64,000 bases of DNA, taken from Moorella sp. Hama-1 (GTDB taxonomy: Bacteria; Bacillota; DSM-521; Neomoorellales; Neomoorellaceae). How positions within the stretch are numbered: the stretch's first letter is position 1; each line of letters starts with the position of its first letter. The position numbers were made by a program, and so were the translations under genes. Of this stretch, positions 1-64,000 are shown one piece after another. The stretch covers positions 1-64,000 of the forward strand of contig NZ_AP024620.1 in assembly GCF_023734095.1 (NCBI RefSeq). The letters are read 5' to 3'. The notes under the pieces were generated by a model. That model saw only the letters and a program-made list of their open reading frames with translations. It was not told where the DNA came from and ran no database searches.

Positions 1-1329
1 TTGGCTCCCGTACAACTTGACCTGGCCTGGCAGCAGGCCCTATCCCTTTTAGAAAAACAGATTAGCCCCTCAGCCCTGGAGGCATGGTTTTATGGTGCCA
101 GGCCGGTCACCATGCAGGGTAACACCCTGGTTCTGGCGGCACCAAATGAATTCGCCCGGGATTATCTCCAAAGCCGTTATTACCCCCTGGTGCAGGAAGC
201 CCTGCAACAGGTCCTGGGACGTAAAATTATTAAAATCCAGGTTACCTGCTTCCCCCTAGGTAGTGCTGACGAGCGCGAAGATATGCCGGGTGAAGATGCC
301 AACCTGCCCCGCCTTAACCCGAAATATACCTTTGAGACCTTTGTCGTCGGCAACAGCAATCGTTTTGCCCACGCCGCCTGCCTGGCGGTAGCGGAATCGC
401 CGGCCAGCTCTTATAATCCCTTATTTATTTATGGGGGCGTTGGTCTTGGTAAGACCCATTTAATGCAGGCCATCGGCCATCGGGTCCGCCAGCATTTACC
501 AGAACTAAAAGTGATGTATATCTCTTCGGAAAAATTTACCAACGACCTGATTAATTCTATTAAAGATAAAGCCACGGAGCAGTTTCGTACCAAATACCGC
601 AATATTGACGTCCTGTTAATCGATGATATCCAGTTTCTGGCCAAGAAGGAGAGTACCCAGGAGGAATTCTTTCATACCTTTAACCATTTATATGAAGCCA
701 ATAAACAAATAATTATCTCCAGCGACCGTCCCCCAAAGGAAATACCCACCCTGGAAGACCGCCTGCGCTCGCGCTTTGAATGGGGTTTAATCACCGATAT
801 CCAACCGCCGGACCTAGAAACTCGGATGGCTATCCTGCGTAAAAAAGCAACTGACGAGGGTATTAATTTGCCTGATGAGGTTATGTTTTTTATTGCCCAA
901 AAAATTGATTCCAACATTCGCGAGCTCGAGGGAGCCCTGATTCGGGTAGCGGCTTATGCTAACTTCACTAAAAAAGAAATAACCCCGGAACTGGCGGAGG
1001 GGATTTTAAAAGATGTCCTGGATCTGGCACGGCCCAAACCTATAACCCCGCGTTTAATCCAGGAGGTCGTAGCTAATTACTTTAATTTAAAGATCGAAGA
1101 CTTTAAGGCCAAAAAAAGGACACGCTCGGTGGCTTTTCCACGCCAGATCGCCATGTATCTCTGCCGGGAGCTGACTGAGATCTCCCTGCCCGATATCGGC
1201 AAGGAATTCGGCGGCCGGGATCATACCACGGTTCTGCATGCCTATGAAAAAATACGCGGGGATCTAAATACTGATCCTTCCTTGCCCCAGGTAATCACCC
1301 AGTTAATGCAACAGATTAGAAACCAGTAA
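1..1329 (+). CDS. dnaA: Chromosomal replication initiator DnaA
   Basis: DnaA binds DnaA boxes at oriC, melts the origin and loads the helicase. The 442-residue protein has the full family layout: N-terminal domain I (about 1-80), a short linker, an AAA+ domain with Walker [10 protein letters not shown] near residues 145-153 and Walker [13 protein letters not shown] near 205, and a C-terminal DNA-binding domain with the signature [14 protein letters not shown]. The start is TTG at the first base of the window, so its ribosome-binding site and promoter lie outside. dnaN follows after 114 nt, the standard origin-proximal order. Confidence 0.97.
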
Positions 1330-1378
1330 CCCACAGGCATCCCTGTTCCAGTTACGTCCCCTCGCTGTTTTACCCACA
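1327..1378 (+). promoter_or_regulatory. Possible DnaA boxes between dnaA and dnaN
   Basis: TTACCCACA at about 1370-1378 differs by one base from the consensus TTATCCACA. TAACCCACA overlapping the dnaA stop differs by two. DnaA boxes commonly occur in the dnaA-dnaN gap of Gram-positive bacteria. Only two imperfect matches are visible, so this is tentative; the main box cluster may lie upstream of the window. Confidence 0.3.
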
Positions 1379-1443
1379 TATCAACAGACCCTATTACTAC
1401 TGTTACTATAAATTCTTTTTATGATGATGAAGGAGAGAAGGCC

Positions 1444-2568
1444 ATGCAAATCCTTTGTCCTCAACCTCAACTTGTTAATGCTGTGCAAAAGGTCTACCGG
1501 GCTGTAGCTACGACGACAACCCTGCCGGCTATTACTGGTATATTACTGCAGGCCCACGATAATAACCTGACCCTGACAGGTACCGATTTGGATATGGGGA
1601 TTATTTATAAATTTTCCGTCGAGATTATGGAGGAAGGGGATTTGCTGCTGCCAGGGCGTATTTTTACGGAAATGGTCCGGCGGCTCCCACCCACTTCCCT
1701 TACCCTGCGCAGCCTTGACGCCAGTGCCGTGGAAATTGCTTACCAGCAGTCCCGGGTTCAACTTAACAGTTTTGATCCTGGCCAATTTCCTGCTTTGCCA
1801 CCGGTTGAGGGTGATTTTTCCTTTCAAGTGCCGCTAAATGTTATCAAAGACGCCATTCGTAAAGTCACCATTGCTGCCGGTAATGATGACTTGCGGAGTG
1901 TCTTTAATGGTGTCTTATGGGAGCTGGATCTTGAAGGAAGCAGGTTAAACCTGGTAGCAACTGACACCCACCGCCTGGCTCTTTATAGGGGGCAACCTCA
2001 AGGTGTCGCTCCTGGTAAAGGAGCCAGTGCCCTGGTGCCCAACCGCGCTTTGAATGAACTGGCGCGGTTGCTGCCCGGAGATGAGGGTGCCGTCAAGATA
2101 ACCCTGGGCGAAAGCCAGATCTATGCTCAGTATGAGGAACTTACCCTATATACCCGTTTACTTAGCGGTAAATTTCCCCATTACCAACAGGTTATTCCAT
2201 CAGAATATATAACAACTGTTAGTATCAATACCAGGGAATTATTGGATACAGTCGAACGAGCTACCTTACTGGCCAGGGATGAGAACAAGGCCCGGGCCCA
2301 TATTATTATCCTGCAGGTAGGGGAAAAATCTTTAAAAATAACCAGTGAAGCGGCAGAAATCGGTCACCTGGAAGAGGAGTTAACGGCCGACATCGAGGGC
2401 GAATCCCTGGAACTGGCCCTGAATGGCCGTTATTTACTGGATACCCTGCAGGTAATAGATACGGAGACAGTCATCCTGGAACTCCTGGCGCCCTTAAAAC
2501 CCGTAGTCGTCAGGCCAGCCGGCCAGGATAATTACTTCTGCCTGATCCTGCCCGTTAGGATTGGTTAA
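1444..2568 (+). CDS. dnaN: DNA polymerase III sliding clamp (beta subunit)
   Basis: The beta clamp encircles DNA and tethers the replicative polymerase and repair enzymes. The 374-residue length and three repeated clamp domains fit the family. Recognisable stretches are TDTHRLALYRG in the middle domain and the C-terminal sequence ending in the LILPVRIG tail, typical of the family (LPMRL-like in others). The ATG at 1444 follows a strong purine-rich site AAGGAGAGAAGG. The stop overlaps the start region of the S4 gene, suggesting co-transcription. Confidence 0.97.
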   Translation: MQILCPQPQLVNAVQKVYRAVATTTTLPAITGILLQAHDNNLTLTGTDLDMGIIYKFSVEIMEEGDLLLPGRIFTEMVRRLPPTSLTLRSLDASAVEIAYQQSRVQLNSFDPGQFPALPPVEGDFSFQVPLNVIKDAIRKVTIAAGNDDLRSVFNGVLWELDLEGSRLNLVATDTHRLALYRGQPQGVAPGKGASALVPNRALNELARLLPGDEGAVKITLGESQIYAQYEELTLYTRLLSGKFPHYQQVIPSEYITTVSINTRELLDTVERATLLARDENKARAHIIILQVGEKSLKITSEAAEIGHLEEELTADIEGESLELALNGRYLLDTLQVIDTETVILELLAPLKPVVVRPAGQDNYFCLILPVRIG

Positions 2569-2599
2569 AAGTGCGCCGGAGGTGATTGGCATCCAAAAG

Positions 2600-2812
2600 G
2601 TGAAGATTAACACTCCAACCATCAGGTTGGATCAGTTTTTAAAGTGGCAGGGTCTGGCGGCTACTGGAGGTCAGGCAAAAGAGTTAATAATCGCCGGTCA
2701 GGTCCAGGTGAACGGGCAGGTAGAAACCAGGCGCACTCATGAACTCGTTCCCGGCGATGAGGTGGAGGTAAAGGGTGTCCGCTTTAAGGTTGTTGCAACT
2801 CCAGCTGGTTAA
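2600..2812 (+). CDS. yaaA: S4-domain RNA-binding protein (YaaA type)
   Basis: A small S4-fold RNA-binding protein found between dnaN and recF in most Firmicutes; it is thought to act in ribosome or RNA metabolism. The S4 core is visible as IRLDQFLKWQGLAATGGQAK, then GQVQVNGQVETRR and LVPGDEVEV. I place the start at GTG 2600 (about 70 residues) because GGAGGTG lies at 2578-2584. An in-frame TTG at 2561, overlapping dnaN, would give 83 residues. The 3' end overlaps the recF start by 38 nt, so translation is probably coupled. Confidence 0.85.
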   Translation: MKINTPTIRLDQFLKWQGLAATGGQAKELIIAGQVQVNGQVETRRTHELVPGDEVEVKGVRFKVVATPAG

Positions 2813-3884
2813 CTTCCGTAGTTACAGTCACCTTACCTGGGATTGCCATTCCGGGTTAAATATTATCTGCGGTCCCAACGCCGCCGGTAAAACCAACCTT
2901 CTGGAAGCCATCGGTTACCTGGCTGTAGCCCGGTCCTTCCGACAACAGCTGGACCAGCAACTATTAGCCTGGGGAGCGACTTCCTTTCAGATCAAGGGTT
3001 TATGTTTAAGTTATGACGACGAAGTGGAAATTTTTATCAGTTACCAGCAGCACAACAAAGGGTTAACAATTAACGGGATCCGCAGTCGCCTGATGGAACT
3101 CCTGGGCGTTTTCCCCGGTATCTACTTTGGTCCTGACGACCTGAACCTGATCAAGGGCGGTCCGTCCCAGCGGCGCCAGTTCCTGGATCGGGAAATCAGC
3201 ATGGGCGATCGCCTCTACTGCCGCAGTTTGCAAGAATACCGACGTATCCTGCTGCAGCGTAACCTTTTACTACGGGCCCTGAAGGCGGGAAGGGGTAAGG
3301 CTGCCGAGCTGGAACCCTGGGATATCCAACTGCTGCAGGCCGGCCAGAGAATTATGGCTAAAAGGGAAGGATTTTTACAGGCCCTGGAACCCCTGGCTGC
3401 AGATTTATTTCAGAAGATGGCCGGTGGTGAAAAACTGGCCCTGACTTACCGGCCGGGGGTGGGCGATCGCCAGGAATGGGAGGACCGGTTACAATCCGGC
3501 CGCGAAAGGGAGATCCAGGCCGGGATGACCCTCTTTGGGCCCCACCGGGACGACTTTAGCGTTACCTTTAGCGGCCACGAAGCTCGCTACTTTGCCTCCC
3601 AGGGCCAGCAAAGAACAATGGTCCTGGCCTTGAAACTGGCGGAAGCCCGTTATTACCGGGAGATGCTGGGGGTCATGCCTGTTCTGCTCCTGGATGACGT
3701 TTTTTCCGAGCTCGATGACCAGCGCCAGCAAGCATTATTGGAACTCCTGGCAGTAGCCGATCAGGCCTTTTTGACGACCACGGAGATCAGTTTATTACCG
3801 GAGCGACTTATAAAACAGGCCAGTATCTGGGCATTATCCAGGGGAGGGGAACCCCGGCTGATTTCCGGCCCAGATGGGAAATGA
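2775..3884 (+). CDS. recF: DNA replication and repair protein RecF
   Basis: RecF is an SMC/ABC-like ATPase that acts with RecO and RecR to load RecA at gaps. The 369-residue protein has Walker A GPNAAGKTNLLEA near residues 34-46, the signature ASQGQQRTMVLALKLAE and Walker B LLLDDVFSELDD near the C-terminus. The GTG start at 2775 lies inside the S4 gene; the following LQLVNFRSYSHL is the conserved RecF N-terminus. The gene belongs to the dnaA-gyrA origin block. Confidence 0.96.
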   Translation: MSALRLLQLQLVNFRSYSHLTWDCHSGLNIICGPNAAGKTNLLEAIGYLAVARSFRQQLDQQLLAWGATSFQIKGLCLSYDDEVEIFISYQQHNKGLTINGIRSRLMELLGVFPGIYFGPDDLNLIKGGPSQRRQFLDREISMGDRLYCRSLQEYRRILLQRNLLLRALKAGRGKAAELEPWDIQLLQAGQRIMAKREGFLQALEPLAADLFQKMAGGEKLALTYRPGVGDRQEWEDRLQSGREREIQAGMTLFGPHRDDFSVTFSGHEARYFASQGQQRTMVLALKLAEARYYREMLGVMPVLLLDDVFSELDDQRQQALLELLAVADQAFLTTTEISLLPERLIKQASIWALSRGGEPRLISGPDGK

Positions 3885-3933
3885 CTATATCTCAAGTGAG
3901 GACTAAGAAAGGGGCTGGATTACCTCGCAAACC

Positions 3934-4086
3934 TTATTTTCGGAGGAGCCGACCATGGTGGCGGATCACCACCAACGAAGGAAAGAAATGAGAGGCGGGC
4001 AAGTTTTAATCTGAAACTGGCGCAGCCAGTTTCGACAAGCCTCCCACCTCTCACCTCCAACCCACACATCTCATTTCGGAGGAGGC
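3934..4086 (+). repeat. Dispersed SD-flanked repeat, copy A1 (upstream of remB-like gene)
   Basis: The intergenic segment starts with TTTTCGGAGGAG and ends with TTTCGGAGGAG, so direct repeats carrying a Shine-Dalgarno motif bound it. Inside is a perfect hairpin with arms GAAACTGGC (4013-4021) and GCCAGTTTC (4025-4033), then a CCTCCCACCTCTCACC tract. GAAATGAGA near 3985 can pair with TCTCATTTC near 4070. Closely similar segments occur at 48238-48385, 59430-59571 and 63021-63120. The terminal GGAGGAG serves as the ribosome-binding site of the next gene. Confidence 0.85.
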
Positions 4087-4093
4087 GTTAAGT

Positions 4094-4342
4094 ATGTACC
4101 TGCATATTGGCAACGATACGGTAGTCCCTTACCAGGAAATAATCGCCATTATCGACCTGAATACAGCCGGCCGGGCGGCAGCCACCAGGGAGTTTCTAGA
4201 GATGCTAAACGAGAAGGCCCAGCGTGATTCCGGAACCGGTGAAATCAAATCCTGTATCGTCACCGATAAAGAAATATATTACTCCACCATCTCCTCGGGA
4301 ACCCTGATGAAGCGGGCTACGACCTTTGATTTCTCTGATTAA
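4094..4342 (+). CDS. remB: RemA/RemB-family regulator (DUF370)
   Basis: An 82-residue DUF370 protein in the position of Bacillus yaaB/remB, between recF and gyrB. RemA/RemB-family proteins are small DNA-binding regulators of matrix and osmoprotection genes in Bacillus; the role here is inferred from family and synteny. The sequence begins MYLHIGNDTVVPYQEIIAII and ends with the KSCIVTDKEIYYSTISS region typical of the family. The ATG at 4094 follows GGAGGAGG supplied by the end of the upstream repeat, 7-8 nt away. Confidence 0.85.
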   Translation: MYLHIGNDTVVPYQEIIAIIDLNTAGRAAATREFLEMLNEKAQRDSGTGEIKSCIVTDKEIYYSTISSGTLMKRATTFDFSD

Positions 4343-4394
4343 AGAGCTGAACGCCTATGCCTAAGCTGGCACAATTAACTTCCTACCTCCAGGC

Positions 4395-4424
4395 TTGAAT
4401 CCAGTATTGATTATATGCTATATT
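4395..4424 (+). promoter_or_regulatory. Candidate sigma-A promoter for gyrB
   Basis: TTGAAT (4395-4400) and TATATT (4419-4424) are separated by 18 bp, about 20 nt before the gyrB start. Fair but not perfect match; another -10 choice, TATGCT, is possible. Confidence 0.45.
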
Positions 4425-4442
4425 TGTTGAGGTAAAGATTAG

Positions 4443-6362
<1,920 letters not shown>

Positions 6363-6394
6363 CTATAGTTTAGCTGCGGTGGGGTAGTTTCTTT

Positions 6395-6420
6395 CGGGGG
6401 TGAGGCCCCCGTTTTCCTTT
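6395..6420 (+). terminator. Rho-independent terminator after gyrB
   Basis: CGGGGG and CCCCCG pair around the loop TGAGG and are followed by TTTTCCTTT. It lies 33 nt after the gyrB stop and may partly uncouple gyrB from gyrA. The following 150 nt to gyrA show no clear further signal. Confidence 0.75.
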
Positions 6421-6570
6421 AGTTCGCCGCGGGTGAGAGTACCGGGTAATGGCAATTCATAGGACCTGCAGCGAACGGTCAGGCCGTCCCCTGGCGTATG
6501 CCGGCAAAAAGTATGGCAGCAAGAAACAGCAACATAGTTTGCCAGGTATAGAACAGGCAGAGAAGCAAGG

Positions 6571-9012
6571 TTGAAGGAAGGTGGAAATTACTTGGCCCTG
6601 GAAACCGGCGGGAAAATAATGCCCGTAGTTTTAGAAGAAGAAATGAAGCGGTCCTACATCGATTACGCCATGAGCGTCATCGTCGGCCGCGCCTTACCCG
6701 ATGTGCGCGATGGTTTAAAACCGGTCCACCGCCGCATCCTCTACGCCATGTATGAAGAAGGCTTGACCCCGGATAAGGCCTATAAAAAATCGGCGGTGGT
6801 CGTGGGTACCGTCCTGGCCCGCTATCATCCCCACGGGGACGCCGCCGTCTATGAAACCATGGTCCGGCTGGCCCAGGACTTTGCCTGCCGCTACCCCCTG
6901 GTAGACGGCCACGGCAACTTTGGTTCAGTTGACGGCGATTCCCCGGCGGCCATGCGTTATACCGAGGCCCGTTTGTCCAAACTGGCCCTGACCATGCTGG
7001 CCGATATTGATAAAGAGACTGTTGATTTTATCGATAACTATGACGGCAGCTTAAAAGAGCCGGTGGTTTTACCGGCGCGCATTCCCCAATTGTTAGTAAA
7101 TGGTTCGGCCGGTATCGCCGTGGGTATGGCCACCAACATCCCTCCCCATAACCTGGGAGAGGTAATCGATGCCTTGATCCTGCTCATTGATAAACCCGAT
7201 GCCGATCTCAAGGATATTACCAGGATTATCAAGGGACCCGATTTTCCTACGGCAGGGTTGATTATCGGCCGTGAGGGGATCCGGAATGCCTATCGTACCG
7301 GGCGGGGCAGCATCAAGGTCCGGGCCCGGGCCCAGGTGGAAACCCTGAGCAACGGTAAGAGCCAGATTGTCGTCACCGAGATCCCCTATCAGGTGAACAA
7401 GGCCCGCCTGGTCCAGACCATCGGCGAGCTGGTCCGGGAAAAGAAAATAGACGGCATCACCGAGCTGCGGGACGAATCCGACCGGACCGGTATGCGCATT
7501 GTTATCGAACTGCGCCGGGACGTTCAGCCCCGGGTGATCTTAAACCAGCTTTATAAGCACACCCAGATGCAGGAGAACTTTGGGGTGATCATGCTGGCCC
7601 TGGTGGACGGCCGGCCGCGGGTCCTCAACTTGCGGGAGATGCTGACCCTCTACCTAGATCACCAGAAGGAGGTTATCACCCGCCGGACCCGTTACCTCCT
7701 GGCCCAGGCCGAGGCCCGGGCCCATATTGTCGCCGGCCTGCGGATAGCCATCCAGTTCCTGGATGAAGTAATTCGTATTATCCGCCAGTCCCCCAACGAG
7801 CCCGAGGCCTGCCAGAATTTGATGGAGCGCTTTCAGTTGAGCGATAAGCAGGCCAAGGCCATTGTCGATATGCGCCTGGGTCGCTTGACAGCCCTGGAGA
7901 GGGAGAAACTGGAGGAAGAGTGGCAGGAATTGCAAAAACGCATTGCCTATTATAAAGAAGTTCTGGCCAGCGAAGCCAAAGTCTATGGTATCGTCCGGGA
8001 AGAACTCCTGGAGATAAAAGGTAAATTCGCCGACCAGCGCCGGACCCAGATTGTCCTTGAAGAGGAAAACCTGGAGCTGGAGGATCTCATTGCCCAGGAG
8101 GATATCGTGGTCACCCTGACCCACCGGGGCTATATTAAACGCCAGCCGGTGGATACCTACCGCAGCCAGAAGCGGGGCGGCCGCGGCATCCAGGCTATGG
8201 GCACCCGGGAAGAAGACATGGTCAGGGACATCTTCGTCACCACCACCTATCACTACCTGCTCTTCTTTACCAACCAGGGCCGGGTTTTCCGCCTGCGGGG
8301 CCATGAGATACCCGAGGCCGGCCGCCAGGCCCGGGGTACGCCCCTGGTCAACCTGATCTACCTGAACAAAGGTGAAACCATCACGGCCGTTATTCCCATT
8401 CGCGACCTGGAAGAAGACGCTTACCTGTTTATGGCCACCAGGCAGGGCATAATTAAAAAGACGCGCCTGGGTGAGTATAACACCTCCCGGCGGGACGGCT
8501 TGATTGCCATTAACCTGGAGGAGGGCGATGAACTCGTTGGTGTCCTGCGGACGGAAGGGAAAAATGAGGTCATGCTGGTGACGCGCCAGGGCAAGGCCAT
8601 CCGCTTCAGTGAAGACGACGTGAGGCCTATGGGCCGGGTAGCCCGGGGCGTTAAAGGCATTACCCTGGAGGGCGAGGATCAGGTCGTCGGCCTAGTGAAA
8701 GTTAAAGAGGAGGCCGAGCTGGTAGTCGTCTCTGAGAAGGGTTTTGGCAAGCGCACCGCCCTGGAAGAGTACCGTGCCCAGAGCCGGGGCGGTAAAGGTA
8801 TAATAACCATGAACGTCACCAGCCGCACCGGTCCGGTAGCGGCGGTAACCATGGCTAAACTTGATGATGAGTTGATGCTTATTTCCGCTGAAGGTATCCT
8901 CATTCGTCTAGGGGTCGAGGATATCTCCCGCCAGGGCCGCAGCACCCAGGGCGTAACCCTGATGCGCCTGGAACCCAGTGATCGGGTGGTAGCCATGGCT
9001 CGTGTACAGTAA
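6571..9012 (+). CDS. gyrA: DNA gyrase subunit A
   Basis: Breakage-reunion subunit of gyrase. The active-site tyrosine lies in [10 protein letters not shown] (about residue 130 from the first start). The N-terminal region [17 protein letters not shown] is the quinolone-pocket neighbourhood. The C-terminal half has the beta-pinwheel repeats, including the GyrA box QKRGGRG near 8166. Of three possible starts, TTG 6571 gives 813 residues; TTG 6592 has the best ribosome-binding site (AAGGAAGGTGG, 7 nt upstream); ATG 6619 is also in frame. No terminator is evident after the stop. Confidence 0.97.
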
Positions 9013-9302
9013 CACTTCATTTAACGGCAACTTCTGGAGTATAATTAAATAGTTATTGCCCGGAGGTTGTTGCTGTAGTAGAATTGAGAGGTAGATTTTA
9101 ATAACTGCACGCAATAAAGCCCTACCGCCGGCGATTCCCGGGGGAATAGGGCCGTAGAAGTAACCGGCGGGCTGGGGGCCGCCGAGGGGGGTTTTATTCT
9201 GGTAGGCAATATCCCGCCGGGATAACTGGTGGTTTGAAAGCGACCTCCAGGGTAATTCTGACTAAAATGTTTAAGTGTAATATTATCAGGGGGGATTTGT
9301 CG

Positions 9303-10193
9303 ATGGCAGCAGCAGAAGTAGGAACCTGGACGGTCAAAAAGGGCCTGGCCGAGATGTTAAAGGGCGGCGTCATTATGGACGTCACCACCCCGGAGCAGGC
9401 TAAAATAGCCGAAGAAGCCGGCGCCTGCGCCGTCATGGCCCTGGAACGGGTACCGGCGGATATCAGGGCCGCCGGGGGCGTCGCCCGCATGGCTGACCCG
9501 ACGATTATTAAACGGATTATGGATGCCGTCTCTATTCCGGTCATGGCCAAGGCCCGGATCGGCCACTTCGTTGAGGCCCAGATCCTGGAGGCTCTGGGGG
9601 TTGACTATATTGACGAGAGCGAAGTCCTGACCCCGGCCGATGAGGACTTCCATATCAATAAACACGAGTTCAAGGTGCCCTTCGTTTGTGGCGCCCGCAA
9701 CCTGGGCGAGGCCCTGCGGCGTATCGGCGAAGGGGCGGCCATGATCCGCACCAAGGGCGAACCCGGCACCGGCAATGTGGTGGAGGCCGTCCGCCATATG
9801 CGCCGGGTCATGGGCGAGATCCGCCGCCTGCAGAACCTGCCCGACGAGGAACTGATGACCTTTGCCAAGGAGATCCAGGCTCCTTATGAGCTGGTAAAGC
9901 TGGTTAAAGAGCTGGGCCGGTTGCCGGTAGTCAACTTCGCCGCTGGTGGCATCGCCACTCCAGCCGACGCGGCTTTGATGATGCAACTGGGCTCCGATGG
10001 TATCTTTGTCGGCTCCGGTATTTTTAAATCCAGCGACCCGGCGAAGCGCGCCCGGGCCATCGTCGCCGCCACCACTCACTTCCGCGAGCCGGAAGTCCTG
10101 GCCGAGGTTTCCCGGGACCTGGGTGAAGCCATGCCTGGCCTGGAAATCGCTACCATTAAACCCGAAGAGCGCATGCAGGAGCGCGGCTGGTAG
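9303..10193 (+). CDS. pdxS: Pyridoxal 5'-phosphate synthase, PdxS lyase subunit
   Basis: PdxS makes PLP from ribose-5-phosphate, glyceraldehyde-3-phosphate and ammonia supplied by PdxT. The 296-residue TIM barrel shows the family sequences [30 protein letters not shown] with a catalytic lysine, and [15 protein letters not shown]. The start is ATG 9303 after AGGGGGGA; an in-frame extension to 9234 has no support. The 290-nt upstream gap contains TATAAT at 9040-9045 but no convincing -35. pdxT follows 179 nt downstream. Confidence 0.97.
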
Positions 10194-10372
10194 CATTATT
10201 ACCAGGCACTGTGCTGGCGCATATAGCACTGCCGACGCATGGTCCAGGGTGCTACTGCGCTTATCATAGGCCGGAGTCCTGGCTGGCAGTAGTTATAATG
10301 ATTTTCGCCACGCCGGGCCGGCGCCGGTTCAAGCCGGTTAAAGATGGATTGAGGTAAAGAGGCGAGTTAAGT

Positions 10373-10945
10373 ATGAAAATCGGCGTACTGGCCATGCAGG
10401 GCGCCTTCCGCGAACACATCAAATCCCTGGCGGCCCTGGGGGTCCAGGGGGTGGAGATTCGTCACGCCAACCAGCTTGAAGGCCTGGCCGGCCTGATCAT
10501 CCCCGGGGGGGAGAGTACCACTATTGGTAAGTTAATGGTTGAATTCAACCTGCTGGAGCCCGTCCGTCACCTGGCCGAGGAGGGGCTACCTATTTTCGGC
10601 ACCTGCGCCGGCATGGTCCTGCTGGCCCGGGATATCATCGGCAGCGACCAGCCCCGCCTGGGGCTCATGAAAGCCCGTGTCCAGCGCAACGCCTTCGGCC
10701 GCCAGGTAGCCAGCTTTGAAACCGATCTGGATATTCCCGTCCTGGGGCCGGAACCCTTCCACGCCGTTTTTATCCGGGCGCCTTATTTAGAAGCAGTGGA
10801 GCCACCGGCCGAAGTCCTGGCCACCTTCAACGACAAAATCGTCATGGCCCGTCAGGGTAATCTCCTGGCGACGGCCTTTCACCCGGAGTTGACCGAAGAT
10901 TTACGGGTGCACCGGTACTTTCTGGAGATGATTAAGAAGGGTTAA
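10373..10945 (+). CDS. pdxT: PLP synthase glutaminase subunit PdxT
   Basis: Class I glutaminase that hydrolyses glutamine and channels ammonia to PdxS. The 190-residue protein has the oxyanion-strand GGESTT (about 45-50), nucleophile Cys78 in GTCAGM, and the His-Glu pair in FHPELTED near the C-terminus. ATG 10373 follows AGAGGCGAG. The stop lies inside the first arm of a rho-independent terminator, ending the pdxST unit. Confidence 0.96.
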   Translation: MKIGVLAMQGAFREHIKSLAALGVQGVEIRHANQLEGLAGLIIPGGESTTIGKLMVEFNLLEPVRHLAEEGLPIFGTCAGMVLLARDIIGSDQPRLGLMKARVQRNAFGRQVASFETDLDIPVLGPEPFHAVFIRAPYLEAVEPPAEVLATFNDKIVMARQGNLLATAFHPELTEDLRVHRYFLEMIKKG

Positions 10946-10964
10946 CAACAGCCCTTCTTTTTTT
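10935..10964 (+). terminator. Rho-independent terminator of pdxST
   Basis: AGAAGGG (10935-10941) pairs with CCCTTCT (10952-10958), followed by a run of T to 10964. It overlaps the pdxT stop codon. Confidence 0.85.
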
Positions 10965-11117
10965 ATAACAAGGTACAAGCCCTCTATTTCAATGCTTACC
11001 GGGAAAGGTTGCGAAATAAGTGCTATAACTTGGCTGTCGGGAAAAATAGCAAGGTATACACTAATAGCTTTTTATGGTAGAATATAGTTAAGCTTTTATT
11101 AAAAGAAGGTGATATCT

Positions 11118-11390
11118 ATGAGTGCCCTGGAGTTTTTTAAAGACGAGATCAAAGAATACGCCAGGCTAAAAATTATTTCGGAAATGGCTCTTGTCAAGGA
11201 ACATATAAGGCTACTTGAGCAAAAGCATAGTTGTAATCTCAAAGGAATGGAAAACAAAATAGCAGAGGGAAAAGAGAGCTTCGATTTGTGGGATGATTAT
11301 ATGGAGATGAAAGCATATCACCATAGTCTGGAAGAACTAAAGAATAAAGTCAAGGAACTTGATCATGTTAAAGATATTAAAATTACTTGA
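11118..11390 (+). CDS. Small helical protein, probable antitoxin of a TumE-type pair
   Basis: A 90-residue, charged, mostly helical protein with no domain I can name. The C-terminal half (residues about 55-85, MKAYHHSLEELKNKVKEL) looks like a coiled coil. ATG 11118 follows AGAAGGTGAT. The gene overlaps the next one by 26 nt, and the next encodes a DUF6516/TumE-like toxin, so an antitoxin role is inferred from position. Local base composition is clearly more AT-rich than the neighbouring housekeeping genes, consistent with acquisition. Confidence 0.6.
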   Translation: MSALEFFKDEIKEYARLKIISEMALVKEHIRLLEQKHSCNLKGMENKIAEGKESFDLWDDYMEMKAYHHSLEELKNKVKELDHVKDIKIT

Positions 11391-11715
11391 TCAATGCTCA
11401 GCTGTGGCATCCTACGAGATCCAGGACTTTAAACAGGGGACGGACTTTTATTTCCTTAAGGTTCGGTGTGAATTTAAAAATGATACCCTTCTTTATATAA
11501 GACAATATGTTTCTGATGATGAATATAATTATTCCTACCACTGGCAAAATAAAGAGGGAGATATAATCGTTAGATGGGATAATGCGCCCCACCATAGAGA
11601 TATAATTACTTTCCCTCATCATAAACATGTGGGCGCAAATATAATGGCTTCAGCTGAGATTGGTATAGAAGATGTGCTACGTTATATAACAATGATGCTC
11701 TCGTCACCTGAATAA
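11365..11715 (+). CDS. TumE/DUF6516-like toxin
   Basis: A 117-residue protein with the hallmarks of the DUF6516 family: a central HWQNKEGDIIVRWDNAPHH stretch followed by FPHHKHVG, and a C-terminal helix IEDVLRYITMML. Some family members are reported as toxins of TumE-TumA modules; the biochemical target is unknown to me. ATG 11365 has AAGGAA upstream, within the 3' end of the partner gene, so translation is probably coupled. Usual partners carry an HTH domain; this partner does not appear to. Confidence 0.65.
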   Translation: MLKILKLLDQCSAVASYEIQDFKQGTDFYFLKVRCEFKNDTLLYIRQYVSDDEYNYSYHWQNKEGDIIVRWDNAPHHRDIITFPHHKHVGANIMASAEIGIEDVLRYITMMLSSPE

Positions 11716-11733
11716 TAATCTTTTATAAAAAAG

Positions 11734-11754
11734 CAGCCGGGCGGGCTGTTTTTT
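11734..11754 (+). terminator. Rho-independent terminator of the TA pair
   Basis: CAGCC (11734-11738) and GGCTG (11744-11748) form the stem, followed by TTTTTT. Confidence 0.75.
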
Positions 11755-11949
11755 ATTACCTATTATCAGTCATCGCCAGGGAAACTATAGCACCCCTTTT
11801 GCTTAGCGCAGCCCGGGAGGCTTCAGTGCCGGTGGTGGTCTATTTTTTTAAAAAGTAACCCCAATTAGCAGGATTTCTAAAGAGAGTGTCGAATATATGA
11901 CAACGATAGACAAAGACAACGTTAACAAGTCTGAGGAGTAAGGTTTATT

Positions 11950-13005
11950 TTGATAAACAAAAATGCTGTATCCAAAAACTTACCAACAATCAAAGACGTC
12001 GCCGCTGCTGCTGGGGTTTCCTTAAAAACTGTTTCCCGGGTTATCAATGATGAAGGACATGTCAGGGAACAGACCAGAGAAAAAGTTCTTGCTGCCATTA
12101 AGGCCATTGGTTACCAGCCCAATGCCATCGCCCGGAGCCTGCGGGTAAGGAAAACCTATACTATAGGTGTCATTATTGCCGATGTTACCAATAGCTTTTT
12201 TAGCATGATTGTTCGCGGCATTGAGGATGTGGCAGCGAGTCAAAATTATAGTGTCATAATTGCCAATTCCGACGAGTCCCTGGAAAAAGAAAGAAACTAC
12301 GTTCGGGTCTTTGCCGAGAAACAAGTAGAAGGGATGATCATCGTCCCGGCAAGTGGTTCTCAGAAGTACCTGGAAGGAATGGTCGGGCATATACCCTTGA
12401 TCTTTGTCGATCGTTGTCCGGGTGAAATTAAAGGACCGGTAGTAAAGGTTGAAAACGAAAAGGGCGCTTACGAGTTAACTTCCCACCTGCTCAAGCACGG
12501 TTATGAGGAAATCGCCTTTATCGGGTGTCAACCCAACCTGACTACGGCTATTGAACGTTTCGCCGGTTTCAAGAAGGCGTTAAATGAGTATGGGCTAAAA
12601 ATTAAACCTCATTTAGTTAAGACCGGGAATAAAACCATGCATGACGCCTACCGGGCCATCGAGGAGATGTTTAAACAACCCCGACGTCCCCAGGCTATTC
12701 TCGCTACCAACAATTTCATGTTAATAGGAGCTTTACGGGCTCTGAACCACATGGGAATGGAGGTACCGCGCGACGTAGCTCTGGTAGGGTTTGATGACTT
12801 TGAGATGGCCGATGTATGCCGCCCTTATCTAACGGTAGTAACCCAACCCGCCTATGCCATGGGACGCGAAGCCGCTAGCGCCTTGTTTAAAAGAATGAAT
12901 AACCCGGAGATAGAAGACGAGGAGATCGTACTTCCTGTTGAACTGGTAATCCGGGAGAGTTGTGGATGTATCAACCACAGTGCAAAAATAGCCTTGCAAG
13001 CCTGA
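11950..13005 (+). CDS. LacI-family transcriptional regulator
   Basis: The 351-residue repressor has a LacI HTH near residues 13-33 (TIKDVAAAAGVSLKTVSRV), the hinge helix PNAIARSLR, and a periplasmic-binding-protein-like effector domain (TYTIGVIIADVTNSFF, VGFDDFEMADV). The TTG start follows GAGGAGTAAGG. It heads the carbohydrate cluster that runs to 24.3 kb, so it probably represses these genes until the sugar or an intermediate binds. GACAACGTTAACAAG near 11917, just upstream, could be an autoregulatory site. Confidence 0.92.
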   Translation: MINKNAVSKNLPTIKDVAAAAGVSLKTVSRVINDEGHVREQTREKVLAAIKAIGYQPNAIARSLRVRKTYTIGVIIADVTNSFFSMIVRGIEDVAASQNYSVIIANSDESLEKERNYVRVFAEKQVEGMIIVPASGSQKYLEGMVGHIPLIFVDRCPGEIKGPVVKVENEKGAYELTSHLLKHGYEEIAFIGCQPNLTTAIERFAGFKKALNEYGLKIKPHLVKTGNKTMHDAYRAIEEMFKQPRRPQAILATNNFMLIGALRALNHMGMEVPRDVALVGFDDFEMADVCRPYLTVVTQPAYAMGREAASALFKRMNNPEIEDEEIVLPVELVIRESCGCINHSAKIALQA

Positions 13006-13023
13006 GTGCCGGCAATTAATATA

Positions 13024-13037
13024 CTTAACGGGTTAAG
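13024..13037. promoter_or_regulatory. Candidate operator upstream of the sugar catabolic genes
   Basis: CTTAA and TTAAG arms flank CGGG between the regulator gene and the first catabolic gene. The position suits a regulator-binding site, but a 5-bp arm can occur by chance. Confidence 0.3.
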
Positions 13038-13187
13038 CTGAAATGACTGAAAAGAAGATTAGGAGTTGAAATTCAGAGAAGCTGATTAAAGCTATGAGGA
13101 TCTATAGTGAAAGGTAAAATTCGCGAGAACCATCATGTTACACAATGCTGGTATAAATACCTAATTAACCAAAAGGAGGAATTCCAA

Positions 13188-14072
13188 TTGCCCCGTATTG
13201 CCGCCTTCCCCAAGTGTTTTATTAACGAGCTATGTGAAACCCGCAGTATGTCCATCTTCGAATGGATCGATCTGGCAGCCACCCTGGAAGTGGACGGGTT
13301 AGAGTTATACCCGGGCTTTCTGCTCAGCTATGAGCGCTCTTACTTAAAAAAGGTAAAGCAGGCCATCAGCGATCACGGGTTAACAGTACCTATGTTCTGC
13401 GTCTCACCCAATTTCACCAATCCTGATCCCGCTGCCAGACGCCAGGAGATCGAAAAATATCGTCAGATCCTGGACGTAGTGGCCTTCTTTGAAGGCGAAA
13501 CCTGTCGGGTGCTTTCAGGACAAGCCTATCCTGCGGTTTCCCGGGAAGATGGCATTAAGTGGGTGGTCGATTGTATCAACGAAGTACTCCATGATGCCGC
13601 CGCTAGGGGGATAACCCTGGTTATGGAAAACCACTATAAAGACAACTTCTGGTTGTATCCCGAGTTTGCCCTGCCCTCAGATATTTTCGTCGCGATAGTT
13701 AACCAGATCAATTCCCCCTGGTTTGGCGTCAATTATGACCCTTCCAATACTATAATAGCCGGCGAAGACCCCCTGGCCTTACTGCGCCAGGTAAAAGAGC
13801 GGGTAGTAACTATGCACGCCAGTGACCGTTTCCTCAAGAGCGGCACCCTGGCAGACCTGAAAAAGCAGGACGGAATTAAAGGTTACAGCGAGCTATTATC
13901 CCACGGTGTGATCGGCCAGGGCTTGAACGACTACGACGCCATCTTCAGCGAACTGAAGAGTGTCGGCTTTGACGGTTGGATTTCCATTGAAGACGGACTA
14001 AACGGTATGGAAGAGTTAAGGCAATCCGTACGCTTCCTAAGGGAAAAAATAGCCCAATACTTTGGGGAATAA
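13188..14072 (+). CDS. Sugar phosphate isomerase/epimerase (AP endonuclease 2 fold)
   Basis: A 294-residue TIM-barrel protein of the family containing UlaE, xylose isomerase-like and hexulose-phosphate epimerases. Metal-binding signatures are visible: the glutamate in ITLVMENHY, NYDPSN, the histidine in VTMHASDR, and the late glutamate in GWISIEDGLNG. I chose TTG 13188 because it has the strong site AAAGGAGG; an in-frame start at 13107 lacks one. It is followed 15 nt later by a KGPDC/HPS-like decarboxylase, an arrangement like ulaD-ulaE, so the substrate may be a ketopentose or ketohexose phosphate. Confidence 0.85.
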   Translation: MPRIAAFPKCFINELCETRSMSIFEWIDLAATLEVDGLELYPGFLLSYERSYLKKVKQAISDHGLTVPMFCVSPNFTNPDPAARRQEIEKYRQILDVVAFFEGETCRVLSGQAYPAVSREDGIKWVVDCINEVLHDAAARGITLVMENHYKDNFWLYPEFALPSDIFVAIVNQINSPWFGVNYDPSNTIIAGEDPLALLRQVKERVVTMHASDRFLKSGTLADLKKQDGIKGYSELLSHGVIGQGLNDYDAIFSELKSVGFDGWISIEDGLNGMEELRQSVRFLREKIAQYFGE

Positions 14073-14087
14073 TGGAGGTAACAAACA

Positions 14088-14762
14088 ATGGAACCAATTA
14101 TCCAGATATCCATCGACATTGAAACTATTAAAGAGGCTTTAGAAATAGCCGAGGTAGCCGTAGCTGCCGGGGTCGATTATCTCGAAGCCGGCACCCCCCT
14201 CATTCTGGGAGAGGGACTGCACGCCGTCGAAGCCCTGCGCCGGCGTTTCCCGGATCACCCCATTGTTGCGGATTTAAAGACCATGGACGCCGGTTACCTC
14301 GAAGCCGAAATGATAGCTAAAGCCGGAGCTACCCACGTCGTGGTCATGGCCGTAGCCCACCCGGGCACCGTCAAAGGCGCTGTCCGGGCGGCCCGGGATT
14401 ACGGTATTAAAGTTATGGCCGACATCATGCTCACGGAAGATAAAGTAGCAGCGGCTAAAAAGATGGAGGCCCTGGGCGTTGACTATATAATCCTGCACAC
14501 CGGTTTCGATGAACGCCACGAAGAACCAGGTAAAAGCCCCTTAACCGATCTACCAGCCGTCAGTCAAGCCGTCTCTATCCCCGTCCAGGCCGTAGGGGGA
14601 TTATCCATCGAGCAGGCCATCCAGGCGCCCAAAATGGGTGCTCCCTTAGTTGTAGTCGGCGCACCCCTCGTTATTAATGATAAAGCCTTCCATGCCAGCA
14701 GTAGCTTAGAACAATTGGATAAGGTCTTAAGGCATGTAGTTAAGGAGGTTAAGGGATTATGA
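14088..14762 (+). CDS. HPS/KGPDC-family decarboxylase or aldolase
   Basis: A 224-residue member of the orotidine-phosphate decarboxylase suprafamily, which includes 3-hexulose-6-phosphate synthase and 3-keto-L-gulonate-6-phosphate decarboxylase (UlaD). The metal and catalytic motif D-x-K-x-x-D is Asp62, Lys64 and Asp67 in VADLKTMDAG. The phosphate-binding loops near VGGLS and VVGAPL are also present. No SIS-domain 6-phospho-3-hexuloisomerase is nearby, so formaldehyde fixation is less likely than decarboxylation of a 3-keto sugar-acid phosphate. The stop overlaps the next ATG (ATGA). Confidence 0.85.
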   Translation: MEPIIQISIDIETIKEALEIAEVAVAAGVDYLEAGTPLILGEGLHAVEALRRRFPDHPIVADLKTMDAGYLEAEMIAKAGATHVVVMAVAHPGTVKGAVRAARDYGIKVMADIMLTEDKVAAAKKMEALGVDYIILHTGFDERHEEPGKSPLTDLPAVSQAVSIPVQAVGGLSIEQAIQAPKMGAPLVVVGAPLVINDKAFHASSSLEQLDKVLRHVVKEVKGL

Positions 14763-15805
14763 AAGCCCTGGTAAAGTACGGAGTGACAGACGGTGACGTT
14801 GAGTTACGTGAGGTTCCTGAGCCAGAGATCGGCCCCGAGGACGTGCTGTTAGAAGTCAAGGCCGCTGGTGTTTGCGGCAGCGACATTGAGATGTGGCATC
14901 ATAAAGTTACTTTCCCGGTAAATGTGCCGGTCATCCAGGGACATGAATTCTGCGGTGTAATTAAAGAAATTGGAGCCCAGGTGAAGGGCTTCAAAACCGG
15001 TGATCGGGTGGTTAGCGAAACGGCAGCTCATATTTGCGGGCATTGTTACCACTGCCGGGCAGGAGAGTATAATCTCTGCCCGGAGCGTAAGGGTTACGGT
15101 TCGGCCATTAACGGCTGCTTTACTAAATATGTCAAGGTACCGGCCCGGATCCTCCACTACATTCCTGAAAACGTAGACTTTGACGCCGCCGCCCTCACCG
15201 AACCCGCCTGTGTGGCCTACAACGCCGTCTTTATCAAGAGCCACCTGCGGCCTGGTGAACCGGTAGTAGTCATCGGTCCCGGCCCCATCGGCCTCTTCGC
15301 TGTCCAGATGGCCCGGATTGGCGGGGCCTACCCCATTGTCTTAATTGGCACCGAAGCAGATGCCGGTCGGATGGAGATAGGCAAGAAGATTGGCGCCAAT
15401 ATGACCATTAACGTCAGCCAGGAAGACCCGGAAGAGGTCATCGGCAAATTAACCGGAGGCCTGGGCGTACCCTTGGTAATCGACGCCGCCGGGAATAACG
15501 CCGCCCTAAAAACAGCCATGGCCCTGGTGCGGCGTAACGGCCAGATAACCAAGATCGGGTGGGGACCCAAACCAGTCGATATGTCCCTGGACCCTATCAT
15601 CGCCAAAGCGGCCACCCTCCAGGGTTCTTTCAGCCACACCTGGTCAACCTGGGAGGCGGTCCTACAGCTAATTGCCAACGGCACCATCATGATGGACCCC
15701 ATGATCACCCACCGCTTCCCCCTGGATAAGTGGGAAGAAGCTTTCCGGTTGGTAGATGCGAAGGTGGCCGTTAAGGTGGTGATTCACCCGGGAGTAGATA
15801 ATTAA
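14759..15805 (+). CDS. Zinc-dependent medium-chain alcohol/polyol dehydrogenase
   Basis: A 348-residue MDR-family dehydrogenase. Catalytic zinc ligands are Cys39 (AGVCGSD) and His62-Glu63 (GHEFCG). The structural zinc cysteines are Cys93, Cys96, Cys99 and Cys107. The Rossmann motif GPGPIGLFAVQMA follows. It probably oxidises a secondary hydroxyl of a sugar acid or polyol with NAD(P). It is translationally coupled to the decarboxylase by a 4-nt overlap, so the two enzymes likely act in one pathway. Exact substrate cannot be told from sequence. Confidence 0.9.
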   Translation: MKALVKYGVTDGDVELREVPEPEIGPEDVLLEVKAAGVCGSDIEMWHHKVTFPVNVPVIQGHEFCGVIKEIGAQVKGFKTGDRVVSETAAHICGHCYHCRAGEYNLCPERKGYGSAINGCFTKYVKVPARILHYIPENVDFDAAALTEPACVAYNAVFIKSHLRPGEPVVVIGPGPIGLFAVQMARIGGAYPIVLIGTEADAGRMEIGKKIGANMTINVSQEDPEEVIGKLTGGLGVPLVIDAAGNNAALKTAMALVRRNGQITKIGWGPKPVDMSLDPIIAKAATLQGSFSHTWSTWEAVLQLIANGTIMMDPMITHRFPLDKWEEAFRLVDAKVAVKVVIHPGVDN

Positions 15806-16016
15806 AAACTTTAGCTGAAAGCAGGTAAGTCCTACCCACAAGACAAAGGGGTGGTTGCCAGGATGGGAAACACTTCCTTAACCAGGGTTGGCAAGGAGCC
15901 AGGGCAGCAGGGGGCTTCTTGCCAAATAAAACCAAATGAAAGGGGTGATGTCTCCCCAAAGGGTAAAGAAAAATTAAAGTGTTGCGTACCTGGAAACAAA
16001 AAAAGGGGGTAATAAA

Positions 16017-17360
16017 GTGGGCAAATTGGTTAAAGGATGGCTGCTAACAATCTTAGTTGTGCTTTTAGCCATCGCGGTAGCTGGATGTGGCGGCGGGAGC
16101 GGCCAGTCCAAAGACAGCGGCAAGGCCGGCGAGGGAAACAAGCTGGCCGGGCAGACAATACGCTTTGTCGCAGCCAACCACAACTGGACAGACACCATTA
16201 AACCCTTGATTCCAGAGTTCGAGAAACAGACGGGTATTAAAGTAAACATGGAAAGCTACTCCGAAGACCCATTGACCCAGAAGTTGACAGTCGAATTCAC
16301 CTCCGGAACTTCAACAATCGACGTTTTTATGAGTCGGCCCCTGCAGGAAGGCAAGCTATTTAGCAAGAACAAATGGTATGAACCCCTAAACAACTATATC
16401 AACGACGCCCAAAAGACACCGGCCGATTGGGACTGGAATGATTTCCAAAAGTCGGCAGTGCAGGCCACAACCAACAACGGCAATATCTTTGCAGTACCCA
16501 TAATCACCGAGTGGGAAATGATTTTCTACCGCAAAGATTTATTTGAAAAGGCCAAACTAACGCCACCGACTACCCTGGAAGAATTAGAAGCGGCAGCTAA
16601 AAAACTGAACGATCCAGCCAACGGTATAGCCGGCATCGCTTCCCGGGGGCAAAGAGGCCTGGCGGTCACCCAATTCTCGAGTTATTTATATGGCTTCGGC
16701 GGTGATTTCCTGAAGGACGGCAAATGCGTACTGGATACGCCGGAAGCTGTCAAAGCCTTCCAATATTATGGTAAGATGCTGCACGATTATGGGCCTCCAG
16801 GAGCCACTAATATGAGCTGGCCTCAAGTCTCGGCTCTCTTTGCCAGTGGCAAGGCCGCGATGATGACAGACGCTAGCAGTATGTTGCCAGGTCTATTGGA
16901 TCCCCAAAAATCAAAGGTGGCCGACAAACTTGGTTTTGCCGTATTCCCGGCCGGGCCTAAAGGAGCCCATCCCTACTCGGTAGTACCCTGGTCCCTGGCC
17001 ATCTCGGCCCAGTCCAAGCACAAGGAAGCCGCCTGGGAATTTATCAAGTGGCTCTCCAGTAAAGAAATTATGAAAAAGGCCCAGCTAGCCGGCAATACCA
17101 TGACCCGGAACTCCCTGTGGAAAGACCCGGAGGTCCTGAGTAAACTGCCGGAAGGATTTGCCGTGGTAGCCCAGAAGACAAGTGAGATTGGTGTCCCCTA
17201 TGATCGTCCCTTGATGACGGCAGTCGTCGAAGCCCGGGATGCCATTGGTGACGTCATCGTGAAGTCCATTGAAAATGGTGGGCAAGGAGATATTGCCTCG
17301 TTAGCTAAAGATGCTACGCAAAAGGTAAATGATCTACTAACTAAAAATGGAGGCGAATAG
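16017..17360 (+). CDS. Carbohydrate ABC transporter substrate-binding lipoprotein
   Basis: A 447-residue family 1 extracellular solute-binding protein. The N-terminus is a lipoprotein signal: basic start, hydrophobic LLTILVVLLAIAVAG, then lipobox cysteine. The mature part matches sugar binders (TIRFVAANHNWTDTIKPLIP; VPWSLAISAQSKHKEAAWEF). The GTG start follows AGGGGGTAA. It is anchored outside the membrane and delivers substrate to the permeases encoded next. The 211-nt upstream gap (15806-16016) shows no clear promoter. Confidence 0.94.
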   Translation: MGKLVKGWLLTILVVLLAIAVAGCGGGSGQSKDSGKAGEGNKLAGQTIRFVAANHNWTDTIKPLIPEFEKQTGIKVNMESYSEDPLTQKLTVEFTSGTSTIDVFMSRPLQEGKLFSKNKWYEPLNNYINDAQKTPADWDWNDFQKSAVQATTNNGNIFAVPIITEWEMIFYRKDLFEKAKLTPPTTLEELEAAAKKLNDPANGIAGIASRGQRGLAVTQFSSYLYGFGGDFLKDGKCVLDTPEAVKAFQYYGKMLHDYGPPGATNMSWPQVSALFASGKAAMMTDASSMLPGLLDPQKSKVADKLGFAVFPAGPKGAHPYSVVPWSLAISAQSKHKEAAWEFIKWLSSKEIMKKAQLAGNTMTRNSLWKDPEVLSKLPEGFAVVAQKTSEIGVPYDRPLMTAVVEARDAIGDVIVKSIENGGQGDIASLAKDATQKVNDLLTKNGGE

Positions 17361-17408
17361 TAGGCGCCAGCAGTAAAGAGAACATGAAGCGAAAGAAATA
17401 AGTAACAA

Positions 17409-17430
17409 GGTGCGGCCCCACGGCCGCACC
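17409..17430 (+). other. Intercistronic stem-loop after the binding-protein gene
   Basis: A perfect 9-bp stem, GGTGCGGCC with GGCCGCACC, encloses CCAC. No T-run follows, so it is not a standard terminator. Such hairpins often protect the 3' end of binding-protein mRNA and keep its level above that of the permeases. Confidence 0.6.
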
Positions 17431-17465
17431 CCTCCCCAAAAAAAGCACCAAGTGGGGGTCAAGGA

Positions 17466-18338
17466 ATGAACCGCTTTATCGAGCGCAACATCAGCTGGCT
17501 ATTTCCCTTACCAGCGGCATTGTTCGTCATCATCATGATGGCCTTTCCCGTCCTTTACACCTTCTGGGTGAGTCTGACGGACTGGTCCATGAGCTCCGGA
17601 GGCGCGGCCCACTTTATCGGCCTCAAGAATTACGTCGACTTATTAAAAGAACCCCGCTTCTTTAACGCCATCCGCCTGACCTTCTACTTCACCATCCTGG
17701 CGGTAGGGGTCGAAACATTCCTGGGTGTAGCCATCGCCTTAATCTTAAACCGGGACTTTCCCGGCAAAAACGCCGTCAAGACCATCCTGTTACTGCCCAT
17801 GGTGGCCACCCCGGTAGCCATTGGCCTGGCCTGGACCCTGTTCTACGAACCCACCATCGGGTTGGGCAACTACGCCCTGCACCTGTTGGGACTACCCGGT
17901 TCCAAATGGCTGGCCTCCAATGTAGCCGTCATTCCCTCCCTGGCCCTGGTAGACATCTGGGAGTGGACACCCATGATCGTTTTAATCTGTCTGGCCGGGC
18001 TGGCGGGTTTACCCAGCGACCCCTTCGAAGCCGCCCAGGTGGACGGGGCCACCCCGGCCCAGGTACTGCGCTACGTCACCCTGCCCTTATTGAGCCCGAC
18101 CATCTTAATCGCCGTAGTCTTACGTAGTATTGACGCCTTCAAGACCTTCGACATCATCTACACCATGACCGCCGGGGGGCCGGGCTTCGCCTCCGAGACT
18201 TTAAACATCTTCGCCTACAACCTGGGCTTCGGCTACTTCCGCTTCGGCATCGCCTCTTCGGCCCTGGTCGCCCTCTTCGCCATCGTCCTGGGCTGCAGCG
18301 TCCTCATGCTCTGGATGCGCAAATCCTGGGAGGTTTAA
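17466..18338 (+). CDS. Sugar ABC transporter permease 1 (MalF/UgpA type)
   Basis: A 290-residue inner-membrane permease with six predicted hydrophobic segments, starting at residue 10 (ISWLFPLPAALFVIIMMAFP). The EAA loop, which contacts the ATPase, is DPFEAAQVDGATPAQVLRYVTLPLLSP. ATG 17466 follows GTGGGGGTCAAGG. It forms the translocation pore together with the next gene product. Confidence 0.93.
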   Translation: MNRFIERNISWLFPLPAALFVIIMMAFPVLYTFWVSLTDWSMSSGGAAHFIGLKNYVDLLKEPRFFNAIRLTFYFTILAVGVETFLGVAIALILNRDFPGKNAVKTILLLPMVATPVAIGLAWTLFYEPTIGLGNYALHLLGLPGSKWLASNVAVIPSLALVDIWEWTPMIVLICLAGLAGLPSDPFEAAQVDGATPAQVLRYVTLPLLSPTILIAVVLRSIDAFKTFDIIYTMTAGGPGFASETLNIFAYNLGFGYFRFGIASSALVALFAIVLGCSVLMLWMRKSWEV

Positions 18339-18371
18339 GCAACCCACGCGGATACCTTAGGAGTGAGCAAC

Positions 18372-19190
18372 ATGCAGAAAAAGAACACCCTGGCCACCAT
18401 CGGCTGGTACCTCCTGATCATCCTGGTAATCATACCCTTTCTCTTTCCCCTGGTCTGGATCATCTCCGCCTCCTTCAAAACCCAGGCCCAGATCATCTCC
18501 ATGCCACCGCTCTGGATATTTAAACCGACCTTAGAAAACTACCAGCGGGTCTTCGTGGAACAGGACTTCGGCCGCTTTCTCCTAAACAGCGCCATCATCG
18601 CCGTCGGTTCCACCCTGCTGTCCTTGATTATCGGCTTACCGGCAGCCTACACCATCTCCCGGTACAAACAAAAAACCCTGGGGGTCTTCATCCTCATTGC
18701 CCGGCTCATGCCCGGCATCTCCTACCTGATCCCCTGGTTCATCCTCTTCTCCCGGCTAAAATTGGTCGACACCTATACCGCCCTCATCGCCAGCCACATG
18801 CTGGTGGGGTTGCCCTTAATCGTCTGGATCATGATCAACTACTTCGACGGTTTGCCACGGGAATTAGAAGAAGCGGCCCAGGTGGACGGCTGTACCCTGC
18901 AGCACGCCTTCTTACGGGTGGTGCTGCCCTTATCCGGACCGGGGATTCTAACCGCCACCACCCTGTCCTTCATCTTCTCCTGGAACAACTTCATGTTCTC
19001 CCTGGTCTTGAGCGCCGACCGGACCAAGACCCTGCCCATCGCCATCTACAACTTCGTCTCCTACGCCGAGATCAACTGGGGCAGCGTCATGGCCGCCGCC
19101 GTAGTCATCATCGCCCCGGCCATTATCCTGACCATGCTCTTCCAGAAATACGTTGTCAAAGGCCTGACCATGGGGGCCGTGAAGGGGTAG
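18372..19190 (+). CDS. Sugar ABC transporter permease 2 (MalG/UgpE type)
   Basis: A 272-residue permease with six membrane segments and the EAA loop ELEEAAQVDGC followed by VVLPLSGPGI. The start ATG 18372 is preceded by TAGGAGTG 7-8 nt upstream; a GTG at 18363 is in frame but overlaps that site. Homologous to MalG-family permeases of carbohydrate importers; pairs with the upstream permease. Confidence 0.93.
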   Translation: MQKKNTLATIGWYLLIILVIIPFLFPLVWIISASFKTQAQIISMPPLWIFKPTLENYQRVFVEQDFGRFLLNSAIIAVGSTLLSLIIGLPAAYTISRYKQKTLGVFILIARLMPGISYLIPWFILFSRLKLVDTYTALIASHMLVGLPLIVWIMINYFDGLPRELEEAAQVDGCTLQHAFLRVVLPLSGPGILTATTLSFIFSWNNFMFSLVLSADRTKTLPIAIYNFVSYAEINWGSVMAAAVVIIAPAIILTMLFQKYVVKGLTMGAVKG

Positions 19191-19268
19191 AGTTGAACAT
19201 CTATTTCCCAACCCGACCCCACTTATTAACCAAGACTTGACCCATTTCACCCAAGCGAGGTAGTGCAT

Positions 19269-20354
19269 ATGGCCAAGGTAATCCTCGAGCACGTTACCAA
19301 AAAGTTCGACCAGGTCACGGCCGTCGCCGATTTCAACCTGGAGATCCAGCATAACGAATTCATCGTCTTTGTCGGCCCCTCCGGGTGCGGTAAATCCACC
19401 ACCTTACGGATGATCGCCGGGCTGGAACAGCAGAGTGCCGGCAACATCTATATCGGCAACCAACTGGTCAACGACAGACCACCCCGGGAGCGCAACATTG
19501 CCATGGTCTTCCAGAACTACGCCCTCTACCCCCACATGAACGTCTACGAGAACATGGCCTTCGGCCTCAAACTCCACCACGTACCCAGGAAGGAAATCGA
19601 GCGGCGAGTGCAGGAAGCAGCGGCGATCCTGGGGATCAGCCAGCTCCTCAAACGCAAACCCAAAGAACTCTCCGGCGGCCAGCGCCAGCGAGTGGCTCTG
19701 GGCCGGGCTATTGTCCGGGAACCTGACGTCTTCCTTATGGACGAACCCCTGTCCAACCTGGACGCCAAACTAAGGGTGCAGATGCGCACCGAGATCGCCA
19801 AACTCCACCGCCGCCTGGCCACCACCATGATCTACGTCACCCACGACCAGACCGAAGCCATGACCATGGCCGACCGCATCGTCGTCATGAAGGACGGGGT
19901 CATCCAGCAAATAGCCGATCCCCAGACCCTTTATGATCAACCAGTCAACCGGTTTGTCGCCGGCTTTATCGGCACGCCGCCCATGAACTTCTTAACCTGT
20001 CAGCTGCAGAAGCAACCGGAAGGCTGGCACCTGGCCAGTCACAATATCGACGTCCTCGTACCCGACGCCTGGCTGGCCAAGATCCAGCAGTACGAAGGCC
20101 GGGAGGTAACCCTGGGGATCCGGCCGGAGAACATCCATAAAGGCGACCCGGCCCGGGATAAGGTAGTAGCCACGGCGGAAGTCATTGAACCCCTGGGTTC
20201 CGAGACCTACCTCTACCTTAAAGCCGGGGAGCAAAACCTGATTGCCCGGGTCAGCCCTGACACCCGCCCGGCGGCAGGAAGTGAGGTCATCTTGTACCTC
20301 GACATGCAGAAAGCCCACCTCTTTGACCAGGAGAGCGGCCTAACTATTGTGTGA
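19269..20354 (+). CDS. Sugar ABC transporter ATP-binding protein (UgpC/MsmK type)
   Basis: A 361-residue ATPase with Walker A GPSGCGKSTT, Q-loop FQNYALYPHM, signature LSGGQRQRVALGRA, Walker B VFLMDEPLSNLD, H-loop THDQ and a C-terminal OB-type regulatory domain (VTLGIRPENIH). ATG 19269 follows GCGAGG. Its presence within the operon makes this a complete importer; many related systems in Firmicutes borrow a shared ATPase instead. Confidence 0.95.
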   Translation: MAKVILEHVTKKFDQVTAVADFNLEIQHNEFIVFVGPSGCGKSTTLRMIAGLEQQSAGNIYIGNQLVNDRPPRERNIAMVFQNYALYPHMNVYENMAFGLKLHHVPRKEIERRVQEAAAILGISQLLKRKPKELSGGQRQRVALGRAIVREPDVFLMDEPLSNLDAKLRVQMRTEIAKLHRRLATTMIYVTHDQTEAMTMADRIVVMKDGVIQQIADPQTLYDQPVNRFVAGFIGTPPMNFLTCQLQKQPEGWHLASHNIDVLVPDAWLAKIQQYEGREVTLGIRPENIHKGDPARDKVVATAEVIEPLGSETYLYLKAGEQNLIARVSPDTRPAAGSEVILYLDMQKAHLFDQESGLTIV

Positions 20355-20413
20355 GGTACGGGAGGAGCAAAAACACAGCAAGTTATCAGGCTGAAAGGAA
20401 AAGGGGATTAGGA

Positions 20414-21709
20414 ATGCTCACAACTACCACCTGCCCGCTCTATTACGGTAAAGCGAGAATTTCGGTAGAAGTACCGACGGCGAACCTCATCGGCATCATC
20501 GACCCCCGGGAAGCCAAAATCCAGGAAGACGAGTTCACCATTTTACGGCAGGCCTTGCAAAACCCCATCGCCCTGCCGCCCCTAAAGGAACTGGCTCAGC
20601 CTGGCCAGAAGGTGGCCATTGTCGTCGACGACAACACCCGGCCCACCCCCACCTGGAAGATGCTACCCTTAATCCTTGCCGAGTTAGAAACCGCCGGGGT
20701 TCAGAAAGAGGATATCACCATCGTCTTCGCCAACGGCTCCCACCGCTTGCAGACCCGGGAGGAACAGGCGCGGCTGGTGGGGGAGGAGGTTATGGCCAAC
20801 TACCGGGTCACCGACCACAACCCCCACGACAAATCGACCCTGACCTATTTAGGCCAAACCTCCCGAGGCACCCCGGTGCACATCAACCACTACGTGGCAG
20901 AGGCCGATTTACGGATCCTGACCGGTTTAATCAAACCCCACTGCGAGGCCGGTTACAGCGGCGGCGGCAAGGCCATCCTCCCTGGGGTCAGCAGCATCGA
21001 GACCATAATCTCCGATCACAACTACGAAGCCAACGCCAACCCAAACGCCGTCTTCGGCGTCATTGACGGCAACCCCATCCGCAGCGACATCGAAGACGCG
21101 GCCCATTTAGTCGAACCCTGCTTTATCTTAAACGTCATCCTGGATAAAGAGAAACGCATCGTCGACGCCGTGGCCGGGGAGATGATTAAAGCCCACCGGG
21201 TTGGCACCCAAAAGCTCGACCGGCTGGTCCGGGTAGCGGTGCCGGAGGTGGCCGACATCGTTATCGCCGGTTGCAGTTACCCTACCAGCGTCAGCCTCTA
21301 CCAGGCCGCCAACGCCGCCCTGGCCTGCACCCGGCTGGTCCACCCCATCGTGAAAAAAGGCGGGATCATCATCCTGGCCGCCCCCTGCCCCGAGGGTGTC
21401 GGTGGCGGTCCCCTCTACCAGCTGATGAGCGAGGCTGCCACGCCCCAGGAAGTAGTAGATAAAATTGCCCAACCTGGCTTCTTCCTCCACGATCAGTGGG
21501 CGGCCCAGCTGTGGGCTACTTCCCTGATCCACAGTGACGTTTACCTGGTGGCGGAGGGGATTACCCCGGAACAGGCCCGGAATATGAAGGCTGCCCTCTA
21601 CACCTCGGTAGAAGCAGCTTTAAAGGCGGCCCTGACGGCCAAAGGCCGGCAGGGCCACATCCTGGTGCTGCCCGACGCGCCCTATACCATACCGGAACTG
21701 ACTGTTTAA
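20414..21709 (+). CDS. LarA-family nickel-dependent 2-hydroxyacid racemase/epimerase
   Basis: A 431-residue protein of the lactate racemase (LarA/DUF2088) superfamily, whose members use a nickel-pincer nucleotide cofactor. Conserved residues line up with L. plantarum LarA at an offset of one or two: Asp73 and Arg76 in DDNTRPTP, His110 in NGSHR, His176 in KPH, Lys186 (cofactor-attaching) in SGGGK, and His202 in SDHN. The usual SGGRK is SGGGK here. Some family members epimerise sugar acids such as gluconate, which suits this sugar cluster. Cofactor genes larB, larC and larE are not in the window. The start is ATG 20414 after AAGGGGATTAGGA. Confidence 0.88.
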   Translation: MLTTTTCPLYYGKARISVEVPTANLIGIIDPREAKIQEDEFTILRQALQNPIALPPLKELAQPGQKVAIVVDDNTRPTPTWKMLPLILAELETAGVQKEDITIVFANGSHRLQTREEQARLVGEEVMANYRVTDHNPHDKSTLTYLGQTSRGTPVHINHYVAEADLRILTGLIKPHCEAGYSGGGKAILPGVSSIETIISDHNYEANANPNAVFGVIDGNPIRSDIEDAAHLVEPCFILNVILDKEKRIVDAVAGEMIKAHRVGTQKLDRLVRVAVPEVADIVIAGCSYPTSVSLYQAANAALACTRLVHPIVKKGGIIILAAPCPEGVGGGPLYQLMSEAATPQEVVDKIAQPGFFLHDQWAAQLWATSLIHSDVYLVAEGITPEQARNMKAALYTSVEAALKAALTAKGRQGHILVLPDAPYTIPELTV

Positions 21710-21812
21710 ATGCTTTTTTATTAAAGACTCCTTCAAAACTTCAAGGCCGCAGGGCCTTTAATGCTGGTTTAAATTAAGAAGTAAAGACTACGATAGGAGA
21801 GGATTACGCCTA

Positions 21813-22910
21813 ATGGCCCATAACGTAGAGGAACGCCTGGAACGACATAAACGTTTCTGGGAGCAGGAAGAGACCGACAGGCCCCTGGTAGGTTTCCGCA
21901 TTATCAATAGCTATTTTCCGGCGGAGTGGTTCCAGGCCGGCTTACCCTTACTCCAGGACAATCTGGAGATCAAACCGGAGATGCTGGATGCTCAAGCCTT
22001 CGCCGCGGAATGTGAAGCTATGTACGAGGCCCATGAAGCCCTGGGCCAGGACTTCTTCTGGACGGCCGAGCCCTTTACGGCTGTTCCCTGGCTGGAGGCT
22101 ATGGCGGGCTGTAAAATATACGCTTCGCCTAACAGCTTATGGGCCGCCCACTGGCTGGAAGACTGGACCCAGGTAGAGCATTTATGCCTGGAACCGGAAA
22201 ATCCCTGGTTGCAAAAATACCAGGAGTTCCTCCGGGCCTTAACGGCAGTTTCCTGCGGCAGGTTCCCCATCGGCCAGCCCATCCTCCGGGGGCCCCTGGA
22301 CGTCTTCAGCGCCCTGCGGGGTGCTTCCCGTTACGTCCTCGATTTCTACGATTATCCAACGGAAGTCCAGGCCCTGATTAATCGCCTGGCGGCCATGTTT
22401 ATTGCCCTGGTACGCAGTCATATCACCACCGTGCCGCCCTTCCACGGCGGTTACGCCATGGGCTTTTATCACCTCTGGGCGCCGGGGCCGTGTATATGGT
22501 TCCAGGAAGACGCCTCCGCCCTCATCTCCCCGGAACTCTACCACCGCTATGCCCGGGAGGCGGATACCCGGATTGTCCAAACTTACCCCTATACCATGGT
22601 ACATTTACATCCAGCGTCGTTCTTTATTCTCGACGAATTGCTGACCATCGATCCCCTGAAGGTGATTCAAATAAACAAAGATACCGGCGGGCCGAGTATC
22701 GTGGAGATGCTGCCGGTATTTAAAAAAGTATTGACCAAAAAACGGTTGTTAATCTGGGGTGCCTTAACTGGCGAAGATGTGGAAGTTATCCTCAAGGAAC
22801 TACCTTGCCGGGGCCTGGCACTGTTTATCTTAACTGAATCCGGGGATGGGGCCAGGGAGATTATGAAAGCGGTAAAAAAGTATTTTACCACGTACACCGG
22901 AAGAGATTGA
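21813..22910 (+). CDS. Uroporphyrinogen decarboxylase (URO-D) family protein
   Basis: A 365-residue URO-D-fold protein. The family includes haem-pathway decarboxylases and cobamide or thiol methyltransferases (MtaA, CmuA). This one lies among carbohydrate genes, with no haem genes nearby, so it is unlikely to be HemE. Sequences such as MVHLHPASFFILDELL and GPLDVFSALRGAS resemble uncharacterised URO-D-like proteins. The classical HxC zinc motif of methyltransferases is not evident. ATG 21813 follows AGGAGAGG. Function unknown; a role in modifying the imported substrate is a guess. Confidence 0.75.
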   Translation: MAHNVEERLERHKRFWEQEETDRPLVGFRIINSYFPAEWFQAGLPLLQDNLEIKPEMLDAQAFAAECEAMYEAHEALGQDFFWTAEPFTAVPWLEAMAGCKIYASPNSLWAAHWLEDWTQVEHLCLEPENPWLQKYQEFLRALTAVSCGRFPIGQPILRGPLDVFSALRGASRYVLDFYDYPTEVQALINRLAAMFIALVRSHITTVPPFHGGYAMGFYHLWAPGPCIWFQEDASALISPELYHRYAREADTRIVQTYPYTMVHLHPASFFILDELLTIDPLKVIQINKDTGGPSIVEMLPVFKKVLTKKRLLIWGALTGEDVEVILKELPCRGLALFILTESGDGAREIMKAVKKYFTTYTGRD

Positions 22911-23107
22911 AGCTGAGGTAAGGGAATGTGTGGAAACTGCCGCTCCAGGCGGGTGATATATTTTAGCCTCCGATCACTCCTTAAACATGGGGATACCGGT
23001 GCCTATGCGTTGGAATTCCTGGAGATTGCTCATAGGTATAGCAGGGGGCCTATTTACGGGAAATTGTTTAAAGACGTACCATAAACTCTGGAGGAAAAAT
23101 AGTTAAA

Positions 23108-24295
23108 ATGCCTGCACAAATGGACGTCGTTTCAGTAGGCGAGATTCTAATCGACTTTGTAGGATTGCAAAACTGTCTCCCCCTTAGTAGGGTTACCGAT
23201 TTTCGCCGCGCTGCCGGCGGCGGGCCGGCCAACGTTGCCGTGGGGGTGGCCCGCCTTGGGGGGCGAGCAGGCTTTATCGGTAAAGTGGGTCAGGACGCCT
23301 TTGGCGATTATCTGAGGAATACTCTTCAGGAAAACGGCGTCGATACCTGCGGCCTGCTTCAGGATAAAGAGGCCCACACCACGCTAGTTTTTGCGACTCT
23401 AAACGAAAAGGCGGTGCCGGAGTTTATCTTCTTTCGGCACGGTACGGCGGATACCAGGCTCGACCCTGACGAACTGCCGCGCGCAGTCCTGGCGGCTTCC
23501 CGGATCCTGCACTTTAGCTCCGTATCCCTAACAGTGGAACCGGCCCGCAGCGCCACCCTGGCGGCCGTCCGGATAGCCCGCGCGGCCGGGGCAATCATAT
23601 CCTTTGACCCCAACCTGCGCCTTTCCCTCTGGCCGGACCGGGAGACGGCCAGGGAAAATATCCTGCAAGCAGCCGCTCAAGCGGACATTATTAAGCTCAA
23701 TGAAGAAGAGCTGGCATTTTTAACCGGTTGTCCGGAGATGGCCGCTGGGATAGCGGCGCTTCTATCCGGGAAACTCTTTTCCAGGGAGTTATCTGTGGAT
23801 GGTAAGGTATTACCCCCGCGGGTAGGCAGCAGCAATACAAAATTAGCGCCGGGATCCGAATCAGACTACTTTGCCCATGATACAGAAGTAGCGCCGGTCA
23901 CGAACACACCCCCCTTCGATGTGGCCGTCACCTCGAGCAGTATAGTTACAAAAATAGCGCCGGGGTCGCGGCTAATCGCCGTAACCCGGGGCGCAGCCGG
24001 GGCTGTCCTGGCCCAACAGGGGTTACAGGTTGCGATCCCGGCCCTACCGGTAACCGCTGTGGATACCACCGGCGCCGGGGATGCCTTTATGGCCGGAATG
24101 CTGACTGCCCTGGCCGGGACTTTAGAAGATGGGCCGGATTTAACGGTTCTGGAAGAAAAGGATTTATACCAGATCGGTCGCCTGGCAACCATGGCCGCGG
24201 GCTTAACCTGCACTCGTGCCGGCGCCATCCCGGCGCTGCCGACGAAAGCGGAGGTGGAAGAAGAGCTGCGGCGTAACTTAAGCTGTACTTTATGA
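23108..24295 (+). CDS. PfkB-family carbohydrate kinase with an internal insertion
   Basis: A 395-residue ribokinase-fold sugar kinase, longer than the usual 310-330. The N-terminal signature GGGPANVAVGVARLGG and the C-terminal anion-hole and base motif DTTGAGDAFMAGML are intact. Between about residues 218 and 290 lies an extra Ser/Pro/Thr-rich segment (roughly 60-70 residues) containing three versions of a short repeat (TKLAPGS, TEVAPVT, TKIAPGS). Substrate is probably a sugar or keto-sugar acid of the cluster. Upstream GGAGGAAAAA is the ribosome-binding site. Whether the insertion affects activity cannot be judged. Confidence 0.88.
   Translation: MPAQMDVVSVGEILIDFVGLQNCLPLSRVTDFRRAAGGGPANVAVGVARLGGRAGFIGKVGQDAFGDYLRNTLQENGVDTCGLLQDKEAHTTLVFATLNEKAVPEFIFFRHGTADTRLDPDELPRAVLAASRILHFSSVSLTVEPARSATLAAVRIARAAGAIISFDPNLRLSLWPDRETARENILQAAAQADIIKLNEEELAFLTGCPEMAAGIAALLSGKLFSRELSVDGKVLPPRVGSSNTKLAPGSESDYFAHDTEVAPVTNTPPFDVAVTSSSIVTKIAPGSRLIAVTRGAAGAVLAQQGLQVAIPALPVTAVDTTGAGDAFMAGMLTALAGTLEDGPDLTVLEEKDLYQIGRLATMAAGLTCTRAGAIPALPTKAEVEEELRRNLSCTL
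23836..23963 (+). repeat. Three short direct repeats inside the pfkB-like gene
   Basis: Near 23836, 23881 and 23946 the motif TACARAANTAGCGCCGG recurs with few changes, all in the same reading frame. They occupy the part of the kinase gene that has no counterpart in ordinary PfkB proteins. Confidence 0.65.
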
Positions 24296-24493
24296 TCTAC
24301 TGGTTCGAAAAACGGAGTGGAAGCGGAGAGGGTATGGCGATAAACTAATTTGGTCGTTAAGTTAGACTTAATTAGAGAGCGCCGGGGTTATAAATCCAGT
24401 ATCAGTGCGGCTTCCCGACGGTAGTGCGGAAAATGAGGTTATATTCGCAAAGTAGTCAACTCACACCTAAGGCCAACTCATATCTCGAACGGA

Positions 24494-24532
24494 AAAACCG
24501 GTGCAGTGCCAGGGAGCCTGCTCCGGTTTTTT
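24494..24532 (+). terminator. Rho-independent terminator after the sugar cluster
   Basis: AAAACCGG-GCAG pairs with CTGC-CCGGTTTT (one T on each side unpaired), followed by TT. It lies 200 nt after the kinase stop and closes the sugar cluster. The 24296-24493 stretch holds nothing else I recognise. Confidence 0.7.
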
Positions 24533-24538
24533 ATATCC

Positions 24539-24570
24539 CTATCGATTTTAATCGATAGAATGAGATATAA
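24539..24570. promoter_or_regulatory. 20-bp perfect palindrome next to a -10-like TATAAT
   Basis: Arms CTATCGATTT and AAATCGATAG-type halves form a perfect inverted repeat at 24539-24558. TATAAT follows at 24565-24570. The layout resembles an operator covering a promoter. The next gene starts about 200 nt downstream, so a long leader (24571-24763) of unknown content would result. Confidence 0.4.
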
Positions 24571-24763
24571 TTATATTTGGCAAGCCGGGGAAGTTGTGGT
24601 CAGACCCGGCCGGGGATCTAATCCCGGCTTCGGTGGGTTAATAAGGGCGGCATTACGTGGGGCTTTCCCGCAGCCGTTAATTGGTACTTATAGACGCTAC
24701 CAGTGGTGCCGGCGGGATGGGCCCTCCTGATCAAATAACTTCCAAGAGGTTGTTAAGGTTATT

Positions 24764-25387
24764 ATGGACATACGCATCACAGAAGTAATCAAAAGACGTT
24801 ATAACCGCACGGCCCTTTTTTACGACTGGATGGACCGAATGATCCCTGCCGGCTGGCGCCAGCTGGTATGGCGGGAGGCCCGGGGCCGGGTGCTGGAGGT
24901 AGGCGTGGGTACCGGGGCCAACTTTCCCTATTACCCACCGGACTGCCAGGTGACGGCCATCGACTTCAGCCCGGGGATGCTGGCCCGGGCCCGGCAGAAA
25001 CTGCACCAGGCCCGGGTACCGGTGGCTTTACGGGAGATGGACGTCCAGCACCTGGACTTTGCGGATGCCAGCTTTGATACGGTAGTAGCTACCTGCGTTT
25101 TTTGCACCGTTCCGGATCCGGTCCAGGGGTTGCGGGAAGTAAACCGCGTCTGCCGGCCGGAAGGGAAGATCGTCCTCTTGGAGCACGTTCGCAGCGAAAA
25201 CCGGCTGCTGGGACCGCTGATGGACACACTGAACCCCCTGGTTCTTTATTTTATCGGCTCCAACATCAACCGGCGGACGGTGGCTAATGTGAAAAAAGCC
25301 GGTATTACCATTGAACGGGAAGTGAATCTGGCCGGGAATATTGTGAAATTGATTATCGGGCATCCCCTATTTACTCCCTGGCCTTGA
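24764..25387 (+). CDS. Class I SAM-dependent methyltransferase (UbiE/PmtA-like)
   Basis: A 207-residue methyltransferase with motif I VLEVGVGTGANF near residues 44-55, acidic motif II VTAIDFSPGML, and post-motifs FDTVVATCVFCTVPDP and EGKIVLLEHVRS. The closest known families are UbiE/MenG and phospholipid methyltransferases; the exact substrate is uncertain. ATG 24764 has AAGAGG upstream. The 3' end overlaps a convergent small gene by 17 nt. Confidence 0.85.
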   Translation: MDIRITEVIKRRYNRTALFYDWMDRMIPAGWRQLVWREARGRVLEVGVGTGANFPYYPPDCQVTAIDFSPGMLARARQKLHQARVPVALREMDVQHLDFADASFDTVVATCVFCTVPDPVQGLREVNRVCRPEGKIVLLEHVRSENRLLGPLMDTLNPLVLYFIGSNINRRTVANVKKAGITIEREVNLAGNIVKLIIGHPLFTPWP

Positions 25388-25685
25388 TTCTGGCCAATAC
25401 CCTGAGAATGTTTTGGCGTTCCATTTCATAGGCTTCCCAATCAATATAATCGGATTCAGTCTCATAACCGTGTTTATCAGCAATTTCGTCCTTATCCCAG
25501 GCCCTGGCAAAGCCATCAAAGGGCATACCATATTTGGCTTCAAAAAAACCTAATTTTTGGTGGCATTGAGCCAGGCGGTGTTCCAGTGCCTCTATAATGG
25601 TGTTAATAATTTTGGCCTCCGGAGTTTGACCATTAAATAAGGATAAGGCTTCAGCGATTTCTTTATTTATTACAACGGCTTCCAT
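25371..25685 (-). CDS. Hypothetical protein, antitoxin-like
   Basis: A 104-residue acidic, helical protein not assigned to a named family. It starts at ATG 25685 with AGGGGTGAT upstream. Its C-terminal ESDYIDWEAYEMERQNILRV pattern is reminiscent of the DLWDDYMEMKAY region of the small protein at 11118, so it may be a related antitoxin whose partner is missing. No toxin gene adjoins it on the same strand. Overlaps the convergent methyltransferase 3' end. Confidence 0.6.
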   Translation of the reverse strand: MEAVVINKEIAEALSLFNGQTPEAKIINTIIEALEHRLAQCHQKLGFFEAKYGMPFDGFARAWDKDEIADKHGYETESDYIDWEAYEMERQNILRVLARIKARE

Positions 25686-25860
25686 AGAGTAATCACCCCT
25701 TGGAGGCAATAGTATCAATCAGATTATAGCATAAAAGGTATCTGTTGGGAAATGTGGGTCAGAGGCGGTAGAGCCCTGGTATCCACCGTTAGTATTAGTT
25801 ACGCCAACCACCTTGCATAAACCCGCCTTATCTGATATACTGAGTTTCGGAGGTGGTATC

Positions 25861-26166
25861 ATGGGCCTTGCTATTAAAGAAACAACGAAGATAGGGAAAA
25901 GGGGTACAGTTGTTATTCCGGCCAGTTTACGTCGCAAATACGGCTTGCAAGAAGGGGCGTTGGTGATAGCTGAAGCATGTCCAGAAGGGATATTATTACG
26001 CCCGGCGGTGGCCCTGCCGGTAGAAGTTTATACCCCTGAACGCAAGGCGGAATTCCTTTTAAATAATTGTATCACCCCGGAAGATTATGCCTGGGCGGTC
26101 CAAGAGGTACGTAAGCTGGGATTGGATCCTGCTAGTATCCCCCACGAAAGGTTACAGGATAGCTGA
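25861..26166 (+). CDS. AbrB/MazE-type (SpoVT-AbrB) antitoxin
   Basis: A 101-residue protein with an N-terminal swapped-hairpin AbrB DNA-binding domain: TTKIGKRGTVVIPASLRRKYGLQEG. The C-terminal half should bind the partner toxin. ATG 25861 follows GGAGGTG. The stop overlaps the PIN-domain ATG (TGATG), so this is an antitoxin of a VapBC-like pair that probably represses its own promoter. Confidence 0.88.
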   Translation: MGLAIKETTKIGKRGTVVIPASLRRKYGLQEGALVIAEACPEGILLRPAVALPVEVYTPERKAEFLLNNCITPEDYAWAVQEVRKLGLDPASIPHERLQDS

Positions 26167-26585
26167 TGGACCGGCTCTACTTAGATGCCAATGTTCTATT
26201 TTCCGCTGCTTACGGCAGCCCGGCTCTAAGCCGGTTGTGGGAAAGGGAACGGCGTAATCTCTGCCAGCTGTTAGCCTCCGGCTATGTAATCGAAGAAGCC
26301 CGGCGTAACCTTGAACAACAGGCGCACTTAATGCGCCTGGAAAAACTGGTGGCGCAACTTGAGATTGTACCTGAGGTCGATACCATCTTTTCCTGTCCGG
26401 TGCATCTGCCAGCCAAAGATCGACCTGTACTTTTAGCTGCCATCCAGGCCCGGGCCACCCATCTTATTACTGGCGATTTACATCATTTTGAACCCTATCG
26501 TGGCCAGGTTATTGAGGGTGTACGCATCTGCACTCCCCGGGACTATTTTAGCAGCCTGGAGGACATCCCTACGATCAAGAAATAA
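26166..26585 (+). CDS. PIN-domain ribonuclease toxin (VapC-like)
   Basis: A 139-residue PIN protein. Acidic catalytic residues are present: Asp7 (LYLDANVLF), Glu43/Glu44 (VIEEARR), Asp85 (AKDRPV) and Asp104 (ITGDLHHF). Such toxins cleave tRNA or rRNA. It is coupled to the AbrB-type antitoxin by a one-base stop/start overlap and appears intact, unlike the PIN gene at 27153. Confidence 0.88.
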   Translation: MDRLYLDANVLFSAAYGSPALSRLWERERRNLCQLLASGYVIEEARRNLEQQAHLMRLEKLVAQLEIVPEVDTIFSCPVHLPAKDRPVLLAAIQARATHLITGDLHHFEPYRGQVIEGVRICTPRDYFSSLEDIPTIKK

Positions 26586-26652
26586 GATTTAGAGGTGCAT
26601 TCCTCTAGCCGGCGTGTTACGGGCAGAACTAAAGATAAGGTAGCTATTACTA

Positions 26653-27118
26653 CTAAAACAATGAGCTATAACCCCAGTCATTACAAAGAAGCAAGGCAGC
26701 CCGGATGCTGCCTTGCTTTTGCCCTTCTTTCCCCGCCAAAAACTCTTCCAGCCGGTCCAGGCCTTCTTTGATGTTCGCCAGGGGGTTGGCGTAGGAGAGG
26801 CGCAGGTACCCTTCGCAGTTGCGGCCGAAGTCGATGCCCGGAGTTACGGCTACCCGGGCTTTCTCTAAAATCTTCCCGTAGCTCGAGCTTACCTGGGCTG
26901 TGGGTGTAGTGGGTGTCACCCGCTGCCAGGGCGCGGCCGGCGGCTTCTTTAACGGGTTCCGGGGTAGCGAAATCGGGTTCGCCGATTTCCAGGTGGATAA
27001 TATTTTCGCCCCGGGCCTCCATTTCCTGGGCCTTTTCCAGGACGTCCATGACGATAAAGGGCGGCATCTCCCGTGCCCGGGTGGCAGTATCTTTTTCTCT
27101 GTCGTACATTTGCTTCAC
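26653..27118 (-). pseudogene. Class I aminotransferase remnant with a large internal deletion
   Basis: The N-terminal part (27118 down to about 26895) encodes a normal start of an aspartate-type aminotransferase (EMPPFIVMDVLEKAQEMEAR, IHLEIGEPDF, THYTHSPG). It then joins directly, in another frame, to the family C-terminus (GKILEKARVAVTPGIDFG, GYLRLSYANP, LDRLEEFLAGK). The middle part, including the PLP lysine, is missing (about 250 residues). The product cannot be an active enzyme. The start is GTG 27118. Confidence 0.85.
26689..26718 (+). terminator. Strong inverted repeat, probable terminator of the AbrB-PIN pair
   Basis: The arms AAGCAAGGCAGC and GCTGCCTTGCTT form a perfect 12-bp stem around CCGGAT, followed by TTGCCCTTCTTT on the plus strand. 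It lies 100 nt after the PIN stop and overlaps the 3' end of the aminotransferase remnant. Confidence 0.6.
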
Positions 27119-27152
27119 CGCTTTAAAGTCTTTTCCTGGTTTTTTTACAGAT

Positions 27153-27566
27153 TTAGGGAAGCGTAGGAAACCTCATTATGCTGAAATGGTGATCGAAGGT
27201 GGCGATACGGGGGATTTTTTTCAGCTTCAAAATTGCGGCACTGGTAGCGTCGGCTAAAGTAAGGGGATGATCAGAGAACTTCTCCAGAATCGTACGAGCT
27301 TCCTTAAGAATTTCATCGTCGACCCAGATTATTTCGGTAAACCGTTCCTCAACCTGCTGCCTTATGATATCAAGGAACTTCAGAGCTGCCTTTATATCTA
27401 ATTTACGCATCAGTAAAGTATAAGTTTCGGACAGGATCAAGTCAGACGTTACGAGCAGGATGCCTTCAGCTTGCAGGGATATCATTACCTGAGCAGCTTC
27501 GTGATGGTTCTGATCCCCCTGGACGAGATAACCAAACCACATGCCCGTATTGATAAATACTTTCAT
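27153..27566 (-). CDS. PIN-domain toxin with first catalytic Asp replaced by Asn
   Basis: A 137-residue VapC-like protein. Where the family has Asp near residue 6, this protein has Asn (MKVFINTGMWF; codon AAT). The remaining acidic residues are present: Glu47 (SETYTL), Asp106 (LADATSA), Asp125 (FDHHF). The loss of the first Asp probably impairs metal binding and nuclease activity. The start shares a base with the stop of the upstream antitoxin gene. Confidence 0.88.
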   Translation of the reverse strand: MKVFINTGMWFGYLVQGDQNHHEAAQVMISLQAEGILLVTSDLILSETYTLLMRKLDIKAALKFLDIIRQQVEERFTEIIWVDDEILKEARTILEKFSDHPLTLADATSAAILKLKKIPRIATFDHHFSIMRFPTLP

Positions 27567-27844
27567 TAATTAGCCTCCGGATCCCCTGATCCATAAATAA
27601 CCTCATCATGCCTTTCACCAGCGGTAAAGGAATCTGCTTTACCTTTAAAAATTCCTATCGCCTTTAGCACGGGATTTTTCTTCGAAGGTGTATTACGCCG
27701 CTTTTCTTGCTCAAAGTACATAGCCAGAGCCCGGCGCATGATTTCCGATTCGGAAACCCTGGAGCGCTGTGAGTAATCTTTTAATTCTTTATTTAACGTA
27801 ACGGGTACATACAACTGGCGCCTTACCATCTTGCTGTGGGGCAT
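27566..27844 (-). CDS. Ribbon-helix-helix antitoxin partner of the PIN gene
   Basis: A 92-residue protein with a RHH fold: strand RRQLYVPVTLNKELKDYSQR then helix SESEIMRRALAMYFEQEK. The basic C-terminal tail should contact the toxin. ATG 27844 follows GGAAGGAGGG. The gene immediately precedes the PIN gene on the same strand, with TAATG overlap, the usual VapB-VapC order. Confidence 0.85.
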   Translation of the reverse strand: MPHSKMVRRQLYVPVTLNKELKDYSQRSRVSESEIMRRALAMYFEQEKRRNTPSKKNPVLKAIGIFKGKADSFTAGERHDEVIYGSGDPEAN

Positions 27845-27868
27845 TGGAATTTCCCTCCTTCCGCCGGT

Positions 27869-27897
27869 ATTATAGTATAATGGTGTATAGAAGACAA
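27869..27897 (-). promoter_or_regulatory. Promoter of the RHH-PIN pair
   Basis: On the minus strand TTGTCT (27897-27892) and TATAAT (27874-27869) are separated by 17 bp, 25 nt before the antitoxin start. Confidence 0.65.
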
Positions 27898-27900
27898 GTA

Positions 27901-28158
27901 TTATACACCTCTCTTACGCGTAACGGGTATCAGATATGCATCATGGTTATGGGACAGGTCTTTAATACCGGAACGGAAACGGCCGGCCGCTTTCAGGGCG
28001 CGCTGGATTCGTTCTTGTTCATCGATGTTCCCGTTGGCGGCCAATACTTGCTCAACGCCGAGGCGGATTAGTTCCGCCATGGAAATTTTCTTGCTGGCAC
28101 CGATTTTTTTCAGGGCGGCATACTGTTCTTCTGTTAACTGGACCTGGGTGCGGATCAT
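27901..28158 (-). CDS. Orphan CopG-family ribbon-helix-helix antitoxin
   Basis: An 85-residue RHH protein: MIRTQVQLTEEQYAALKKI, helix SMAELIRLGVEQVL, and the tail GRFRSGIKDLSHNHDAYL typical of VapB-type antitoxins. Its stop is followed by the promoter of the next TA pair, not by a toxin gene. The last residues (IPVTRKRGV) differ from the usual ending, suggesting the 3' end and toxin were lost. GAGGTGAAAC precedes ATG 28158. Confidence 0.8.
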   Translation of the reverse strand: MIRTQVQLTEEQYAALKKIGASKKISMAELIRLGVEQVLAANGNIDEQERIQRALKAAGRFRSGIKDLSHNHDAYLIPVTRKRGV

Positions 28159-28202
28159 TTATTGTTTCACCTCAATCTAGCGATGTAATGTAAGCATTTA
28201 TA

Positions 28203-28218
28203 TGCTATCATGTTAGCA
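28203..28218. promoter_or_regulatory. Near-palindromic operator of the CopG-type gene
   Basis: TGCTA and TAGCA arms surround a central CATG in a 16-bp near palindrome, 45 nt upstream of the CopG-like start. RHH antitoxins typically bind such repeats in their own promoters. Confidence 0.45.
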
Positions 28219-28355
28219 CTGCTTTGGCAACGCGGTTTTGCGGGGACAATTGTTGCGTATGCAGTAAGGTATGCAAAGGAATATTAAAACTCAGACCCGA
28301 CCAAGCGGTGATGACCTGAAAACGCCACTGTGTATCGCGACAATGATTTTTGCCC

Positions 28356-28384
28356 TTGCGTTTCCGGCCACAGTGTGCTATTAT
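28356..28384 (+). promoter_or_regulatory. Promoter of the T-box leader
   Basis: TTGCGT (28356-28361) and TATTAT (28379-28384) are spaced by 17 bp; transcription would start near 28391, at the base of the T-box leader. Confidence 0.6.
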
Positions 28385-28390
28385 AACTCA

Positions 28391-28660
28391 AAATCAATCG
28401 TGGCAAAGCGATGAGGGGGAGTGCCGGCGGCCCAATCCGGTTAGCGAGAGAGCTGGTGGCAGGTGGGAACCAGCCCGGAGGCTGCCGGGAGGCACCCCTG
28501 AGTACCCGGCGAAAAATCCTTTAGACGGGAATTAAGCCGGTGCGGTCATGTCCGTTACGCATGGAGAGAGGGTCAGGTTGGGCTTTATAACCTGGCCAAC
28601 TAGGGTGGTACCGCGGGTAAAACTCTCGTCCCTTTTTTGCAGGGGCGGGAGTTTTTATTT
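28391..28660 (+). ncRNA. T-box leader of the aminotransferase-serA-serS operon
   Basis: The diagnostic T-box AGGGTGGTACCGCG lies at about 28600-28613. It is followed by a terminator (ACTCTCGTCCC and GGGGCGGGAGT arms, then TTTTTATTTT). Stem I features are visible: GCGATGAGG near its base and AGCGAGAGAGC ... GGTGGGAACCAG in the distal part. Uncharged tRNA should bind and stabilise the antiterminator. Folding by eye gives a specifier loop GAGGCA (28489-28494), suggesting GGC (Gly) or GCA (Ala), not a serine codon. The TGGT bulge would pair with discriminator A (or wobble with G). Confidence 0.92.
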
Positions 28661-28799
28661 TACCGGGCGGATTTTACCTGCTCCCTGACCACGCTGGAGG
28701 TGGTAGCCAGAAACAGTTTAGCAGCACCAAATATTTTTCTATATAACTCAATATATGGCTATTTTATAAAGTGTTATTAAATCAAGGAGGTTGTTTTCC

Positions 28800-29960
28800 A
28801 TGACTGAAAAACAAATCTTACTTCTACCCGGGCCGACGCCGGTGCCGCCGCAGGTGGCCCTGGCCATGGCCCGGCCGGCCATCAATCACCGTGGACCGGA
28901 ATTTAAAGCCCTCTGGGAAGAAGTAACGGCCGGGCTGAAGGAGGTTTTCCAGACCCGTTCCGAGGTGGTTATTTTGACGGCCTCGGGCACGGCCGGCATG
29001 GAGGCGGCCGTGGTCAACCTCATTTCCCCCGGGGAGAAGGTCCTGGCTGTGACCATCGGCGCCTTCGGCGAGCGTTTCGTCCAGATCTGCCGCGCCTTTG
29101 ACGTGGAGGCGGAGGTCCTGGCCTTTCCTTACGGCCGGGCGGCCGACCCGGAGGTTATCGCCGAGCGCCTGGCTGCCGATAGCGGCCACCAGATTAAGGC
29201 CGTCCTGGTCCAGCATAATGAGACCTCCACCGGCGTCCTGAATGACATCCGGGCCATCAGCCGCGCCCGGGGCAACCACCCGGCCCTTCTGATCGTGGAC
29301 AGCATCAGCGGCCTGGCGGCAGCCGACCTGCCCATGGACGCCTGGCATGTCGATGTGGTCATCGCCGGCTCCCAGAAGGCCTTGATGCTGCCGCCGGGGC
29401 TGACCATGCTGGCCGTCAATGAGCGTGCCTGGCAGGCGGCCGAGAAGTGCACTAATAAGCGCTTTTACCTGGACATTAAAAAGGCCCGCAGCTCGGGTTT
29501 GAAAGGCCAGACGCCCTTTACCCCGGCGGTCTCCCTCCTCTACGGCCTGCGGGAATCCCTGCGCCTGCTGCGGGAGGAGACCCTGGTAGGCAGCTTCGCC
29601 CGCCACGCCCTGATGCGGGATATGGTGCGGGCCGGGGTGCGCAGCCTGGGACTCGATCTCCTGGCTGACGACAGCGTGGCCTCCCCGGCCGTGACGGCCG
29701 TCTGTGTACCGGAGGGGTTGAAACCAGCGGATATAATCACACCGCTACGAGAGAAATTTGGCGTGGTGGTGGCCGGCGGCCAGGGCGAGGTCAAAGATAG
29801 AGTGTTCCGCCTCGGCCACCTGGGCTATGTAAGTTTTAACGACATAATGGCGGGCCTGGCCGCCCTGGAAGCCGTCCTGGTCGACGCCGGCGTGCCGGTG
29901 ACCAGGGGTGCGGCCGTAGCGGCGGCCGGCGCCGTCCTGGGGGAAGGGACGGCGCGTTAA
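28800..29960 (+). CDS. Class V aminotransferase (serine/alanine-glyoxylate type; possible serine-pathway transaminase)
   Basis: A 386-residue PLP enzyme of fold type I. PGPTPVPPQVALAMARP at the N-terminus, HNETSTGVLND and the PLP lysine in AGSQKALMLPPGL match the alanine-glyoxylate or serine-pyruvate aminotransferase group. In many Clostridia and archaea a member of this family, encoded next to serA, replaces SerC as phosphoserine aminotransferase. ATG 28800 follows AAGGAGG. It lies behind the T-box, in front of serA and serS. Confidence 0.9.
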   Translation: MTEKQILLLPGPTPVPPQVALAMARPAINHRGPEFKALWEEVTAGLKEVFQTRSEVVILTASGTAGMEAAVVNLISPGEKVLAVTIGAFGERFVQICRAFDVEAEVLAFPYGRAADPEVIAERLAADSGHQIKAVLVQHNETSTGVLNDIRAISRARGNHPALLIVDSISGLAAADLPMDAWHVDVVIAGSQKALMLPPGLTMLAVNERAWQAAEKCTNKRFYLDIKKARSSGLKGQTPFTPAVSLLYGLRESLRLLREETLVGSFARHALMRDMVRAGVRSLGLDLLADDSVASPAVTAVCVPEGLKPADIITPLREKFGVVVAGGQGEVKDRVFRLGHLGYVSFNDIMAGLAALEAVLVDAGVPVTRGAAVAAAGAVLGEGTAR

Positions 29961-30104
29961 ACCGGTTGATTATGGCAAGGCAAATGGGATGCGGCAGGTG
30001 CTGGCAGCTCCGCCAGGACCACCGCGGGAGCAGAAAAAGTCAGCGTGGGGAGCTTGTTTTGGGCATAAGCTTGTTTATACTTCGTAGAGAGGGGAGAACG
30101 CGGG

Positions 30105-31682
30105 ATGCGTGTTTTAGCTCTGGACGGTATTGACGGCAGGGGCCTGGATCTCCTCCGGGAGGCCGGCCTGGAGGTAACGGCCGGCGGTAAAATGAGCGAG
30201 GAAGAACTTAAAGCAGCCTTACGGGATTACGAGGCCCTCATCGTCCGCAGCGGTACCAGGGTGACGGCGGCGGCCCTGGCTATCGCCCGGAAACTAAAGA
30301 TTATCGGCCGGGCCGGGGTGGGTACCGATAATATCGACGTGGCCGCGGCCACCGAGGGCGGCATCGTCGTGGTCAACGCCCCGGAGGGCAACACCGTCGC
30401 CGCCGCCGAACACACTGTAGCCATGATGCTGGCCCTGGCCCGCAACATCCCCCAGGCCAGTGCGGCCTTAAAACAGGGCGTCTGGGAGAAGAAGAAGTAT
30501 GTCGGCGTCGAACTGCGGGGCAAAACCCTGGGGGTAATCGGCCTGGGCAAGATCGGCCGGGAGGTGGCCCGCCGCGCCCGGGGCTTAGAAATGAGGGTCC
30601 TGGCCCATGACCCCTACGTGGCCCCGGAGCAGGCCGCCCACCTGGAGATCGAACTGGTGCCCCTGGAGGACCTCCTTAGGAAGGCTGACTTTGTAACCGT
30701 GCACCTGCCCCTGACGAAGGACACCCGGCACCTCCTGGACCGGGAGAAGCTGGGCCTCCTGAAGCCCGGGGCCAGGGTGCTGAATGTCGCCCGGGGGGGT
30801 ATAATCGACGAGGCAGCCCTTTATGAAGCCCTGCAATCCGGCCACCTGGCCGGGGCGGCCCTGGATGTCTTCGAAGAAGAACCCCTCCGGGAGAGCCCCC
30901 TGCTGGAACTGGAGAACGTCATTGTCACCCCCCACCTGGGGGCTTCCACGGCGGAGGCCCAGGCGGCGGTGGCGGTAGAGGTAGCCGGGGATATCGTCCG
31001 CTGCCTGCGGGGTGAACCCGTCCTCAACGCCGTTAATATCCCGGTGGTGCGGGGCCACCTGGCGGAGGTCCTCCACCCCTACCTGCAATTGGCGGAGAAG
31101 CTGGGTAGTTTCCTTTCCCAGTTAATGGAGAGCCCCATTCTCACGGCCGAAATTTGCTTTAATGGTGACCTGGCCCGCTATGACCTGGCCTCCCTAACCA
31201 GTTCCTTTTTAAAGGGCCTCTTCCGGCCCCTGCTGGCCGATGCCGTTAACTATGTCAACGCCCCCCTGGTGGCCAGGAAGCGGGGCCTCCGCATCCGGGA
31301 GAAGAAGAGCCTGGAGATGGAGTACTACACTAACTTGATCCGCGTAGAGGTACGCGGCCGGCGGGAGAGCCACCGCCTGGCCGGGACCGTCGATCAGGGC
31401 GGGGAGCCGCGCCTGGTCAACCTGGACGGTTACAGCGTCGACGCCGTCCCGGCCGGGCACCTGCTGGTGGTACCCCATTTAGACCGGCCGCGGATTATCG
31501 GGCCGGTGGCCCTGGCCATCGGTGACCACGGCGTTAATATCGCCAGCATGCAGGTGGGTCGCCGGGAAAAGGGCGGCCAGGCCGTCATGCTTCTGGGGGT
31601 GGATTCCGAGGTGCCCCGGCCGGCCCTGGACGCTATTCGCCAGGTGGACGGCGTCCTGGATGTCCGTTATATTGATCTCTAA
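30105..31682 (+). CDS. serA: D-3-phosphoglycerate dehydrogenase
   Basis: First enzyme of serine biosynthesis; oxidises 3-phosphoglycerate with NAD. The 525-residue protein has the long SerA form: catalytic Arg/Glu/His dehydrogenase core with Rossmann motif GLGKIGREVARRARG and NVARGGIIDEAAL, HLGASTAEAQ, then an intervening domain and a C-terminal ACT domain (HGVNIASMQVGRREKGGQA) for allosteric serine binding. ATG 30105 follows GGGGAGAACG. Co-directional with the aminotransferase and serS. Confidence 0.96.
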   Translation: MRVLALDGIDGRGLDLLREAGLEVTAGGKMSEEELKAALRDYEALIVRSGTRVTAAALAIARKLKIIGRAGVGTDNIDVAAATEGGIVVVNAPEGNTVAAAEHTVAMMLALARNIPQASAALKQGVWEKKKYVGVELRGKTLGVIGLGKIGREVARRARGLEMRVLAHDPYVAPEQAAHLEIELVPLEDLLRKADFVTVHLPLTKDTRHLLDREKLGLLKPGARVLNVARGGIIDEAALYEALQSGHLAGAALDVFEEEPLRESPLLELENVIVTPHLGASTAEAQAAVAVEVAGDIVRCLRGEPVLNAVNIPVVRGHLAEVLHPYLQLAEKLGSFLSQLMESPILTAEICFNGDLARYDLASLTSSFLKGLFRPLLADAVNYVNAPLVARKRGLRIREKKSLEMEYYTNLIRVEVRGRRESHRLAGTVDQGGEPRLVNLDGYSVDAVPAGHLLVVPHLDRPRIIGPVALAIGDHGVNIASMQVGRREKGGQAVMLLGVDSEVPRPALDAIRQVDGVLDVRYIDL

Positions 31683-31773
31683 AGGGGCAAACAAAATTTG
31701 CCCTCCGCCGGCAAGAGTGGCATAATAATGGCAGGATTATCCGCAGTTACTGGTTGAAAGGAGAGCGGCTTTT

Positions 31774-33057
31774 TTGCTGGATATTAGAGTGGTACGCCAG
31801 GATCCGGAGGGGGTGGCCCGGGGATTGGCCCGCCGGGGCCTTAAGGCCGGCCTGGACCACTTCCTGGCTCTGGATGCCCGGCGCCGGAACCTCCTGGTCG
31901 AGGTTGAGGGATTGAAAAACAAGCGCAACCAGGTTTCGGCCGAGGTGGCCCGGTTAAAGAAAAGCGGCCAGGATGCCACCGCCTTAATCGCCTCCATGCG
32001 GGAGGTGGGGGACCGCATTAAAGAGCTGGATGACCGGGTCCGGGAGGTTGAGAACGAGCTCCAGCAGGAGATGCTGAAGCTGCCCAATGTCCCCCATACG
32101 TCTGTACCCGAGGGCTTGAGCGACGCCGACAATCAACCCGTCCGCCACTGGGGCGAGCTACCGCGTTTTGACTTTGAGCCCCGGCCCCACTGGGATATAG
32201 CCGAGGACCTGGGGATCATTGACTTTGAGCGCGGCGGCAAGGTGGCCGGGGCACGCTTCGTCTTTTACCGCGGTGCCGGGGCGCGGCTGGAACGGGCTTT
32301 AATCAACTTCATGCTCGACCTGCATACCATCAAGCACGGTTATCAGGAAATCTTTCCTCCATACCTGGTCAACAGCGCCAGCATGCTGGGCACCGGCCAG
32401 CTACCCAAGTTCGCCGAGGATATGTTCCATGTCGAGGGGACGGACTACTACCTTATTCCCACGGCCGAGGTGCCGGTGACCAATCTCTACCGGGGGGAGA
32501 TCCTGCCGGACGAGAAGCTGCCTATCTACCATGTGGCCTATAGCGCCTGTTTCCGGGCCGAGGCCGGCGCCGCCGGCCGGGATACCCGCGGCCTTATCCG
32601 CCAGCACCAGTTCAACAAGGTAGAACTGGTCAAGTTCACCCGGCCCGGGGATTCTTATGATGAACTGGAGAAGCTGACCCGGGACGCCGAGGAGGTCCTA
32701 CAGCTCCTGGGCCTGCCCTACCGGGTGGTGGCCCTCTGCGCCGGTGACCTGGGCTTTGCGGCGGCCAAGACCTACGACCTGGAGGTATGGTTGCCGGCAG
32801 CCGCCACCTACCGGGAGATCTCTTCCTGCAGCAACTTTGAAGACTTCCAGGCCCGCCGGGCCGATATCCGCTTCCGGCCCGGCCCCAAGGAGAAGCCGCG
32901 CCTGGTCCATACCTTGAACGGTTCCGGGGTGGCCGTCGGCCGGACGGTGGCCGCCATCCTGGAGAACTACCAGCAGGCGGATGGCTCGGTGCTCATTCCC
33001 CCCGCCTTAAAACCCTATATGGGGGGCCTTACAGCCATCAAGCCCGGGCAGGATTAA
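31774..33057 (+). CDS. serS: Seryl-tRNA synthetase
   Basis: Class II synthetase charging tRNA-Ser. The 427-residue protein has the N-terminal coiled-coil arm that grips the long variable arm of tRNA-Ser (residues about 30-105), then motif 2 ([23 protein letters not shown] begins near 260) and motif 3 ([19 protein letters not shown]). The TTG start follows GAAAGGAGAG. It follows serA within one operon, and all four tRNA-Ser isoacceptors are encoded 5-7 kb downstream. Confidence 0.96.
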
Positions 33058-33061
33058 CCCT

Positions 33062-34540
33062 ATGGACCCGGCCCTCCATGAGCTGACCGGCCAGTACTGG
33101 TACTGGTCCCTTTTCTTCTTTATCTACGGCCTGTCCTTCTTTCTCATGGGCTTCGGCATCCTCGTCCGGGCCAGATGGGGGAGCGACCTGACCCTGGGGC
33201 GACGGTTACCCTGCCTGGCCATTTTTGGCCTGTTACACGGGGCCAACGAATGGGGCTATATCTTTATCCCGGGGCAAATGGTGGCCGAGGGCTGGCAAAC
33301 CCTGCGGGGGGCCCTTTTAAACGGCGGCCACGCTCTACTCTTGGCCCTTTCTTATACCTTTTTGCTGGCCTTTGGCATTAACCTCCTGGCGGATACCAGG
33401 AACTGGCCCCGCTGGGTAAGGCTCCTGCCGGCCCTGGGCCTGGGGGGCTGGGCTGCAATTTTCCTGCTTACTTTTCCCGGTAACGGGGCGGCGACGGACC
33501 CCTGGCTGGTTGCAGGAGATATTATGGCCCGCTATTTGCTGGCCGTACCGGGGTCTATCCTCAGTGCCACAGCCATCCTGGCCCAGGGAGAGGAGCTGGC
33601 CCCCTTGCGCCGGCACTTCCTCAAGTTTTACCTAACCGGTTCCGCCGCGGCCCTGTTTCTTTATACCTTTGCCGGGGGCCTGCTGGTGCCGCCGGCGCCT
33701 TTTTTCCCCGCCAGTATTCTCAATACCAACCTGTTAATGGGCCTGGGAGTGCCGGCCCCGGCCCTGCGCATCCTCAGCAGCATCCTGGTGGCCTACTTTA
33801 TCTTTCGCCTCCTGGAGGTTTACGACGCCGAAGAGCAACGCTACCGGGAGATAGTCCGGGAACGGGAGATGCTCTGGCAGGAAAGGGAGAAGATCCGCCG
33901 CGACCTCCACGACGGGGTGATCCAGTCCATTTACGGCCTGGCCCTGGGCCTGGAACATAGCCGGGGCCTGCTGGCGGATAACCCGGCGGCGGCAGCCTCC
34001 CGGTTACAGGTCCTCTCCCACCAGGCGGAAGGGATAATCGACGACCTGCGGGGTTACCTGGCCGGGCTGCACCTGGGCCGGGAGCTGCCCCCGGACCCGG
34101 TGACCATTATTAAGGACCGGGCGGCAGACCTGGGGCAGGATAACGCTTTCAATGTTAGCTGGCACATCCAGGGGACGGCCCCCTCCGGTCTGGATGCTGA
34201 CCAGCGGGACCATCTCTACCATATGGTGACGGAGATCTTCAGCAATATCCGCCGGCACGCCCGGGCCAGCCAGGTCCGGGTCCAGGTGGACCTGGGAACC
34301 GATGGTTTCAAAACGACCATTAAAGATAATGGCACCGGCCTGGCGGGCCTGGCATCGGCCCATCAGGAATATGGTACTGGCCAGGGCCTGGGCAACCTGC
34401 GACAGCGGGCCACCCTGGCCGGGGGCTGGCTGGAAATTCAGGGGCAGCCGGGCCGGGGTACGGCGGTGACCTTCTGGTTGCCCTACGCTGTTGGTGGCGG
34501 GAGGGACGGGGATGCCCATCCACGTGGTGCTGGTCGATGA
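33062..34540 (+). CDS. Membrane sensor histidine kinase (HisKA_3, NarL-type partner)
   Basis: A 492-residue kinase. Residues 1-255 contain about seven hydrophobic segments with no recognised ligand domain. The dimerisation domain has phospho-acceptor His283 in REKIRRDLHDGVIQSIYGLA. The HATPase domain shows DNGTGLAG and GTGQGLGNLRQRATLAGG. The start lies 4 nt after serS, so it may be co-transcribed. The signal it senses is unknown; its cognate regulator overlaps its 3' end. Confidence 0.9.
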   Translation: MDPALHELTGQYWYWSLFFFIYGLSFFLMGFGILVRARWGSDLTLGRRLPCLAIFGLLHGANEWGYIFIPGQMVAEGWQTLRGALLNGGHALLLALSYTFLLAFGINLLADTRNWPRWVRLLPALGLGGWAAIFLLTFPGNGAATDPWLVAGDIMARYLLAVPGSILSATAILAQGEELAPLRRHFLKFYLTGSAAALFLYTFAGGLLVPPAPFFPASILNTNLLMGLGVPAPALRILSSILVAYFIFRLLEVYDAEEQRYREIVREREMLWQEREKIRRDLHDGVIQSIYGLALGLEHSRGLLADNPAAAASRLQVLSHQAEGIIDDLRGYLAGLHLGRELPPDPVTIIKDRAADLGQDNAFNVSWHIQGTAPSGLDADQRDHLYHMVTEIFSNIRRHARASQVRVQVDLGTDGFKTTIKDNGTGLAGLASAHQEYGTGQGLGNLRQRATLAGGWLEIQGQPGRGTAVTFWLPYAVGGGRDGDAHPRGAGR

Positions 34541-35177
34541 TCACGCTGTTGTCCGGGAAGGCTTAAAAGCCCTTCTAAACCGGGAAGCAGATATCGAGGT
34601 GGTGGGTGAAACCGGTTCTGCTGCCGGGGTCCTGGACCTGGTGCAGGAGGCCCGGCCGGAGGTAGTAGTTATGGATCTCCAGCTGGGGGCAGGCCAGAAC
34701 GGCGTTGAGGCCACCAGGGAGCTGGTCAAGAAAAAACCGGCGGTTAAAGTGGTCATCCTCAGTATGTATGATGACGAAGAATTAGTTTTCCGAGCCCTGG
34801 AAGCGGGGGCCAAGGGTTATGTTTTAAAAAGAGCCGGGGTGGAGGAGCTGGTGACAGCCATTCGCCTGGTAAATAGCGGCGATGCCTACCTGGATCCCCG
34901 GATAGCGCGGCGGGTAATCGAAGGCCTGCAAAATAGGTTGCCCTTCACCCGGGCGGCGGAAACCGCAGAACCGGAGCTCACCGAACGGGAGACGGAGGTT
35001 TTACGCCTGGCCGCCGAAGGGTTGACCAACGCCGAGATCGCCCGGCGGCTGGTCATCAGCGTCAAAACCGTCCAGGCCCACCGGGCCAACATCATGCAAA
35101 AACTGGGCCTCCACGACCGGGTGGACCTGGTCAAGTACGCCATTAAAAAAGGAATTCTCAAGCTGGAGGCTGACTAA
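34512..35177 (+). CDS. NarL/LuxR-type response regulator
   Basis: A 221-residue regulator. The receiver has acid pair Asp9-Asp10 (LVDDHAVVREG), phospho-acceptor Asp55 (VVVMDLQ) and the conserved lysine in YVLKRAG. The C-terminal LuxR HTH is LTERETEVLRLAAEGLTNAE through SVKTVQAHRANIMQKLGL. ATG 34512 overlaps the kinase gene by 29 nt and has GGGAGGGACGGGG upstream. Target genes are not evident; the DoxX gene follows 240 nt later. Confidence 0.93.
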   Translation: MPIHVVLVDDHAVVREGLKALLNREADIEVVGETGSAAGVLDLVQEARPEVVVMDLQLGAGQNGVEATRELVKKKPAVKVVILSMYDDEELVFRALEAGAKGYVLKRAGVEELVTAIRLVNSGDAYLDPRIARRVIEGLQNRLPFTRAAETAEPELTERETEVLRLAAEGLTNAEIARRLVISVKTVQAHRANIMQKLGLHDRVDLVKYAIKKGILKLEAD

Positions 35178-35418
35178 GCCACCTTCCCCTGAAAGTATAT
35201 CGCTATGACGCCTCTGGAACTTCATGGGGCATCAGGAGAGGAGGCAACTGCCGGAGCGCTTTTTTAGTTCCTTGCCATTCCGCTGGGGCAACCACTTTTT
35301 TGTTCCGCCTGGATAGGGTGGTGAATCGAGGCCGAAAATAGGTTCCCGAACCGATAGGTTCTTTCTCCTCCGGTGTGTATATTAAAAGTGCGGAAACTAT
35401 CACAAGGAGGAGAGGGAA

Positions 35419-35931
35419 GTGCTGAACTTTCTAAGGGATCGCCGCTTGAGCATCGTCTGGACGGTAGTGCGGCTCTGGCTGGGCTGGCAGTGGCTGGAGG
35501 CCGGTCTCCACAAACTGTCCGACCCCAAATGGATGCAAACCGGCGTCGCCCTGAAGGGTTACTGGACCAAAGCCGTGGGGACACCGGACTTGATCCACTA
35601 CGGCTGGTATAAGGACTTTTTAGGCGGGTTGCTGAACAGCGGCTCCTACACCTGGTTCGCCAAGCTGGTAGCTGTGGGGGAATTTTTGACGGGTGTAGCC
35701 TTGATCCTGGGGGTAGTGACGGTCTTTGCCCTGGCCGTGGGAGCCTTTATGAATTTCAATTATATGCTGGCTGGAACTACCAGTACCAACCCGGTTTTAT
35801 ACACCCTGGCCATTATCTTGCTGCTGGCTGGCAGTGCCGCCTATTACTATGGCGTCGACCGCGTGCTCTTTAACTACCTGCGGCGGGATAAAAACGGCGC
35901 CCTGGATAAAGCCATCCCGGCCCATAAGTAG
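35419..35931 (+). CDS. DoxX-family membrane protein
   Basis: A 170-residue integral membrane protein with four hydrophobic segments (VWTVVRLWLGWQWLEAGLHK; FAKLVAVGEFLTGVALILG; VFALAVGAFMNFNYMLAG; TLAIILLLAGSAAYYYG). It resembles DoxX/DoxD subunits associated with quinone-linked sulfur oxidation, though many members have no known role. GTG 35419 follows AAGGAGGAGAGG. A strong terminator lies 50 nt after the stop. Confidence 0.82.
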   Translation: MLNFLRDRRLSIVWTVVRLWLGWQWLEAGLHKLSDPKWMQTGVALKGYWTKAVGTPDLIHYGWYKDFLGGLLNSGSYTWFAKLVAVGEFLTGVALILGVVTVFALAVGAFMNFNYMLAGTTSTNPVLYTLAIILLLAGSAAYYYGVDRVLFNYLRRDKNGALDKAIPAHK

Positions 35932-35981
35932 GGTTTCGTACCAGAGGCACCGTAATCCAGAACGCGGCTGGAGATAGAGGC

Positions 35982-36020
35982 AACCCCGGTTTCCCCCAGG
36001 AAACCGGGGTTACTCTTTTT
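35982..36020 (+). terminator. Rho-independent terminator after the DoxX gene
   Basis: The 13-bp arms AACCCCGGTTTCC and GGAAACCGGGGTT are followed by ACTCTTTTT. From 36021 to 36385 I see no gene, repeat or convincing promoter. Confidence 0.88.
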
Positions 36021-36385
36021 CTTTATCTTTTTTTCGACTAGCGCATCTTCCGGAGCCGGTTATATTTGCGCGCCCTTTGCAGGCTGCGGGTACGGCCAAT
36101 ACTGCCCTGGGGGCCGCCAACAAGTTGACACGCAGTTCCCCTGTGAAAGCCAGCAAGCATTCACCCTTCCCGTTCTCCCAGCTGGCTCGCCGGATAAACC
36201 AGAGCCTGACAATATCCTCCGAGCGGATTTAACGGCAATTTTTACTTAGTTGTAAAGGAATATTGGTAATGGCAGCGAACAATATATGCCAGCAGTGATG
36301 TGCAGGGAGTCCCGCTGGCTGGTTGCACCCGTCGCCGTCGGCCAATAGGAAAGCATATTCCTGCCGGCTGAGGAGGTAAAGAGCA

Positions 36386-37616
36386 GTGAGTTTAGAAAAA
36401 ATCAGGATCCTCATTGCCGACGACCAGGCCCTGATGTGCGATGGCCTGAAGACGATCCTTGAGCTGGAAGCAGATATGGAAGTGGTAGGCACGGCCGCCG
36501 ATGGTCAGGAAACGTGGGCTATGGTGCAACATTTGACCCCGGACGTAGTGTTGCTGGACGTGCGTATGCCGGTTATGGATGGGGTGGAATGTGTCAGGTT
36601 AATTAAAGAGCAGTTCCTGCCAATAAAAGTGATTATGCTGACCACCTTCGACGACGAGGATTATATCCTACCAGGTAATGCCCCTGGAGAAGAAGGGCGA
36701 CCGCCTGGTGGTGGCCACGGCGGCTCCCTTAAACCTGGCAGCTATGGACGAAATTTTTGTCTCCACCGGCTTGATGGCCAGCCCCGTCTTGGCCTTGCAG
36801 GGAGAGATCCGGCGGGCGATTGACAAGTACTACAGCACCCCGGCGGTGTTCCCGGCAGCGCCGGAGGCAGGCGCGGCCACGGGCGATGAGGAACAAACGG
36901 CGGCCGACGGAGGACCGGTGGCCCGCCTGGTGGATGCTATCTTGGAACGGGCTATTGCGGCCGGGGCGAGCGACATCCATATTATTCCCCAGGAAAAAAC
37001 CCTGGAAGTGCGTTTCCGTATCGACGGCATTCTCCAGGACGACCTGGCCCTCCCCCGTGCCAACCATGGGCCGGTGATCACCCGGCTCAAGGTCATGGCC
37101 CGCCTGGACATTGCCGAGCACCGCCTGCCCCAGGACGGCAGAATCCAGCTGAAACTGGATAGCGCCCCCGTCGACGTGCGGGTGGCGACGATGCCGACGG
37201 TCTGGGGCGAGAAGGTGGTCTGCCGTCTCCTGGATGCGCGCCAGGGCGTGTGGGACCTGGATAAGCTGGGCTTCTCGCCCTGTAACCTGGAGCGTTTTAA
37301 AAGGCTCATCTCCCGGCCCCACGGGCTGGTGCTGGTGACCGGGCCCACCGGCAGCGGCAAAACCACCACCCTTTACGCCGCCCTTAATCACATCAATGAC
37401 CGCCGCCGGAATATCGTCACCCTGGAAGACCCGGTGGAATACCTGCTGCCCGGCATCAGCCAGACGGCCATCAATCCCCGGGCCGGGCTCACCTTCTCGA
37501 GCGGGTTGCGGGCGCTCTTGCGCCAGGATCCCAACGTTATCCCCAATGCTCCTGTCGTGGCCCTGGCAAATAATCCCACGATTTTAATAGCGGAGGTCGT
37601 GAAGATAATTGGTTAA
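36386..37616 (+). pseudogene. Composite remnant: response-regulator receiver + GspE/PilB ATPase + ABC ATPase scrap
   Basis: Bases 36386 to about 36667 encode a NarL-type receiver (DD at 12-13, Asp58, DVRMPVMDG) that stops at TTFDDEDYIL. In a shifted frame the sequence becomes a type II/IV secretion ATPase from YQVMPLEKKGDRL (about 36669), with Walker A GPTGSGKTTTLY and the Asp box VTLEDPVEY. At NVI (about 37542) it departs into VVALANNPTILIA, resembling the region before an ABC Walker B, then stops. All three pieces lack essential parts. Some 300 ATPase residues remain open. Confidence 0.75.
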
Positions 37617-37758
37617 ATTTGGGGATAAAAACTTACTGTTGGGAAACTTTCTTTTTGCCACCAGAGTTATTATACTGTACCCGAGGTGAAAAATGTGGCC
37701 CTGACCTGCGGTTGGGTGACGATATCACCGTTCGATGACAAAATGCGGCGAAAACCTT

Positions 37759-37788
37759 TTGACAGCCGCCGGGAGCATGTGTTATACT
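37759..37788 (+). promoter_or_regulatory. Promoter of the first tRNA-Ser gene
   Basis: TTGACA (37759-37764) and TATACT (37783-37788) are separated by 18 bp, about 16 nt before the tRNA. Confidence 0.8.
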
Positions 37789-37803
37789 ATCTTTGTTAAT
37801 CGT

Positions 37804-37894
37804 GGAGGGGTGTCCGAGCGGTTTATGGAGCTGGTCTTGAAAACCAGTGATGCTCTCACGGGCACCGTGGGTTCGAATCCCACCCCCTCCGCCA
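37804..37894 (+). tRNA. tRNA-Ser (anticodon TGA)
   Basis: Class II tRNA with long variable arm. Acceptor GGAGGGG pairs with CCCCTCC, discriminator G, encoded CCA. Anticodon loop CTTGAAA (TGA at 37838-37840), T-loop GTTCGAATCC. Confidence 0.96.
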
Positions 37895-37906
37895 GCAAGC
37901 TCATAT

Positions 37907-38002
37907 GGAGAGATGGCCGAGTAGGTCGAAGGCGGTCGCCTGCTAAGCGATTGTACAGGACTAAAACCTGTACCGTGGGTTCGAATCCCACTCTCTCCGC
38001 CA
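37907..38002 (+). tRNA. tRNA-Ser (anticodon GCT)
   Basis: Class II tRNA 12 nt after the previous one. Acceptor GGAGAGA pairs with TCTCTCC, anticodon loop CTGCTAA (GCT at 37942-37944), long variable arm, T-loop GTTCGAATCC, encoded CCA. Confidence 0.96.
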
Positions 38003-38007
38003 TTTTA

Positions 38008-38042
38008 ACTGGCGCCTGGAAGGGCGCCAGTAGCCTTTTTTC
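38008..38042 (+). terminator. Rho-independent terminator of the two tRNA-Ser genes
   Basis: ACTGGCGCC and GGCGCCAGT form a 9-bp stem, followed by AGCCTTTTTTCC. Confidence 0.85.
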
Positions 38043-38055
38043 CAGGTTCCATGAC

Positions 38056-38084
38056 TTGACTTAAACCGGCAACTCTGCTACAAT
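38056..38084 (+). promoter_or_regulatory. Promoter of the tRNA-Arg/tadA/tRNA-Ser unit
   Basis: TTGACT and TACAAT with an ideal 17-bp spacer, 46 nt before tRNA-Arg(ACG). Confidence 0.8.
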
Positions 38085-38129
38085 AGGTCCTGCCGGTAAA
38101 AGCACATAAAATGGTTAAAATAAAAGCGT

Positions 38130-38206
38130 GCGCCCGTAGCTCAACGGGATAGAGTAACTGGCTACGAACCAGGAGGTTGGGGGTTCGAGTCCCTCCGGGC
38201 GCGCCA
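38130..38206 (+). tRNA. tRNA-Arg (anticodon ACG)
   Basis: A 77-nt tRNA; acceptor GCGCCCG pairs with CGGGCGC, anticodon ACG at 38164-38166, T-loop GTTCGAGTCC, encoded CCA. This is the known substrate for A34-to-inosine editing by TadA, encoded 110 nt downstream. Confidence 0.96.
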
Positions 38207-38218
38207 TTTTTTATCTTT

Positions 38219-38295
38219 GCGTCTGTAGCTCAGGTGGATAGAGCAGCGGTTTCCTAAACCGCGTGCCGGGGGTTCGAGTCCCTCCAGGCGCACCA
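38219..38295 (+). tRNA. tRNA-Arg (anticodon CCT)
   Basis: A 77-nt tRNA; acceptor GCGTCTG pairs with CAGGCGC (one T-G), anticodon loop TTCCTAA (CCT at 38253-38255), T-loop GTTCGAGTCC, encoded CCA. Confidence 0.95.
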
Positions 38296-38318
38296 GGATA
38301 AGCAGCGGGGTGGCCTTT

Positions 38319-38771
38319 ATGGACCACCATTTCTATATGGGGGAGGCCCTGGCCGAAGCGGGGCAAGCCTTTGCCCTGGGGGAGGTTCCCATTGGGGCGG
38401 TAGTGGTCCTGGGGGATAGGATTATTGCCAGGGCCGGTAACCGCCGGGAAACCAACAACGATCCCACGGCCCATGCCGAGATTCTGGCCCTGCGGGCGGC
38501 GGCCGGGGTAAAAGGCGACTGGCGGCTTACGGGGGCCACATTATATGTGACCCTGGAACCCTGCCCCATGTGCGCCGGCGCCCTGGTCCAGGCCCGTATT
38601 AGCAAGCTGGTATATGGCGCCCCGGACCTGCGGGCCGGGGCGGTTGATTCCGTGCTAAACATTGTTGAGAATCCCCATCTGGACCACCAGGTGGAGGTTA
38701 TACCCGGCATCAGGGAAGCAGAGTGCCGGGAGATCTTAAAGAGTTTTTTCCGGATGCGGAGAGATGGCTGA
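38319..38771 (+). CDS. tadA: tRNA-specific adenosine deaminase TadA
   Basis: Deaminates A34 to inosine in tRNA-Arg(ACG), allowing it to read CGU, CGC and CGA. About 150 residues. The zinc motif is HAEILAL with catalytic Glu, then [15 protein letters not shown] 38319 (or GTG 38310, three residues longer) follows GGGGTGG, 23 nt after tRNA-Arg(CCT). The last 14 bases, encoding the end of MRRDG and the stop, overlap the 5' end of tRNA-Ser(CGA), so the mRNA and tRNA share sequence. tadA probably shares the tRNA-Arg promoter. Confidence 0.95.
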
Positions 38772-38849
38772 GCTGGTTGAAGGCGCTCGACTCGAAATCG
38801 AGTGAAGGTGATGAGCCTTCCGTGGGTTCGAATCCCACTCTCTCCGCCA
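38758..38849 (+). tRNA. tRNA-Ser (anticodon CGA)
   Basis: Class II tRNA; acceptor GGAGAGA with TCTCTCC, anticodon loop CTCGAAA (CGA at 38793-38795), long variable arm, T-loop GTTCGAATCC, encoded CCA. The first 14 nt are also the end of tadA. Confidence 0.95.
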
Positions 38850-38866
38850 AAAGCGAGTATTAGTAA

Positions 38867-38900
38867 GGGGTGCCGCCTGTGGGGCGGCCCCTTTTCGTTT
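38867..38900 (+). terminator. Rho-independent terminator after tRNA-Ser(CGA)
   Basis: GGGGTGCCGCC pairs with GGGCGGCCCC and is followed by TTTTCGTTTT. The convergent methylase gene ends just beyond it. Confidence 0.8.
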
Positions 38901-38908
38901 TCCGGCCA

Positions 38909-40108
38909 TTAGTAGTTAGTAATCATCAGGTGCTCGGTGGCCCTGTCGTTACGGTTCTGGAAGCTGACGAGGTACTTGGTATCGAAGGCCCGGATATTTA
39001 AGCCCCGGTTTTGGTAAAGATTGGCAATAAAAGGGGTATTTTTGATTACCAGCATAAACCGGGCCCGGCACTTATGGCAGAGGTAATAAGCCAGCCGCTC
39101 CTGGTCGCCAGGGCCGAACTTCAACCGGGCATAGGTACTGAAGTCGCTATCGTAGGGCGGGTCCAGGAAAATAAAATCCTCCGGTCCCGGAGCGCTTCGA
39201 GCCAGGAATTCCTCGAAATCCAGGCAAAAAATATGCGTCCGTTGCAGGTGCTCCCGGAGGACGGGAGATTTCAGGTAGGCAATCTTCCGGGCCAGGTCTT
39301 TTTCATTATAGGAGATGCCGCCGTAGGGGACATTAAACTCGCCCCGGCGGTTATAACGGAACATGGAGGCATAGCAGTAATCGCGGATAAAGTAAAAGAT
39401 GGCCGCAACGGCAGCAGCCTGCAGGGCCAGTTCCCGGCGGCGATTGTAGAGATGGCGCAGGTGCATGTAAAAGGCACTCTTAAAGGCGCATTCCAGGTTG
39501 TCCCGGATATCCGGCCCGGCCAGGGAGCCCCTCTCCCGTTCAATCTTTTTCATCCGGGAGGTTTTACTGAGGAGGTTTCTGGCGATTTCGCGGAGGAAGC
39601 CTTCCCGGTTGGTGTTGAGGGGCGGGGAAAGGATACCGGTAAACTGGACTTCGTGGCAGGCGATAAACTCCTCCAGCCGGGTGGCGTGGCCGGATGGCGG
39701 GCAATGGCCGGCCGCGTATTTTTGGTACAGGTCGGCCAGAAAATCGCCGTTATCCCTGACGATAGTGGTCAGCAACGCCCAACTCTTACTGATAGCTTCC
39801 AGGCAACGAAAAAATTCCCGGTCACCGGCGCGAATCAGGCTATACAGGGTGATGAGTTCCGGCGCTTTGTCGTTGATATACATTACAGGCCGGTCGACGG
39901 CCAGGAAAACGGCCCCGCCCCCCACGAAGGGGTCGTAATAATAACGAAAACCAGCCGGCAGGTTAGGCAGGATATAGCGCAGCTCCCTTTCCTTACCGCC
40001 GGCCCATTTTAAAATGGGACTTAATCTGGGGATTTTCTGCATGGAGAGGACTCTCTTCCCTAGGGATTGCTGCTTTTCCATGTTAGCAAAAATAGCCGGC
40101 AGCGGCAA
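38909..40108 (-). CDS. DNA adenine N6-methyltransferase (Dam/MboIIA-D12 class)
   Basis: A D12-class adenine methylase with motif I ([19 protein letters not shown]), [12 protein letters not shown], and catalytic motif [12 protein letters not shown]. At up to 399 residues it is longer than Dam (about 280), with extra sequence in the target-recognition region. The start is uncertain: TTG 40108, ATG 40081 or ATG 40042 are in frame, the last with AGGGAAGAGAG nearby. No restriction endonuclease adjoins it, so it is an orphan methylase, flanked by tRNA-Ser genes, a frequent integration context. Confidence 0.88.
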
Positions 40109-40207
40109 GGAGTAAACATGGTTGCTGGTCCGCGCCGGCTGACCTCAGCCCCAGCGCTCCAGCTCCTGGTACTGGGGGCCAAAGGCTGAATCAGGGGGCC
40201 TGGCCCC

Positions 40208-40236
40208 TTGCAATTAACTGCAGTTAGCGGTATAAT
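40208..40236 (+). promoter_or_regulatory. Promoter of tRNA-Ser(GGA) and SRP RNA
   Basis: TTGCAA (40208-40213) and TATAAT (40231-40236) with a 17-bp spacer, 47 nt before the tRNA. Confidence 0.75.
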
Positions 40237-40283
40237 AAACTAGCTACCACGTTTGGTTATATTGTTTGGCATCAATTTTGCGC

Positions 40284-40378
40284 GGAGAGATGGCTGAGTG
40301 GTCGAAGGCGCTCGCCTGGAGAGCGAGTAGACGGGTCACAATCCTGTCTCGTGGGTTCGAATCCCACTCTCTCCGCCA
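40284..40378 (+). tRNA. tRNA-Ser (anticodon GGA)
   Basis: Class II tRNA; acceptor GGAGAGA with TCTCTCC, anticodon loop CTGGAGA (GGA at 40318-40320), long variable arm, T-loop GTTCGAATCC, encoded CCA. The SRP RNA begins about 16 nt later, so both may come from one transcript. Confidence 0.96.
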
Positions 40379-40393
40379 TTATTTCAGATTTGA

Positions 40394-40662
40394 CCGTGCT
40401 AGACGGGGAGGTAGCGGTGCCCTGTAACCCGCAAACCGCTATAGCGGGGTCGAAGTCCCACTGGCGGGCCTGACCTGTGGGGTCCGGCCGGTGTAAGGGG
40501 CGAAGAGAACCGGGTCCTGCGCGACGAGAACTCATGAACCCCGTCAGGTCCGGGAGGAAGCAGCGGTAAGTGAGCACCCTCGGGTGCCGCAGGGGTACCT
40601 GGTTGGAGTTACCTGCACCGGTAACGCCCGGAGGCCATGTTCAACAGTGGGTGCACGGTCAG
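40394..40662 (+). ncRNA. ffs: Large signal recognition particle RNA (Bacillus type)
   Basis: The SRP core is unmistakable: GTCAGGTCCGGGAGGAAGC followed by AGCGGTAAG around 40545-40570, the Ffh-binding helix 8. The length of about 270 nt and pairing of the 5' CCGTGCT with 3' GGTGCACGG fit the Alu-domain-containing Gram-positive form. It acts with Ffh and FtsY in membrane protein targeting. A terminator follows within 20 nt. Confidence 0.93.
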
Positions 40663-40677
40663 CTAAAGTGACAAGAA

Positions 40678-40710
40678 GGGATTATTCGCCAGAGGAATAA
40701 TCCCTTTTTT
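40678..40710 (+). terminator. Rho-independent terminator of SRP RNA
   Basis: GGGATTATTC and GAATAATCCC arms, followed by TTTTTT. Confidence 0.9.
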
Positions 40711-40795
40711 ACATACCCGTACTTACCGGACCCCATTCAAACCAGTCGGGCATGAGACTGGCGGATACACGCAGAGTATTCGTGGCTAAAGGAAG

Positions 40796-42676
40796 GTGAA
40801 AGAATTGGCCCAGTACCAGGCTCTGTACCGGCAGTGGCGGCCGCGCACCTTTGCCGAGGTGGTGGGGCAGGCACATATTACCCGGACTCTCCTCAATGCC
40901 CTGCGGACCGGGCGCCTGGTCCACGCCTACCTTTTCTGTGGCCCCAGGGGTACGGGGAAGACCAGTACGGCCAAAATCCTGGCCCGGGCCATCAATTGCC
41001 TGGACCCCCGGGAGGGGGAACCCTGTAACGAGTGCGCCAACTGCCGGCGCATCCTGGCCGGCAACTCCCTGGACGTCCTGGAAATGGATGCCGCCTCCAA
41101 CCGTGGTATTGATGAAATCCGGGATTTAATAGAAAAGATACCCCTGGGTCCCGTAGAGGGCCGGTACAAGGTCTACATTATCGACGAAGTCCATATGCTG
41201 ACGCCGGAGGCTTTCAACGCCCTGCTGAAAACCCTGGAGGAGCCGCCGGCCCACGCCGTCTTTATCCTGGCCACCACCGAACCGCGCAAGGTCCTGCCGA
41301 CTATTCTCTCTCGCTGCCAGCGTTTTGATTTCCACCCCCTGACGGTGAAGGCTATTGCCGGCCGCCTGCAGGAAGTGGCCGCGGCTAACGGGGTGGAGAT
41401 CGAACCGGCGGCCCTCAGCCTTTTATCCCGCAAGGCTGCCGGTGGTTTACGGGACGCCCTCAGCCTGCTGGACCAGATCCTGGCTGGCGGCGGTGAAGGG
41501 CCGATAACGGCCCATCAGGTGGCGGTTACCCTGGGTACAGCACGGTTGGATACCCTGCTGGAGTTAACTGCCGCCCTGGCTGCCGGCGACGGCGGCCGCG
41601 TCCTGCACCTGGTAGATGCGGCCATAGGAACCGGGATGGAACCCCAGCGCCTGCTGGAGGATCTGCTGGACCATACCCGCAACCTGCTCCTCTTAAAGGC
41701 CGATCCCGGCGCCGGGGATTTAACCGGACTCCTGCCCGAGGAAGTGGAACAGGTAGCGGCGCAGGCGCGGGGCTTTGACCACCACCGCCTGCTGGACCTT
41801 ATGGAGAGGTTGCAGCAGGGCGGGGCGGCCCTGCGCCGCAGCAACCAGCCCCGGGTAATCCTGGAGATGACCCTGGCCGGTTTCCTGGTAGCGCCGGGGC
41901 CTTCCCTGGAGGACCTGACCCGCCGGGTGGCGGAACTGGAGGAGCGCCTGGCGGCCCTGGAGGGGAGCAGACCCACGGGGGCCAGGGATGGGGGGACCGC
42001 CCGTCACGGCCCGGGGGACAGGCCAGGGCTTGACCGGAGTCGCCGCAGGGTTACCGGACCCCGGCCCGCCCCAACTACCTCAGTGGTTAATGCCCCCGGG
42101 ATCATTCATACCGGCCCGGTAGACGCCGGACCGGGAACTGCCCGAACTGACCGGATGGGGGCGGGACCGGCGGAAACTGCAGCCACGGCCGAACCCGGGA
42201 CCGGGCCCCATCAGGGCAGCGGGGAACCGGCCCCCGCAAGGGGTACCCTCCCATCTTTCTCCAGGCCGGCGCCGGGGGCTGGCGAAGGTGGCCTGGGGAC
42301 TGGCTCCGCCACATCAGCCGGAAATCCAGCCGCCCTGCCGGGACTGGATCTGGCGGCAGTTCAGGAACGCTGGCCGGAGGTTCTGGCGGCCGCCCGCCGG
42401 GAAAGCATCCAGCTCCAGGCCTTCCTCCGGGAGGGAGAACCGGTGGCCCTGGAAGGGGAGACCCTGACCCTGGCCGTCAGAATCGACTTTCACCGGGGTA
42501 TGCTGGAGCAGCCGGCCAACAGGGAAAAGGTAGAAGCAGCCCTGGCGGCAGTATTCGGCCGGCCTTTAAAGCTGATTATTACCTCCGGGAAACCCTCCCC
42601 CCGGGGGGATAATGACGACACCGTCGCCAGGATGGTTGATTTTTTTGGGAAGGATAAAGTGGAGATCAAGGATTGA
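40796..42676 (+). CDS. dnaX: DNA polymerase III gamma/tau subunit
   Basis: Clamp-loader ATPase. The 626-residue protein has YRQWRPRTFAEVVGQ, Walker A GPRGTGKTSTAK, the zinc cysteines (CLDPREGEPCNECANC), Walker B IIDEVHML and the sensor arginine region ILSRCQRFDFH. After domain III comes a long Gly/Pro/Thr/Arg-rich linker (about residues 395-515), then a C-terminal tau-like domain. The start is GTG 40796 or TTG 40805; the latter is better spaced from GGAAGGTGA. Followed by ebfC and recR as in most Firmicutes. Confidence 0.96.
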   Translation: MKELAQYQALYRQWRPRTFAEVVGQAHITRTLLNALRTGRLVHAYLFCGPRGTGKTSTAKILARAINCLDPREGEPCNECANCRRILAGNSLDVLEMDAASNRGIDEIRDLIEKIPLGPVEGRYKVYIIDEVHMLTPEAFNALLKTLEEPPAHAVFILATTEPRKVLPTILSRCQRFDFHPLTVKAIAGRLQEVAAANGVEIEPAALSLLSRKAAGGLRDALSLLDQILAGGGEGPITAHQVAVTLGTARLDTLLELTAALAAGDGGRVLHLVDAAIGTGMEPQRLLEDLLDHTRNLLLLKADPGAGDLTGLLPEEVEQVAAQARGFDHHRLLDLMERLQQGGAALRRSNQPRVILEMTLAGFLVAPGPSLEDLTRRVAELEERLAALEGSRPTGARDGGTARHGPGDRPGLDRSRRRVTGPRPAPTTSVVNAPGIIHTGPVDAGPGTARTDRMGAGPAETAATAEPGTGPHQGSGEPAPARGTLPSFSRPAPGAGEGGLGTGSATSAGNPAALPGLDLAAVQERWPEVLAAARRESIQLQAFLREGEPVALEGETLTLAVRIDFHRGMLEQPANREKVEAALAAVFGRPLKLIITSGKPSPRGDNDDTVARMVDFFGKDKVEIKD

Positions 42677-42699
42677 TGAGGCTAAAGGAGGCATAAACA

Positions 42700-43014
42700 A
42701 TGAGTATGGGCAATATGAACAAAATGATGAAGCAGATGCAGAAGATGCAGGCCCAGGTAGCCAAACTGCAGGAGGAACTGGGAGAAAGGACGGTTGAGGC
42801 CAGCGCCGGTGGCGGTGCCGTTAAAGTAGTGGCCAATGGCCGTCAGGAGATCCTGAGCATTAAAATCGACCCGGCGGCTGTTGACCCCGAGGATGTGGAG
42901 ATGCTCCAGGACTTGATCCTGGCCGCAGTCAATGAAGCCCTGCACCAGTCCCAGGAGATGGTTGCCGGCGAGATGGCCAAAATTACCGGTAATATGCGCC
43001 TGCCGGGGTTCTAA
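42700..43014 (+). CDS. ebfC: YbaB/EbfC nucleoid-associated protein
   Basis: A 104-residue DNA-binding protein of the YbaB/EbfC family. The N-terminal coiled coil ([21 protein letters not shown]) and core [21 protein letters not shown] match. ATG 42700 follows AAAGGAGG. The conserved dnaX-ebfC-recR order supports the assignment. Confidence 0.95.
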
Positions 43015-43016
43015 GG

Positions 43017-43616
43017 ATGCATTACCCGGAACCCCTTAGCAAGCTTATTGCCGCCCTGGGACGCCTGCCCGGCATCGGGCCCAAGACGGCCCAGCGCCTG
43101 GCCTTCCATCTTCTCAAGGTTCCGGCCAATGAAGCCCGGAGCCTGGCGGCAGCCATCCTGGAAGCGCGCCAGAAAACCATCTATTGCTCCATCTGTGGTA
43201 ACTATACTGATCAAGACCCCTGCCGCCTCTGCAGCGACCCGGAGCGGGATCACGCCTGCATCTGCGTCGTCGAGGAAGCCCGGGACATCATGGCCCTAGA
43301 GAAGACCCGCCAGTACCGAGGGGTCTACCACGTTCTCCAGGGCGCCATCTCCCCTGTAGATGGGATTGGTCCGGAACAGCTGCGTATCAAGGAACTCCTG
43401 GCCAGGGTCCAGGACGGCCGGGTCCGGGAGGTCATCCTGGCTACCAACGCCGATGTGGAGGGGGAGTCGACGGCCCTCTACTTGGACAAACTCTTAAAAA
43501 ATATGGGGGTTAAGGTTACCCGCCTGGCCTACGGCCTGCCTGTCGGCGGCGATCTGGAATACGCCGACGAAGTGACCCTGGCCCGGGCCTTTGCCGGCCG
43601 CCGCGAGATAGAATAG
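43017..43616 (+). CDS. recR: Recombination mediator RecR
   Basis: A 199-residue RecR with HhH motif [17 protein letters not shown], a zinc finger ([16 protein letters not shown]) and a Toprim domain ([29 protein letters not shown]). It works with RecF, encoded 40 kb upstream, and RecO. It starts 2 nt after ebfC; the ribosome-binding site lies inside that gene's end. Confidence 0.96.
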
Positions 43617-43701
43617 ACGTATAATAGTTAAAAAAGTTGGCAAGAAATTATTCCCAGCTGCATATCCTATCACCAAAGGCAGTTGGGAGGTGGCTGGTTT
43701 A

Positions 43702-43926
43702 ATGGAACTGGGACTCAGGGAGGAACTGGCAGGGGTGGCCGAGGCCATCAGGGAAGCCAGGGAGGAATGGCTGGCGGCCCAGCGTTTTTTTGCTGAAGTA
43801 ACGGAGCCGGACCTGGTGGACCAGGCCATCTTCCGGCTGGAAGCGGCGGAAAGAAGATATATGTACCTGTGGAAAGTAGTGCGTAACCGGGGAAAAGCTT
43901 TGGGAAATCCGTTGATAAATACGTAA
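43702..43926 (+). CDS. yaaL: DUF2508 protein (YaaL-like)
   Basis: A 74-residue helical protein in the yaaL position between recR and bofA. The pattern EAIREAREEWLAAQRFF and AIFRLEAAERRYMYLWKVVR is typical of DUF2508. ATG 43702 is 11 nt from GGGAGG; GTG 43690 is also in frame but overlaps that site. No function is established. Confidence 0.8.
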   Translation: MELGLREELAGVAEAIREAREEWLAAQRFFAEVTEPDLVDQAIFRLEAAERRYMYLWKVVRNRGKALGNPLINT

Positions 43927-43938
43927 GGGGTGGTAGCT

Positions 43939-44214
43939 GTGGCTGGCGAGACCATCCAGCTTCTCTTTGCGGCCCTCTTTCTTCTCTTCCTGGTTTATCT
44001 CCTGGGTAGTATCTTTCTTAAACCCCTGAAGCTGGTCTTTAAGATTCTAATCAACTCTTTCTTCGGCCTGCTCATCCTCTGGGCCTTTAACTTTTTCGGC
44101 GCCTATTTTCACTTTTTTATCCCTTTGAACTGGTTGACGGTTTTAATCGCCGGCTTCCTGGGACTGCCCGGCCTGGTCCTGCTAATCTTTTTACGTCTGG
44201 TCCTGGGGTCCTGA
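43939..44214 (+). CDS. bofA: BofA-family pro-sigma-K processing regulator
   Basis: A 91-residue membrane protein. In Bacillus BofA holds the SpoIVFB protease inactive in the forespore outer membrane until pro-sigma-K is to be cleaved. Here there are hydrophobic segments near residues 8-30, 40-60 and 65-88, with the signature LINSFFGLLILWAFNF. GTG 43939 follows AAGGGGTGG (GTG 43930 also in frame). It implies a spore-former. Confidence 0.85.
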   Translation: MAGETIQLLFAALFLLFLVYLLGSIFLKPLKLVFKILINSFFGLLILWAFNFFGAYFHFFIPLNWLTVLIAGFLGLPGLVLLIFLRLVLGS

Positions 44215-44361
44215 ACTTACCCTGTTGGTTCTTGCTGGCGTTAGCACTAGCCCCTTTTTTATCCTTCTGCTGATGCTGTCTGGCGGTAGGGGATCTTATA
44301 CTTAAAAATGGCGAGGTAGATTATTGTCTTGGGGATAGATTTTTGGATGGTATTTTTCGTG

Positions 44362-44388
44362 AAAGCCCGTTGGACCCGGGCTTTTTTT
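44362..44388 (+). terminator. Rho-independent terminator after the dnaX-bofA block
   Basis: AAAGCCCG pairs with CGGGCTTT around TTGGACC, followed by TTTT. The rest of 44215-44602 has no convincing gene. Confidence 0.85.
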
Positions 44389-44602
44389 ATTTTTGTCATA
44401 CTTCTACCGGGGGTAGAACATACTAAGGGCGAGGCAGGGCTGTTTCTCCATAAAGGCCAGGTGAGGTTCAGGCCGTATCTGCTTAACAGCTCCCGGGGTG
44501 AAATAAAACATATGACGGGTCAGGGGCGGGAAAGAGACCTGGAGCGGGGGAGAACTGCCCCATAGAGGAGAACAGCTAAGGACGGGGTGAGGGCCAGCGC
44601 GT

Positions 44603-45256
44603 ATTGTCGAGGCTTATGTGGGCGAGTATGGCAGCGGCAAATCGGAGAACGCCATTAACCGGGCCGTCTATCTCAGGCGCCAGGGGCTGGCAGTCACCCT
44701 GGCCGACCTGGATACCGTTGAACCCTGCTATACCCTGCGGCCCTTGAAGGAAATGCTGCAGGAGCAAGGGGTACAGGTCCTGGGCTGGGAGACCGGCCAG
44801 GTGACGGGCTGGGGCGAGGCCGGGACTATACTCCACCCGGCGGTACGTTGGGCCCTGCACCGGGAAGGCAGTGTGATCATCGATGTCGGCTATGGAGTGG
44901 CCGGAGCAGGGACCTTGCATTTACTGGAGGGTATAAAAGGGGACCCCGATCTCCAGGTACTGGCGGTTATCAACACCACCCGGCCGCTGACCTCCACGGT
45001 GCCGGCTATTATCGATCATATCCGTTCCCTGGGCCGGGTGGACGGGCTAATTAATAATACCCATCTGGGTGCTGAAACGACGGTGGACCTGATCCAGTCC
45101 GGGGCCGGGCTGGTAACAGCTGCAGCCCGGGAACTGGGGCTCCCAGTGGTGGCCACGGCGGTAATGGCGGAACTAGCGCCTTTAATAGGAGATCATGACC
45201 GGGAGGGCAACCCCGTCCGGATAATTCACCGTTACATGCCCCGGGCCTTTTGGTAG
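44603..45256 (+). CDS. P-loop MinD/CooC-like ATPase, possibly ATT-started
   Basis: A P-loop protein of about 217 residues with the nucleotide-binding loop VGEYGSGKSENA, Asp-rich switch TLADLDTVEPCY and strand VIIDVGYG. The first in-frame conventional start, GTG 44618, would remove the beta-strand preceding the P-loop. The frame is open upstream only to a stop at 44588. ATT at 44603 (IVEAYVGEYG) with GGTGAGGG 9 nt upstream is the best start. It lies 30 nt before korA, so it may serve that oxidoreductase, e.g. in cofactor or cluster handling (inference). Confidence 0.75.
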   Translation: MVEAYVGEYGSGKSENAINRAVYLRRQGLAVTLADLDTVEPCYTLRPLKEMLQEQGVQVLGWETGQVTGWGEAGTILHPAVRWALHREGSVIIDVGYGVAGAGTLHLLEGIKGDPDLQVLAVINTTRPLTSTVPAIIDHIRSLGRVDGLINNTHLGAETTVDLIQSGAGLVTAAARELGLPVVATAVMAELAPLIGDHDREGNPVRIIHRYMPRAFW

Positions 45257-45286
45257 GTGAACCCTATTTTTGGAGAAGGTGAACTG

Positions 45287-46393
45287 ATGGTTGCTCAAGG
45301 CACGAAACCCATTACCGGCGAGCAGCGGGCCTTTATGACCGGCAATGAAGTTGTCGCCTGGGCTGCCCTGGCGGCCGGAGCCGACATTATGTACGGCTAC
45401 CCCATTACCCCTCAGAACGAGATTATGCACTACTGGACCCGCCTCGCCCCTAAATACGACCGGGGTTTTTTACAAACCGAAGATGAAATCGCAGCCGGCT
45501 TTACTACCGCAGGTGGGGTCCTGGCCGGTAAAAGGGCCTTTACGGCTACCGCCGGGCCCGGTAACGTCCTGATGCAGGAGGCCATGTCCATGGCTGAGAT
45601 GATGCGCCTGCCGACAGTAGTGGTCGTGACCCAGCGGGGCGGCCCGTCTACAGCTACGGTAATCTATTCCCAGCAGGAACTCAACCTGACCTGCTCTGGC
45701 GGCAATGGAGAGGGGTTAAGGATTGTCTATTCCACCTCCTCCCACGAAGACCTCTTTCACTATACCATTAAGGCCTTCAATACCGCCTGGAAATACCGCT
45801 TCCCCACCTTTGTCCTGGGGGACGGTTACCAGTCCAAGATGCGGGAACCGGTTACCATCTATGACCCGGAGACCAGGGGTATTACCATGGCAGAGAGCCG
45901 GCCGATGGTCGGCCTGCCGGGCCTGCCCGGGGTAGAGCGTGAGCCGGCCCATCTGCGCAATACCTTTAACCTGGAGGATGAACTCTACGAACGCCTGACG
46001 GCGTCAATTGAAGACTACCGGGCTATGACCCCGGAGGTGGTGGAGTGGGAAGCCGGCACCGTTGACGACGCGGAACTGCTAATTATTGCCCATGGGGTTG
46101 TTTCCCGGGCTGCCCGGGCGGCCGTTACCGCCCTGCGGGAGGCCGGCGTCAAGGCCGGCTACTTCCGGCCCATCACCCTACGGCCCTTCCCGGAGGAAGC
46201 CCTGCAACCCATAGCTGCCAGGGTGCGCCGGATCCTGGTGGTCGAATCGGCCTACGGCCAGCTGGAACGCCAGGTCAGGGCCAGCCTTTACGGCCTGGAG
46301 ACGCCCATTAGCAGCTACTTGCGCCCGGGCATGGGCATCACCCCGGAGGAAATCCTGCGCGTAGCCCGCCAGGAACCAGCCAGGCAAACGTGA
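45287..46393 (+). CDS. korA: 2-oxoacid:ferredoxin oxidoreductase, alpha subunit
   Basis: Alpha subunit of a KorABCD/VorABCD-type enzyme that oxidatively decarboxylates a 2-oxoacid to an acyl-CoA while reducing ferredoxin (or the reverse). The 368-residue protein has GYPITPQNEIMHYW, the conserved TATAGPGNVLMQEAMSMAEM stretch and a domain II ending in the AYGQLERQV region. ATG 45287 follows GGAGAAGGTGA. The substrate (2-oxoglutarate or branched-chain oxoacid) is not decided. A repeat-filled gap of 441 nt separates it from the beta subunit. Confidence 0.9.
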   Translation: MVAQGTKPITGEQRAFMTGNEVVAWAALAAGADIMYGYPITPQNEIMHYWTRLAPKYDRGFLQTEDEIAAGFTTAGGVLAGKRAFTATAGPGNVLMQEAMSMAEMMRLPTVVVVTQRGGPSTATVIYSQQELNLTCSGGNGEGLRIVYSTSSHEDLFHYTIKAFNTAWKYRFPTFVLGDGYQSKMREPVTIYDPETRGITMAESRPMVGLPGLPGVEREPAHLRNTFNLEDELYERLTASIEDYRAMTPEVVEWEAGTVDDAELLIIAHGVVSRAARAAVTALREAGVKAGYFRPITLRPFPEEALQPIAARVRRILVVESAYGQLERQVRASLYGLETPISSYLRPGMGITPEEILRVARQEPARQT

Positions 46394-46403
46394 GGGCTAA
46401 AGC

Positions 46404-46826
46404 TACCGCCAGCCCCGCAGCGGTTACTGTAAGTTGCAACCATTTTTGGTAGAAGTCTATTTTCGGAGGAGCCCCTCATGGGGGCTGACGCTCCCACCAC
46501 GAAGATATGAAAATATTGGTTGAGTAGAGGGCTGGCGGGTACAGGCGGAAGGCGACTTGGTTCGAGGCGCAGAGCAAACTCAGCGAAGCCGCACCGAGGC
46601 GGCGGTGAACGGGATGGGGATCGAAACGTAAATTGAGGAACGAAGAGTTCCGCTCCCCGCTGCGTTTATTCAAAGGGATACAGCCGAGCCACCCCCGCCG
46701 CCGAGGAAGGCTGAGCGCTAAGTTTGCTCGTCGAGAACCACTGGAGCCTGAAGACCTGTACCGCCAGCCCCGCAACGGTTACTGTAAGTTGCAACCATTC
46801 TTGGTAGAAGTCTATTTTCGGAGGAG
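46404..46826 (+). repeat. 355-bp repeat unit (B1) flanked by 68-bp direct repeats, between korA and korB
   Basis: The 68-bp sequence at 46404-46471 recurs at 46759-46826 with only two differences. Each copy ends in TATTTTCGGAGGAG, and the second provides the korB ribosome-binding site. Between them, GAGCAAACTCAGCGAAGCC (46571) is nearly the reverse complement of the stretch near 46709-46729, so the unit can fold into a long hairpin. Part of it (GGCTGAGCGCTAAGTTTGC...) reappears at 59267-59440. No ORF or transposase is encoded. Confidence 0.85.
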
Positions 46827-46834
46827 TTGATTTT

Positions 46835-47623
46835 ATGGCCCTGGCTGCCCAGCCCCAGATGCCCCGGGTCTGGCGGGCGGAGACCAAACCCCATAAGTTT
46901 TGCCCCGGTTGCGGCCACGGCATCATCCTCAAGGCCCTGGGCGAAGCCATCGACGCCCTGGGAATCCAGGACCGGACCATCTTTGGCTGCGATATCGGCT
47001 GCTCCCTCCTTTCCTGGGACTTCTTCAACCTGGATACTATCCAAACCCATCACGGCCGGACAACTCCTGTCCTGGTGGGGATGAAACGGGTGCGCCCGGA
47101 ACTGGTGGTAGTTTCCTACATGGGTGACGGCGGCGCCTATGCCATCGGCGCCCAGCACCTGGTCAGCAGTGCTGTACGTAACGACCTGGTAACCATTATC
47201 GTCGTTAATAATACCCAGTACGGCATGACCGGGGGGCAAATGGCGCCCACCACCCTACCGGGGCAGAAAACCGAGACTACCCCCTATGGCCGCAACGTCA
47301 AATTGACGGGGCGACCCATGCTGGGACCGGAACTGGTGGCGGCCATTGCCTCGCCGGGGGCTTATGTGGCCAGAGGCAGCATCGCCAATGTTATCCAGCT
47401 CAAGAATTTCATTCAGAAAGGCTTGCAGAACCAGATAGAGGGCCGGGGGCTTTCCTTCATCGAAGCCCTGTCCGCCTGCCCCACCAACTGGCGTACCAAT
47501 GCCGCCGAAACCTGGCACTTCGTCGAAAAGGAGATGGCCGCCTATTTTCCCACCGGGGAATTGCTGACCCCTGACGAAGTAAAGGGTGAACGGCCCCGGG
47601 AGGAATCACCTGGTGAACCTTAA
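46835..47623 (+). CDS. korB: 2-oxoacid:ferredoxin oxidoreductase, beta subunit
   Basis: The thiamine-pyrophosphate subunit, 262 residues. FCPGCGHGIILKALGEA and the ThDP motif GDGGAYAIG through NNTQYGMTGGQ are diagnostic. ATG 46835 follows GGAGGAG from the end of the repeat unit. It overlaps korC by 11 nt. The complex is cytoplasmic and transfers electrons to ferredoxin, as expected in an acetogen. Confidence 0.93.
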   Translation: MALAAQPQMPRVWRAETKPHKFCPGCGHGIILKALGEAIDALGIQDRTIFGCDIGCSLLSWDFFNLDTIQTHHGRTTPVLVGMKRVRPELVVVSYMGDGGAYAIGAQHLVSSAVRNDLVTIIVVNNTQYGMTGGQMAPTTLPGQKTETTPYGRNVKLTGRPMLGPELVAAIASPGAYVARGSIANVIQLKNFIQKGLQNQIEGRGLSFIEALSACPTNWRTNAAETWHFVEKEMAAYFPTGELLTPDEVKGERPREESPGEP

Positions 47624-48197
47624 CATTAAGATTGCCCTGGCCGGGGAAGGGGGCCAGGGGGTTCAGTCCATAGCTGAGATCCTTACGGAAGCAGCCTACC
47701 ATGAAGGCTACCAGGCCCTGTATATCCCCAATTTTGGGGTTGAGCAAAGGGGCGGTGTGTCGGTGGCCTTTGTCCAAGTGAGCAATGATCCTGTGAGTGC
47801 GCCCAAGTTTACCACCGGGGATATCGTCGTGGCTCTGAGTCACCGGGCCGTCGAGCGCGTCCAGCAATATACCGGCCCGGCGACGACCCTGGTTTACGAC
47901 GCCAGCCTGGAAGACGATGTGCGGCAGCTATATGGTGCGCAGCAAAAGCGCCTGGCCATCCCGGCCCTGGAGATAGCCCAGAAGGAGATGCATCCCCGGG
48001 TTTTTAATGTCATTATCCTGGGGGTACTGGTGGGACTAACGGGTTTTCTGGAACGTCCAGCCATCGAGCAGGCCCTGGAGCGCCAGTTCGGTCATAAATT
48101 TGCTCAGGATCCCATCCTGCGGGATCTCAACTACCGTGCCCTGGAGCGTGGTTACCACCTGGCGACTGAGCCTGCAGGCTTTACCTCCAGCCCATAG
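47613..48197 (+). CDS. korC: 2-oxoacid:ferredoxin oxidoreductase, gamma subunit
   Basis: A 194-residue gamma subunit with IKIALAGEGGQGVQSIAEIL and NFGVEQRGGVSVAFVQ, both standard for the family. The start is GTG 47613 after GGGAGG; a start at 47586 is in frame but unsupported. It overlaps the end of korB, so the two are translationally coupled. Confidence 0.92.
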   Translation: MNLNIKIALAGEGGQGVQSIAEILTEAAYHEGYQALYIPNFGVEQRGGVSVAFVQVSNDPVSAPKFTTGDIVVALSHRAVERVQQYTGPATTLVYDASLEDDVRQLYGAQQKRLAIPALEIAQKEMHPRVFNVIILGVLVGLTGFLERPAIEQALERQFGHKFAQDPILRDLNYRALERGYHLATEPAGFTSSP

Positions 48198-48237
48198 CCA
48201 GCACATATCACTAATAACCTTGTTGGTGGAAGACTAC

Positions 48238-48385
48238 TTTCGGAGGAGCCCCTCATGACGGCATACCGCCGCCAGCGAACGGGAGAAATGAGAGTTCGGT
48301 AAGCTTTAATCTGAAACTGGCGCAGCCAGTTTCGACAAGCCTCCCACCTCTCACCTCCCACCTCACACATCTTATTTCGGAGGAG
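48238..48385 (+). repeat. Dispersed SD-flanked repeat, copy A2 (between korC and korD)
   Basis: Starts with CTTTCGGAGGAG and ends with TTTCGGAGGAG. It holds the same hairpin arms as copy A1 (48313-48321 and 48325-48333) and the same CCTCCCACCTCTCACC tract; the stretch from about 48305 to 48356 is nearly identical to A1. The terminal GGAGGAG lies 8 nt before korD. Confidence 0.88.
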
Positions 48386-48393
48386 CGAAGGTA

Positions 48394-48705
48394 ATGAGGG
48401 TAGCCTTTAAGGCGATCGTTACCGAGAACGGCAAGGGGATCTTTCATCTTTTCCCGGCCCTGTGTAAAGGCTGCGGGCTGTGTATCGAGAAATGTCCGGT
48501 GGACACCATCGGTTGGGCAAAACAGCTGGGGGCCTTCGGTACGCCGGTGGTCGAGCCCGGTCACGGCAAGCCCTGCATTGCCTGTAAGAAGTGCCAGTTG
48601 GTCTGTCCCGACGCCGCCATCTGGATTGAGCGCCGCGTTACCGGGAAGCGGCCTGCCCCTAAAGAAGGCTCAATGTTGCACGCCGTCCAGGGTGGTGCAA
48701 CCTGA
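48394..48705 (+). CDS. korD: 2-oxoacid:ferredoxin oxidoreductase, delta (ferredoxin-like) subunit
   Basis: A 103-residue protein with two [4Fe-4S] motifs: CKGCGLCIEKCP and CIACKKCQLVCP. It passes electrons from the ThDP core to ferredoxin. ATG 48394 relies on the ribosome-binding site at the end of the upstream repeat. In most genomes the delta gene is contiguous with the others; here a repeat element sits in front of it. A GC-rich hairpin (48719-48735) follows. Confidence 0.92.
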   Translation: MRVAFKAIVTENGKGIFHLFPALCKGCGLCIEKCPVDTIGWAKQLGAFGTPVVEPGHGKPCIACKKCQLVCPDAAIWIERRVTGKRPAPKEGSMLHAVQGGAT

Positions 48706-48748
48706 GGTTCATCCAGTCCCCGGCCTTTGGCCGGGTTATAATAACCAG

Positions 48749-48771
48749 ACCGGTCTGACAATTAGACCGGT
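48749..48771. promoter_or_regulatory. Operator-like inverted repeat upstream of the glc-type operon
   Basis: ACCGGTC and GACCGGT arms flank a 9-nt AT-rich spacer. It lies 14 nt upstream of the -35 element at 48786. GntR/FadR-type regulators of glycolate and lactate genes bind comparable repeats; no regulator gene is present in the window. Confidence 0.5.
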
Positions 48772-48785
48772 TCGATGAAAAATCA

Positions 48786-48814
48786 TTGACAGGAGTACCG
48801 GGCGGTGGTATAGT
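48786..48814 (+). promoter_or_regulatory. Strong sigma-A promoter of the glc-type operon
   Basis: TTGACA (48786-48791) and TATAGT (48809-48814), spacer 17 bp. The first gene starts 450 nt downstream, leaving a long leader. Confidence 0.8.
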
Positions 48815-48819
48815 GAAGA

Positions 48820-49258
48820 TACATAAAGAACAATATTAAAACTTTTTATTAAGCATGGATATATTGTGACTGGTTTCTCATGTTTTTGGATAGCCAGGGG
48901 CCAGGGGTAACGAGCCACATAGGACAGCCTGCAGGGATACCCTGCAGGCCCTCCGCCCAGTTCGCAGCGGCGGTATAACGCTAATCGGGTGAGAGGTTGG
49001 GATTACCGAGCCGGCTGCATCAAGTGCCTTCCGGCGGTACCGTCGCAAATCCGGAGTTGCCGCCATAAAAAGGAGGGCGCCAGGCCACTATCATTCTCCG
49101 GGCCAACTGGTAAGGCCATAAGACAGGCGGTTTTCGACATCCGGTTTTAGCACCTCTGCCCTCCGTAGAGGTAACAGGGGGGCTGCAGGTCTTCTTACCT
49201 TACTCACCGCCGGTAGAGCGGTTTTCCTGATAGATATGTTTTAAATGGGGAAGGGGAG
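48820..49258 (+). other. Long structured 5' leader of the glc-type operon, unidentified
   Basis: No ORF is convincing. A perfect 10-bp hairpin (GCCTGCAGGG with CCCTGCAGGC, loop ATA) is at 48927-48949. GCCCTCCG occurs twice, at 48948-48955 and in the loop of a CCTCT/AGAGG hairpin at 49153-49171. Both copies are complementary to GGAGGGC at 49072-49078, giving two mutually exclusive pairings. This suggests a regulatory RNA; it matches no riboswitch class I can recall. Confidence 0.4.
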
Positions 49259-49266
49259 ACGGCTCA

Positions 49267-50655
49267 ATGATCGATCAAGCAACTCTGGGTGAACTGGTAA
49301 GTATTGTTGGCAAGGAAAATGTCCTCACTTCTAAAATTTCCCTGAATACCTACATGTACGACGCCTCCCTTGTTTACGGCCAGCCTGATGTTATTACCTA
49401 TGTTAAGAATCCACAAGAGATAGCAGCTATTTTGAAACTGGCCAGCGCCAAAAAGATCCCGGTGACCCCCCGGGGCGGGGGTACCTGCTTGAGCGGCGGT
49501 GCCGTACCCCAGCGGGGGGGGATTGTCCTGGTAATGACCAAAATGAATCGCATCCTGGAGATCGATCCGGAAAACCGGGTGGCAGTGGTCGAGCCAGGTG
49601 TCACCAATATGGAACTGCAGAAGGCTGTGGCTCCTTACGGTCTGGTCTATATGCCGGACCCGGCCAGTCAGAAGGTATCCACCATGGGCGGTAATTTGGG
49701 GGAAAACTCCGGCGGCATGCGGGGCATCAAGTACGGCCTGACCAAGGATCACATTATTGGTATGGAGCTGGTCTTATCCAGCGGGGAAATTGTGCAAATT
49801 GGGGGCAAATTGGAACCTATAGCCCAGGAACTCAACCTCAACGCCATTATTATCGGTTCGGAAGGCAACCTGGGTGTGGCTACTAAGATTATCTGCAAAC
49901 TAACCCCGGCACCGAAGGCCAACCGCACCATGCTGGCCTCCTACAACACCCTGGAGGATGCGGGGACCTCCGTTTCCGCCATCATCGCCCAGGGCATAAT
50001 CCCCTGTACCCTGGAGCTTATGGATAACAAGATTATTAATGCCGTCGAAGACTGGCTGCACATCGGCCTGCCCACCAAGGCGGGGGCTATTCTCCTCATC
50101 GAAGTTGACGGCTGGGACGCCGGCCTGGATCGCCAGGCCGAGCAGATCATGGCCATCTGCCGCGAAAATGGAGCAACAGATATCAAACTGGCCCAGAACG
50201 CCCGGGAACGGGATGACCTCTGGACGGCACGGCGGATGTCCATTGGGGCCATCGGTCGCCTGGCTCCCAACTACGATATGGAGGACGCCACCGTACCCCG
50301 CACCAAGCTGCCGTTAATTCTCAAGGAAGTCGGCCGCTTGAGCGAGGAGTATAATGTCCCCATTGGCATGCTGGCCCACGCCGGGGACGGCAACCTGCAC
50401 CCCCTGGTATTATTCGACGAGCGGGATAAGGAGGAAATGGCCAGGGTGGAAAAGGTCCGGGCTGCCCTCTTCCGTTGCGCCCTGGACCTGGGAGGCACCC
50501 TGTCGGGCGAACATGGTATCGGCCTGGCCAAGCTGAATTTTGTCCCCTGGGCCTTTAACCAGGAGGAGCTCCAGTTCCTGCGCCGGGAACGCCTGGCCTT
50601 CGATCCCAGTGATACCTTAAACGCCGGTAAAACTGTTCCGGAAACGGCAGCCTGA
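49267..50655 (+). CDS. glcD: FAD-linked glycolate/D-lactate oxidase subunit GlcD
   Basis: A 462-residue FAD-dependent 2-hydroxyacid dehydrogenase. FAD-binding signatures are VTPRGGGTCLSGGAVPQRGG and GEHGIGLAKL with HAGDGNLHP. In the cytoplasm it oxidises lactate or glycolate; in acetogens the electrons may be bifurcated or passed to the FeS protein encoded two genes on. ATG 49267 follows AAGGGGAGA. First gene of a three-gene operon behind the long leader. Confidence 0.92.
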   Translation: MIDQATLGELVSIVGKENVLTSKISLNTYMYDASLVYGQPDVITYVKNPQEIAAILKLASAKKIPVTPRGGGTCLSGGAVPQRGGIVLVMTKMNRILEIDPENRVAVVEPGVTNMELQKAVAPYGLVYMPDPASQKVSTMGGNLGENSGGMRGIKYGLTKDHIIGMELVLSSGEIVQIGGKLEPIAQELNLNAIIIGSEGNLGVATKIICKLTPAPKANRTMLASYNTLEDAGTSVSAIIAQGIIPCTLELMDNKIINAVEDWLHIGLPTKAGAILLIEVDGWDAGLDRQAEQIMAICRENGATDIKLAQNARERDDLWTARRMSIGAIGRLAPNYDMEDATVPRTKLPLILKEVGRLSEEYNVPIGMLAHAGDGNLHPLVLFDERDKEEMARVEKVRAALFRCALDLGGTLSGEHGIGLAKLNFVPWAFNQEELQFLRRERLAFDPSDTLNAGKTVPETAA

Positions 50656-50669
50656 GGAGGTTAGAGAAG

Positions 50670-52028
50670 ATGCGGCAGGAGATTATTGCAGCTCTGGAAA
50701 AGATCGTCGGCCAAGAGAACTGCCGGGTGGATGAGGCCGTACGGCGGCAACACGGCCTGGGGGAGAAGGCCCTGCCTGACGCCGTCCTATTTCCCGGTGA
50801 CAGCCAGCAGGTAGCAGCTATAATAAAGCTGGCCGCCGGGGAGGGCCTTCCGGTTACTCCCTGGGGTGCCGGCACCATGGCTCCCCGGGGCCTGCTGCCC
50901 CTCGAAGGGGGCCTGGCTATCAACCTTACCCGCATGAACAAGATCCTGGAGTATGACTATGAGAATATGACGGCCTACGTGGAAGCAGGCCTCAGCCTGA
51001 AAGATTTACGGGAGGCCCTGCGGGTCCACAACCTGTACTGGCCCGTAGAACCGGTAGAACCGGACACCTGCACCGTTGGCGGGTGCGTGGCCACCAGCGC
51101 CTCCGGTCCCAGTAAACTGGGTTACGGTGATACGAAGTTCCACATTCTGGGCCTGGAGGTTGTGCTGCCCACCGGGGAGATTATCCGCACCGGCGGCAAG
51201 ACGGTGAAGAATGTCCAGGATTATGATAATACCCGCTTTTTGGCGGGTTCCTGGGGGAGCCTGGGGATTATCACCAGGGTCATCTTGAAGTTGCGGCCCA
51301 TACCCGAGAAGGAGACAACCCTTTTCCTGCCCTGCAGGGATCTAGAAGGAGCCATTGCAGCGGCCCGGACCATCAGGAACGAGACCCTGGCCATCGCCCT
51401 GGAACTCCTGGATAGCTTGGCCGTGAAGGCCATGGACCAGGCCGGTTACCACTCCGACGGGCAAGGCCCGGCCCTCCTGGCATTCTTTAACGGTTTTACG
51501 GAACAGGTGGAGGCCCAGGTGGCTTACCTTAGAGAAAAATTTAAAGACGCCCGGATTTTGGAAGGAGAAGAGGCAGCGGCTGCCTGGGAGGCGCGGCGGC
51601 AACTCTGGCCGCAGTTTGCCGGCGCCACGGGGGCTATCCTGGCCAGCGTCACGGTACCCTTTACGGCCCTGGCCGAGTTTTTAGCGAAAGCCCGGGCGGA
51701 ACTGGACCAGAACCGTAAAGGGGCGGCCCTGGTAGCTCACTTTGGTAACAGCCATGTGCATATCCTCCTGGATCAGGCACCAAAAGACCTGGACGGCGTC
51801 CGGGAGCTGGTGGATCGCCTGGCCTCCCTGGCGGAAAACCTGGGCGGTTACCTGATTCTGGATAATACCGGGGATTTGAGCTATACCCGGCGCCGGGTAG
51901 CATCCAGGGGCCGGATCATCTTTGAGCTTTTGCAACGGGTCAAGGCGGCCTTTGATCCCAAGGGCATCATGACCCCCAACAGTAAAGTCCTGGCCTATGT
52001 TACTACGGATACCAGGGCAGTTTCTTAG
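50670..52028 (+). CDS. Second FAD-binding oxidase subunit (GlcE/GlcD-like)
   Basis: A 452-residue member of the same FAD-binding family. PVTPWGAGTMAPRGLLPLEGG is the FAD motif; the C-terminal oxidase-C domain ends with FDPKGIMTPNSKVL. Longer than the usual GlcE (about 350), so it is a full GlcD paralogue. It is 14 nt after glcD, with GAGGAGG upstream of its ATG. The pair likely forms a heteromeric enzyme. Confidence 0.9.
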   Translation: MRQEIIAALEKIVGQENCRVDEAVRRQHGLGEKALPDAVLFPGDSQQVAAIIKLAAGEGLPVTPWGAGTMAPRGLLPLEGGLAINLTRMNKILEYDYENMTAYVEAGLSLKDLREALRVHNLYWPVEPVEPDTCTVGGCVATSASGPSKLGYGDTKFHILGLEVVLPTGEIIRTGGKTVKNVQDYDNTRFLAGSWGSLGIITRVILKLRPIPEKETTLFLPCRDLEGAIAAARTIRNETLAIALELLDSLAVKAMDQAGYHSDGQGPALLAFFNGFTEQVEAQVAYLREKFKDARILEGEEAAAAWEARRQLWPQFAGATGAILASVTVPFTALAEFLAKARAELDQNRKGAALVAHFGNSHVHILLDQAPKDLDGVRELVDRLASLAENLGGYLILDNTGDLSYTRRRVASRGRIIFELLQRVKAAFDPKGIMTPNSKVLAYVTTDTRAVS

Positions 52029-52046
52029 GGTGAGGAGGAAAAGGCC

Positions 52047-53342
52047 ATGGTAAAAACCTTTCGCGAACGGGAAGAGGATATTGTTCGTTGCAATAGGTGC
52101 GGTTTCTGTGAAGAGGTATGCCCCACTTACAAGGCTACGGGAGAAGAATTTTCCCTGGCAAGGGGTCGCAACCGCTTGATGCGTCAATCTATGGAAGGCA
52201 AACTCGACCTCACCAGGGAGCCCGAGATTAACCAGCATATCTACTCCTGCCTCCTCTGCGGCGCCTGCGTGGCCGCCTGCCCCTCCTCGGTCATTACGGA
52301 TACCCTGGTGAAGGCCGCCCGGGCGGAGATTACCCGGGCCAACGGCCAGCCCTTCCCCATCCGCATGGCCCTGCGGGGGGTTCTGGCCAACCAGCGCCGC
52401 CTCACCCTGGGAGCTAAAGCCCTGCGTTTTTACCAGCGGAGCGGTGCCCGCTGGCTGGCCCGCCACACCGGTTTCCTCAACCTGATGGGTTCCCTGGGCA
52501 AGGCCGAAGGGTTACTGCCGGCCATCCCGGAAAAGACCCTGCGGGACCGGTTGCCCCAGCTCTTAAAGAAGCCCCTGAAACCCCGGCATAAGGTGGCCTA
52601 CTTTGCCGGCTGCATGATTAATAATTTCTTTAGCGCCGTTGGCGAAGCCACCTTGCGGGTCTACCAGGAGAATAATATCGAGGTGGTAGTACCAACTTCC
52701 AACTGCTGCGGCATTCCCCACGAGGCCTATGGCGACACGGAGATGCATATTAAGCTGGCCAAAGAAAACCTGGACGCCTTCAGCCGCTACGAAGTAGAAG
52801 CGGTGGTAACCGACTGTGCCAGCTGCGCCCACGGTCTCCACAGTTATGCCGAACTCCTCCAGGACGACCCCCACTACGGCCCCCTGGCGGCGGAACTGGC
52901 GGCCAAGGTTAAGGACGCCTCCCAGTACCTGGTGGAGGTAGGTTATAAGAAAGAGATGGGACCAGTTAATGCTACCGTTACCTACCATGATCCCTGCCAT
53001 GCCGTCCGGGGCTTGAAGGTCAAGGAACAGCCGCGGGAGATCTTGAAGAGCATCCCGGGGGTTAAATTCGTGGAAATGAATGAGGCCGACTGGTGCTGCG
53101 GTGGGGCCGGTTCTTACAACGTCACCCATTATGACCTTTCCCGTAAGATCCTGGCCCGTAAGATGGCCAACTTTGAGAAGACGGGGGCCGAGTACCTGGC
53201 CACCTCCTGCCCGGCCTGCCTCATGCAACTCGCCCATGGCCTGGATGTCCATCACCTGCCCGGCCGGGCTATCCATGTCATGCAGCTCCTGGACCAGGCT
53301 TACCAAAACCGGGTAGTACGGAATAAAGCCAAGGCCGGTTGA
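52047..53342 (+). CDS. glcF: Glycolate/lactate oxidase iron-sulfur subunit GlcF
   Basis: A 431-residue electron-transfer subunit. Two 4Fe-4S motifs (CNRCGFCEEVCP; CLLCGACVAACP) are followed by two cysteine-rich CCG domains (NCCGIPHEAYG; WCCGGAGSY). It accepts electrons from the flavin subunits. ATG 52047 follows GAGGAGGAAAAGG. A terminator lies 17 nt after the stop, closing the operon. Confidence 0.93.
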   Translation: MVKTFREREEDIVRCNRCGFCEEVCPTYKATGEEFSLARGRNRLMRQSMEGKLDLTREPEINQHIYSCLLCGACVAACPSSVITDTLVKAARAEITRANGQPFPIRMALRGVLANQRRLTLGAKALRFYQRSGARWLARHTGFLNLMGSLGKAEGLLPAIPEKTLRDRLPQLLKKPLKPRHKVAYFAGCMINNFFSAVGEATLRVYQENNIEVVVPTSNCCGIPHEAYGDTEMHIKLAKENLDAFSRYEVEAVVTDCASCAHGLHSYAELLQDDPHYGPLAAELAAKVKDASQYLVEVGYKKEMGPVNATVTYHDPCHAVRGLKVKEQPREILKSIPGVKFVEMNEADWCCGGAGSYNVTHYDLSRKILARKMANFEKTGAEYLATSCPACLMQLAHGLDVHHLPGRAIHVMQLLDQAYQNRVVRNKAKAG

Positions 53343-53359
53343 TAGGTCGGCCATTCCCG

Positions 53360-53393
53360 CCCTCGCTCCCCCTCCGGCGAGGGTTTTCTTTTA
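53360..53393 (+). terminator. Rho-independent terminator of the glc-type operon
   Basis: CCCTCGC (53360-53366) and GCGAGGG (53377-53383), followed by TTTTCTTTT. Confidence 0.88.
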
Positions 53394-53474
53394 CCATTCT
53401 TGGTGGGCGGTGGCCAGACTTTGCTTTCATATAGCCGCCGGTAACGGAATAGGATTATCCTGGGGGTGTAGGGG

Positions 53475-54251
53475 ATGATCCTGTTATGGCGCTGGTACCG
53501 GATAGGCAGGGTCCTGATCCCGGTGCTTTTGTTTTTCCTGGGGCTCCTGCTGGGGGCCTGGCTGGCCGATCACCAGCCCCTGGCGACCCTGGTGGGCCGT
53601 ACCAACAGGCTGCTACCCATCTATAGCGTGGGCACAACGGAAAAAAAGGTGGCGCTGTCCTTTGACGCTACCTGGGGGGCGGAGTATACTCCTAAACTGC
53701 TGGCCACCCTGAAACAGCATGGTGTCAAGACGACCTTCTTTCTAACCAATATCTGGCTCAAGAAATACCCTGACGTGGCCAAACAAATCGCTGCCGACGG
53801 CCACGAGATCGGCCTGCATTCGGCCTCCCATCCCCATTTTACCGCCCTGGGCGAGGCGGAAATGGAAAGGGAGTTGCAGGAGAACAGCCGGATGGTTACG
53901 GAGGTAACGGGTTATAAGGCGGAGCTCTTCCGGCCGCCCTTTGGCGACTATAATGATGCCGTCATCCGGACGGTGGAAAGGCTGGGCTACCGGGCCATCC
54001 AGTGGGACGTAGATTCCCTGGACTGGCAGGAGCAGATGACAGCCACGGATATCTATAACCGGGTCGTCAAGGGCATCAAGCCGGGCTCCATAGTCCTCTT
54101 CCATAATAACGGCCGCTATACGGCCGATGTCCTGGGGCCGCTCCTGGATAAGCTGAAGGCCGACGGCTACCAGGTGGTACCGGTGGGGCAGCTGATTATT
54201 AAAGGCGACTATTATGTGGACCATGCCGGCGTCCAGCGTACCGGGCGGTAG
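53475..54251 (+). CDS. Polysaccharide deacetylase (PdaB-like)
   Basis: A 258-residue NodB-type deacetylase. One N-terminal membrane segment (LIPVLLFFLGLLLGAWLA) anchors it. Catalytic motifs are ALSFDATWG (the second usual Asp is Ala, as in PdaB-type proteins), metal-binding HSASHPH and FRPPFGDYN. PdaB proteins act on spore cortex in Bacillus. ATG 53475 follows GGGGGTGTAGGGG. No partner gene is evident. Confidence 0.85.
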   Translation: MILLWRWYRIGRVLIPVLLFFLGLLLGAWLADHQPLATLVGRTNRLLPIYSVGTTEKKVALSFDATWGAEYTPKLLATLKQHGVKTTFFLTNIWLKKYPDVAKQIAADGHEIGLHSASHPHFTALGEAEMERELQENSRMVTEVTGYKAELFRPPFGDYNDAVIRTVERLGYRAIQWDVDSLDWQEQMTATDIYNRVVKGIKPGSIVLFHNNGRYTADVLGPLLDKLKADGYQVVPVGQLIIKGDYYVDHAGVQRTGR

Positions 54252-54289
54252 GCACTAAAGGCCCCACAAAGGATGGTGCCTCGTGTCTG

Positions 54290-54318
54290 CTGCAAACCTC
54301 CGGTAAGTATGCTACAAT
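54290..54318 (+). promoter_or_regulatory. Promoter of the PLP decarboxylase gene
   Basis: CTGCAA (54290-54295) and TACAAT (54313-54318), spacer 17 bp. The -10 box ends only 6 nt before the GTG start at 54325, so the transcript may be leaderless. Confidence 0.5.
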
Positions 54319-54324
54319 AGAAGG

Positions 54325-55746
54325 GTGAAAACCCAAGGGCAGGCGCCTCTCTGGGAGGCGCTTTTAAATTATCGCCGACAAAGGATGAGCTCCTGGCATA
54401 CACCGGGGCATAAAGACGGCGCCTACACCTGGCCGGAGTGGCGGGAGTTTTTAGGGCCGGCCCTGCCCCTGGACCAGACCGAGGTCCCCGGTTTGGACAA
54501 CCTGGCCCGTCCCACCGGGGCCATTGCCGCCGCCCAGGAACGGGCCGCCCGTTTCTATGGTGCAGCCCGCACCTTTTTCCTGGTTAACGGGGCCAGCGTG
54601 GGCCTCATAGCCGTCATCCTGGCTACCTGCCGTCCCGGGGATGAGGTTTTGCTGCCCCGTTACGCCCACCGGGCGGTCTTTAACGCTTTGATTTTGAGTG
54701 GAGCCCGGCCGGTTTACCTGGAGACCCCCTGGCTGGAGGCCCCGGGCCTGCCCCTGGGGGTGCCCCCGGCCAACCTGGCCGTGGCCCTGCAGGAACACCC
54801 CGGCGCCAGGCTCCTGCTCCTGGTCCACCCGACCTATGAAGGAATTGTACCCCGCACGGGGGAACTTGTGAACCTGGCCCACGACCGGGGCCTGCCGGTC
54901 CTGGTCGACGCCGCCCACGGGGCCCACTTTGGCCTGGACCCGGCTTTACCGCCGTCCCCCCTGGACCTGGGGGCCGACTATGTCGTTCAGAGTACCCACA
55001 AGACTATGGGGGCCCTGACCCAGGCGGCCATGCTCCACCTGCGGGAAGAGGCCCCGGCGGCCGGGGTGGCGGCGGCCCTGAACCTCCTCCAGACTACCAG
55101 CCCTTCCTATATCCTCATGGCTTCCCTGGATCTGGCCCGCCTCCTGGCGGAGGAGCAGGGCCGCCGGGACTGGGGCCGGGCCGTGGCCCGGGCCATGATG
55201 GCCCGAGAAAGGCTGGCCCAGGCCGGGCTGCCGCCCCTGGCCCCGGCTGCAGTTACCGGGCCGGCAGCCAGCGGTCTGGATGTCACCCGCCTGGTGCTGC
55301 CGACGGCGGCCCTGGGCAGTGCTGGGCATGCGGTAGCCGCCGCCCTGCGCCGGGCCGGCCAGGAGGCCGAGCTGGCAGGAGGGGACTATATCCTGTTCAT
55401 TATTACCCCGGGCGACGGGGAGGAAAAGATAGAAGCCCTGCTGGCAGCGTTACTCTCCTTGCCGCGGCCGGCCGGGCCGCCGGCCGGAGTAGTGGTATCC
55501 GGGAAGAAATTGGCGCCCCCCGCAGGGATACCGGAGGTGGCCCTGACACCCCGGGAGGCCTGGCTGGCTCCCCACCGGGAGTTGCCCTTAAAAGAAGCCG
55601 CCGGCAAGATCGCCGCCGAACTCATTGCCCCTTGCCCGCCGGGGATAGCCCTGGCCGTACCGGGAGAGGTCCTGACACCGGCAATCCTGGACCGGCTGCA
55701 GGCAGTACGCGGCCCCGCCGGCCGGGTACTGGTGATGGATGGATAA
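54325..55746 (+). CDS. Orn/Lys/Arg decarboxylase-family PLP protein
   Basis: A 473-residue fold type I PLP enzyme of the Orn/Lys/Arg decarboxylase group (YaaO/SpeA-like). SSWHTPGHKDGAYT opens the family domain; the PLP lysine is in VVQSTHKTMGALTQ and the Asp in LVDAAHGAHFG. The usual decarboxylase wing is reduced. In many Firmicutes this gene precedes tmk, as here. GTG 54325 lacks a separate ribosome-binding site because the promoter -10 is immediately upstream. The substrate cannot be assigned. Confidence 0.87.
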   Translation: MKTQGQAPLWEALLNYRRQRMSSWHTPGHKDGAYTWPEWREFLGPALPLDQTEVPGLDNLARPTGAIAAAQERAARFYGAARTFFLVNGASVGLIAVILATCRPGDEVLLPRYAHRAVFNALILSGARPVYLETPWLEAPGLPLGVPPANLAVALQEHPGARLLLLVHPTYEGIVPRTGELVNLAHDRGLPVLVDAAHGAHFGLDPALPPSPLDLGADYVVQSTHKTMGALTQAAMLHLREEAPAAGVAAALNLLQTTSPSYILMASLDLARLLAEEQGRRDWGRAVARAMMARERLAQAGLPPLAPAAVTGPAASGLDVTRLVLPTAALGSAGHAVAAALRRAGQEAELAGGDYILFIITPGDGEEKIEALLAALLSLPRPAGPPAGVVVSGKKLAPPAGIPEVALTPREAWLAPHRELPLKEAAGKIAAELIAPCPPGIALAVPGEVLTPAILDRLQAVRGPAGRVLVMDG

Positions 55747-55758
55747 GGAGGAAACGCC

Positions 55759-55782
55759 ATGTTGTGTGGGGCACGTATATGA
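55759..55782 (+). CDS. Putative 7-codon leader ORF coupled to tmk
   Basis: ATG 55759 is 7 nt from the strong AAGGAGG and encodes only seven residues (MLCGARI). Its TGA overlaps the tmk ATG at 55779 as ATGA. It could deliver ribosomes to tmk by coupling. The same ribosome-binding site might instead serve a GTG at 55764 in the tmk frame. Confidence 0.3.
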   Translation: MLCGARI

Positions 55783-56438
55783 GTAAAGGCCTGTTTATCA
55801 CCCTGGAGGGGCCGGATGGTGCCGGCAAGACCACCCAGATGGACAACCTGGCGGCCTACCTGGGCCGGCGGGGCCTGGCCGTGGAACGTACCCGGGAACC
55901 GGGGGGTACCCGGCTGGCGGAAGCCATCCGCCGGCTGCTCCTGGAGCCGGACTACGGCCCGGTAGATCCCCGGGCGGAGATCCTCCTCTATGCCGCGGCC
56001 CGGGCCCAGCATGTCGCCGAACGGATTCGGCCGGCCCTGGCAGCGGGGAAGATCGTCCTCTGCGACCGCTTCGCGGATTCCACCCTGGCCTACCAGGGTT
56101 ACGGGCGCCGGCTGGGGGCTGATCTGGTGGAGCAGATCAACAACCTGGCCACCGCCGACCTGAAGCCGGATTTAACCCTCCTCCTGGATGTCCCGGTGGA
56201 AATCGGCCTGGGGCGGCGACCGGGGGGTGCCGACAGGATGGAACAGGAAAACCTGGAGTTTCACCGCCGGGTGCGCCAGGGTTACCTGGACCTGGCCCGC
56301 CGCGAACCGGGGCGGGTCCGCCTTATCGATGGCACCCGTTCCCCGGAGGTCGTCTGGACAGAGATTAAGGGGATTTTGGATACCCTTCTTGCGCCCGCTG
56401 GAATGCCGGATTCCCGGCCGCCCTCCCGGAAGACGTGA
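55779..56438 (+). CDS. tmk: Thymidylate kinase
   Basis: Phosphorylates dTMP to dTDP. The 219-residue protein has P-loop EGPDGAGKTTQMD, the Asp-Arg motif ERTREPGGTRLAEA, CDRFADSTLAYQGYGR and TLLLDVPVEIGL. The start is ATG 55779, or GTG 55764 five residues upstream. It begins a tmk-holB-ricT-yabA-rsmI run found in most Firmicutes. Confidence 0.95.
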   Translation: MSKGLFITLEGPDGAGKTTQMDNLAAYLGRRGLAVERTREPGGTRLAEAIRRLLLEPDYGPVDPRAEILLYAAARAQHVAERIRPALAAGKIVLCDRFADSTLAYQGYGRRLGADLVEQINNLATADLKPDLTLLLDVPVEIGLGRRPGGADRMEQENLEFHRRVRQGYLDLARREPGRVRLIDGTRSPEVVWTEIKGILDTLLAPAGMPDSRPPSRKT

Positions 56439-56501
56439 ACTGCTCTGGCTGTCGTTATTTGTCTGGCTACAGGATAATCTTTCTTATGGGGGGAAGGCCT
56501 T

Positions 56502-57323
56502 TTGCAGGTACACCAGCAGTTACGCCAGGCCCTCCAGGCCGGGAAACTCGCCCATGCCTATCTCCTGGCAGGCGGCGGGGCGGACGAGCGCCGCTCCCAG
56601 GCCCTTTATCTGGCGACGGCCCTGAACTGCAGCAATCTCCAGGAAGGCGAACCCTGTGGCCGCTGCCCCTCCTGCCGGCAAATGGCAAGCGGCAATCACC
56701 CGGATTTCTATCTGGTTGAACCCCGCGGTGCCAGCCTGAAGATCGCCCAGATCCGGGAACTGCAGGCCCGGCTGGCCCTGCAGGCCTACCAGGGTGGGGT
56801 CAGGGTGGCAGTCCTGGCCGGAGCCGACAATATGACCGAGGCGGCTGCCAATTGCCTTTTAAAGACCCTGGAGGAGCCCCCGGAAGGAACCTATCTTATT
56901 CTTTTGGCAGCCCAACCCGACAGGCTGCTGGCGACTATTCGCTCCCGCTGCCAGGAGCTGCACCTGGAAGGGGCCGCGGCCATCGCCCCGGCCGGCGCCC
57001 ACTACTGGGAACGGCTGGCGACGGCCGACCTGCAAGTTATAATGACTGAGGTTTTACCGGAACTGGAAAAAGAGGAGGATCTGCCGGCGGTATTGGCGGC
57101 CATGGCCCTGGCCTGCCGCGACCAGCTGGTTTGGCAGTTGACGGGGACGGCAACACTATTACTGCACCCTGATGCCCCCCCGGCTCATACCCTGGCGCCT
57201 TCCCGCCTCTGGGCCTCCTTCCAGGCCATCCAGGAAACCCTGGCGGCCCTGGAGCATAACGCCAACCGCCGCTTGGCCCTGGAAGTATTAATGTTTAAAC
57301 TCTATGCACAGGGGGGTGTGTAA
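56502..57323 (+). CDS. holB: DNA polymerase III delta-prime subunit
   Basis: A 273-residue clamp-loader subunit. HAYLLAGGGADERRSQA replaces the P-loop region; zinc cysteines are CGRCPSC; ANCLLKTLEEPPEGTY and TIRSRCQELHL are standard. It has no functional Walker A, as expected for delta-prime. TTG 56502 follows GGGGGGAAGG. The end overlaps ricT by 20 nt. Confidence 0.93.
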   Translation: MQVHQQLRQALQAGKLAHAYLLAGGGADERRSQALYLATALNCSNLQEGEPCGRCPSCRQMASGNHPDFYLVEPRGASLKIAQIRELQARLALQAYQGGVRVAVLAGADNMTEAAANCLLKTLEEPPEGTYLILLAAQPDRLLATIRSRCQELHLEGAAAIAPAGAHYWERLATADLQVIMTEVLPELEKEEDLPAVLAAMALACRDQLVWQLTGTATLLLHPDAPPAHTLAPSRLWASFQAIQETLAALEHNANRRLALEVLMFKLYAQGGV

Positions 57324-58134
57324 AATCATTACAGTAGTCGGGGTAAGGTTTAAAAAGACCGGCAAGGTTTACTATTTCGCCCCGGGGGAGCTGGAACTCC
57401 AGAAAGGGGACCGGGTGATCGTCGAAACAGCCCGGGGCCTGGAGTTCGGGGAGGTAGTCATTGCCCCCCGGCAGGTAGAAGAGACCGAGGTGGTGCAGCC
57501 CCTGCGTCCCGTTCTCCGCCGGGCGACTCCGGCTGACCTGGAGCAGGTGGCTGCCAACCGCCAGAAGGAAAAAGAGGCCTTTGCCATCTGCCAGCAGAAG
57601 ATCCAGGAACACGGCCTGCCCATGAAACTAATCGACGTGGAATTCACCTTTGACATCGGCAAGATTATCTTTTATTTCACCGCCGACGGCCGGGTGGACT
57701 TCCGTGAACTGGTCAAAGACCTGGCGTCAATCTTCCGGACCCGCATCGAGCTGCGTCAAATCGGTGTCCGGGATGAAGCCAAGATCCTGGGCGGCCTGGG
57801 CTGCTGCGGCCGGCCCATTTGTTGTGCCACCTTTATGGGGGACTTTGACCCGGTGTCTATCCGCATGGCCAAGGAACAGAACTTATCTTTAAACCCCACC
57901 AAGATCTCCGGCCTATGCGGCCGGCTGATGTGCTGCCTGCGTTATGAAAATGAGGCCTACGAAGACGCCCGGCGCCGCCTGCCCCACTGCGGGGCTGCGG
58001 TGCGGACGCCGGCGGGCTGCGGCCGGGTGACGGGGATTAACATCCTCAAGGAAAGGGTCACCGTGGAAATACCCGAACAGGGAAATATGGAGTTCCCCCT
58101 GGAAGCCATCGAAGGAGAGCGTCATGAGCACTAA
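57304..58134 (+). CDS. ricT: PSP1-domain protein RicT (YaaT)
   Basis: A protein of about 270 residues. In Bacillus RicT is part of the RicAFT (Y-complex) regulator of RNA processing and development. The PSP1 core is visible (VVGVRFKKTGKVYYFAPG; FYFTADGRVDFRELVKDLA; LGGLGCCGRPICCATFMGDF with its cysteines). The start is unclear: ATG 57304 has no ribosome-binding site, and GTG 57316 overlaps GGGGGGTG. An ATT at 57328 would be well spaced. RicA and RicF are not in the window. Confidence 0.92.
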   Translation: MHRGVCKIITVVGVRFKKTGKVYYFAPGELELQKGDRVIVETARGLEFGEVVIAPRQVEETEVVQPLRPVLRRATPADLEQVAANRQKEKEAFAICQQKIQEHGLPMKLIDVEFTFDIGKIIFYFTADGRVDFRELVKDLASIFRTRIELRQIGVRDEAKILGGLGCCGRPICCATFMGDFDPVSIRMAKEQNLSLNPTKISGLCGRLMCCLRYENEAYEDARRRLPHCGAAVRTPAGCGRVTGINILKERVTVEIPEQGNMEFPLEAIEGERHEH

Positions 58135-58441
58135 TCAACCGGAAGATACCGGGGGTATGCTGGTGGTAGCCCTGGCCGGGCTGGAGGGACAGTTAAACGA
58201 GGTGCTGAAGGAGGTACGGCGCCTGCGGGCCCGGGCCCGGGCCTTGGAGGAAGAAAACCAGCGCCTGCGCACCCTCATCCTGTCTGCCGGCGAAGGCGAG
58301 GGGGGGCGCCAGCAGCTGGTGCGCCTCTATAATGAAGGGTATCACGTCTGCCCGCCCCATTTCGCCCGGGTACGGGGCCAGGAGGGCTGCCTCTTTTGCC
58401 AGAGCTTCCTGGAAAAGAAGGGGTTATTGCCTGATGGCTAG
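58124..58441 (+). CDS. yabA: Replication initiation control protein YabA
   Basis: A 105-residue protein. In Bacillus YabA bridges DnaA and DnaN to limit initiation. The N-terminal coiled coil (LEGQLNEVLKEVRRLRARAR) and the C-terminal zinc motif HVCPPHF...CLFC are present. ATG 58124 lies inside ricT and follows AAGGAGAG. Both of its partners are encoded at the start of the window. Confidence 0.92.
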   Translation: MSTNQPEDTGGMLVVALAGLEGQLNEVLKEVRRLRARARALEEENQRLRTLILSAGEGEGGRQQLVRLYNEGYHVCPPHFARVRGQEGCLFCQSFLEKKGLLPDG

Positions 58442-59279
58442 TCTCTACCTGGTGGCCACACCCATTGGTAACCTGGAGGATATCACCCTCAGGGCCCTCA
58501 AGGTTCTGCGGGAGGTAGACCTTATTGCCGCCGAGGATACCCGGCACACCCGGGAACTCCTGGCCCACTATGAGATTCATACCCCCCTGACCAGCTATCA
58601 CCGCCACAACCTGGCCGCCAAAACCCCTTACCTGCTGGGGCTGTTACGGGAGGGCCGGGACATTGCCCTGGTATCTGACGCCGGCCTCCCGGGCATTAGC
58701 GATCCCGGGGAGGAACTGGTCCGGGAAGCTGTGGCCGCCGGCCTGGCGGTGGTACCAGTACCGGGAGCCAGCGCCGCCTTGACGGCCCTGGTGGCCTCCG
58801 GGCTGCCGGCGGGCCGCTTTGCCTTTGAAGGTTTTTTACCCCGGGCCGGGAAGGAACGCCGGGAGCGCCTGGCGGCCCTGGCGGCTGAGGAACGGACCCT
58901 TATTTTTTATGAAGCGCCCCACCGGCTGGCGGCCACCCTGACCGACCTGGCGACTACCCTGGGAGCCCGGCAGGTGGCAGTAGCCCGGGAGTTAACGAAA
59001 AAGTTTGAGACCATCTGGCGGGGTACCCTTCGGGAGGCCGCCGGCTACTTCCAGGATAACCCGCCCCGGGGGGAGATTACCCTGGTGGTCGCCGGCGCGC
59101 CGCCGGCGTCCCGGCCGGCCTTCGATCCCCTTCAGGCGGCAGCGGCGGTAGCGGAACTGGTGGCCGGTGGGATGGAACGCAAGGAGGCCATGAAGCAGGT
59201 AGCCCGCCAATATGGGCAGTCCCGGCGGGAGATCTACCGCGCCTGCCTGGAGGCGGAGCAAGGGAGAAGCCCCTCATGA
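58434..59279 (+). CDS. rsmI: 16S rRNA 2'-O-methyltransferase RsmI
   Basis: Methylates C1402 of 16S rRNA. The 281-residue protein has LYLVATPIGNLEDITLRA at the N-terminus, AAEDTRHTRELL, LVSDAGLPGISDPGE and VPGASAALTALVASG. ATG 58434 overlaps the end of yabA; AAGGGG lies upstream. The last few codons run into the repeat region that follows (GGGAGAAGCCCCTCATGAGG). Confidence 0.95.
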   Translation: MASLYLVATPIGNLEDITLRALKVLREVDLIAAEDTRHTRELLAHYEIHTPLTSYHRHNLAAKTPYLLGLLREGRDIALVSDAGLPGISDPGEELVREAVAAGLAVVPVPGASAALTALVASGLPAGRFAFEGFLPRAGKERRERLAALAAEERTLIFYEAPHRLAATLTDLATTLGARQVAVARELTKKFETIWRGTLREAAGYFQDNPPRGEITLVVAGAPPASRPAFDPLQAAAAVAELVAGGMERKEAMKQVARQYGQSRREIYRACLEAEQGRSPS

Positions 59280-59440
59280 GGGGTGACGCCCCCGCCAGCG
59301 AAGCAGGAAAATGCGGGTTGAGCAAGGCTGAGCGCCAAGTTTGCTTGCCGAGAACCACCCGGAGCCCGGAGCAGTACCCGCCGGCCCTGAGGCTGGATGG
59401 CATCAACATCCATTTTTACCAGAACTCTATTTTCGGAGGA
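59267..59440 (+). repeat. Diverged partial copy of the B-type repeat (B2)
   Basis: Shares CCCCTCATG...GACGC, then AAGGCTGAGCGCCAAGTTTG and CGAGAACCAC, with the korA-korB unit at 46472-46824, and ends ACCAGAACTCTATTTTCGGAGG. It is shorter than B1 and lies directly upstream of repeat A3. Confidence 0.75.
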
Positions 59441-59571
59441 TTCCCTCATGGGGGCAAACTCCACCAGCGAACGGGAGAAATGAGAGGCAGGGCTTTAACT
59501 GAAACTGACGCGGCCAGTTTCGACAACCTCCCACGTCTCACTTCCAACCTCACACCCCTCACTTCGGAGGA
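59430..59571 (+). repeat. Dispersed SD-flanked repeat, copy A3
   Basis: Bounded by TTTTCGGAGGA and ACTTCGGAGGA. The internal hairpin has arms GAAACTG (59501) and CAGTTTC (59515). The pyrimidine tract CCTCCCACGTCTCAC matches the others with changes. Unlike other copies it is not followed by a same-strand gene within 450 nt; it looks decayed. Confidence 0.8.
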
Positions 59572-59584
59572 CTCTAAATAAATA

Positions 59585-59606
59585 AGGGGCACCCCCCGGT
59601 GCCCCT
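59585..59606 (-). terminator. Rho-independent terminator of abrB
   Basis: AGGGGCACC and GGTGCCCCT form the stem; read on the minus strand it is followed by TATTTATTT. It lies 17 nt after the abrB stop. Confidence 0.75.
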
Positions 59607-59623
59607 GGAAACCCTTGATTGCT

Positions 59624-59881
59624 TTAGACGGCCTTGGCCTGCTCGCTCATGGCTTCCAGGCATTCACGGCAGACGTTTTTGCCATGGAAGTTGACGACAT
59701 CCTCGGCGTTGCCGCAGAAGACGCAGGCCGGCTCATACTTCTTCAGGATGATCTTCTCATGATCGACATAGATCTCCAGAGCGTCGCGTTCGTCAATACC
59801 CAGGGTGCGGCGCAGCTCGATAGGAATGACCACCCGGCCCAGCTCGTCCACTTTCCGGACAATACCTGTGGATTTAATCAT
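59624..59881 (-). CDS. abrB: Transition-state regulator AbrB
   Basis: An 85-residue AbrB with the N-terminal DNA-binding fold STGIVRKVDELGRVVIPIEL followed by RRTLGIDERDALEIYVD. The C-terminal half carries CVFCGNAEDV and VCREC, a possible zinc-binding pair found in many clostridial AbrB proteins. In Bacillus AbrB represses stationary-phase genes. The start at ATG 59881 has GGGAGGGGGAG upstream. It is divergent from metG, as in Bacillus. Confidence 0.94.
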   Translation of the reverse strand: MIKSTGIVRKVDELGRVVIPIELRRTLGIDERDALEIYVDHEKIILKKYEPACVFCGNAEDVVNFHGKNVCRECLEAMSEQAKAV

Positions 59882-60068
59882 GGCTTTCTCCCCCTCCCTG
59901 TTTCAACATGTTTCGACAACCTGTCTATATGATACCAATACTTCCAGTAAACGTCAACCATATTTTGGACAAAAAAATAGCATTCTCGCGCCATTACAGG
60001 CAAAACTTGACACCTTGCTCCCGTTTTTAATATAATACTCCTGAAATTGCCGAAAGGGGACGACCCAC

Positions 60069-62039
60069 GTGGGGGATAAGGTATTCTATGTCACCACCCC
60101 TATCTATTATCCCAGTGATAAACTCCATATCGGCCATGCCCTGACGACCACCATGGCCGATACCCTGGCCCGCTATAAGCGTATGCGGGGTTACGACGTC
60201 TATTTTCTCACCGGTTCGGACGAACACGGCCAGAAGATCCAGCGCAAGGCCCGGGAGGCCGGCCTGGAGCCCATCCAGTACGTCAACCGGATCGTGGCCA
60301 CCTTCCAGGAACTCTGGCGGCGCCTCAATATATCCTATAACGACTTTATTCGCACCACCGAGCCGCGCCATATACGGGTCGTCCAGGCCCTGCTGCAAAA
60401 GATATACGACCAGGGCGATATCTATAAATCTACTTACGAGGGCTGGTACTGTACCCCCTGCGAGACCTTCTGGACGGAGCGGCAGCTCCAGGACGGCAAT
60501 TGCCCCGACTGCGGCCGTCCGGTGGAACTGGTCCAGGAGGAAAGCTACTTCTTCCAGATGAGTAAATACGCCGGTCGGTTGCTGCAATATATCAAGGAGC
60601 ACCCCGATTTTATCCAGCCCGCCACCCGGCGCAATGAAATGATCAGCTTTATTGAGGGCGGCCTGGAAGATCTATGCATCTCTCGGACCACCTTTGACTG
60701 GGGCATCCCGGTGCCCATGGACCCCAAACACGTTACCTATGTATGGTTCGATGCTTTGACCAACTACATCTCGGCCCTGGGGTACGGTACCGGGGACGAC
60801 CTCCTCTTCCGCAAGTACTGGTCGGCGGCCGTCCACCTGGTGGGTAAGGATATCGTTCGCTTTCATACCATTATCTGGCCCATTATCCTCATGGCCGCCG
60901 GGATCGAGCCGCCTCGCCAGGTCTTCGGCCACGGCTGGCTCCTGGTGGATGGCGGCAAGATGTCTAAATCCAAGGGCAATGTCGTCGACCCCCTGGTCCT
61001 CATTGACCGCTATGGCGCGGACGCCATCCGTTACTTCCTCCTGCGGGAGATGCCCTACGGTGCTGACGGCTATTATAGCGAGGAGGCTTTAATCAGCCGT
61101 TACAATACTGACCTGGCCAATGACTTTGGTAACCTCCTCAGCCGGACTACGGCCATGATTGAGAAGTTTAACGGCGGGGTCATCGCGGCGCCGGCAGCGC
61201 CGGAACCGCCGGACGAGGAGTTAACTGCCCTGGCGGCAGCCATCCCGGCTGAGGTGGACGCCGCCCTGAACCACTATGAGTTTGCCCGGGCCCTGGCCGC
61301 CATCTGGCGCCTGGTCAACCGGGCCAATAAATACATTGAAGAAACGGCCCCCTGGGCCCTGGCCAGGGACCCCCGGAGGAAACCGCGCCTGCAAACGGTC
61401 CTTTATAACCTGGCTGAGGCCATACGCCAGGCGACAATTATGGTTGGTCCCTTTATGCCCGGCATCCCCGACCGGGTGTGGCAGCAGCTGGGATTGGAGG
61501 ACGTTCCGGCGGCCCGCACCTGGGAGAGTCTAGCGGCCTGGGGGGGGATTCCCGCAGGTACCAGAGTCAACCGGAGCGAGGCCCTGTTCCCCCGGATCGA
61601 TTTAAAAGAATGGGAAGGAGAAGTACCAGTGATGGAGAAAGTAGAACCGGAAAAAGCGGAACCAGTAAAGGCAGCACCTGCGCCCACCGGGGCGGCTGAC
61701 GCCGGGACCGGCCCGGAGGAGATTACCATTGAGGAGTTCAGCCGGATAAACTTAAGGGTAGCCCTGGTCCTGGCAGCCGAAAAGGTGGCCAATGCCGATA
61801 AGCTCTTGAAACTCCAGGTCCGGATTGGAGACGAGGAACGGACCATTGTGGCCGGCATCGCCCGTTACTACCAGCCGGAGGAACTGGTGGGCAAAAAGGT
61901 AGTCGTGGTCGCCAACTTAAAGCCGGCGAAACTGCGGGGCATTGTTTCCCAGGGGATGGTCCTGGCGGCCGTGGACGACGAGTCTTTAAGCCTGGTAACC
62001 CCGGAGCGGGCCATCAAAGACGGCGCCCGGGTGCGCTAG
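60069..62039 (+). CDS. metG: Methionyl-tRNA synthetase with C-terminal tRNA-binding domain
   Basis: A 656-residue class I synthetase. TTPIYYPSDKLHIGHALTT includes HIGH; the zinc knuckle is CTPCETF...CPDC; KMSKSKGN is the KMSKS loop. After an Ala/Pro/Glu-rich linker (about residues 520-555) comes a Trbp111/EMAPII-like domain (INLRVALVLAAEKVANADKL). GTG 60069 follows AAAGGGGACGAC. Charges initiator and elongator tRNA-Met. Confidence 0.96.
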   Translation: MGDKVFYVTTPIYYPSDKLHIGHALTTTMADTLARYKRMRGYDVYFLTGSDEHGQKIQRKAREAGLEPIQYVNRIVATFQELWRRLNISYNDFIRTTEPRHIRVVQALLQKIYDQGDIYKSTYEGWYCTPCETFWTERQLQDGNCPDCGRPVELVQEESYFFQMSKYAGRLLQYIKEHPDFIQPATRRNEMISFIEGGLEDLCISRTTFDWGIPVPMDPKHVTYVWFDALTNYISALGYGTGDDLLFRKYWSAAVHLVGKDIVRFHTIIWPIILMAAGIEPPRQVFGHGWLLVDGGKMSKSKGNVVDPLVLIDRYGADAIRYFLLREMPYGADGYYSEEALISRYNTDLANDFGNLLSRTTAMIEKFNGGVIAAPAAPEPPDEELTALAAAIPAEVDAALNHYEFARALAAIWRLVNRANKYIEETAPWALARDPRRKPRLQTVLYNLAEAIRQATIMVGPFMPGIPDRVWQQLGLEDVPAARTWESLAAWGGIPAGTRVNRSEALFPRIDLKEWEGEVPVMEKVEPEKAEPVKAAPAPTGAADAGTGPEEITIEEFSRINLRVALVLAAEKVANADKLLKLQVRIGDEERTIVAGIARYYQPEELVGKKVVVVANLKPAKLRGIVSQGMVLAAVDDESLSLVTPERAIKDGARVR

Positions 62040-62055
62040 GCCGGCGCGGTTAAAA

Positions 62056-62826
62056 ATGATGACACTCATCGATTCCCACGCTCATTTGAACGACCCGGCC
62101 TTTGCCGGCGACCTGGACGAGGTGATGGGCCGCCTGGAGGAGGCCGGAGTGGTGGGGCTGGTCAACGTCGGCTACGACGTGCCTTCCTCCCGCCGGGCCG
62201 TGGAACAGGCCCACAGCCGGAGCTACATCCACGCTGCCGTGGCCGTCCATCCCCATGATGCCCTTTCCTTTGATGCGGAAGCGGAAGCAACCATCCGTGG
62301 CCTGGCCCGGGACGGCCGGGTGGTGGCCATTGGGGAAACGGGGTTGGATTACTACCGCAACCTCTCCCCCCGCCAGCGCCAGCAGGAGGTCTTCCGCTGG
62401 CACCTGGAACTGGCCCGGGAATGGCGTTTGCCGGTGATTATCCACGACCGGGACGCCCACGAGGATACCCTGCGTATTTTAAAAAAGGCCGGCCCCCTGC
62501 CGGCCGGCGGCGTTCTCCACTGCTTTTCCGGTAGTTGGGAGATGGCCCGCGAGTGCCTGGAACTGGGCTTTTATATCTCCTTCGCCGGGCCGGTGACCTT
62601 TAAAAACGCTGTTAAGCAGCGGGCCATAGCCGCCCGGGTACCCCTGGAGCGGCTGCTCATCGAGACTGATTGTCCCTACCTGACCCCGGAGCCCCACCGT
62701 GGCCACCGCAACGAACCGGCCTATGTGGGCCTGGTGGCGGCGGCCCTGGCCGCCGCCCGGGGCCAAACAGTAGAAGAGATAGCGACCGCCACAGCCACTA
62801 ACGCCCGGCAGCTGTTTGGGATGTGA
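62056..62826 (+). CDS. tatD: TatD-family metal-dependent DNase
   Basis: A 256-residue TatD hydrolase with metal ligands in LIDSHAHLNDP, IGETGLDYYRN, VIIHDRDAHEDT, LHCFSGSWE and LIETDCPYLTP. It acts in DNA turnover and repair. It begins 16 nt after metG; the ribosome-binding site is weak (CGGTTAAAAATG). A terminator follows 55 nt after the stop. The metG-tatD-G5/3D order is conserved in Firmicutes. Confidence 0.94.
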   Translation: MMTLIDSHAHLNDPAFAGDLDEVMGRLEEAGVVGLVNVGYDVPSSRRAVEQAHSRSYIHAAVAVHPHDALSFDAEAEATIRGLARDGRVVAIGETGLDYYRNLSPRQRQQEVFRWHLELAREWRLPVIIHDRDAHEDTLRILKKAGPLPAGGVLHCFSGSWEMARECLELGFYISFAGPVTFKNAVKQRAIAARVPLERLLIETDCPYLTPEPHRGHRNEPAYVGLVAAALAAARGQTVEEIATATATNARQLFGM

Positions 62827-62880
62827 CGAGAGTTCTACTTTAGCTTCGTTATGTACAAAGTAACTGGCGACCATTCCATT

Positions 62881-62915
62881 GGCCTGTCCCTTTACTCAGG
62901 GGGCGGGCTTTTTTA
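62881..62915 (+). terminator. Rho-independent terminator after tatD
   Basis: GCCTGTCCC and GGGGCGGGC arms (with G-T pairs) around TTTACTCA, then TTTTTT. Confidence 0.75.
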
Positions 62916-63020
62916 ATATGCAGTGGCCAGGTATAAAACCTAAATATTCTGGTAAGACTATAGTTAACACATAATGGAAGGAATGGCACGATGCGACAAA
63001 CAGTTACCGGTAAACCGGAG

Positions 63021-63120
63021 AAGTAAAAGATAGGCCAGCTTGAATCTGAAACTGGCGCAGCCAGTTTCGACGAGCCTCCCACCTCTCACCTCCCACTTCT
63101 CACATCTCATTTCGAAGGAG
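63021..63120 (+). repeat. Dispersed SD-flanked repeat, copy A4 (upstream of the G5/3D gene)
   Basis: The hairpin arms GAAACTGGC (63048-63056) and GCCAGTTTC (63060-63068) and the pyrimidine tract match A1 and A2 closely; the end is TTTCGAAGGAG, one base off the usual string. The 5' boundary is unclear. It provides the likely ribosome-binding site for the next gene. Confidence 0.85.
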
Positions 63121-63127
63121 TGAAGCC

Positions 63128-64000
63128 ATGTCTCCGCTGCGACCGCCTTCCGGCCAGCGCCCTGCCGGCCGGGGGCGCAAGTTGGCAAGCTTATTTTGCC
63201 TGCTGGCGGGGCTGCAAGCCCTGCTCCTGGTTGGTTGGACCAGCAACCTGGTAGACATCTATGTTGACGGTCAAGTCCGGCAGGCGGCCACCAATAACTG
63301 GCTGTTGGGCGATGACCTGGCCCTGGAGCAGGATCAATTGCACCTGGGCGACTGGGTTTTACCCCTGCCCGGCGGCTGGTTTTGGCCGGGCTTAAAGCTG
63401 ACCATGGCCGGTGGTATGCCGGTACAGGCGGAGATCGCCGGACAAAACCTCTGGTCTGAGGCGCCGCCGCCGGCGGTAGCCGGGGTTCTGGCCCGGGCCG
63501 GGATTACCCTGGGGCCCCGGGACAAGGTGGAGAGCAACCTGGGCAGTGCTGATCTCTACCAGTATATCCGGGTAATCCGGGTCGAGGATACGATAGAGTT
63601 ACAGCCGGAATCGGTAGCTCCGGGAGTAGTGCGCCGGCCGGATTATTACCTGCCTCCCGGACAGGAAAAGGTGGTCCAGGAGGGGCAACCCGGGGTGCGC
63701 TACTATAAATACCTGGTTACCCGGGAAAACGGTGAAGAAGTCGAGCGCCGGCTGGTAGACACCTGGATCGAGGTCCAGCCCCGGCCCAAAGTAGTAGCCT
63801 ACGGTAGCAGGGCCTATCCTGCGGTTGCTGCCCGGGCCGGAGAAACTATCAAGGTGGTGGCAACGGCCTACACCCATACAGGCAACCGGACGGCAACTGG
63901 TATCTGGCCCTACCGGGGTATCGTCGCCGTGGACCCGCGGGTTATACCCCTGGGCACCAGGCTCTATGTCGAGGGCTACGGTTATGCCGTGGCCCAGGAT
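63128..64000 (+). CDS. G5- and 3D-domain cell-wall protein (YabE-like), truncated by the window end
   Basis: The 291 visible codons are open to the last base. An N-terminal signal anchor (LASLFCLLAGLQALLLVGW) is followed by a DUF348-like segment with VAGVLARAGITLGPRDKVE, a G5 domain (VVQEGQPGVRYYKYLVTREN), and the start of a 3D domain (VVATAYTHTGNRTATG; GIVAVDPRVIPLGTRLYVEGYG) with its Asp. Related proteins cut or remodel peptidoglycan, as Rpf/YocH types do. ATG 63128 follows GAAGGAG from repeat A4. Confidence 0.9.
   Translation, partial: MSPLRPPSGQRPAGRGRKLASLFCLLAGLQALLLVGWTSNLVDIYVDGQVRQAATNNWLLGDDLALEQDQLHLGDWVLPLPGGWFWPGLKLTMAGGMPVQAEIAGQNLWSEAPPPAVAGVLARAGITLGPRDKVESNLGSADLYQYIRVIRVEDTIELQPESVAPGVVRRPDYYLPPGQEKVVQEGQPGVRYYKYLVTRENGEEVERRLVDTWIEVQPRPKVVAYGSRAYPAVAARAGETIKVVATAYTHTGNRTATGIWPYRGIVAVDPRVIPLGTRLYVEGYGYAVAQD

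Follow-up and report, generated by a model that had tools for sequence, protein, structure and literature searches.

The gap between the korA-like and korB-like genes of Moorella sp. Hama-1 holds a complete copy of a dispersed element that very probably belongs to a family of non-coding mobile elements confined to one lineage and directed to Shine-Dalgarno (SD) sequences. We give a probability of roughly 0.8 to the mechanistic form of this reading, in which a non-coding, non-autonomous family integrates at the SDs of genes in one orientation and duplicates the hexamer NAGGAG. High copy number, exact position at the SD, empty sites in relatives, retention of the native SD base, and a structured short type are what the data show. 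Features of the window (the whole 64,000-nucleotide stretch analyzed) are listed in Table 1.

Table 1. Elements, target copies, and neighboring genes in the window
Feature	Coordinates	Strand	Remarks
korA-like gene (POR_N, PFOR_II)	45257..46393	+	Domain match
3'-terminal fragment of an older long-type copy, left part missing	46404..46465	+	Together with 46466-46471 forms the 68-mer identical to the L011 right end
Putative left copy of the duplicated target GAGGAG (SD)	46466..46471	+	Same hexamer at 46821-46826; empty sites elsewhere place insertion after NAGGAG
Complete long-type element, 349 bp, CCCCTCATGG...CTATTTTCG	46472..46820	+	Both boundaries common to aligned genomic copies
Nested palindromic module, outer arms GGGCTGGCGGG / CCGCCAGCCC	46529..46770	+	Congener matches; inverted version at G000:258900
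Putative right target-duplication copy, the SD adjoining korB, GAGGAG	46821..46826	+	8 nt, then ATG at 46835
korB-like gene (TPP_enzyme_C), predicted to use the SD at 46821-46826	46835..47623	+	Domain match
Short-type element between the POR gene and a ferredoxin-like gene, SD end 8 nt before ATG	48249..48385	+	
Short-type copy, 9 nt before ATG	3949..4084	+	
Shortened copy of the long type	59268..59441	+	
Short-type copy in tandem with the 59268-59441 copy	59443..59572	+	No clear gene after its end
Short-type copy, left end diverged, 7 nt before ATG	62995..63120	+	

The locus encodes subunits of a 2-oxoacid:ferredoxin oxidoreductase, with POR_N/PFOR_II domains 5' of the gap and TPP_enzyme_C 3' of it, followed by POR and a 4Fe-4S protein. 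A preliminary description had reported a unit framed by 68-bp direct repeats, with a long imperfect hairpin and no protein gene inside. We recovered the repeats at 46404-46471 and 46759-46826 (each 68 nt, two differences, spacing of 355) and the hairpin, whose arms (46572-46585 and 46716-46729) are complementary at 13 of 14 positions; the interior contains no credible protein gene and overlaps mechanical minus-strand open reading frames of 99, 120, and 173 amino acids. Folding of a 366-nt stretch gave z scores of −6.2 as RNA and −5.5 as DNA against 100 shuffles, with 0/100 shuffles equal in each case. Scans for promoters and terminators found no promoter and no plus-strand terminator, and two terminator-like sites on the minus strand. 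The kor gene cluster carries two insertions; the short-type copy at 48249-48385 comes after a solo long-type right end.

When the organism's own genome (G000; 3,324,617 bases in one contig) was searched at the DNA level, the korA-korB stretch gave 44 matches, placing a chance origin far out of reach. Because these matches mostly span query positions ~57 to 423, what family members share is the right-hand unit, and the left 68-mer is the right end of a member that happens to lie upstream. This corrects the bounds first given for the unit: the element proper covers 46472-46820, and the left 68 bp are what remains of a different, truncated copy, namely its 3' end, followed by the duplicated SD. 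A distant copy (L011) has a right end that matches the left 68-mer exactly, and a second (L009) has one that matches the right 68-mer exactly, so a recent local duplication is not needed; judged by their sequences, the 68-mers at this locus come from two members of the family and are not twins. A local tandem duplication of the 355-bp unit would account for direct repeats that are 97% identical, but with each 68-mer matched by an identical twin elsewhere, dozens of dispersed copies, and only one full unit here, we find it scarcely credible. The original proposal of a non-autonomous element thus stands, and that of a recent tandem duplication does not. We call the element non-autonomous because no copy examined has room for a transposase gene.

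The long type, represented by the korA-korB element, has at least 40 copies in the 3.32-Mb own genome, and matches occur in 13 of 31 genomes including this one, namely all 10 congeners and two genomes in which the nested interior alone matched. A search with the right-end pattern TATTTTCGGAGGAG at up to two mismatches gave 191 matches versus 54 for the reversed pattern, and through these right-end matches we found a sister family (the short type) of ~135 bp, which shares its left end with the long type and has an SD at its other end. A covariance model of the short type found 101 matches in the own genome, 117 in G007, 21 in G008, 16 in G009, 12 in G002, 3 to 6 each in G001, G003, G004, G005, and G006, and 4 in G015, which belongs to another genus; the other 7 of the 18 genomes scanned gave zero. 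Long and short types often occur in chains, such as the one preceding the gene that starts at 88621 (MAETGEAIAVILAAGQGKRM..., glmU-like by eye). A pattern search of a genome contig collection identified four loci, all in Moorella thermoacetica DSM 21394, and a search of a plasmid collection gave no match to the element. Like MITEs, the family is short, non-coding, and high in copy number.

Each element starts right after an SD (NAGGAG|CC..CATGG) and terminates in one; its first bases are CC and its last are TTTTCG. Using open reading frames of at least 80 codons and setting aside as tandem those ends with another element next, we found a start codon 4 to 16 nt 3' of 58 of the 74 ends without a following element, compared with 9.7% of 20,000 random positions and 13.7% (169/1231) of all NNAGGAG motifs in 364 kb. 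The 53 short-type right ends comprise 7 in tandem, 37 with a start codon in this interval, and 9 with none (37/46 non-tandem); the 38 long-type right ends, taken from 41 copies after 3 with an incomplete right end were dropped, comprise 10, 21, and 7, respectively (21/28 non-tandem). The end motif falls 66 times on the plus strand and 6 times on the minus strand in 364 kb, and many copies start a few bases past the stop of an upstream same-strand gene, that is, within tight operons. The preliminary description had seen a difficulty in an element placed inside such an operon, whose subunits should be made in equal amounts; the concern is lessened, since after the insertion an SD still lies 8 nt before the korB ATG, and translation would be expected to survive from it. 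At left ends (e.g., 46472-46481), an ATG lies ~6 nt past the captured SD in most copies (TCATG), in an arrangement resembling a translation start. A leader peptide beginning at this ATG was considered and rejected, as its frame varies between subfamilies (by eye).

Empty sites in relatives locate the insertion point. The flanks of seven own loci were searched against 10 congeners, with 20 stretches read, and seven more loci followed. Uninterrupted sites were found for korB, aspartokinase, glyA, purS, rplL, efp, yajC, and ftsW (gene names by eye), and they place the insertion exactly at the SD, directly 3' of it. The korA-korB junction is readable in 8 of the 10 congeners, where 7 are uninterrupted and one (G004) contains a short sister-family fragment whose SD keeps the GAAGGAG of the sister species; a fixed region conserved in all relatives, which the preliminary description had named as contrary evidence, is therefore not seen at the junctions read. 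In G006, the native aspartokinase site reads GAGATTCTGGAGGAG|GTTACTATG without interruption. At yajC, the native sequence is GAAGGAG|TGGTGG in G005, and the own genome has CGAAGGAG on both sides of the element. The clean case is ftsW, native CGGGGGAG|GTAATC in G003: the element in G009 has CGGAGGAG on its left and CGGGGGAG on its right, with the unusual native GGGGGAG retained beside the gene. At a cbiX-like locus, G005 contains a long-type element reduced to its right end.

The base at position −6 of the gene-side SD is the native one in 12 of 13 comparisons, with a permutation p of 2e-4 that is too favorable, since some of the 13 loci (e.g., yajC) were picked after matching SDs had been seen. 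At −6, nine of the 13 native bases differ from G, and 8 of those 9 are retained despite the G usual in the family; the sole mismatch is korB of the own genome, where the native base is A and the present one G. This retention suggests that the target duplication may be 6 nt long, NAGGAG, and thus the SD itself, a length estimated from few informative sites. In the own genome, left and right SDs are more alike than shuffling predicts, both for the long type (n = 34, p ~2e-4) and for the short type (n = 53, p ~7e-4, at 8 nt), while among congener copies (mostly from G007; n = 42) their similarity is not significant (p of 0.08 to 0.38). We favor a 6-nt duplication of NAGGAG whose left copy would have drifted later; its main rival is a right end carrying its own SD.

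Members of the IS200/IS605 family lack inverted repeats, have terminal hairpins, and insert in one orientation beside a short fixed motif. An insertion of this kind 3' of AGGAG, without duplication, would make the SD part of the element's own right end. Like the IS200/IS605-derived PATE and REP/REPIN elements, the Moorella element has no terminal inverted repeats (the CCCCTCATGG and CTATTTTCG ends are not inverted copies, and the palindrome at 46529-46770 is internal), helices near the left and at the right end, and one orientation at a short fixed target. Right ends are also more uniform than left ends; with G at −6 in 77 of 91 own-genome right ends, many right SDs could equally be element-borne. 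The end is again tighter than the target in a G007 subfamily (L118, L125, L143-L147, L149; left end ACGCCCATGCC, right end CAGGGTAG, target roughly GRGYAG), whose members end in GGGTAG, mostly without a start codon facing them. However, the native −6 base is kept on the gene side at 8 of 9 non-G sites, and this evidence for target duplication would distinguish the element from IS200/IS605-derived ones. A Y1 transposase is likewise missing: profile PF01797 had 0 matches in the own genome and matched 5 of 14 genomes as a control, loss being possible, and the ends of the IS605-type element in G001, a potential partner, are unrelated. We therefore regard an IS200/IS605-like origin as unlikely and dropped Y1 transposase as a candidate mover; by eye, G007 has no such end either. 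The G001 element (L159, L165) carries TnpA and TnpB, its genome has three equal-score Y1 matches, and it was perhaps recently active, judging from the 1730 identical bases of the two copies compared.

The short type is structured. Among 43 congener copies, in an alignment fitted to the model, three helices covary strongly: both sides differ in 84 cells, against 34.4 ± 6.2 for shuffled data and 10 to 17 with the partner slid; the own-genome short copies alone were uninformative. One short-type helix closes directly 5' of the right SD, and a comparable stem, GAAAATA / TATTTTC, is possible in the long type (by eye). Structure under selection, in leaders right before SDs, is what a cis-regulatory RNA (a riboswitch or attenuator controlling translation) conserved before its genes would show. 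Such an RNA is nevertheless improbable as an explanation of the family, which is missing at most orthologous junctions read in congeners, has no evident neighbor theme (by eye: rplL, glyA, efp, ftsW, yajC, korB), occurs in chains, and gives no Rfam match near the gathering score. A search of 46300-46950 up to an E value of 5 returned two weak, unrelated Rfam matches and no group II intron. Once inserted, the element could nonetheless influence regulation locally. Three other genomes match the nested module at 46529-46770 without the outer parts: in G010 the best match is confined to query positions 126-367, and G012 and G023 match nowhere else. In the own genome at 258900-259257 (within L089), a long-type copy has its interior palindromic module inverted.

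In the mechanism that we propose, the element integrates 3' of NAGGAG and duplicates the hexamer. The upstream copy would end up before the element and the downstream copy would stay at the normal distance from the start codon, so that translation of the gene should survive on the SD that is kept. An enzyme supplied in trans would move the element. The retained SD could serve as the next target, which would account for single genes preceded by chains of two or three elements. At korB, a first copy probably inserted and later lost its left part, after which a second, complete copy entered at the first copy's SD.

As to the moving machinery, we found no autonomous copy, transposase, or integrase with element ends near the Y1, IS110, and reverse transcriptase (RT) genes examined. 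IS110 was rejected as a mover, its one own-genome locus having ends that do not match the element. Two RT genes occur in the own genome, one intact and one broken, and the intact one lacks element-type ends (by eye). A group II intron-type RT gene at own-genome positions 624889-625584 (L054) lies apparently inside an IS21-like ATPase region (by eye). A SINE-like retroelement, whose RNA copy is put into SDs by an RT in trans and leaves 5'-truncated copies with intact 3' ends, would fit the short duplication, the structure, the lack of inverted repeats, the intact RT gene, and the 12 of 29 long-type right ends in 364 kb that have no left end within 460 bp. Selection for SD retention would leave 3' ends too, however, and RT domains are absent from the carriers G007 (117 hits; 84% complete draft), G008 (21 hits; 58%), and G002 (12 hits; 99%), so this origin seems quite improbable. 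RT was set aside as the mover, being absent from some carriers and showing no such ends at the intact gene; nor does its presence relate in any evident way to the number of copies per genome. More broadly, a structured RNA, or its DNA form, might recognize SDs by pairing or via the mRNA and integrate with SD duplication in a SINE-like or RNA-guided way, a scheme we hold to be speculative and rather unlikely. Under this scheme, the ribosome-binding site would be a safe haven, and subfamilies could shift their target (GGGTAG in G007).

Returning to NAGGAG-duplicating insertion, several known systems offer comparisons. Class C group II introns are structured RNAs that target terminators, fixed functional sites where insertion does limited harm. 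The Moorella element is similarly structured, RNA-like, and directed to a fixed functional site of this kind, but it differs in having no Rfam intron match, an apparently duplicated hexamer, a CC start, and a TTTTCG end. Safe-haven integration is also known from Ty1/Ty3, upstream of Pol III genes, and from Tn7 at attTn7; the Moorella family shares a targeting rule that spares the neighboring gene, and differs in being directed to the signal that starts translation, before many different genes. MITEs and the BOX, RUP, SPRITE, ERIC, and Correia elements are likewise short, non-coding, dispersed in many copies, base-paired, and intergenic; they duplicate their target directly, as is proposed for the Moorella element. 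Unlike them, the Moorella element has no terminal inverted repeats, is fixed to the SD in one orientation, and would have the SD itself as its duplication. We found no description or name for the family in the open-licence literature, including the partial texts of PMC6978639, PMC10969869, and PMC3049150; the words "Shine," "ribosome," and "start codon" do not occur in PMC10969869. Small interspersed bacterial elements are a known kind; the open-licence literature yielded no case of SD targeting in which the SD appears to be what is duplicated.

If the target duplication is indeed the ribosome-binding site, it would provide a simple way to live between operon genes, including the essential rplL and efp, and with a working SD copy adjoining the gene, the element could spread without obviously breaking anything. 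Such insertions would account for the long gaps in otherwise tight Moorella operons and would add ~135 to 355 nt of structured RNA to the leaders of core-metabolism genes in a genus studied industrially; they would also raise the question of which enzyme recognizes AGGAG. Three loci (L022, L031, and L075) have the SD region duplicated in tandem on a small scale (e.g., ATTCTGGAGGAG twice), either next to an element or where there is none.
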